From a virus: a stretch of DNA of 26,118 bases. This document shows, in pieces, positions 1-26,118 of the stretch. The notes beneath the pieces are model-generated. The model made no database searches and was not told where the DNA came from. It saw only the letters and a list, made by a program, of their open reading frames with translations. Where the stretch lies: positions 1-26,118 of the IMG/VR virus record IMGVR_UViG_3300000116_000140, one strand, 5' to 3'. Position numbers and translations under genes: made by a program. Numbering within the stretch: the first letter of the stretch is position 1; the number at the start of each line of letters is the position of its first letter.

Positions 1-136
1 CCCAATCTGCATTATCTATGATTTCTTGTTGGAGATCTTCATCACCTGTTTTCCACTGTGCTAATTCTTCTTCTGTTAGCACATACTCTTCCCATCTGTA
101 ATTTGAGTAATTTACATTTCTTGTTAATTTTGCCAT
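1..136 (-). CDS. Hypothetical protein, N-terminal part (cut by window edge)
   Basis: A minus-strand reading frame opens with ATG at 136 and stays open to the left edge, giving 45 complete residues that begin MAKLTRNVNY. The visible part is polar, with an acidic stretch (LTEEELAQW) and no membrane segment. It starts one base after the stop codon of the 70-aa gene to its right, as expected for a co-transcribed phage gene. I do not recognise the family and the C-terminus is missing. Support comes only from the tight spacing and protein-like composition. Confidence 0.55.
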   Translation of the reverse strand, partial: MAKLTRNVNYSNYRWEEYVLTEEELAQWKTGDEDLQQEIIDNADW

Positions 137-137
137 A

Positions 138-350
138 TTATTCTACTACAAATTCATTATTAAAAATTTCTTGGATTTCAAAAAATTCATCTAAAAAGTC
201 TTTAGTATATAAAAATACATTTCCTTTATAAACAGAATTTTCAACGTATCTTTGTTTAAAGGGTTGTTTTTTTAATTTTGCATAAGCATTAACTTTTAAT
301 CCTGTCCCGTCTTTATCTGCGTGACCTTGGTAATCATAAAGTGACATCAT
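138..350 (-). CDS. Hypothetical protein (70 aa)
   Basis: A 70-aa acidic/aromatic protein, possibly starting at the second of two adjacent Met codons (347). It has no membrane segment, signal peptide or cysteine motif. The C-terminal third (LDEFFEIQEIFNNEF) is likely helical. The gene starts 2 bases after the methyltransferase stop and ends 1 base before the next start, so it is part of a tight operon. The family is not recognised. The case for a real gene rests on spacing and the absence of a better frame. Confidence 0.6.
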   Translation of the reverse strand: MMSLYDYQGHADKDGTGLKVNAYAKLKKQPFKQRYVENSVYKGNVFLYTKDFLDEFFEIQEIFNNEFVVE

Positions 351-352
351 AA

Positions 353-931
353 CTATTTGGTTTTTAAATTATTATTATAAAAAGGATTTTTAGTAAGAAC
401 ATGACCACAAGAAGTATTATATTCTGATATTATTTCTAGCTTACATTCTTGTATAGCATCCTTAGTGTCTTGACCGTGGGATCTATGAAAGTAATCATCA
501 AAGGCTATATATTTGGGGTTGAAAGTAAGTGCTATTTTTGTGTCTCTAAGAATTGCCTCTCTTGAGTGGTCACCATCAACAAAAATTAAATCATACTTAT
601 TTATATACTTAGATTTAACTGTGGGGAGAAGAGAATGATCATATGAAGTATATGTAAATCTATTTGGGTAATATTTAGTTAAATACGTAGTAGATTTTAA
701 TACTTGCATTTCAGTTCTAATATCTACACTATGTAAAGATGCCTTACTATTTTCTAACCACATTAAGGCACTTGCCCCCCTATTAAACCCTAATTCTAAT
801 ATAGAGGTTGGTTTTGTTCTCTTACAGATATCTTTAATAGAGGAAAAAGATTCATAATCTAATTCTCCTGTTACCTTAGGTGAAAGAATACCGTTAATTA
901 AATGGGTAAAGTTTTCTTCAGTTAAACTCAT
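353..931 (-). CDS. Class I SAM-dependent methyltransferase (Methyltransf_24-like)
   Basis: The 192-aa protein has the layout of a Rossmann-fold SAM methyltransferase. Motif I is ILELGFNRGAS at residues 44-54 (E46-x-G48 loop for SAM). The acidic end of strand 2 is HSVDIR (D70). Strand 4 carries IFVDGDHS at 116-123, the DGDH signature typical of small-molecule, sugar or cephalosporin-hydroxylase-like methyltransferases. A further DD pair lies at 145-146 (AFDDYFH), where metal-dependent members place ligands. The substrate cannot be told from sequence. It sits just downstream of the TGT-fold gene, so a joint role in modifying nucleic acid or a glycan is possible but is inference only. The ORF is complete and its length is normal for the family. 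Confidence 0.8.
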   Translation of the reverse strand: MSLTEENFTHLINGILSPKVTGELDYESFSSIKDICKRTKPTSILELGFNRGASALMWLENSKASLHSVDIRTEMQVLKSTTYLTKYYPNRFTYTSYDHSLLPTVKSKYINKYDLIFVDGDHSREAILRDTKIALTFNPKYIAFDDYFHRSHGQDTKDAIQECKLEIISEYNTSCGHVLTKNPFYNNNLKTK

Positions 932-946
932 TTTTTTATTTGGTTT

Positions 947-1741
947 TTAATTATTAATATGTTTTTTAACTATTTCTTTAAATTTTCTTACATTATGGAT
1001 AACATTTAAATAATCAACTTTTCTAAAGTCAATATCAAAAAAATCATTCATATTTGCTTTTGGTTTTGTATTTAAACCATTATCATCATACCAGATACCT
1101 TCTAAAGCAGCCATTACTGGATTAGAAGTATCAATTGATTCTATTCTTGGGTTATTATCATACCAACTAAATTCTTGTGGTATCGAACAACCTAATAAAT
1201 GGAATTTAATATTTTTTAGTTGATTTAATTTAAATAAACCTTGCACAAATCGTACTCTACCTAATGCTTTTCCCATATCTGGGTTACTATGTGGGAAGAA
1301 ATCATTATACCAAGTAGCACCATAGGATACACATAATTTTTCATAACCTAACCCAGCTAATAGATTAGCACATAAATATGCTTCGTTTTTATTTTCACCC
1401 TGGATTACAGCTGTAAGTTTAGTTTTTTTAGGATATTTAAATTGTTTCCAATATTTAGCTTGAGCTGCTGTTTTATGGCAATCCATCCAAACATCTGGTA
1501 CTATAAATTCATTGGGTTTTAATTCATTAACCCAATATTTTAATCTATCATAATCATACGCTTCTCCTAATTCATGAAGTGAATTATCCATAATAACATA
1601 ACGTCCTTTATCTCGGGCATTTTCAAAATACTTTAGATATTCTTCATCTTGGTCTAAAAGATGAGGTAAACAATAATCATAATCATTAAATTCAGGTGAT
1701 GCTGTTAGTAAACATCTAGGTACTTCGTGTGATACTTTCAT
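947..1741 (-). CDS. TGT-fold protein, candidate DpdA-like 7-deazaguanine transglycosylase
   Basis: This 264-aa protein shows the ordered motifs of the tRNA-guanine transglycosylase TIM barrel in diverged form: VIMDNS at 49-54 (equivalent to the DSGGFQ catalytic Asp), IVPDVWMD at 80-87, AVIQGE at 111-116 (the VQGG substrate loop), CVSYG at 137-141, HLLGCSIP at 181-188 (the HLLGVGTP motif) and IESIDTSNP at 200-208, where D204 could be the nucleophile. No C-terminal zinc-binding Cys cluster of tRNA TGTs is seen. Short phage TGT paralogues without that cluster are known as DpdA proteins, which insert 7-deazaguanines into DNA. No preQ0-synthesis genes (FolE, QueD, QueE, QueC) are in this window, so the base would have to come from elsewhere in the phage or the host. 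The fold call is fairly strong; DNA rather than tRNA as substrate is inference. Confidence 0.65.
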   Translation of the reverse strand: MKVSHEVPRCLLTASPEFNDYDYCLPHLLDQDEEYLKYFENARDKGRYVIMDNSLHELGEAYDYDRLKYWVNELKPNEFIVPDVWMDCHKTAAQAKYWKQFKYPKKTKLTAVIQGENKNEAYLCANLLAGLGYEKLCVSYGATWYNDFFPHSNPDMGKALGRVRFVQGLFKLNQLKNIKFHLLGCSIPQEFSWYDNNPRIESIDTSNPVMAALEGIWYDDNGLNTKPKANMNDFFDIDFRKVDYLNVIHNVRKFKEIVKKHINN

Positions 1742-2251
1742 TTATATAACTTTTTTAGGTCGTCCTCTACGCTTTAAAGGATAAGGCATATGGACTATTT
1801 TGTATTTATCTTCTATAATATAATAAAGATCTATCAGGGAACCACTACATTTTAACATTTCTTCCTCAACTTGTTCTCCATTGCATCTAAAATATTTTGT
1901 AAACTCAACTGTAAGAGAACGTAATCGTTCAGTTTCATCCTTTTCAAAATCCTCAATCAAACGTTTTCTTCGTGCTCTAATAACTGAGGTTCTTTCAAGA
2001 TATTTTTGGTAATCAATACCACATTCTTCTAATATATCATTTAATTGATATTCAACAAGATATTGTTGTGCTCTATAACATGAATAATCAAAATCACCAT
2101 TCAATATACGTTCACGAAGTGGTTTACGGTTATCAAGTGGTTTATTTTTTGGTTGATACATTCTCCACCATCTAAACTGATTATAGTTTATTTTTTGATA
2201 TTTAGATAATTCCTTATCTACTTCTTCTCTGGTGATAGGTATAGAATACAT
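1742..2251 (-). CDS. Hypothetical protein with AT-hook-like C-terminus
   Basis: I place the start at ATG 2251 (MYSIPITREE), giving 169 aa. The longer frame to 2314 would add a hydrophobic, non-matching stretch and run deep into the upstream membrane gene, whereas this start overlaps it by only 34 bases. The protein is highly charged and mostly helical, with an Arg/Lys-rich run (IRARRKRLIEDFEKDE) in the middle. It ends in RRGRPKK at 161-167, the core of an AT-hook minor-groove DNA-binding motif. A role on DNA is therefore plausible. The family is not recognised. It ends directly against the TGT-like gene start (1741), so the two are probably co-expressed. Confidence 0.65.
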   Translation of the reverse strand: MYSIPITREEVDKELSKYQKINYNQFRWWRMYQPKNKPLDNRKPLRERILNGDFDYSCYRAQQYLVEYQLNDILEECGIDYQKYLERTSVIRARRKRLIEDFEKDETERLRSLTVEFTKYFRCNGEQVEEEMLKCSGSLIDLYYIIEDKYKIVHMPYPLKRRGRPKKVI

Positions 2252-2400
2252 ATAAATACAATTGAAATTAATAATACTTGTAATGGATAATTGAATACTT
2301 GTAGTAATAGCCAAAATCCTGCTTTAATAAGTAGGAAAAATACGACTAATACTAACACAATCAAAATAATACCTAAAAACTTTTTTAAAAAATTATTCAT
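2218..2400 (-). CDS. Small two-TM membrane protein
   Basis: A 60-aa protein made almost entirely of two hydrophobic segments (about residues 8-32 and 37-54) between a Lys-rich N-terminus (MNNFLKKF) and the tail SPEKK. This is the shape of a small inner-membrane protein or holin-like peptide, but no family is recognised. Its start carries the signature AAATAAAGGTTATG, identical over 14 bases to that of the SWIM gene at 3566, which supports translation. It overlaps the next gene by 34 bases. Confidence 0.65.
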   Translation of the reverse strand: MNNFLKKFLGIILIVLVLVVFFLLIKAGFWLLLQVFNYPLQVLLISIVFICILYLSPEKK

Positions 2401-2418
2401 AACCTTTATTTTTTATTA

Positions 2419-2637
2419 TTATAATCCAGCTCTTTGTGCAAATTGTTTTCCACGTGTATTCATACGTCCATCTAATTCTTTATACTTAGTAGTAACTAAT
2501 TCGTCTCTTAATTGTTCGAATTTACAATCATCAACAATCCAACCACGAGATTTAATTTCTTTTAATCCAGCGGATATTGTTTGAACTCTAAATTGATTGT
2601 TTCTTTTCTTTGTTGTGTTTTTGATTTGATAAAACAT
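2419..2637 (-). CDS. Hypothetical protein (72 aa)
   Basis: A 72-aa basic, soluble protein, mostly helical, with no recognisable motif. It is the first gene after the promoter-like element at 2685-2716, and its start has the recurrent signature AAGGTTATATG. The roughly 40-base leader contains a perfect 7-bp hairpin (2665-2683). It is probably the first gene of the leftmost operon in the window. Function unknown. Confidence 0.6.
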   Translation of the reverse strand: MFYQIKNTTKKRNNQFRVQTISAGLKEIKSRGWIVDDCKFEQLRDELVTTKYKELDGRMNTRGKQFAQRAGL

Positions 2638-2664
2638 ATAACCTTGATTTTTAAATTAATTAAT

Positions 2665-2683
2665 TGTTCGACTCATTCGAACA
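2665..2683 (-). promoter_or_regulatory. Leader hairpin upstream of the 72-aa gene
   Basis: A perfect inverted repeat, TGTTCGA - 5-base loop - TCGAACA, lies between the -10-like box (2688-2693) and the start codon at 2637. The predicted transcript would begin close to the base of this stem, so the hairpin would sit at the very 5' end of the mRNA. It has no following U-run, so it does not look like a terminator. An mRNA-stabilising or regulatory role is inference. Confidence 0.4.
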
Positions 2684-2684
2684 C

Positions 2685-2716
2685 GTGAATATACGAACCC
2701 TTACTGCGGTAGCCAC
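2685..2716 (-). promoter_or_regulatory. Promoter-like element A (upstream of 72-aa gene)
   Basis: On the minus strand the order is GTGGCTA (2716-2710), 16 bases, then TATATT (2693-2688) followed by CAC. The spacer ends in TTCG. The GTGGCTA box, the 16-bp spacing and TTCGTATATTCAC are all shared with the element upstream of the polymerase gene (17393-17424). The layout fits a sigma-70-type promoter with a phage-specific -35. The start codon lies about 50 bases downstream. Confidence 0.55.
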
Positions 2717-2738
2717 ATTATTTACGATTACTTTTGAT

Positions 2739-3119
2739 TTAATTTAACCATAAAGTATCTTTATATTTATTCTTTAACTTATCTTCTTCATTATATAAAT
2801 CTACTTTCCATACATACCCATCTATTATTCTATCCTTTGGTAGTTTTATAAATTTAACTTTAACTTCATCACCAATATTTAGTTTTTCATTTATAACTAA
2901 CATTGTTTTATAACTCCCATTTCCAGGTGTAATATTTTTACCCTTACTTCTATATCCTGAAAATCTAGATTTATTGTTTGACTTTACACCTTCTCCATAT
3001 ATTCCTACTTTAAATACTTTCCCTTTATAGGCTAAAGTATATAATCCCCTTTTTATAATACTTTCTTTAGGAATTATGGGAACATCAATATAACCTTCTT
3101 TAGTTTTTGTAATTATCAT
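2739..3119 (-). CDS. Possible GIY-YIG-like domain protein
   Basis: A 126-aa basic, beta-rich protein. RGLYTLAYKGKVFKVGIYG (residues 24-42) resembles the paired GIY...YIG strands of GIY-YIG nucleases, with GLY at 25-27 and KVG at 37-39. An Arg follows at 52 (SRFSGYR). The C-terminal EEDKLKNKYKDTLWLN places a Glu (111/112) and a final Asn (126) where the family has its metal-binding Glu and conserved Asn. The second catalytic Tyr appears replaced by Lys or Phe, so it may be inactive or a structural relative. It lies 6 bases downstream of the SWIM gene, in the same operon. The fold assignment is tentative and other small beta-rich folds are possible. Confidence 0.4.
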   Translation of the reverse strand: MIITKTKEGYIDVPIIPKESIIKRGLYTLAYKGKVFKVGIYGEGVKSNNKSRFSGYRSKGKNITPGNGSYKTMLVINEKLNIGDEVKVKFIKLPKDRIIDGYVWKVDLYNEEDKLKNKYKDTLWLN

Positions 3120-3125
3120 AACTTA

Positions 3126-3566
3126 TTATTTTATCTTTTTTTCTAATGATTTTATATGTTTACAACGATTATCAAACGCTCTCCATCTACCTGGGCAGTT
3201 ACAATGAAACTTACCTGATTCTGGGTAGTATGTTGTTTTATATGTTTTAGATGGGTCACTACTACTAGTATGGATTTCGATAATAGGTTCTTGTTTAACC
3301 TTAGGTTTTGGTTTAACCCATTTTATATCACTCAATTCAGTTTCAGGTAATACTTCTTGCCAAGTAGGAAGTATATATTTTTTACCTCCTATATTAGCTA
3401 AACTAGGTGGATTGAGTTCATGATGATATTCATATTTGAATACTTTTACAGCAATAAAACTACCAAAGCCCTTTGGATTAATTCCAAATGCTTTACCTTT
3501 AGGCCAAGATACTACTCTTGATCTAATATTACCGTGTTTGTTGAGATTTGAAAATTCGTATAGCAT
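3126..3566 (-). CDS. SWIM zinc-finger protein
   Basis: A 146-aa protein with a C-terminal SWIM zinc finger: FHCNCPG at 120-126 and NRCKHIKSLEKK at 133-144 give CxC-x10-CxH ligands C122, C124, C135 and H137. SWIM fingers bind DNA or proteins. The N-terminal part (1-85) is mixed and unrecognised, and a Lys/Pro-rich linker (VKPKPKVKQEP, 84-94) joins the halves. The start has AAATAAAGGTTATG, and a promoter-like element ends 16 bases upstream of the start codon, so this is probably the first gene of its transcript. Its role in the phage is unknown; DNA binding is a reasonable inference. Confidence 0.75.
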   Translation of the reverse strand: MLYEFSNLNKHGNIRSRVVSWPKGKAFGINPKGFGSFIAVKVFKYEYHHELNPPSLANIGGKKYILPTWQEVLPETELSDIKWVKPKPKVKQEPIIEIHTSSSDPSKTYKTTYYPESGKFHCNCPGRWRAFDNRCKHIKSLEKKIK

Positions 3567-3582
3567 AACCTTTATTTTATAC

Positions 3583-3614
3583 GTGAATATACGAAAGATT
3601 ATTGTGGATTCAAA
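3583..3614 (-). promoter_or_regulatory. Promoter-like element D (upstream of SWIM gene)
   Basis: The minus strand reads TTTGAAT (3614-3608), 16 bases, then TATATT (3591-3586) followed by CAC. The 18 bases at 3583-3600 are identical to 17393-17410 upstream of the polymerase, and both copies lie at exactly the same distance from the start codon. Identical sequence and spacing at two unrelated genes strongly suggests a functional promoter. The leader would be very short (about 13-15 bases). Confidence 0.6.
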
Positions 3615-3637
3615 GTTTTTATGTGGGAGTCTTTAAC

Positions 3638-3763
3638 TTACTTACCCCTCCCTGCTTTTTGGACTATAGTTTTTTTAGCACTTGAACGTTGGGAATTTTT
3701 AGGTGTGTGAGTTTTGTTGTTAGTTTTATTGTTTAGTTTACTATTAAAAAATTTACTGCTCAT
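3638..3763 (-). CDS. Small basic protein (41 aa)
   Basis: ATG at 3763 opens a 41-codon frame ending in TAA at 3638. The product begins MSSKFFNSKL and ends KAGRGK. It is rich in Lys, Asn, Ser and Thr with almost no acidic residues, like some small nucleic-acid-associated or unstructured phage proteins. It starts 2 bases after the stop of the 383-aa membrane gene and fills most of an otherwise empty 199-base gap. No family is recognised. Support is limited to spacing and composition, so it could be a chance frame. Confidence 0.4.
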   Translation of the reverse strand: MSSKFFNSKLNNKTNNKTHTPKNSQRSSAKKTIVQKAGRGK

Positions 3764-3765
3764 AT

Positions 3766-4917
3766 TTAATAAGTTTTAGTTTCGTCGTCACTTGGACCTT
3801 TTTGAAATTTTTGTATATATTCTTTTAAATTCATTTCTTTTCCATCTTTTTGAAATAACTTTAAATTAGGGTCAATCTTTATATCTTCATAATGTTCTCC
3901 ATCATTTCCATTTTGGCCTATTATATTCATTCTTTCTTCAGCTTTTTCCCAATCTTTAATTTTTTCAATTTTATCAAGATTATCCATAAATTCTTTATTA
4001 GTCTTTATTTCCTCAGAATCTTTAACTATAATATCTTCTACTCTTTCCCCATATAAGTTTTCTTTATATTTTCTTTTTGGGTAAGCTTTATCAAAAGCAA
4101 AATTTGCAGCAACTACTAGAGATATTGCTAATGGATCAAATACAAAAATTATAATAAGTAGTAGCACATTTATAATTTTATCCATGGGATAACCCGTCAA
4201 ACTCGATAGATATTGCAGTGGTCCTAACTCACCAGCAACCTCGGTGTTATTGTCAAGTTCCAATACTTGTAATTGAAATTTTTGTAAACTATCTGATGCT
4301 ACTGTTCGTTTAGATTGCGCCAATTTACGATTTTCCTCTTCAATATTAATACGATTCTGCGCCATTCTAAGCTCAGTTGTGGAGATTGTTTGTCTAAAGC
4401 CCCCAGATACCGAGGTATCTCGTACTTGGATGGTCGAAGCTTTTGCATTAGATAAAGTACTAATATTACTAGATATTCTTTCAATTTCCGTATCATATCG
4501 TGTTACATCATTTTGGTAAAAGTCAATTTTTTGTTGGATAAAACCTTTTTGATTTTCTACTGCTGATAGTTTAGAGTATGTTTCTTGATATGCAGCACTT
4601 AAAAAGCCATAAATACCCATACTAGTAATTAATACTAATATTATAGTAGCAATAGATAAATAAGTTCGTAAAGTTTTATTAATTGTATCCCAATATTGGT
4701 ATAATAATGAGGCTGTTACTAATTTAGCAAATTCCAATGAACCTGCCATTATAATAACCTCTAGAGAAGCTCCAGCAAATAATTTGCTAAGACCACTTAC
4801 TGAATAGAAAGCGGCTGAAGTTGAGACTGATAAAGCCGAAAAGGCTATTAGGAATGGAAACATTCCTTGTTTTATTTTACCTAGTACCCCCATTGTATTG
4901 TGTTGCGTGTCCTTCAT
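3766..4917 (-). CDS. Multi-TM membrane protein with central coiled coil
   Basis: A 383-aa protein with hydrophobic segments at about 18-42, 48-72 and 88-112, a long charged/Gln-rich helical region (about 112-225) that looks like a coiled coil, and one more strong TM at about 246-272 (NVLLLIIIFVFDPLAISLVV). A 110-residue acidic cytoplasmic-type tail follows. The order TM-TM-TM-coil-TM resembles phage and bacterial integral membrane coiled-coil proteins such as DUF4407-like families, but I cannot assign one firmly. It overlaps the thermonuclease gene by 41 bases (start at 4917, or less likely Met9 at 4893), implying translational coupling. An envelope role (lysis timing, superinfection exclusion or membrane anchoring) is inference from topology and neighbours. 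Confidence 0.65.
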   Translation of the reverse strand: MKDTQHNTMGVLGKIKQGMFPFLIAFSALSVSTSAAFYSVSGLSKLFAGASLEVIIMAGSLEFAKLVTASLLYQYWDTINKTLRTYLSIATIILVLITSMGIYGFLSAAYQETYSKLSAVENQKGFIQQKIDFYQNDVTRYDTEIERISSNISTLSNAKASTIQVRDTSVSGGFRQTISTTELRMAQNRINIEEENRKLAQSKRTVASDSLQKFQLQVLELDNNTEVAGELGPLQYLSSLTGYPMDKIINVLLLIIIFVFDPLAISLVVAANFAFDKAYPKRKYKENLYGERVEDIIVKDSEEIKTNKEFMDNLDKIEKIKDWEKAEERMNIIGQNGNDGEHYEDIKIDPNLKLFQKDGKEMNLKEYIQKFQKGPSDDETKTY

Positions 4918-5224
4918 TTATTAAAGTTTGGTTAATACTAATCTCTTCTTCTATAAAAATTTCACCTAGGCATCTTCCAAATTTACCTACACCATGAGAT
5001 TTTAAGGTAAACAAAAAGTCATTGCTTTCTATTAGTTCAATAAGTCTAGCCTTAGCGGCCAGTCCTAATTTTTTTTCCTCTAAATCTCTGGTTCTTGATT
5101 CTGGAGCGTCTATGCCCATCATTCGGATTCTTACTTTTTTCCAAGTATTAAATCCTAAGTCTACTAAGGCGTCAATGGTATCCCCATCGACGACTCGATC
5201 TAATTTTGCGTTATATGTATACAT
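4877..5224 (-). CDS. Thermonuclease (staphylococcal nuclease-like)
   Basis: A 115-aa SNase-fold (OB-fold) nuclease. VVDGDTIDA at 11-19 is the first conserved strand. RIRMMGIDAPESR at 32-44 supplies R34, D39 and E42, with the 8-residue R-to-E spacing of Staphylococcus nuclease R35/E43. KFGRCLGEI at 81-89 supplies R84 (equivalent to R87), and NQTLINEGHA at 98-107 is the conserved C-terminal helix. All catalytic residues are present, so it should be an active Ca2+-dependent DNA/RNA endonuclease. No signal peptide is seen and the domain is near minimal length, so it probably acts in the cytoplasm, for example on host DNA or RNA. It overlaps the downstream membrane gene by 41 bases. Confidence 0.88.
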   Translation of the reverse strand: MYTYNAKLDRVVDGDTIDALVDLGFNTWKKVRIRMMGIDAPESRTRDLEEKKLGLAAKARLIELIESNDFLFTLKSHGVGKFGRCLGEIFIEEEISINQTLINEGHATQYNGGTR

Positions 5225-5264
5225 GGTGATAAATATAATAAAGAAGAATAGCTAAGCCAAGTAA

Positions 5265-5873
5265 TTATGCTATGTCTTTACTTTCTAGGAGGGTATAAGT
5301 AAATGAGTTACCCCAAATTTCTCTTGCTGTTTGGCATATATCTAAAAATTCATACCAATCATCGTTATCCGCTATAACTTGACACCCAGCTGACCATTTA
5401 TCTATTCTAGTAGAAGTACCACCTGATCTGCTTGTTGCTCTATGAATGTTAATTCCAAATATACCTTCCTGTACATTTTCTTCTAATAAGTCATAGTTAT
5501 TATCTCTATTATTGTCTCGATATACTTTAACTGGTTTTTGTTGTCCTAAAGCTAAATATTTACCAGCATGTAATCTTAATTTATGAGAACCTCTATATTG
5601 ACCAGGTTTAAGTATTGCTACTCCATCTTCATTCATTACATTTTCTACCCAATGTGTTCCAGGGTCTGTAGTAGCTTTAAAACAATGGAATTGCCACTCA
5701 CCTTCTACTTTATATGATATTGTAACGCAGTCATCAAATGAATTAGTAACTCTATTTTTAGTTTCTGAATTTCTAATTCCTATAATATTAACATCATAAT
5801 CACCTCCAGTAAAGTACTTATAGTCTTTACATTTCATTGCTTCTTCAATTTGTTCTCTTGTATAACAATTCAT
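5265..5873 (-). CDS. L,D-transpeptidase-fold (YkuD-like) peptidoglycan enzyme, candidate endolysin
   Basis: A 202-aa protein whose C-terminal half carries the catalytic pattern of YkuD-type L,D-transpeptidases: FGINIHRA (H144) followed 17 residues later by KWSAGCQVI, with S161-x-G163-C164 as the nucleophile motif. A Gly/Ser-rich insertion lies between them. The N-terminal 100 residues (GEWQFHCFKATTDPG and so on) likely complete the beta-rich fold. There is no signal peptide, so export would need a holin; a two-TM holin-like gene lies one base upstream. That pairing suggests a lysis enzyme that cuts or remodels peptide cross-links, though a non-lytic wall-modifying role is possible. Canonical amidase or muramidase motifs are absent. 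Confidence 0.6.
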   Translation of the reverse strand: MNCYTREQIEEAMKCKDYKYFTGGDYDVNIIGIRNSETKNRVTNSFDDCVTISYKVEGEWQFHCFKATTDPGTHWVENVMNEDGVAILKPGQYRGSHKLRLHAGKYLALGQQKPVKVYRDNNRDNNYDLLEENVQEGIFGINIHRATSRSGGTSTRIDKWSAGCQVIADNDDWYEFLDICQTAREIWGNSFTYTLLESKDIA

Positions 5874-5874
5874 A

Positions 5875-6129
5875 TTATTTTCTTTTCTTAAAGATATTAC
5901 CTAATTCAGCAATACCAAAACTACCCAGAGTAATAAATAAGAACGAGTCGTAAATAAATTCGTTAATAACCAAATCTTTTCCAAAGTAACCAGTTACTAA
6001 ATCTACAATTGCAAATATAGTCATAATAGCAAAGGAAGCAAAACCTACTACGGTTTTTTCATTTATGTCATTGCTGTCTTTAAAAATATCTCTAAATGCC
6101 ATCCATTTTTGTTTTAATTTATTCAACAT
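5875..6129 (-). CDS. Holin-like two-TM membrane protein
   Basis: An 84-aa protein with a basic N-terminus (MLNKLKQKWM), two hydrophobic segments at about 28-48 and 58-77, and a basic tail (FKKRK). Size, topology and charge fit a class II-type holin. It ends one base before the start of the L,D-transpeptidase-fold gene. The family is not named with certainty; the holin role rests on topology and context. Confidence 0.5.
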   Translation of the reverse strand: MLNKLKQKWMAFRDIFKDSNDINEKTVVGFASFAIMTIFAIVDLVTGYFGKDLVINEFIYDSFLFITLGSFGIAELGNIFKKRK

Positions 6130-6154
6130 AAGGTAACTTTTTAGTGAAACTTAA

Positions 6155-6171
6155 TTTTATTATAAATATTA
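6155..6171. repeat. 17-bp AT-rich repeat, copy 1
   Basis: The + strand sequence TTTTATTATAAATATTA occurs exactly here and at 24516-24532. Both copies sit in short intergenic gaps upstream of a minus-strand gene and next to the stop codon of the gene before. On the minus strand the core reads ATATTTATAAT, which contains TATAAT, a possible -10 box. Because it is all A/T, chance recurrence is not excluded. Confidence 0.3.
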
Positions 6172-6585
6172 GAATTGACCTGCTTTTTTAAGTTCGTCAA
6201 TATCTGATTGTATTTCTTCTAAAGTAACAGGTAATAGTAAGTCTAAACCTGCTTTATATTTGTACTCTATAACTCCCTCTTTTATAACAAACAATGTAGG
6301 GGCCATTCTAATTCTATATTTTTTCTTTGCTAATGGAGCTTGAGCAATATCTACACGATAATAAGAAACATTTTTTAGTTCTTTCCAAGATGCAAAGCAA
6401 TTTTTTTCATTAAATTTAGCCCAATATTCTATTACTATTATTTCTGATTCACTATCATCAAATGCTCCTTTAGTATTTACTACTTCTTCGTAATTTGAGT
6501 CATCTAACCAGTATTTATCAGGAACTTCTGATTGGCTATATAAAGTTGACCCAAATAGAAGAAACAAAAATAGTAATTTTTTCAT
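6169..6585 (-). CDS. Secreted thioredoxin-fold protein lacking CXXC
   Basis: A 138-aa protein with a clear signal peptide (KK, then LLFLFLLFG, likely cleavage near YSQ at 16-18). The mature part has a thioredoxin-like layout: strand IIVIEYWAKFN (49-59), then KNCFASW (61-67) where thioredoxins carry WCxxC, and RMAPTLFVIKEG (93-104) with the cis-Pro motif at P96. Only one cysteine (C63) remains at the active-site position, so it cannot be a normal dithiol oxidoreductase. It may be a monothiol or purely structural periplasmic protein. It sits between the one-TM coil gene and the holin-like gene. Its role, perhaps in envelope or lysis functions, is unknown. Confidence 0.6.
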   Translation of the reverse strand: MKKLLFLFLLFGSTLYSQSEVPDKYWLDDSNYEEVVNTKGAFDDSESEIIVIEYWAKFNEKNCFASWKELKNVSYYRVDIAQAPLAKKKYRIRMAPTLFVIKEGVIEYKYKAGLDLLLPVTLEEIQSDIDELKKAGQF

Positions 6586-6587
6586 TA

Positions 6588-6872
6588 TTATTTATTTTTG
6601 GATAGTTCGTATAAACGTTCTTCCATTTTCTCCAATTTTTGAAGAATAGCATCTACGTCTTCTTGAGTATCCATTATTGTCTGGCGAACCAACTCATCTT
6701 TTAAGTCGTATTCTACTCTTTCTATAACAGGTTCAGGCATTTCCATTGCTCGCGCAATATCTGCTTTTAAAGTAAACCACATTGTTGATAGAGATACTAC
6801 AAACCCAACTATCATTCCTATTGTTTTTAAATCCAGAATAACTTTAGTATTCTCTCCTAATTGTTTTGCCAT
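6588..6872 (-). CDS. One-TM protein with C-terminal coiled coil
   Basis: A 94-aa protein with one TM helix at about 15-35 (LKTIGMIVGFVVSLSTMWF) followed by an acidic, heptad-like helical region (about 52-92, ending KLEKMEERLYELSKNK). This is the general shape of an inner-membrane spanin or a membrane-anchored coiled coil. It lies 2-3 bases from both neighbours, between the outer-membrane barrel gene and the secreted thioredoxin-fold gene. It would fit an inner-membrane partner for these envelope proteins, but no family is recognised. Confidence 0.6.
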   Translation of the reverse strand: MAKQLGENTKVILDLKTIGMIVGFVVSLSTMWFTLKADIARAMEMPEPVIERVEYDLKDELVRQTIMDTQEDVDAILQKLEKMEERLYELSKNK

Positions 6873-6875
6873 TTT

Positions 6876-8069
6876 TTATTTAAATGTATAATTTAACCCA
6901 AATGTTGTTTGGTATAACTTACTATCCCACATTTGGGAATATTCACCCTCTATAAATATGCCAAGATTTTTTCCTAATTTAGCTCCAAGTGAAGCTCCAA
7001 AAGAATAATCATGCCATTGTTCTAATTTTGCATCTTGTATTAATCCTCCTTTACCCCAATTATTTCTGTTTAAATAACTAAATTCTTTTTCTCCCGCGAT
7101 ATATTGGTGAGCAGGTAATATATAATTAGCATAGGCATGCAACCAAAAATTTCTTTTATAATGGTAAAAATCTACTCCTACTATAGGAGCAATTTCCATC
7201 CAAGGGTCTAATAAATCCCAAGCTTCCCCATTGAATCTATTCATTAAACTAGGCATTACTTTTTCTCTAAATGATAAATCTGAATGAGCTACTTGAACAC
7301 CATCTGCGTCTACCCAACACCAGTCTTGGGTTACGTTCCCATTTTCATCGGTTGATGTGTAAAATATATCATCATACCCGTACATAAACCCTAATGTATA
7401 CCATGGGTTTAAAGGGTTTCCATTTTCATCTAACTCATTTAACCATATTTCAGATGGATTATAACCATAAGCTCGTTCATGTCCCCTTAATATAGCACCT
7501 GCTGAAAAAGAGAATTTTTTTCCTATTGGTAGTCTAGCTCTAAGTTCTGCTGAATTGTAGTTTAAATTAATTTTACCTACTTCTCTAGCTTGTACTTTTG
7601 CGATATGGTACTTACCTGTATGTTTTAAGAAAAAATTATAGTTAGTAAAGTTTTCACCTCTCCATCTTTCTTTTTCAAAGTGGAGTTGATATTCTAATCC
7701 TTGGACTGCTGATGTTGGGGCCGAAAATACTAACTGTTCTTCTGTACCATCATAATAATTTTTAGGTTTTCTTTCATAGTCAAATCTAGCTAATTTTCTA
7801 ATACCAAACCCATATCTATAATCAAAAGGAAATACTTCAGTATTATTAACTACATCAGGAATAGAATATAGACTTCCATCAGGATTTGTCCTTAAAAAGT
7901 AAGTAGGCTCAGCTGCTTCAATTGAATTAGATATATCCCCGGCGGCGTATATTGTTCCATATTTTAAAAAGTCTTTGTATATGGATTTGAATAAATTAGA
8001 TTTCTCTTCTTGACTAAAAGAAGGTATAATATAAAGGAATATAAATACTAATGTTAATATTTTTTTCAT
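6876..8069 (-). CDS. Outer-membrane beta-barrel protein
   Basis: A 397-aa protein with a signal peptide (MKKILTLVFIFLYIIPSFSQ, cleavage near residue 19). The remainder is rich in alternating aromatic/polar strands (for example INLNYNSAELRARL, KFSFSAGAILRG, FWLHAYANYIL, NLGIFIEGEYSQMW) and ends in TTFGLNYTFK, the aromatic-ended last strand typical of proteins inserted by the BAM machinery. It is the first gene after the terminator at 8145-8160. Phage-encoded outer-membrane barrels are uncommon. It could alter the host surface (superinfection exclusion), aid lysis, or be a host-derived protein. It has no carboxypeptidase-plug or TonB-box motif of SusC-type receptors. Confidence 0.65.
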   Translation of the reverse strand: MKKILTLVFIFLYIIPSFSQEEKSNLFKSIYKDFLKYGTIYAAGDISNSIEAAEPTYFLRTNPDGSLYSIPDVVNNTEVFPFDYRYGFGIRKLARFDYERKPKNYYDGTEEQLVFSAPTSAVQGLEYQLHFEKERWRGENFTNYNFFLKHTGKYHIAKVQAREVGKINLNYNSAELRARLPIGKKFSFSAGAILRGHERAYGYNPSEIWLNELDENGNPLNPWYTLGFMYGYDDIFYTSTDENGNVTQDWCWVDADGVQVAHSDLSFREKVMPSLMNRFNGEAWDLLDPWMEIAPIVGVDFYHYKRNFWLHAYANYILPAHQYIAGEKEFSYLNRNNWGKGGLIQDAKLEQWHDYSFGASLGAKLGKNLGIFIEGEYSQMWDSKLYQTTFGLNYTFK

Positions 8070-8144
8070 ATAGTTTAAATTTAAAGTTAAAGAAATAACT
8101 ATATTAGGAATAACATTATATTTGATAATAAATATAAAAAAAGA

Positions 8145-8160
8145 GGGTGCTAATGCACCC
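8145..8160 (-). terminator. Intrinsic terminator ending the replication/nucleotide operon
   Basis: A perfect GGGTGC - TAAT/ATTA - GCACCC stem-loop flanked by A-runs and T-runs on both sides, so the stem can extend and the hairpin can work on either strand. On the minus strand it is followed by TCTTTTTTT. It lies 33 bases downstream of the 83-aa membrane gene and upstream of the outer-membrane barrel gene, separating two transcription units. Confidence 0.85.
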
Positions 8161-8192
8161 TTTTTTAATTTTTTTTAAATTTTTATAATAAA

Positions 8193-8444
8193 TTAGATTT
8201 TATTTTTTAAACTTATAATCCAATTTTTAAATAAATCCCAATTTCGCGTAGCAAATACACCAAATGCGACACCTGCATAGATTTTAAAACCAAAAGACCA
8301 AAGTAATAATCCTGCGATTAATCCTAAAATCCCTTCAATTCCATTTCCTACTATCCAACCCTTTACAGCATTGAATGTTTTCTTAAACCAACTAATTTTT
8401 ACTGGTTTTTTTTCTACTTTTTTTGCTTTTGCTTTTCTAGCCAT
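8193..8444 (-). CDS. Small basic membrane protein (83 aa)
   Basis: An 83-aa protein with a very basic N-terminus (MARKAKAKKVEKKPVK) and one or two hydrophobic segments at about 37-62 (IEGILGLIAGLLLWSFGFKIYAG), ending basic (SLKNKI). It is the last gene before the strong terminator and follows nrdA by a 54-base gap. The charge pattern fits a positive-inside inner-membrane protein or holin-like peptide. No family is recognised. Confidence 0.6.
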   Translation of the reverse strand: MARKAKAKKVEKKPVKISWFKKTFNAVKGWIVGNGIEGILGLIAGLLLWSFGFKIYAGVAFGVFATRNWDLFKNWIISLKNKI

Positions 8445-8498
8445 TTTATTTAATTTTAATTAATTTAATGATTGTGTTTATACATATGTAAATTTCTA

Positions 8499-10214
8499 CT
8501 AACCATCACAGCTTATACAATCTGCCATTCTGGATCCTAAATCACCTTTAATAACTGAATCTGTTCTTAAGTAGTAAAAAGTTTTAATTCCTAACTTCCA
8601 TCCTTCTAAATGCACTTGGTTTATCCATTTTGGAGAATCATTTACATCAAAGGCTAAGTTTAAAGATTGTGTTTGATCAATGTATCTTTGTCTAATAGCT
8701 GCTTGTCTAACTAATTCTAATTGATTTATTTCGGGGAATGTTAAAAATAATTCTTTTTCATCTGGGGTCAAAATGTTATCTGGTAGGCCTTGTGCTGATC
8801 CATCTTCTGTTAACATTTGATCCCACCACTTATCTTTATCTTCTCCTTTTTCAATTAATATTTTTTGTAATTCTTTATTTTTTCTAATAAATGTTCCTTT
8901 AGCTCCATTAAATGTGTAAATGTTTGCTGGTAAAGGTTCAATACCTGCTGAAATACCACCTACAATTACTGAATTTGATACTGTTGGTGCTACTGCTAAT
9001 AAATGGGTATTTCTCATACCTGTTCCTCTACACCATAGAGGTTCACCATATTCTAACGCCATATCCATAGACGCTTTTTCTGCTTTACCTCTAATATCTG
9101 AAAATATGTTTTTAGTATGAGCTGTTGATGCAATAGAGTTAAAGGGTAATCCCTTTTGTTGTAAAAACGAATGCCAACCCATTACACCTAAACCTAAAGC
9201 ACGTCCTTTACGAGCGTGGTTATATGTTCTCTGTAATGAACTTTTTCCTGCTGATTTATCTATAAATTCTTGCATTACACCATCTAAAAACCAAGTAGCT
9301 AATTCTACAGCATCTGTATCTTTCCATTCATCATATTTTGCTAAATTCATAGAAGATAAACAACAAATAAATGAATGTTCTTCATCTGTAAATAATGTAA
9401 TTTCAGAACAAATATTTGTCATAGATACTTCTAAATTGTTTAGTCTGTAAGCTATTGGATTATCTTTATTAACATTATCCTTATACATTATATAAGGTTC
9501 ACCTGTTTCCATTCTTGATTTTAAAACAGTAGCCCATCTATTCATTGCTTCCGGGTCTCTTGCTTCTAATTTTCTCATAAATGAATCTCCTACTACAACA
9601 CATTGGTGTAAGTTTAAACATTGTCTATTTGGGTCACCCTTTGGTCTACGAATTTGTAAGAATTCCTCTATGTCCCCATGTTCTATATCTAAATTAACAG
9701 ATGCTGCCCCTCTTCTAACATTTCCTTGATTAGTAGCAATAATTGAAGAATCAAATATTTTAGCCCATGGGACTACACCTTCACTTTTACCATTGCCCGT
9801 AATTCCTGTTCCACGTTCTCTAATACGAGATAGCGATATACCTACACCACCACCGGATGCTGTTAACTTCATTAGTTCCGCGTTAGTTAAACCGATTCCA
9901 CGTATTGAATCAGGTGTATCAACACCAAAACACGAAATAGGTAAACCTCTATCAGTCCCCATATTTGATAAAACAGGAGATGCTAAACCTAACCAACCAT
10001 TCCACATTATTTTGAAGAATTTATTTGCTAGTTCTGGTTTTTTTAACCTTGTAGCTGCGGCATTTGATACCCTTCTATAAGCTGTTTTTACAGTTTCGTT
10101 AGGTAATAAATAACCCTTTGAAATGGTTGCTAAAGAAATTTCATCCATCCACTCAGGGTACTGCTTTCCAGCTTCCCAATTACTATAATCTACTTGTAGT
10201 GCGTTGTTTTCCAT
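8499..10214 (-). CDS. nrdA: Ribonucleotide reductase class I alpha subunit NrdA
   Basis: The large subunit of class I ribonucleotide reductase, reducing NDPs for phage DNA synthesis with NrdB. I choose ATG 10214 (MENNALQVDY, 571 aa), 4 bases after the nrdB stop; a longer frame to 10253 would overlap nrdB without adding a conserved domain. Residues are numbered from this start. C95 in LPISCF pairs with C284 in ICCLSSMNL as the redox pair. N267, C269 and E271 in TNICSEI are the active-site trio with the thiyl-radical cysteine. Y547 and Y548 in FYYLRT belong to the radical-transfer path. The tail DCISC (C566, C569) is the re-reduction dithiol. There is no N-terminal ATP-cone, so allosteric activity control is probably absent, which also explains the short length compared with E. 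coli NrdA. Confidence 0.95.
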   Translation of the reverse strand: MENNALQVDYSNWEAGKQYPEWMDEISLATISKGYLLPNETVKTAYRRVSNAAATRLKKPELANKFFKIMWNGWLGLASPVLSNMGTDRGLPISCFGVDTPDSIRGIGLTNAELMKLTASGGGVGISLSRIRERGTGITGNGKSEGVVPWAKIFDSSIIATNQGNVRRGAASVNLDIEHGDIEEFLQIRRPKGDPNRQCLNLHQCVVVGDSFMRKLEARDPEAMNRWATVLKSRMETGEPYIMYKDNVNKDNPIAYRLNNLEVSMTNICSEITLFTDEEHSFICCLSSMNLAKYDEWKDTDAVELATWFLDGVMQEFIDKSAGKSSLQRTYNHARKGRALGLGVMGWHSFLQQKGLPFNSIASTAHTKNIFSDIRGKAEKASMDMALEYGEPLWCRGTGMRNTHLLAVAPTVSNSVIVGGISAGIEPLPANIYTFNGAKGTFIRKNKELQKILIEKGEDKDKWWDQMLTEDGSAQGLPDNILTPDEKELFLTFPEINQLELVRQAAIRQRYIDQTQSLNLAFDVNDSPKWINQVHLEGWKLGIKTFYYLRTDSVIKGDLGSRMADCISCDG

Positions 10215-10218
10215 ATTT

Positions 10219-11205
10219 TTAAAATAAGCTATTTGCGTCCCAATTTTGAACACCTTTTGAATAATTTGTTACTCTATTTGCAAAGAAATCTGTATGTTGT
10301 TTTCCACCTGATAAACTATCAAACCATTTCATTCTTTTTACTGCGTCTTTGTCTATACCATTAACAATTGGTCCATACCCTAAATCACCCATTTTAGTAT
10401 TTACTCTATGCTTAATAAATGATACCAAGTCATACTTTGGGCATCCTTTTAAATCACCCATTTCATAAACTTTATCTATAAAATCTAATTCTAATTTTAA
10501 TGATAATAAAGCTGCTTCTTCAATATCTGCTTTTAATTCTGGGGTATGAAATTCTGGGTGTTCACTCATTAGTGTTCTAAACAACCAACACCCAGCATTT
10601 GAGTGTAATGATTCATCTCTAATACTCCACTCAACTATTTGACCTACACCCTTAAGTTTATTGTCTAATTTAAATGATAATAGAACAGCAAATGAAGAAA
10701 ATAAATTAACTCCTTCTGTAAATGCTGAAAATATAGCTAATGATTTAGCTCTTTCATGCCAATTAGGAGTACCATCATGGGAATCTCTTACAGTAGTTAA
10801 AGCCTCAATTTTAGCCATTGTAGCTTCATCTTCTAAAAACTCACTAAAATTATCTAAACCTAATTCCTCGTTTAACAAAGAATAGGCTTCTGCGTGGATT
10901 GTTTCAAATGCTCCAAATGTAACAGCCATTTTTATTACTTCTGGTTTTCTAAACCATTTTGTAACTAAAGTTGACCAATAATCATTTACTACAGTTTCTG
11001 TTTGAGCAAACCCTTTTAAAATAGTACCAATTATATTTTTTTCGTTCTCTGTAAGATTTTGTTTCCAATCATTAACATCACTCATCATTGGGACTTCTGT
11101 ATGTAACCAATGTGCTTGTTGTTGTTGTAACCAAAAATCAGATGCTTCTTGATACTCGAACGGTTTATAAACAATACGTTCTTTTAATAGTGAGGTTTTT
11201 GCCAT
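10219..11205 (-). CDS. nrdB: Ribonucleotide reductase class I beta subunit NrdB
   Basis: A 328-aa ferritin-like radical subunit. Metal-site residues read in order: E70 (FAQTET), E101 and H104 (FETIHAEAY), Y108 as the probable radical tyrosine, E164 (FTEGVN), and E198 and H201 (RDESLH). The E70-E101 spacing (31) equals D84-E115 in E. coli NrdB, so the first ligand is Glu instead of the usual Asp, while the radical Tyr is kept. The C-terminal tail (NYSKGVQNWDANSLF) carries the conserved Tyr and the binding tail for NrdA. It lies directly upstream of nrdA (4-base gap) and downstream of the helicase gene, in one operon. Confidence 0.94.
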   Translation of the reverse strand: MAKTSLLKERIVYKPFEYQEASDFWLQQQQAHWLHTEVPMMSDVNDWKQNLTENEKNIIGTILKGFAQTETVVNDYWSTLVTKWFRKPEVIKMAVTFGAFETIHAEAYSLLNEELGLDNFSEFLEDEATMAKIEALTTVRDSHDGTPNWHERAKSLAIFSAFTEGVNLFSSFAVLLSFKLDNKLKGVGQIVEWSIRDESLHSNAGCWLFRTLMSEHPEFHTPELKADIEEAALLSLKLELDFIDKVYEMGDLKGCPKYDLVSFIKHRVNTKMGDLGYGPIVNGIDKDAVKRMKWFDSLSGGKQHTDFFANRVTNYSKGVQNWDANSLF

Positions 11206-11229
11206 TTTTATAATTGTTTTTTGTTTAAT

Positions 11230-12618
11230 TTAAGTTTTTAAGTCAAAAAAAGCAGAATTGTATTTCTCTGCTAGTTTCTTTTTTGTTTGAAAATCAGTAT
11301 CATCTAGACTATTTGACTTAGTACTAGGAGCCCATGTTTTCTCTTCATTATCACCTGATGGTGAATAATTTTGGGTTACTTCAAAATGTCCTGTACTTGT
11401 ATCTGCTTCAACACCATATGTAATACCATCTTGTCCGTATCGATTTTTCATAATATGAAACCTTCCAGTTCCATTTACTTTATCTTCCTTTTTACGAGAT
11501 AGAGACATACAAAAATCAGTAATCATAAGTTTATCATAAGAACCTGCTGCCTTATCTCCTTCTATAATATCATCATTTGCACCTGCTCTATTAACTTGAG
11601 ATACTGACCAAATAGGTATGTTAAGTGTTCTAGCTAATCCCTTTGTACTAACATAAATATCATCAATTTCATCTTTTCGTTCACGATTTTGCTTTTTTGA
11701 TGAAAGTAAGTCAACATAATCAATTATTACTAAATCAGCTTTCATTCCCATTCCCTCACATTTTTTAATATGGGACTCAATTGTGGACACTGTTGCGCGT
11801 CCTGTAGGGAATTCTTTAATAATTAATTTACCTGGTAAATCAGGAATTAACTCCATTGCTTTAGGTTTTAGTTTTGCACTATTACTAACATCTATACCTG
11901 TAAAGAAAGCATCATATCTTTTTCCAACATAATCTTCCCCAAGTTCAAGAGTGTAATGTAAAACTGTATAACCACATTTAACAGCATGTCCTCCTAAAGC
12001 TACTAATGACCAAGATTTACCACCTCCTGGGTTACCAAATATAAGACCAAAATCACCATTTCCAAGTCCACCCTGTAATATACCGTTAACGAGATTCCAT
12101 GGAGTAGGTATAATTTTTCTTGTATTTTCTCTGTAACGATCTTCAATATCTTTAAAATATTCATGTCCTAAATTTTTATCTTGTCCTGCTTTTAAGGCAT
12201 TATCAACTAATCCCCTTATTGCTTCAAAATCACCAGCTTTTAATAAATCAACTGATGTCATTAAAGCTCTTTTTAATTGTTGGTTTTTGCAAAAGTTAGT
12301 AAATTCTTCTTGAACATATTCTAAATCTTCATCTGATGCTACATATGCCTGTTTTAATTGTTCTTTTAATGATATTTGGAGTACGTCATTATCTACTTTC
12401 TTTAACTCAATTTTTAATGTTTCTAAATTGGGGGTAGTATGGTATTTATCATAATATTTTAAAATCTCTTTAATAATCCATTTATGGGCACTATTCTCAA
12501 AGTATTCTTCACTAATAATATCATGTATATTAACTAAAAACTCTTTATGAGTTAAAAGGGATGAAATAGCTTTTACTTGAAAATCTGTTCCATATTGATT
12601 AAGCGTGTGAAGTGTCAT
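11230..12618 (-). CDS. Replicative DNA helicase, DnaB/T4 gp41-like
   Basis: A 462-aa hexameric helicase of the RecA-like SF4 family. The N-terminal helical domain (about 1-150, beginning HTLNQYGTDFQVKAISSLL) is typical of DnaB/gp41. PTPWNLVNGILQGGLGNGDF at 171-190 leads into Walker A GNPGGGKSW (195-203). Walker B is LVIIDYVDLL (296-305, D300) and SVSQVNRAG (338-346) is the sensor motif H3. It unwinds DNA at the fork with the phage polymerase and gp32. The start has the recurrent AAAAAGGTTATATG signature. An internal promoter-like element lies about 260 bases upstream, inside the nuclease gene. No separate primase is seen in this window. Confidence 0.9.
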   Translation of the reverse strand: MTLHTLNQYGTDFQVKAISSLLTHKEFLVNIHDIISEEYFENSAHKWIIKEILKYYDKYHTTPNLETLKIELKKVDNDVLQISLKEQLKQAYVASDEDLEYVQEEFTNFCKNQQLKRALMTSVDLLKAGDFEAIRGLVDNALKAGQDKNLGHEYFKDIEDRYRENTRKIIPTPWNLVNGILQGGLGNGDFGLIFGNPGGGKSWSLVALGGHAVKCGYTVLHYTLELGEDYVGKRYDAFFTGIDVSNSAKLKPKAMELIPDLPGKLIIKEFPTGRATVSTIESHIKKCEGMGMKADLVIIDYVDLLSSKKQNRERKDEIDDIYVSTKGLARTLNIPIWSVSQVNRAGANDDIIEGDKAAGSYDKLMITDFCMSLSRKKEDKVNGTGRFHIMKNRYGQDGITYGVEADTSTGHFEVTQNYSPSGDNEEKTWAPSTKSNSLDDTDFQTKKKLAEKYNSAFFDLKT

Positions 12619-12635
12619 ATAACCTTTTTATTTTA

Positions 12636-13676
12636 TTATTGTTTGTATACTGGAAATTTAGAGAATATATCTTTAATCCACATATCTAAATTTCTTATCA
12701 TTCCACCTAATTTATCTTCATTATAAAATGATATAAACATTTCAGAATTTAAATCAGGTAGTTCTTCATCAATTAAATTATCAATATGTTCTTTTCCTCT
12801 ATCATCAATCATAGGGGTACTTAAATCCATAACTTTATAATTTGTCTCAATTCTGTCTTGTTCCTGAACTATTCGTGAATATACGACATGGTCCTTAAAT
12901 TTCCTAGCAGATATGTCGAAAATATCTTGAAGTGTTAATTCCATTGTTTTTAACTCAGGAAATTTTTTAAATATACCCTTAGCACCTAAACCTTTAATAC
13001 CTCTAATATTATCTGAGTTGTCACCTAATAGGGTTTTATGTAAAATAAAGTTGTGAGGTAATAAACCAAATTTTTCTTCTACAACTTTTGGAGTATAATA
13101 TTCTTTCTCCATTGGTCTATATACAATAATTTTATCAGTTACTAGTTGTAAAAAATCCTTATCACTAGATACTATAAAACAAGTTGAATTGTGTCTTTCT
13201 ACTAGTTTTTCAGCTAACACTGCTATAATATCATCAGCTTCAACTTTATCGAGTATGGTAGTTTTAACAGGTAATAGCTTTAGATACTGTATTATACGTA
13301 CTATTTGGTCAATTTTTGAGTCATGTTCTTCCTCAATATTGTCAAATGCTTCCCAATTAGTAATTCTAGATAAATTTCTTGTTCCTTTGTATTCGGAGAG
13401 CAGGTTCTTACGATTTACTGTTGAGCCTGCTCCGTCGAATACTACATAAACAGATGTTGGATTTGTTTGTCTAATCATGGCACCTAAAGAACGGAAAAAA
13501 CCACCTAACCCCCCAATATGGACTCCATCAGGATTAACCATATTCATCATAGCAAAGTTTCTAAAGAATAGATTTAAACCATCTAAAATTAGTACTCTAT
13601 CGTGTCTTTTCAAAGGAGTTTCTTCCCCTTGCTCCTGAACTGTATCCAGGAGCTTAAATAAATCTTTATGTTTCAT
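12636..13676 (-). CDS. 5'-3' nuclease, T4 RNase H/FEN family
   Basis: A 346-aa structure-specific nuclease that removes RNA primers and flaps during lagging-strand synthesis. The acidic metal-site residues are all in place: LDGLNLFFR (D32), VVFDGAG (D81), KVEADDI (E146, D148, D149), SSDKDFL (D172, D174) and LGDNSDNI (D219, D222). GIKGLGAKG at 226-234 is the helix-hairpin-helix-like DNA-binding turn. The length is slightly above T4 RNase H (about 305 aa). It lies between the recombinase and helicase genes with 9- and 17-base gaps. A promoter-like element (12875-12906) is embedded in its coding sequence. Confidence 0.9.
   Translation of the reverse strand: MKHKDLFKLLDTVQEQGEETPLKRHDRVLILDGLNLFFRNFAMMNMVNPDGVHIGGLGGFFRSLGAMIRQTNPTSVYVVFDGAGSTVNRKNLLSEYKGTRNLSRITNWEAFDNIEEEHDSKIDQIVRIIQYLKLLPVKTTILDKVEADDIIAVLAEKLVERHNSTCFIVSSDKDFLQLVTDKIIVYRPMEKEYYTPKVVEEKFGLLPHNFILHKTLLGDNSDNIRGIKGLGAKGIFKKFPELKTMELTLQDIFDISARKFKDHVVYSRIVQEQDRIETNYKVMDLSTPMIDDRGKEHIDNLIDEELPDLNSEMFISFYNEDKLGGMIRNLDMWIKDIFSKFPVYKQ
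12875..12906 (-). promoter_or_regulatory. Promoter-like element E (inside nuclease gene)
   Basis: The minus strand reads TAGGAAA (12906-12900), 16 bases, then TATATT (12883-12878) followed by CACGA; 12 bases (GTGAATATACGA on +) match the intergenic elements exactly. It would drive the helicase gene about 260 bases downstream. The -35-like box is weaker than the others (GG kept), and the sequence also codes for protein, so coincidence is possible. Confidence 0.3.
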
Positions 13677-13685
13677 GTTTTGTTT

Positions 13686-14759
13686 TTAGATGTCTGCTTG
13701 GTCAAACAGAACAGGTGTTACGTCTTCTTGGTCTTCTACAATTTTAAATGTTCCTCCACCTAAGATTTTTGTCCATTCATCTGAATGTTCTTTCTTATAA
13801 GCGTTTTTATCTTTATCAGTATCTTGTATAAAACCGTGGTTTGTCATAACAATTTTACCTCTTGATTGCATACCATTAACATGGTTTTTATCAATCTGTA
13901 AGTTTGTTCTTTTACCCCATTCTACTTGCTTACCACCCTTAATTGCTTTAATTTTAGATGTACCAGCATTAGAAACATTACCAAAGGTAACTACAAATGT
14001 TGCATCATACCACATAGCCATTCCACCTTTGTTCATCATCTTAGGTTGTCCCATAGGTGATTCTGCTTTAGCAGTCCATACTTTATTAATACAACAAAGT
14101 GTATTAGTAAATGGTGATGATTCTTTACGAGACATTACAATACTTTGGTTAACTGTATTACCAAATTGTGTTGACATTGCTCCTGCATTCCACTCATTAT
14201 TATTTTTTAGTTTTTCAACTGACATGGCACAAGGGATAGAACCAATTGAATCCCAAAAGAACGCTAAGTCATATGGTAAATTACCTTTTTTCTGTTCATT
14301 CTGTAGGTCCATTATAAATGCTGCTACGTCTTCTATTGTATGTAAAGTTTCTCTATCAACATAGATAAAATTACCTTCATAGTCTATAACAGTACCTTCA
14401 TCATCTTTGATTAATTTAACTTCTAACCCCATTTGGGCAGCATGTTCCCAATTCCATTTCATCTCAGTAATTATAAAAACAGGTAATACCCCCATTTTTT
14501 GTGCTGATACTGCTGCTTCAAGTAAAGCAGTTGTTTTTCCTGTATCAGAATGTCCTCTAAGTAATGAAATGTGTCCCATTGGTACTCCAGGTACTCCAGC
14601 AATCTCTTGGAAAGCAGGGGATAATGGTATCCATTTTTGTTCCTTAAATTTGACGTTTTTATCTAAACCTTTAGACGATTTAAATTTATTTAAATCAAAT
14701 TTGCTCTTAATCTCGGCAGACACTGCTGCCGAGAGAGACTTTGATATTTTTTTCGCCAT
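13686..14759 (-). CDS. uvsX: UvsX/RecA-like recombinase
   Basis: A 357-aa RecA-family strand-exchange ATPase. Walker A is GHSDTGKTT (69-77). FIITEMKWNW (95-104) holds the RecA-like catalytic Glu (E99). Walker B is AFFWDSIGS (166-174, D170). NTVNQSIVMSR (about 202-212) corresponds to the L2-adjacent region. The size and Walker sequence match T4 UvsX more than bacterial RecA, and there is no RecA-type C-terminal domain. It drives recombination-dependent replication and repair together with gp32 (directly upstream, 2-base gap) and helicase. A UvsY-like loader is not obvious in this window. Confidence 0.9.
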   Translation of the reverse strand: MAKKISKSLSAAVSAEIKSKFDLNKFKSSKGLDKNVKFKEQKWIPLSPAFQEIAGVPGVPMGHISLLRGHSDTGKTTALLEAAVSAQKMGVLPVFIITEMKWNWEHAAQMGLEVKLIKDDEGTVIDYEGNFIYVDRETLHTIEDVAAFIMDLQNEQKKGNLPYDLAFFWDSIGSIPCAMSVEKLKNNNEWNAGAMSTQFGNTVNQSIVMSRKESSPFTNTLCCINKVWTAKAESPMGQPKMMNKGGMAMWYDATFVVTFGNVSNAGTSKIKAIKGGKQVEWGKRTNLQIDKNHVNGMQSRGKIVMTNHGFIQDTDKDKNAYKKEHSDEWTKILGGGTFKIVEDQEDVTPVLFDQADI

Positions 14760-14761
14760 AT

Positions 14762-15589
14762 TTAGAAAGGAAGATCATCTTTTACCGTTGTTGAATCTTC
14801 GGGAAATAAAGCATCAAATTGATCAGCTTTATTTTTCTTAACATTACTAGTATCTAAACTAAAATTAGAAGTGGATGGTGTTGCAACAGGTGCTTCAGTT
14901 ACTATTTCGTCCCCTCCTTCTTCAGGTGCTAACCATTTTTCTAAAGCGGATTTCATTTCATCAAATGAATATGATTTAAATAATCCTTCTTTAGGGTTTG
15001 GTTGTTCACTAGTCCATTGTTCTACTTGTTTAGCATCTTCACTAAGAGGTGATGTTTTTAATCTAACACGTACTGATGATTTATTATAAGGAGTACCTGT
15101 TGATTCTGGTCCTACTGTTTCAACTGTAAGGTCTCTACCATTTACAATATCAGTGTAATCTCCAATTTCATCATCTACAGCAAGTGCTAATAATTCTTCA
15201 TATACTTGCTTACCAAATTGCCATAGTCTAGTACCTTTATCTTCTTCACCTCTAACTATTACGGGAACGAAAATACGGTTTTTAGCATCTAACTTTTTAG
15301 CTAGTACATAGTTTTCTTTAGTATATTCTTCTCTAAGTTTTGCTGCAAAGAGTGCAATTGGGTCTTTTTCACCAAAATTAGTAGGTGAAATCATTACTTT
15401 ATTAGTAATACCATAATAGAATTTTAATTCTGTAAATGGGTTTGAGGAATCATACGCAGATGGTACGATTCTAATTTGTTGTTTACCTACTGTAGGTCTC
15501 CAAAAAATGGTTGTGTAATCAATTTTTCCACCAGCTTGTGGTTTCGATTGGAGTGTATCCAATTTTGCTTTTAAGGCATTTAAATCCAT
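14762..15589 (-). CDS. Single-stranded DNA-binding protein, gp32-like
   Basis: A 275-aa protein resembling marine T4-like gp32: an N-terminal self-interaction-type segment (MDLNALKAKLDTLQSK), then an OB-fold core with FWRPTVGKQQIRIVP (29-43), KFYYGI and a later RGEEDKGTRLWQFGKQVYEELL, and a long acidic, low-complexity tail. It ends in DDLPF (271-275), which closely resembles the partner-binding acidic tip of bacterial SSB (DDIPF). It has no cysteines, so the zinc site of T4 gp32 is absent. It is directly upstream of uvsX, and a promoter-like element lies about 41 bases upstream of its start, fitting the high expression such proteins need. Confidence 0.85.
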   Translation of the reverse strand: MDLNALKAKLDTLQSKPQAGGKIDYTTIFWRPTVGKQQIRIVPSAYDSSNPFTELKFYYGITNKVMISPTNFGEKDPIALFAAKLREEYTKENYVLAKKLDAKNRIFVPVIVRGEEDKGTRLWQFGKQVYEELLALAVDDEIGDYTDIVNGRDLTVETVGPESTGTPYNKSSVRVRLKTSPLSEDAKQVEQWTSEQPNPKEGLFKSYSFDEMKSALEKWLAPEEGGDEIVTEAPVATPSTSNFSLDTSNVKKNKADQFDALFPEDSTTVKDDLPF

Positions 15590-15629
15590 AATGTAACTTA
15601 TTTTTAATTATAACTGTTTATATGTAACT

Positions 15630-15658
15630 AATATACGAACTATATTTTGGGGAACCAA
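15630..15658 (-). promoter_or_regulatory. Promoter-like element C (upstream of gp32-like gene)
   Basis: The minus strand reads TTGGTTC (15658-15652), 16 bases ending GTTCG, then TATATT (15635-15630) followed by AG. The TTGG box, spacing and TTCGTATATT core match the other elements. It sits in the 70-base gap before the ssDNA-binding protein gene. Confidence 0.55.
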
Positions 15659-15659
15659 A

Positions 15660-16127
15660 TTATACTTCGATTATTTTATATATTTTTGTATTTAATTGGT
15701 TTAAATCATTATGTTGTGTAAGTAAAACACAATTTCTATAATGTTGCCAATCCACTTGATATTTAGTATCTACAACACCCCCGTTTAACTTTTTGATAAG
15801 CTCATTAAGGGCATTAATAGTGTATAAAGTATTAGATTCTTTCTTCCTATGTACCAGTATAGTGTTTTCTGGAATTGTTTGTACATTTCCTTGGTCTACA
15901 TTATAAGTTACAACATATTCATCTTTGCCCACGATCTCGAGGACAAACATTTTATTGTATATAATGGTGTATCTGCTTGTAATCTCTTCTAATAAAGAAT
16001 CTAAATTCTCTAAATTTGTGAAGGTACAAAATAACTTATTGTTCAAATCTCCTATGTTTTGGAATGACGTTATAACATCATAGTTCGTATTATACGTATT
16101 TGGAGAATTATTTAAAATCGTAGTCAT
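15660..16127 (-). CDS. Hypothetical protein next to polymerase (155 aa)
   Basis: A 155-aa soluble protein with mixed alpha/beta character, no membrane segment and two cysteines (CTFTNLENL, RNCVLL). The C-terminal part (YQVDWQHYRNCVLLTQHND) looks like a defined domain. It overlaps the end of the polymerase gene by 20 bases and has the AGAAGGTTATG start signature, so it is translationally linked to the polymerase. In T4 the matching position holds replication accessory or regulatory genes (clamp, loader, RegA), but I see no motif for any of these. Function unknown. Confidence 0.6.
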   Translation of the reverse strand: MTTILNNSPNTYNTNYDVITSFQNIGDLNNKLFCTFTNLENLDSLLEEITSRYTIIYNKMFVLEIVGKDEYVVTYNVDQGNVQTIPENTILVHRKKESNTLYTINALNELIKKLNGGVVDTKYQVDWQHYRNCVLLTQHNDLNQLNTKIYKIIEV

Positions 16128-17376
16128 AACCTTCTTTTGTTTTTATATTTAATTTATATTTAGTAAATATATCTTTTATATCTTCTATTACTTGTTTTTC
16201 ACTTTCATCCCAATCAATTAAGAACGAATCATATGTGTATAATACCAATTGAGACTTTTTATTTCTCAATATTGTTATCATATCCCATAATATACGAACG
16301 TTCATTGACGTCTCCAAATTTTGTAGCAAATAATTAAAAAGTTTTTGTGGATTCATTTCCTCCAAGTTTTCTTTTTTATATACAAAACTAGAAATCGGAC
16401 ACATTATCTCTCCTTCGCTTTCAAATTTATTCCAGAGATCTTTTACGTATATATCAATTTTCTTAAAAAATTCTAGGTGTTTGTATTCTTTAAATACTCC
16501 TCCGTATAGTTGTTTAAAAGTTAATTCTTTAGACTTAGCGTAGTCCACTTTATATAACGTTTGTAAATGGCTGTGAATATCAACAGAGGGGAAATTATAA
16601 TCAATGAGGCGACAAGACAAGCTAGGATGGTAGGCACTAATATCAATGTCAATAAACCTGTTATTACTCGGTATAAAACTTTTTCTACACCCGTTTTTAT
16701 GTGAGAGAGCTGCATAATTTACGTTTTTAAATTTGTTTGAAGGTCGTGTTGTGGTTGTCCGAAGGTTGTACTGAGTGTATGTTCGTTCACCATCAATTTT
16801 ATGGAAGTGTTCTTCGAAGGTTGGTTTGTGTATTTGTATTCCACTTCGTTCGAGGTAGTTGAATACCAAGGATACTTTAGTATTAAAGAATTCATCATAT
16901 TTAGTTTTAGGTCTGTTAATATTCGTTTTTAGATCTTCAAAAATGTGTTCACACAATTCATAATGTTTAACAATCGGGATAATAGCGTTTACGCAAATTT
17001 CATCCTTATGTTGGTTATAAAATATTTCATGTGCTTTAGTAGTTGGGCGTATATACGTATGAGGTGGTGCGGTTATGTCATAAAGAGTTTTTAGAGGGTA
17101 ATAATGTAATATCTCTTTTTTGTCACGACAATACAACACATCAAATTTATTTAATAATGTGTATACATCCGTATCTAACGCATTTAAACCTTCATTGTGC
17201 TTAACGCATATCATAAATCCTTTATGCGCGTTAATTGGTCTAATATACACAAGGCTAACCTTGTTTAAAGTTGGATGAATTGTATCATTATAGGGGATTA
17301 TTTCGACAAATGCCTCTTTAAAACCACTATTTAATAAAACCTTTAATTGCTCCTCATTTTCTATCAACCAGTACAT
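16108..17376 (-). CDS. Divergent, reduced family A DNA polymerase
   Basis: A 422-aa protein with family A polymerase motifs in order: TTTTRPSNKFKNVNYAAL (207-224, matching TGRLSS..PNLQN), motif A FIDIDISAYHPS (241-252, D245 as the metal ligand), VDIHSHL (265-271, the DIHT motif), motif B KSKELTFKQLYGG (281-293, the O-helix K...F..YG) and motif C LYTYDSFLID (379-388, D383). Two features are unusual. The E of motif A is replaced by His (H250), and motif C is YDS rather than HDE. The N-terminal 160 residues may be a decayed exonuclease domain, because no acidic exonuclease signature is visible. T4-type phages normally carry a family B polymerase; Rhodothermus phage RM378, also a distant T4 relative, has separate family A polymerase and exonuclease proteins. 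It is the first gene after promoter-like element B. Confidence 0.8.
   Translation of the reverse strand: MYWLIENEEQLKVLLNSGFKEAFVEIIPYNDTIHPTLNKVSLVYIRPINAHKGFMICVKHNEGLNALDTDVYTLLNKFDVLYCRDKKEILHYYPLKTLYDITAPPHTYIRPTTKAHEIFYNQHKDEICVNAIIPIVKHYELCEHIFEDLKTNINRPKTKYDEFFNTKVSLVFNYLERSGIQIHKPTFEEHFHKIDGERTYTQYNLRTTTTRPSNKFKNVNYAALSHKNGCRKSFIPSNNRFIDIDISAYHPSLSCRLIDYNFPSVDIHSHLQTLYKVDYAKSKELTFKQLYGGVFKEYKHLEFFKKIDIYVKDLWNKFESEGEIMCPISSFVYKKENLEEMNPQKLFNYLLQNLETSMNVRILWDMITILRNKKSQLVLYTYDSFLIDWDESEKQVIEDIKDIFTKYKLNIKTKEGYDYDFK
16289..16317 (-). promoter_or_regulatory. Promoter-like element F (inside polymerase gene)
   Basis: The minus strand reads TTGGAGA (16317-16311), 16 bases ending GTTCG, then TATATT (16294-16289). 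It fits the element consensus including the exact 16-bp spacing. It lies about 160 bases upstream of the 155-aa gene and could drive it together with gp32. It also encodes polymerase residues, so a chance match is possible. Confidence 0.4.
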
Positions 17377-17392
17377 ATACCTTTATTTATAG

Positions 17393-17424
17393 GTGAATAT
17401 ACGAAAGATTTATCTAATAGCCAC
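17393..17424 (-). promoter_or_regulatory. Promoter-like element B (upstream of polymerase)
   Basis: The minus strand reads GTGGCTA (17424-17418), 16 bases ending TTTCG, then TATATT (17401-17396) followed by CAC. It overlaps the last codons of the 286-aa tail gene. It is identical to element D over 18 bases (17393-17410) and to element A in its -35-like box. It marks the switch from tail genes to replication genes. Confidence 0.6.
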
Positions 17425-18274
17425 TATTTCTTTGATAGTTTATTCTTCTTGATGTCCCTACTTCATTATCAACCTTTATTTTTATACTTCCTTTTATTTC
17501 GTCTCCTTCAAAGGGGATTAGAATTTTGTGAGGAGAAGCGGAATGAAATCTACCTTCCATAATTACTCCACTAGTTGAATGTATATGGTAACTACCAGCA
17601 TAGTTTTCATTTGTATCTTGAACTTTTAATTCTCCTCCTTTAGTTGTATAATATTTATTTTGTAATGGGCGATAATATCTTAAATATCTACCTTTTAAAT
17701 AATTAAAAAATCCTCTAATATTATTCTCTTTTTCGTATAGTAGAACTATATTTCTATTAACCTTATAAACCTCTATGGGTTTACCTACTAATATCCAACC
17801 TATTTTAATAGCAGTATATAATTGAAATTGAACAGTTGGGCTTAAATTAATAAAATTAGTATATGTAAACTGAGTAACTTCTAAATAAGTGTGGTTTGTT
17901 TTATGTTTTAAGAAATATCGTTGATATTCCCCAGTATCATATTCTTCATCAGTTGGGAAGACTATACTACTTTGTGGTGGTGGAACTTTTATTGGAAGTG
18001 ATTTTGATGATGCTGAGTATGATAAAGGAAGTCTACTTATAGAAGTACTTATATTAGAATCAATTGGTGTAACTGCTTCAAGATTTTTATCATTAACAAT
18101 AGGGTTTTTAGTTAATAACTTATTAACCCCATCTTGTGGTGTTTTTCCAGTATAAAATTTACCATCAGATGTTTTAAAATATGACCCAATATAGTATTCA
18201 CTTTTTCCTACTATTTGGAATTCCTTTCCATTAGTAGATAAATTAGTTGTTATTTGTGATTTTGGGTAATACAT
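17414..18274 (-). CDS. Probable baseplate/tail structural protein (286 aa)
   Basis: A 286-aa protein with no membrane segment or enzyme motif. The N-terminal SEYYIGSYFKTSDGKFYTGK and C-terminal ENYAGSYHIHSTSGVIMEGR look like two short beta-rich repeats (YxGSYxxH/F-type), joined by a helical middle section. A Pro/Ser-rich linker lies near 85-107. It is the last gene of the tail module, 6 bases after the hub/lysozyme gene. A structural baseplate or fibre-attachment role is inferred from position and composition. The family is not recognised. Confidence 0.55.
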   Translation of the reverse strand: MYYPKSQITTNLSTNGKEFQIVGKSEYYIGSYFKTSDGKFYTGKTPQDGVNKLLTKNPIVNDKNLEAVTPIDSNISTSISRLPLSYSASSKSLPIKVPPPQSSIVFPTDEEYDTGEYQRYFLKHKTNHTYLEVTQFTYTNFINLSPTVQFQLYTAIKIGWILVGKPIEVYKVNRNIVLLYEKENNIRGFFNYLKGRYLRYYRPLQNKYYTTKGGELKVQDTNENYAGSYHIHSTSGVIMEGRFHSASPHKILIPFEGDEIKGSIKIKVDNEVGTSRRINYQRNSGY

Positions 18275-18280
18275 ATATTT

Positions 18281-21200
18281 TTAATATTTAGGTCCAGCAC
18301 TGTACGCACCTGGGTTATAAATAGGACCTTCATAAATTTTAGCTACAATTTCTTGTGCACTAAAGGATTTTGCTATTCTACCTCGTAGTTTTGATCTATA
18401 TTTTTCCATAGCGGCTGCAGAATCATTCCTTGCACCATAACTAGCAGGTCTTAAGTTTTTTACTAAAAACTGCTCAGTTGCGGTTGCCACATCATTTGTT
18501 GTTGTTAATATGTCCCAAAGTGCTGAATACTTTGCTTTAGTTTCTTGTTCAAAGTATTGTAATTGGAAGTTTATATCGTTTCTTTTTTCAACATTTTTAT
18601 CTGCCTTTGCTTCTAATTTTGCTCTTCTTCTTTCTCCTTGTCCAGTCCATTGAATTAAACCAAAACCTCCTTTTCCACCTATAGCACTAGAAGCTGAATA
18701 TCCTGCATCTTTCCTTACTCTTTCTAATCGTGTTGGGTCAACTCCAGATTCAGCTAACATATTACCTATAACGCCTGTAGCACCTGCTTGTGTTACTCCT
18801 GCTGCTTTAAGATATGTAGCAACTATTTCAATGTTTGTTTTTTTAGTTGCATCGGTTATTGGTACATATTCTTCTACTTGTTGTTGATAATCAGATAAAA
18901 CAGTAGAAAGTGAAACTTCTATAAGAGAAGAATCAAAGGCTTGTGTTTTTGGAACAGATACTGTACTAAACGATGTACTCCAGTCATTATTAGATATCTC
19001 ATGATTTACTTTTGTAATTATAAAATTTAAGGCAAGGGGGTATTGTTTTGGTAAAAATCTTTGATTAATTGCTAAGGCATTATATATTTTAACTCCAGAT
19101 AATCCCTCTATAGTTAAGTTTAAATCTGCGGGTATGAAACCTATAGTATTAGAGGGGGTTTTAGATTCGTTATAAACTTGATTATTAATAGCATTAATAA
19201 ACCCTTTAAATAGTTCTTTTCCTATCTTATTAAAATCATTATTTAAATGAAAATATAAAGTACTATATGTAAAATTTCCATTTTCATTTCCTCCAAAAGC
19301 CTTAAGTAACCATCCTAAATAATTAGTAAGGGGGTTTGGGGGTGCAATTTTTACTGTTTCATCACTTTGAGTTCTTTCTAAATAAGCCTTAGCTTCTCTT
19401 ACATATTCCCTCCAAGTTACGTTATCATAATCTCTATGTGTAATAGGGCATTCCTCTACATCTTTAGTTCCTTTATTCTCTATCCCATAAATCTCTGTAT
19501 TGAGTTGTGGTCTTGCCAACAAACCCCATAAATCTCCCATCCAATCTGGAACTAAACTTTCATCTATGACACATTTATTAGGGTCTTTCCAGTGGGAAGA
19601 CATTTTTACTAGGTTTGCGGTGGTTAAAGGAAATGCTTCATTTACAACTTCTTGTAATTGTGTTTCTTTAGGATCATCATACTTTGTAGCATAAGCATCT
19701 CTTAATCCGTCATTCCACTTAGAAAAAGCTGTACCATCGTAGTTTTTAGTTGATTTATTTTCGGCTGTAGCTCCAATAGTAATCATACTAGCTAGCTCAG
19801 GACCTATTTTAGTTTTAAAACCAAAATCTCTTACAAAATTGGATGTTTGAATTGGTTTTTTAGTTTTTGGATCCACTGAACCCGAAGGAGAAAATCCATA
19901 AATTTCAAAAGGGATGGTTTGATTCATTCTATTTCCAAATTTCTTTGATTTTTCTATTCCCGGGATAGGGTTTTGGTCTATTATTTTTATTATGTTATCA
20001 TCTTCTAATATAGGTTCAAGTTTATTAAGACCCCCTAGAGAAGAATTTATACCACTACATACTTCTTCTAAAAATTTATAAATGCTTGTTTCCCCATCAT
20101 CATTTGTATTTTGTTTAAGTGTTGTACTAAGAAAATCATAATTTAAATATATATTCATAATACTACCATACATTACATTTGTATCAGTTTCAACTTGAAA
20201 AAAGTCTTTTAGTTTAGCAAAAGAACCATGGTCGTTCTTAACCGCAATTGATTTCTTTTGATAATCTTGTTGGTTGGTTATGCTAATATTTTCTGTAAAT
20301 TGGGGTTTTATTAAACATACCTTAGGATTAAAAGAAATTTGATTAGGGAAAGCTGAGCATATGGTATCTCCAGATAAATCAAACTCTAATACCTTAGTTC
20401 CATTTAGGGAGGGAACACATAGTTTGTTTAATTTTTCTAGTAAAGCACTAAAAGTTAAAAAATATGTGTATTTGTTTGCATCAACCCCTGTAGGAGGAAA
20501 TTGATCTGCCTCATTATCACTCTCTTTTTCTTCATTTGGTACTATTGTAAATTCATTATAATTTTTTAAATTTAAAAACCATGAAAAATAATTACCTTTC
20601 CATTCCCACCATTTTTCAGGTTTGGATGAAGATATATCATTATATAAGTCAAGAGATAATGTAGATGCTCCTGCATTATTAATAATAGGACTTTTTAGTT
20701 CCAGTAAGGTATTTGAAAAGGAATTACCCTTATTAATTACTGCATCTAATTTTGCGGGGGTTGTAAGTGAAGATGGTAAATTTACTTTTAAAGATTCAAT
20801 AACATCACCTATCGTAATTAATTTTAATGTTATATTATAAGTACCATCGGGTTGAAAGCTCCAGTCAAAATTAACTACTTTCCCTAAGAACCCATCATAA
20901 TTATTCTCATATGTATTTCTATATTCTGCTATTTTTTTTATAATTGATCGATAACTACTATCTGAATCTTCAAACCATAAATCTTCTATTAAAGTATTTC
21001 CTGTGGATTGTAGTTTTTCATTTTTATCTAAGTATTTATCCCACCCCCATTCTAATAACATACTGTATCCTAATCTTAGGTATAAAAGTTCTATTAACTC
21101 AAATTGAAATAAATTATAAGCTTTTAATTCTACTGTTGCTTCTCGGATTGAACCTCGGTTTTTACAATCAATTTTAGCTGAGATTAAGCCTGGGGCTGGG

Positions 21201-21676
21201 GAAAGACCAAAACTTGTTCCTCCCAAACCATAACTACTATTATTCCATAAACTGTTAGTTTTAGATACTCCAGACCTAGAAATGTAAGAATTGCCTAATG
21301 GGCTTAGTTCTGAGAGGGTGTTAAATAAAACTGCTTTTTTTGCTAATTGATTTCCTGTAAAGGGAGCTGTATTATCTAATCCTATGTCTCTTAATCTTTG
21401 TTCTCCTTGACTAATGTTTTTTTCTTCTTCTTCCCATTTTCCTGTATCGGAATTATAATTGGGAACGGATTTTACTTTGTTATCATCAGTAGAAGCATCT
21501 ATTTCTGCTTGGGTTTGAGCTATAACTCTTACTGATGAAGCAAGTTTTAACCAAGTATTAGTATTATTTAATCTAGTAAGATCAGTATTATCCCTTTTTT
21601 GTTTTCCATATGTTCTTTGTCTTACTCCAATTTGGAGTGCAACAGACCCATCAATTGTTTCTCCTATTATACTCAT
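18281..21676 (-). CDS. Baseplate hub protein with C-terminal tail lysozyme
   Basis: An 1131-aa structural protein. The N-terminal and middle regions are long, polar and beta-rich (for example SAKIDCKNRGSIREATVELKAYN near 165-190), as in hub proteins. From about residue 946 to 1100 (about 18377-18841) lies a tail-lysozyme domain (Phage_lysozyme2-like): IEIVATYLKAAGVTQ, GVIGNMLAESGVDP with probable catalytic E976, GGFGLIQWTGQGERR, then a helical remainder. It would digest peptidoglycan during DNA injection, like T4 gp5. Gene order (tape measure, LysM protein, hub) agrees. The last 30 residues are Gly/Pro/Tyr-rich. The fusion of hub and lysozyme in one large chain is notable but seen in other contractile phages. 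Confidence 0.8.
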   Translation of the reverse strand: MSIIGETIDGSVALQIGVRQRTYGKQKRDNTDLTRLNNTNTWLKLASSVRVIAQTQAEIDASTDDNKVKSVPNYNSDTGKWEEEEKNISQGEQRLRDIGLDNTAPFTGNQLAKKAVLFNTLSELSPLGNSYISRSGVSKTNSLWNNSSYGLGGTSFGLSPAPGLISAKIDCKNRGSIREATVELKAYNLFQFELIELLYLRLGYSMLLEWGWDKYLDKNEKLQSTGNTLIEDLWFEDSDSSYRSIIKKIAEYRNTYENNYDGFLGKVVNFDWSFQPDGTYNITLKLITIGDVIESLKVNLPSSLTTPAKLDAVINKGNSFSNTLLELKSPIINNAGASTLSLDLYNDISSSKPEKWWEWKGNYFSWFLNLKNYNEFTIVPNEEKESDNEADQFPPTGVDANKYTYFLTFSALLEKLNKLCVPSLNGTKVLEFDLSGDTICSAFPNQISFNPKVCLIKPQFTENISITNQQDYQKKSIAVKNDHGSFAKLKDFFQVETDTNVMYGSIMNIYLNYDFLSTTLKQNTNDDGETSIYKFLEEVCSGINSSLGGLNKLEPILEDDNIIKIIDQNPIPGIEKSKKFGNRMNQTIPFEIYGFSPSGSVDPKTKKPIQTSNFVRDFGFKTKIGPELASMITIGATAENKSTKNYDGTAFSKWNDGLRDAYATKYDDPKETQLQEVVNEAFPLTTANLVKMSSHWKDPNKCVIDESLVPDWMGDLWGLLARPQLNTEIYGIENKGTKDVEECPITHRDYDNVTWREYVREAKAYLERTQSDETVKIAPPNPLTNYLGWLLKAFGGNENGNFTYSTLYFHLNNDFNKIGKELFKGFINAINNQVYNESKTPSNTIGFIPADLNLTIEGLSGVKIYNALAINQRFLPKQYPLALNFIITKVNHEISNNDWSTSFSTVSVPKTQAFDSSLIEVSLSTVLSDYQQQVEEYVPITDATKKTNIEIVATYLKAAGVTQAGATGVIGNMLAESGVDPTRLERVRKDAGYSASSAIGGKGGFGLIQWTGQGERRRAKLEAKADKNVEKRNDINFQLQYFEQETKAKYSALWDILTTTNDVATATEQFLVKNLRPASYGARNDSAAAMEKYRSKLRGRIAKSFSAQEIVAKIYEGPIYNPGAYSAGPKY

Positions 21677-21678
21677 CC

Positions 21679-21996
21679 TTAAAAACCGTTTAATTTATTA
21701 TACGCACTTTGTATGGCACCAATATTAGTTGGTATCCTAATTTGTATTCCTAAAGGTAAATAATATGAATCTTGAGGTAATGAACCATTTGCTGTTGATA
21801 TTATCCACCATAAAGAAGAATCATTATAATATTCATTAGCTAAAATATCAAATCTATCTCCATCTTCGGTATAAACATATACATCCTCTGGGGATAAAGC
21901 AATTTCAGGGTATTTTACACCCTTGTAATACCTTATACCTCTAGTCCCATTTAGGTTAGGTTTTACTAATACTTTATTTCTTGTATATCTTCCCAT
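21679..21996 (-). CDS. Baseplate wedge protein, gp53/LysM-like
   Basis: A 105-aa protein with a LysM-like core: VYVYTEDGDRFDILANEYYND (about 39-59), SSLWWIISTANG (60-71) and a closing LPLGIQIRIP (81-90). This is the pattern of T4 gp53 and phage tail LysM adaptor proteins, which join hub and wedge. The start overlaps the 757-aa gene stop by one base (TAATG), so the two are translationally coupled; the stop lies 2 bases before the hub gene start. Position between a tail protein and the hub/lysozyme matches the role. Confidence 0.75.
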   Translation of the reverse strand: MGRYTRNKVLVKPNLNGTRGIRYYKGVKYPEIALSPEDVYVYTEDGDRFDILANEYYNDSSLWWIISTANGSLPQDSYYLPLGIQIRIPTNIGAIQSAYNKLNGF

Positions 21997-24269
21997 TATA
22001 TTAATAAATTAGGTGTTTCAAAAGTTGAAATTCGGTATTTAAAATCAATACCTTCAGATTTTAAAACACTAGTTGGTACAGGATTTACTCTACTAGGAAC
22101 ATAATTAATATTACCTTTACCACCTGAGTAGTTATTTTTGTTCCCTGTTGTTGCTAACCCAATATACTGCTCTTTTCCGTATTCTCCAACGAATGTTCCA
22201 CCCCCCTTTAACAAGGCACCATTTTTATCTGGGAAGTAATTTTGTTGTACTTTAGGTACAAAATTATGAATTGGTATAAAGTTAAATCCCGTAACCCTAA
22301 TTATCATAGGTAATTCTTTAACTGAAGCATCACTTAGTATAGTTGAACCATCTTGTGCAAAGGCTTTATTTCCTTCATCAGGAAGAGCTATTTCCCAAGG
22401 TGATTCTGTTGGAATCTCTAAATTTAACCCCTTCATTATACCAACTTGTTCATAACACCAACCCCCTATTGTTAATGATATTAAGTTTCCACCCATATAA
22501 CCTTCTGGTGAATAATCAGGGGCACATACCGAAGCTAAGTAATTTAACTTTTGATGCATTGGTATTAATTCTTGTTTTGATTGAGCTGCTACAGTCCAAG
22601 ATAAATTAATTGATCTATCAAATCCTTGGTATTTGTAGAATTTTTCACCCCTACCCATATATGCTTGATCTTGCCATTCAGCAGTAAAATTATCGCTCAT
22701 ACTATCAATAAAAGCTCTAAAATGAATATATGTTTTTAGGTTAGGGTTTGAATTAGATATAACTCCAATTCTAAATTTTACTAAATCATTTTTAATATTA
22801 TCTGTGGTAGGTGAACTTGATTGATATATAGGTAAAGCATTAACTTTATCTAAAGCTTGTTTATAACCGGAATTTTGTGATACTGTTAAATCTTGTCCTT
22901 CTTCTTGTCTACCAATAGTATAACTTATTCTATTTGCTCTTTTACCTGGGTCCCCTAAGTTAACTCTGTTTTCAATTTTATTATCATTAATATAGTTTAA
23001 ACTATTAGGAATAAATTGATTTCCATTAGGTGCTATGTCTTTAGTAAAGTTTGTAATATTGTTTTGATTTCCTGTTTTAGAAAATGGTTCTTTACTTGAT
23101 ATTTGTTCTTGTGATAGTTGTAGTTGTGGAGTTCTGTCTAATATCCCACTATTAAATGCCTTTCCATTATTTTTAGTTGACAATGAAAAAGGATCATCAT
23201 TTTGTTCATAAACACTAAAAGTTTGTACTTTTCCATTTCCTAAAAAAGCGTTTTTAATAGAAGTATTTGCGTTTTGTAAAATAAAATTATTTCCTAAATA
23301 TGCCGCACTTGCTCCTACTCTAAGGAATTGGTCATTAGTTATAGCGTTACTTAAATTGTTATCATTTACTGTAGGGCTAATGTTTATATCTCCTATAGTA
23401 TAAGAAGTTTTACCTCCACTTCCTATTTGGTTAGCCCTTGATAAAGGACTACTACCAAAATTGTTAGTATCAAATGGGTTTGCAAAACTAGAAAATCTAG
23501 TTGCTGATCCCCAAGTTACTTTTGGTTTTTCTCTTGTTGTATTGGGATTATTAATACCTGTTCTTTGGTCACCTACCATTACAATGTTGGTTTTACCAAC
23601 ACCTAAAATAGCACCCGGCCCCCCAGAATAAGAATATAAATTATTGACACCTTGAGTATCTGTATTAACTTTGTCAAGTAAACCAAATAATCTACTTTTA
23701 GGACCATCAGTTGCATTAGTATGAATAGTATTTAAATATGTAGGTAAACCTAAAAGAGAATTTCCATCAGGGGATCCAACTGTGGTTTTAAAATTAAATC
23801 CTAAACCTTGTTTATCTAAATGAAGTCCTATAGCATTACCTGCTGCTTGACCTATTGTAGATAAAGGTAGATATATACCCTGGTTTAATGGGGGTACTAA
23901 ACTACGTAAAAGATTACCAATAGATGTTCCTTCAGGTGGGGGTGTATTCGATTCTTTAAATTCTTTATACCCTACTTGAGAACTAACGTTAGTTAAAGAT
24001 AATAAATTTTGTTTTGCTATGAATAAAGGTCCTCTAGGAGATTTAAAATCGAAAAACATTTTAGTCATCCTTGAGACATCGTTAACTACAATCTTAGGTA
24101 ATAGTGTACCTCCTCTTAGTAAAAAATCTGGACCACCTGTTCTTCCTACATCAGAAAGGTCTTCCGGAATTGATGTTTTTACATAGGGTTGGTTACTATT
24201 ACCTCCTCCAACTGTATCCTTACCATATCTTAAAGATTTAAGATTGGTTGTTAGGTTAACTAATGCCAT
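21996..24269 (-). CDS. Large tail/baseplate structural protein (757 aa)
   Basis: A 757-aa Asn/Gly/Ser-rich protein with no catalytic motif. The first 480 residues are low in charge and apparently repetitive in style (many NN, SS and GN turns). A compact domain at about 503-672 contains HFRAFIDSMSDNFTAEWQ, YMGRGEKFYKYQGFDR, YMGGNLISLTIGGWCYEQVG and IPTESPWEIA, a pattern I associate with tail-tube or baseplate junction proteins in marine myoviruses. It follows the 75-aa gene and is coupled to the gp53-like gene. A tail-tube-initiator or baseplate role (T4 gp48/gp54-like) is inference from place and style, not from a clear family match. Confidence 0.6.
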   Translation of the reverse strand: MALVNLTTNLKSLRYGKDTVGGGNSNQPYVKTSIPEDLSDVGRTGGPDFLLRGGTLLPKIVVNDVSRMTKMFFDFKSPRGPLFIAKQNLLSLTNVSSQVGYKEFKESNTPPPEGTSIGNLLRSLVPPLNQGIYLPLSTIGQAAGNAIGLHLDKQGLGFNFKTTVGSPDGNSLLGLPTYLNTIHTNATDGPKSRLFGLLDKVNTDTQGVNNLYSYSGGPGAILGVGKTNIVMVGDQRTGINNPNTTREKPKVTWGSATRFSSFANPFDTNNFGSSPLSRANQIGSGGKTSYTIGDINISPTVNDNNLSNAITNDQFLRVGASAAYLGNNFILQNANTSIKNAFLGNGKVQTFSVYEQNDDPFSLSTKNNGKAFNSGILDRTPQLQLSQEQISSKEPFSKTGNQNNITNFTKDIAPNGNQFIPNSLNYINDNKIENRVNLGDPGKRANRISYTIGRQEEGQDLTVSQNSGYKQALDKVNALPIYQSSSPTTDNIKNDLVKFRIGVISNSNPNLKTYIHFRAFIDSMSDNFTAEWQDQAYMGRGEKFYKYQGFDRSINLSWTVAAQSKQELIPMHQKLNYLASVCAPDYSPEGYMGGNLISLTIGGWCYEQVGIMKGLNLEIPTESPWEIALPDEGNKAFAQDGSTILSDASVKELPMIIRVTGFNFIPIHNFVPKVQQNYFPDKNGALLKGGGTFVGEYGKEQYIGLATTGNKNNYSGGKGNINYVPSRVNPVPTSVLKSEGIDFKYRISTFETPNLLI

Positions 24270-24278
24270 ATCCTACTT

Positions 24279-24506
24279 TTAAGTTGGAAGATTATCCAAA
24301 TATCTTGTAGGTACTGCTGGAGACTCTAATGTTGATGGTGGAGGTAAAACTCCGTTTAATGGGGTTACAGATGCTGCATCTGGGTTTCCTATGGTAGAAT
24401 ATTGTCTATGTAAAGTAGACGTTGCAAATTCTGGTGTACTAGGCGTTGACCCGTTCAGACTTGTAGCTGAAGCTTGACCTGATGTTAGTTTGTTTAATAA
24501 ACTCAT
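24279..24506 (-). CDS. Small Ser/Thr/Pro-rich tail-module protein (75 aa)
   Basis: A 75-aa low-complexity protein rich in Ser, Thr, Pro and Leu (for example SLNGSTPSTPEFATSTLH) with few charges. It is probably disordered. It sits between tape measure and the 757-aa structural gene, 9 bases from the latter. One copy of the 17-bp AT repeat lies just upstream. It may be a small virion or assembly protein; no family is recognised. Confidence 0.5.
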   Translation of the reverse strand: MSLLNKLTSGQASATSLNGSTPSTPEFATSTLHRQYSTIGNPDAASVTPLNGVLPPPSTLESPAVPTRYLDNLPT

Positions 24507-24515
24507 AATTGTTTG

Positions 24516-24532
24516 TTTTATTATAAATATTA
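24516..24532. repeat. 17-bp AT-rich repeat, copy 2
   Basis: An exact match to 6155-6171 in the 28-base gap between the tape measure stop and the 75-aa gene start. On the minus strand it contains TATAAT about 13 bases before the start codon. It is either a weak promoter-like element or chance in AT-rich sequence. Confidence 0.3.
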
Positions 24533-24534
24533 AA

Positions 24535-26118
24535 TTATTGTACTTCGTACATACCTAAAGGAGACATTTCTGGTGTCTTCTTAAATATTTTTTCTAATAG
24601 GGCATTTGTTGTACTCATATCTGTTGTGCTTTGGACAACTGTGGTACTTTGTGGGTTTTCTGGTTGTGGGTTAGATGAAGTATTTCCTCCTGCTAACATT
24701 TGTCCTAATCCAGGTGCAGCAGCAAATTCATCATTCTTTGATAGTTCAAATAATCCTCCTTCTGCTGGTGAGACCATAGTTTTACCTGCAGAAGAAAACA
24801 TATCACCTACTTTTTCTGAGTCTGATATTGCTGAAAAGTATCCAGTCATAATAGCAGCTCCAGCTGCAAGTCCTAAAACTGGGCCAACAACAGGAATCCA
24901 GGCTAATGATGCGTAGGCTAACATAGCAGCTAATAACGCCGCTATACCCGCTACTATTTGCATCCCATAACCCATTTTATGTATTTTTCCCATAAATTCT
25001 CCAACTGCTGTTGAAATCATCATTATACCACTAACTAAAAATCCAATACCTTCAATTATGGGTGTAAAGGCCCTCCCTACAGCTAAAATAGGTTCTGCTA
25101 AAACAATAAACACTTCTTTTAATTTATCTATTGTATTAGCAAGTTTTTCTGCTTGGCTTTGTTGGTTTTTTAAACCCTCAACTCCCTCCTCTGCTAATTT
25201 TTTCTGGGTTGCTTCTAATCCTATTGCATCTATACTAGCATTAATTAATTTTTCTTTTTCTTCTGCTTGTTTACCTGTAGCACCTACTAATTGTTCTTGT
25301 ACATATAGGGTTTTTGCTAAATCTTCTCTTCATACCAACAGATTTAGCTAATGCCTCCTGTTGTATTCTGTTCATCTCAGAAAATTCCGCAGAATCACCT
25401 ATTTGGTTAGATATTTCCCTAGCTACTGTTGCTAAATCATTATTTAAAGCTGCTTGTCTTGCTTTTTCTAAATTTATATCTTTACCTAATAATAATTCAG
25501 CTTCTAATTCATTTGTAATAGAACTTTCAAAATCCAGTAAACTGTTTGCTATGGCATCTACTTTATCTAATTCCATACCTAGGGACTTAGCTGTAGCTAC
25601 AGCCTCGGCTATTAATCCTGGATTTTTACCAAAGGATAATGTTGTAGCTGCTGAAACATCTTTGATACCCTTTAATAATTCTTTTTCATTTAATAAAACC
25701 CCATTTTGAACAGCTGATAATTGGGCCTGAGCCATAAATTCACCTGTAATGGTTTCCATATCTTTACCTGTTGTCAAAGAAATTTGAGCAATACCCATTA
25801 ACTCTTCATTGGTAAACCCAGCCATTTTTCTCATTTGAGTAAATTGGACTAGCATATCCTCACTTAACATTGTACCTGTACCAAGAGCTTTATTAATCTC
25901 TAAAAGGCTTTCACGTAATCCTGCTGTAGTAACAGCATTACTTGCAGATAATTCCCCAGACAGAACTTGGGATTCAGCCATTTGTCTTAGCTCTATACCA
26001 GTTGCTAATGCCTCAGTATATGTTATGTTCATACTCTTAGCCATTTCACCTGCAGCGGCATCCGCACCCCCTAAAGCCTTTAAAAATTCAGCTAGTAAAA
26101 CTGCAGGAGCTAAGGCGG
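24535..26118 (-). CDS. Tail tape measure protein, C-terminal part, with apparent frameshift
   Basis: A reading frame open from the right edge (ALAPAVLLAEFLKALGG...) runs to about 25330, rich in Ala, Leu and Glu helices (for example KDMETITGEFMAQAQLSAVQ). It then hits a stop at 25271. A second frame continues the same protein without a gap: after VGMK comes EDLAKTLYVQEQLVGATGKQ, then helices, a hydrophobic stretch (about 24840-25060, VAGIAALLAAMLAYASLAW) and the end SPLGMYEVQ at 24535. Neither the ATG at 26044 nor the one at 25113 is a convincing start. Joining needs a +1 shift near 25324-25330 (ATGAAGAGAAGATTT). Helical composition, hydrophobic segments and position before the baseplate genes fit a tape measure protein. 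The start lies outside the window. Confidence 0.7.

What the first reader, a model, noticed from the sequence alone, without database searches (positions are those of the whole stretch)
6169..8069. Secreted cassette: outer-membrane barrel, inner-membrane coil and periplasmic thioredoxin-fold protein
Three consecutive genes encode products predicted for the outer membrane, inner membrane and periplasm, with Bacteroidota-style signal peptides, directly upstream of the holin-like and wall-enzyme genes. A phage-encoded barrel is unusual. The set could form an envelope-spanning complex for lysis, receptor masking or superinfection exclusion.
Basis: partly seen in the sequence, partly recalled or inferred. 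Interest (0 to 1): 0.6.

Follow-up and report, generated by a model that had tools for sequence, protein, structure and literature searches.

The report
Three-part envelope-spanning phage lysis module
Marine phages of flavobacteria carry three always-linked genes, for an outer-membrane barrel, a periplasmic adaptor and an inner-membrane anchor, usually beside the genes that burst the cell; together they look like a new way of breaking the bacterial outer membrane, an open question for these phages.

Summary
Genes on the minus strand encode a signal-peptide β-barrel (6876-8069), a single-TM coiled-coil protein (6588-6872) and a secreted thioredoxin-fold protein (6169-6585), 2-3 nt apart, followed by a two-TM holin-like gene and a wall-enzyme gene. 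All three localisations are predicted from sequence or models. The thioredoxin fold lacks CxxC (0 of 167 relatives), so it is probably an adaptor, not a redox enzyme. The genes behave as one unit: searches with coil or thioredoxin found the barrel in essentially every locus not cut by a contig end (149 of 162 complete). About 128 distinct barrels (49-100% identity) occur in T4-like phages, Elemovirus-like podophages and a third group, in two gene orders. Where 3 kb downstream is held, 122 of 175 loci have an endolysin-like gene within 4 kb. In a podophage relative without the triad, the slot before the endolysin instead holds a holin-like gene and one protein with an inner-membrane TM and C-terminal outer-membrane-type strands. 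No lipoprotein ORF (o- or u-spanin) was seen in the window. Best reading: a trans-envelope, spanin-like outer-membrane disruption complex with a barrel as outer-membrane part. Function is untested; superinfection exclusion and transport remain possible.

The parts
6876..8069 (-). Outer-membrane beta-barrel, 397 aa, signal peptide then Q+1; about 12 predicted strands, N-terminal helix, large conserved predicted extracellular loops (about 48-82, 198-289, 318-353)
   Evidence: no Pfam or PHROG family
6588..6872 (-). Inner-membrane single-TM protein (TM about residues 17-35) with periplasmic amphipathic or coiled-coil C-terminus, 94 aa
   Evidence: weak PHROG matches phrog_6664 and phrog_1009
6169..6585 (-). 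Secreted thioredoxin-fold protein, 138 aa, no CxxC but cis-Pro motif kept
5875..6129 (-). Holin-like 84-aa protein with two hydrophobic segments, linked to the triad in many relatives
5265..5873 (-). Wall-enzyme-like protein, 202 aa, with SAGC motif suggesting a YkuD-like fold; homologues in crAss-like and Bacteroides phages
   Evidence: motif read by eye
8144..8161 (-). Intrinsic-terminator-like hairpin between the gene at 8193-8444 and the barrel; separates the nrd side from the triad side

Best explanation
The three proteins form one trans-envelope complex that acts at the end of infection to break or open the outer membrane, doing the job of spanins with different parts. Inferred steps: (1) the 94-aa protein anchors in the inner membrane and projects a short helical rod into the periplasm; (2) the redox-dead thioredoxin-fold protein binds as a periplasmic adaptor; (3) the 12-stranded barrel is the outer-membrane anchor; (4) the intact peptidoglycan keeps the parts apart or inactive until holin and endolysin have acted; (5) the linked complex then pulls the membranes together or opens the outer membrane, releasing virions. 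Shown here: gene linkage, two gene orders, predicted folds, loss of CxxC, lysis-gene context, exchange of the slot with a one-protein IM-OM bridge. Inferred: complex formation, timing and outer-membrane disruption.
For: Near-obligate co-occurrence of one component per envelope layer: 149 of 162 loci from independent coil and trx searches hold all three; all others but L082 are cut by a contig end on the missing side. A further barrel-led set gave 71 of 74, the 3 others also cut. The unit survives a change of gene order, BCT 178 and CTB 20 loci, and of phage backbone: gp23-bearing T4-like records, portal phrog_6547 podophages. Tight spacing. Endolysin-like genes of several unrelated kinds lie beside it: Amidase_2, Peptidase_M15_3, DUF5675, glucosaminidase, YkuD-like. 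In MW202828, a relative of the triad phage G007 (portal 72% identical), the position between the tail-fibre genes and the M15 endolysin holds instead a 150-aa holin-like gene and a 207-aa protein with an N-terminal TM and C-terminal amphipathic strands. Elemovirus and Maribacter phage Panino carry the same architecture near their terminase genes. No lipoprotein ORF in the window and none near 131 of 185 triad loci. A coil paralogue has homologues in pelagiphages, in HTVC027P two genes from a peptidase M15. Kongari et al. 2018 (PMC6139136) list flavobacterial phages as spanin-less and suggest that 'an OMP could act as an o-spanin'.
Against: No functional data. About a quarter of loci with enough flank (45 of 175) show no lysis gene of the modelled families within 4 kb, and some of these (L007, L045, L106, L222) have no evident wall enzyme next door. 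A 94-aa rod seems short for a whole periplasm, so the adaptor would have to add reach. The replacing single protein in relatives is itself uncharacterised, and the three examples are too divergent to prove they are one family (19-27% identity). Late genes of any function can sit near lysis genes. The barrel model is of middling confidence.
Confidence: 0.5

Rival explanations
1. Superinfection exclusion or receptor masking: the barrel, held by the inner-membrane coil and the adaptor, blocks entry of further phages at the outer membrane or in the periplasm.
For: Phage OM and periplasmic proteins are known to exclude phages, and such genes can sit near lysis genes (own knowledge). The barrel has large predicted extracellular loops.
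Against: The predicted loops are about as conserved as the strands (major-residue frequency 0.62-0.75 for the long loops, 0.64-0.91 for strands), unlike a part in an arms race. Present across whole lineages rather than patchily, and it needs two partners.
Confidence: 0.17
2. Transport channel for the infected cell: the triad imports nutrients or exports a phage product across the outer membrane.
For: Nearest PDB folds are diffusion channels and translocators such as CymA, OmpG, NanC and FapF.
Against: These matches reflect the general barrel fold (all about 4-11% identity). No transporter partner, ligand-binding protein or exported substrate gene is conserved beside it. Lysis-gene linkage is unexplained.
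Confidence: 0.12
3. Lysis-timing control: the complex senses the envelope state and holds back or triggers holin or endolysin, as T4 RI does by another route.
For: Same lysis neighbourhood; a periplasmic soluble part and a membrane-anchored part.
Against: A conserved 12-strand barrel is more than a sensor needs. Linked endolysins and holins are of unrelated kinds, so a specific holin partner is unlikely.
Confidence: 0.13
4. Virion or DNA-entry component made with signal peptides.
For: Located in late-type regions near tail-fibre genes in podophages.
Against: Two of the three carry conserved cleavable signal peptides, which send them out of the cytoplasm where virions assemble.
Confidence: 0.05

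Closest known systems
Two-component spanins (lambda Rz/Rz1, T7 gp18.5/gp18.7)
   Same: Inner-membrane single-TM coiled-coil protein plus an outer-membrane partner, encoded together beside holin and endolysin genes
   Different: Outer-membrane part is a beta-barrel, not a small lipoprotein; a third, thioredoxin-fold periplasmic protein is always present; no sequence match
Unimolecular spanins (T1 gp11); the only spanin type reported for Bacteroidetes phages (PMC12596118)
   Same: One system bridging both membranes in the lysis region
   Different: Split into three proteins, no lipobox, barrel as OM anchor
One-protein IM-OM bridge of elemo phages, MW202828 and Panino (described here; unnamed)
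   Same: Comparable late region, in MW202828 the same syntenic slot beside the M15 endolysin; IM TM joined to OM-type strands
   Different: Single 181-207 aa protein with about four strands (12 if a trimer, speculative); no thioredoxin-fold part
Phage-encoded OM barrels (lambda Lom, Lc/NmpC-type porins, cyanophage OMP-like)
   Same: Phage-encoded outer-membrane barrel
   Different: Those are stand-alone morons as far as I know; this one is bound to two partners and a lysis context

Membership tests
Two-component spanins | i-spanin: N-terminal TM (N-in, C-out) with periplasmic coiled coil | tested here: met
   Hydropathy peak 1.89 starting at residue 11, net positive N-terminus, heptad a/d 75% hydrophobic; topology predicted, not measured
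Two-component spanins | o-spanin: small outer-membrane lipoprotein with lipobox, adjacent or embedded | tested here: not met
   No lipoprotein-like ORF in any frame of the window; 131 of 185 triad loci have none within -1/+3 kb (own regular-expression rule)
Two-component spanins | Linkage to holin and endolysin | tested here: met
   Holin-like and wall-enzyme genes directly downstream in the window; 130 of 175 relatives with a lysis gene within 4 kb
Two-component spanins | Required for outer-membrane disruption at lysis | not testable with these tools
   Needs expression or deletion experiments
Unimolecular spanins | Single protein with N-terminal lipobox and C-terminal TM | tested here: not met
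   Three proteins, no lipobox
Thioredoxin superfamily (fold) | Thioredoxin fold with cis-Pro | tested here: met
   Z 14.3 to D. radiodurans Trx2; Pfam 23.7 bits against cut-off 23.5; Pro motif in 165 of 167
Thioredoxin oxidoreductases | CxxC active site | tested here: not met
   0 of 167 distinct homologues
Bacterial OM beta-barrel (fold) | Signal peptide, even-stranded closed barrel with short periplasmic turns | tested here: met
   Model with about 12 strands, best PDB matches all OM barrels; model confidence moderate
Phage barrel morons (Lom, porins) | Sequence membership in a named family | tested here: inconclusive
   No Pfam or PHROG hit; BFVD match A0A516LKJ4, 25% identity, unnamed

The most novel reading that the evidence does not exclude
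A new class of phage lysis machinery: a three-protein trans-envelope complex in which an integral outer-membrane beta-barrel replaces the lipoprotein o-spanin and a redox-dead thioredoxin fold couples it to an inner-membrane rod; widespread in uncultured marine flavobacterial phages and exchanged in place with a one-protein IM-OM bridge.
Probability: 0.4. Interest if true: 0.82.

Novelty: new variant of a known kind. Interest (0 to 1): 0.64.

Why it matters
How spanin-less phages of diderm bacteria break the outer membrane is a stated open question (PMC6139136), and flavobacterial phages are among those with few recognised spanins (PMC8776804 lists a spanin for only some genera). This module gives a concrete three-gene candidate, with an OM protein in the o-spanin role that was suggested there but, as far as I know, not demonstrated. 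It would also add a function to hundreds of nameless genes of uncultured marine phages.

Tried and rejected
Redox enzyme (thiol oxidoreductase) for the third gene: rejected, no CxxC in 167 homologues. Host-derived gene captured once: the only matches in 84,980 species genomes are four contigs in MAGs, which look phage-like or carry no clear host genes, so no cellular home was found. Isolated-phage homologues: none with barrel, coil or trx in INPHARED, also with a divergent barrel, so no cultured phage with this triad. T4-type late promoter upstream of the barrel: not enriched (8 of 222 have TATAAATA). Catalytic barrels: OMPLA appears among the fold matches but I saw no HxSN-type motif by eye; left open. 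Search for the one-protein bridge in triad genomes found none, but that three-row model had no positive control, so it shows nothing. Complex prediction was not possible with the tools. A PDB sequence search with the barrel profile gave nothing meaningful.

Full report
What is there. On the minus strand of the window, read in transcription order, lie a 397-aa protein (8069-6876), a 94-aa protein (6872-6588) and a 138-aa protein (6585-6169), separated by 3 and 2 nt, then an 84-aa two-TM protein (6129-5875) and a 202-aa wall-enzyme-like protein (5873-5265). A terminator-like hairpin at 8161-8144 divides this set from the upstream small membrane-protein and nrd genes. The 202-aa protein matches PHROG families 3000 and 33083, the latter annotated endolysin, and has 40-46% identical homologues in crAss-like, Bacteroides and Pseudoalteromonas phages; its SAGC motif suggests a YkuD-like fold (read by eye). 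The window record is 28.9 kb. Close relatives with the same gene neighbourhood carry a T4-type major capsid protein, so I take the phage to be T4-like.

The three proteins. The barrel has a signal peptide followed by an invariant Gln, no Pfam or PHROG family and a predicted OM-barrel fold of moderate confidence (mean pLDDT 69). The leading PDB matches are OM barrels (CymA Z 12.0, 4.6 A, 205 residues; OmpG; Tsx; NanC; autotransporter barrels); the spread over unrelated barrels shows fold, not function. Reading the model with both ends in the periplasm gives 12 strands with mostly short periplasmic turns and three long outer loops (about 48-82, 198-289, 318-353). These loops are about as conserved as the strands. 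The coil protein has one hydrophobic segment after a net-positive N-terminus and a heptad-patterned tail. The third protein is a confident thioredoxin fold (pLDDT 85; Z 14.3, 1.9 A, 101 residues) with the cis-proline kept but no CxxC in any of 167 distinct homologues. In the second gene-order group (L060-L080) it is a 107-110 aa form.

A conserved unit. A scan of IMG/VR with the barrel gave 92 relatives, 80 kept; with profiles built on them, nearly all uncut loci also hold coil and trx. To avoid asking only barrel-positive loci, I searched separately with coil and with trx. Of 162 loci (including four from species genomes), 149 hold all three; all others except L082 end within the missing side. 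A second barrel scan gave 71 of 74, the other three cut. Across these sets there are 223 near-full-length barrels, about 128 of them under 95% identical, 49-100% identical to the window's. Loci from different scans overlap, so the counts are not all independent. Two orders exist: barrel-coil-trx (178 loci) and coil-trx-barrel (20). Coil and trx are within 30 nt in 177 of 178 loci of the first type. Backbones differ: gp23 in three of the ten records tested; in the second order a podophage portal, 45-72% identical to that of Flavobacterium elemo phages, Maribacter phage Panino and MW202828. These relatives point to Flavobacteriia as hosts. A third group has two very large proteins upstream and reversed nrd genes downstream.

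Lysis neighbourhood. In 175 loci with at least 3 kb downstream, 122 have a wall enzyme of the Amidase_2, Peptidase_M15_3 or YkuD-like families within 4 kb and 130 have one of the modelled lysis genes. Of the remaining 45, some have a DUF5675 wall enzyme (L172) or a glucosaminidase (L012); others, such as L007, L045, L106 and L222, have none nearby. Different enzymes beside the same triad argue that the triad is tied to the lysis step rather than to one enzyme. A paralogue of the coil close to a DUF5675 gene in L031 has homologues in pelagiphages, in HTVC027P (gp15) two genes from a peptidase M15.

Exchange in place. MW202828 shares with the triad podophage L060/G007 the order GroEL, GroES, small genes, tail fibre, lysis slot, M15 endolysin, tail gene. 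In the slot, L060 has coil-trx-barrel and a 76-aa TM protein; MW202828 has a 150-aa holin-like protein and a 207-aa protein with a strong N-terminal TM and about four amphipathic strands at its end (strands read by eye). Elemo phage gp34 (181 aa) and a Panino protein (200 aa) have the same layout near their terminase genes. No family library names them. So one region of related phages holds either a one-protein or a three-protein bridge from the inner to the outer membrane. This is positional evidence for like function; it is not proof.

Mechanism and rivals. The favoured reading is outer-membrane disruption after holin and endolysin have acted, with the barrel in the o-spanin role. Support from the literature: Kongari et al. 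found no spanin in 91 of 677 phages, list Bacteroides B124-14 and Croceibacter P2559S/P2559Y among them, and propose that 'an OMP could act as an o-spanin' (PMC6139136). A 2025 survey reports only unimolecular spanins in Bacteroidetes phages (PMC12596118). Bartlau et al. annotate a unimolecular spanin in only some flavophages (PMC8776804). The window has no lipoprotein ORF by my rule. Superinfection exclusion, transport and lysis-timing control stay possible; no experiment separates them here. Because the lipoprotein criterion fails, I do not file the triad as a spanin, only as working like one.

Limits. Localisation and topology are predictions; the lipoprotein scan uses a simple rule; endolysin models were built from these loci; several records are fragments; and no complex could be modelled.

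Noticed in passing
L009:12537-12962, L018:10137-10565 and relatives: A second, small (about 141 aa) signal-peptide protein resembling an 8-stranded OM barrel lies near the triad in some T4-like relatives.
   Followed up: no
L003:9206-9778, L056:9245-9796, L144:5059-5616; L106:5282-5992: The gap between barrel and coil often holds an extra OM-type lipoprotein gene (183-190 aa family, or an unrelated 237-aa one); an optional fourth component or a hotspot for surface genes.
   Followed up: partly
L255:4391-5014 (-), L256:13594-14139 (+), L257:3701-4303 (-): Unnamed one-protein IM-TM plus four-strand OM-type protein in MW202828, elemo phages and Panino; candidate new type of unimolecular bridge, possibly trimeric.
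   Followed up: partly
L031:10611-10937, L172:7062-7382: Coil paralogue near a DUF5675 wall enzyme, related to pelagiphage genes near a peptidase M15.
   Followed up: partly
window 3766-4917 (-): 383-aa membrane and coiled-coil protein conserved downstream in T4-like relatives, unknown function (weak PHROG spanin match, E 0.054).
   Followed up: no
L045:2131-7896 and L082:54-7832: Very large proteins (1,900-2,600 aa) directly upstream of the barrel in the third phage group and in MAG contigs.
   Followed up: no
L082-L085: Phage-like contigs carrying this barrel are binned into Woesearchaeota, Flavobacteriaceae and Maricaulis MAGs in the species-genome collection; likely binning contamination.
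   Followed up: partly
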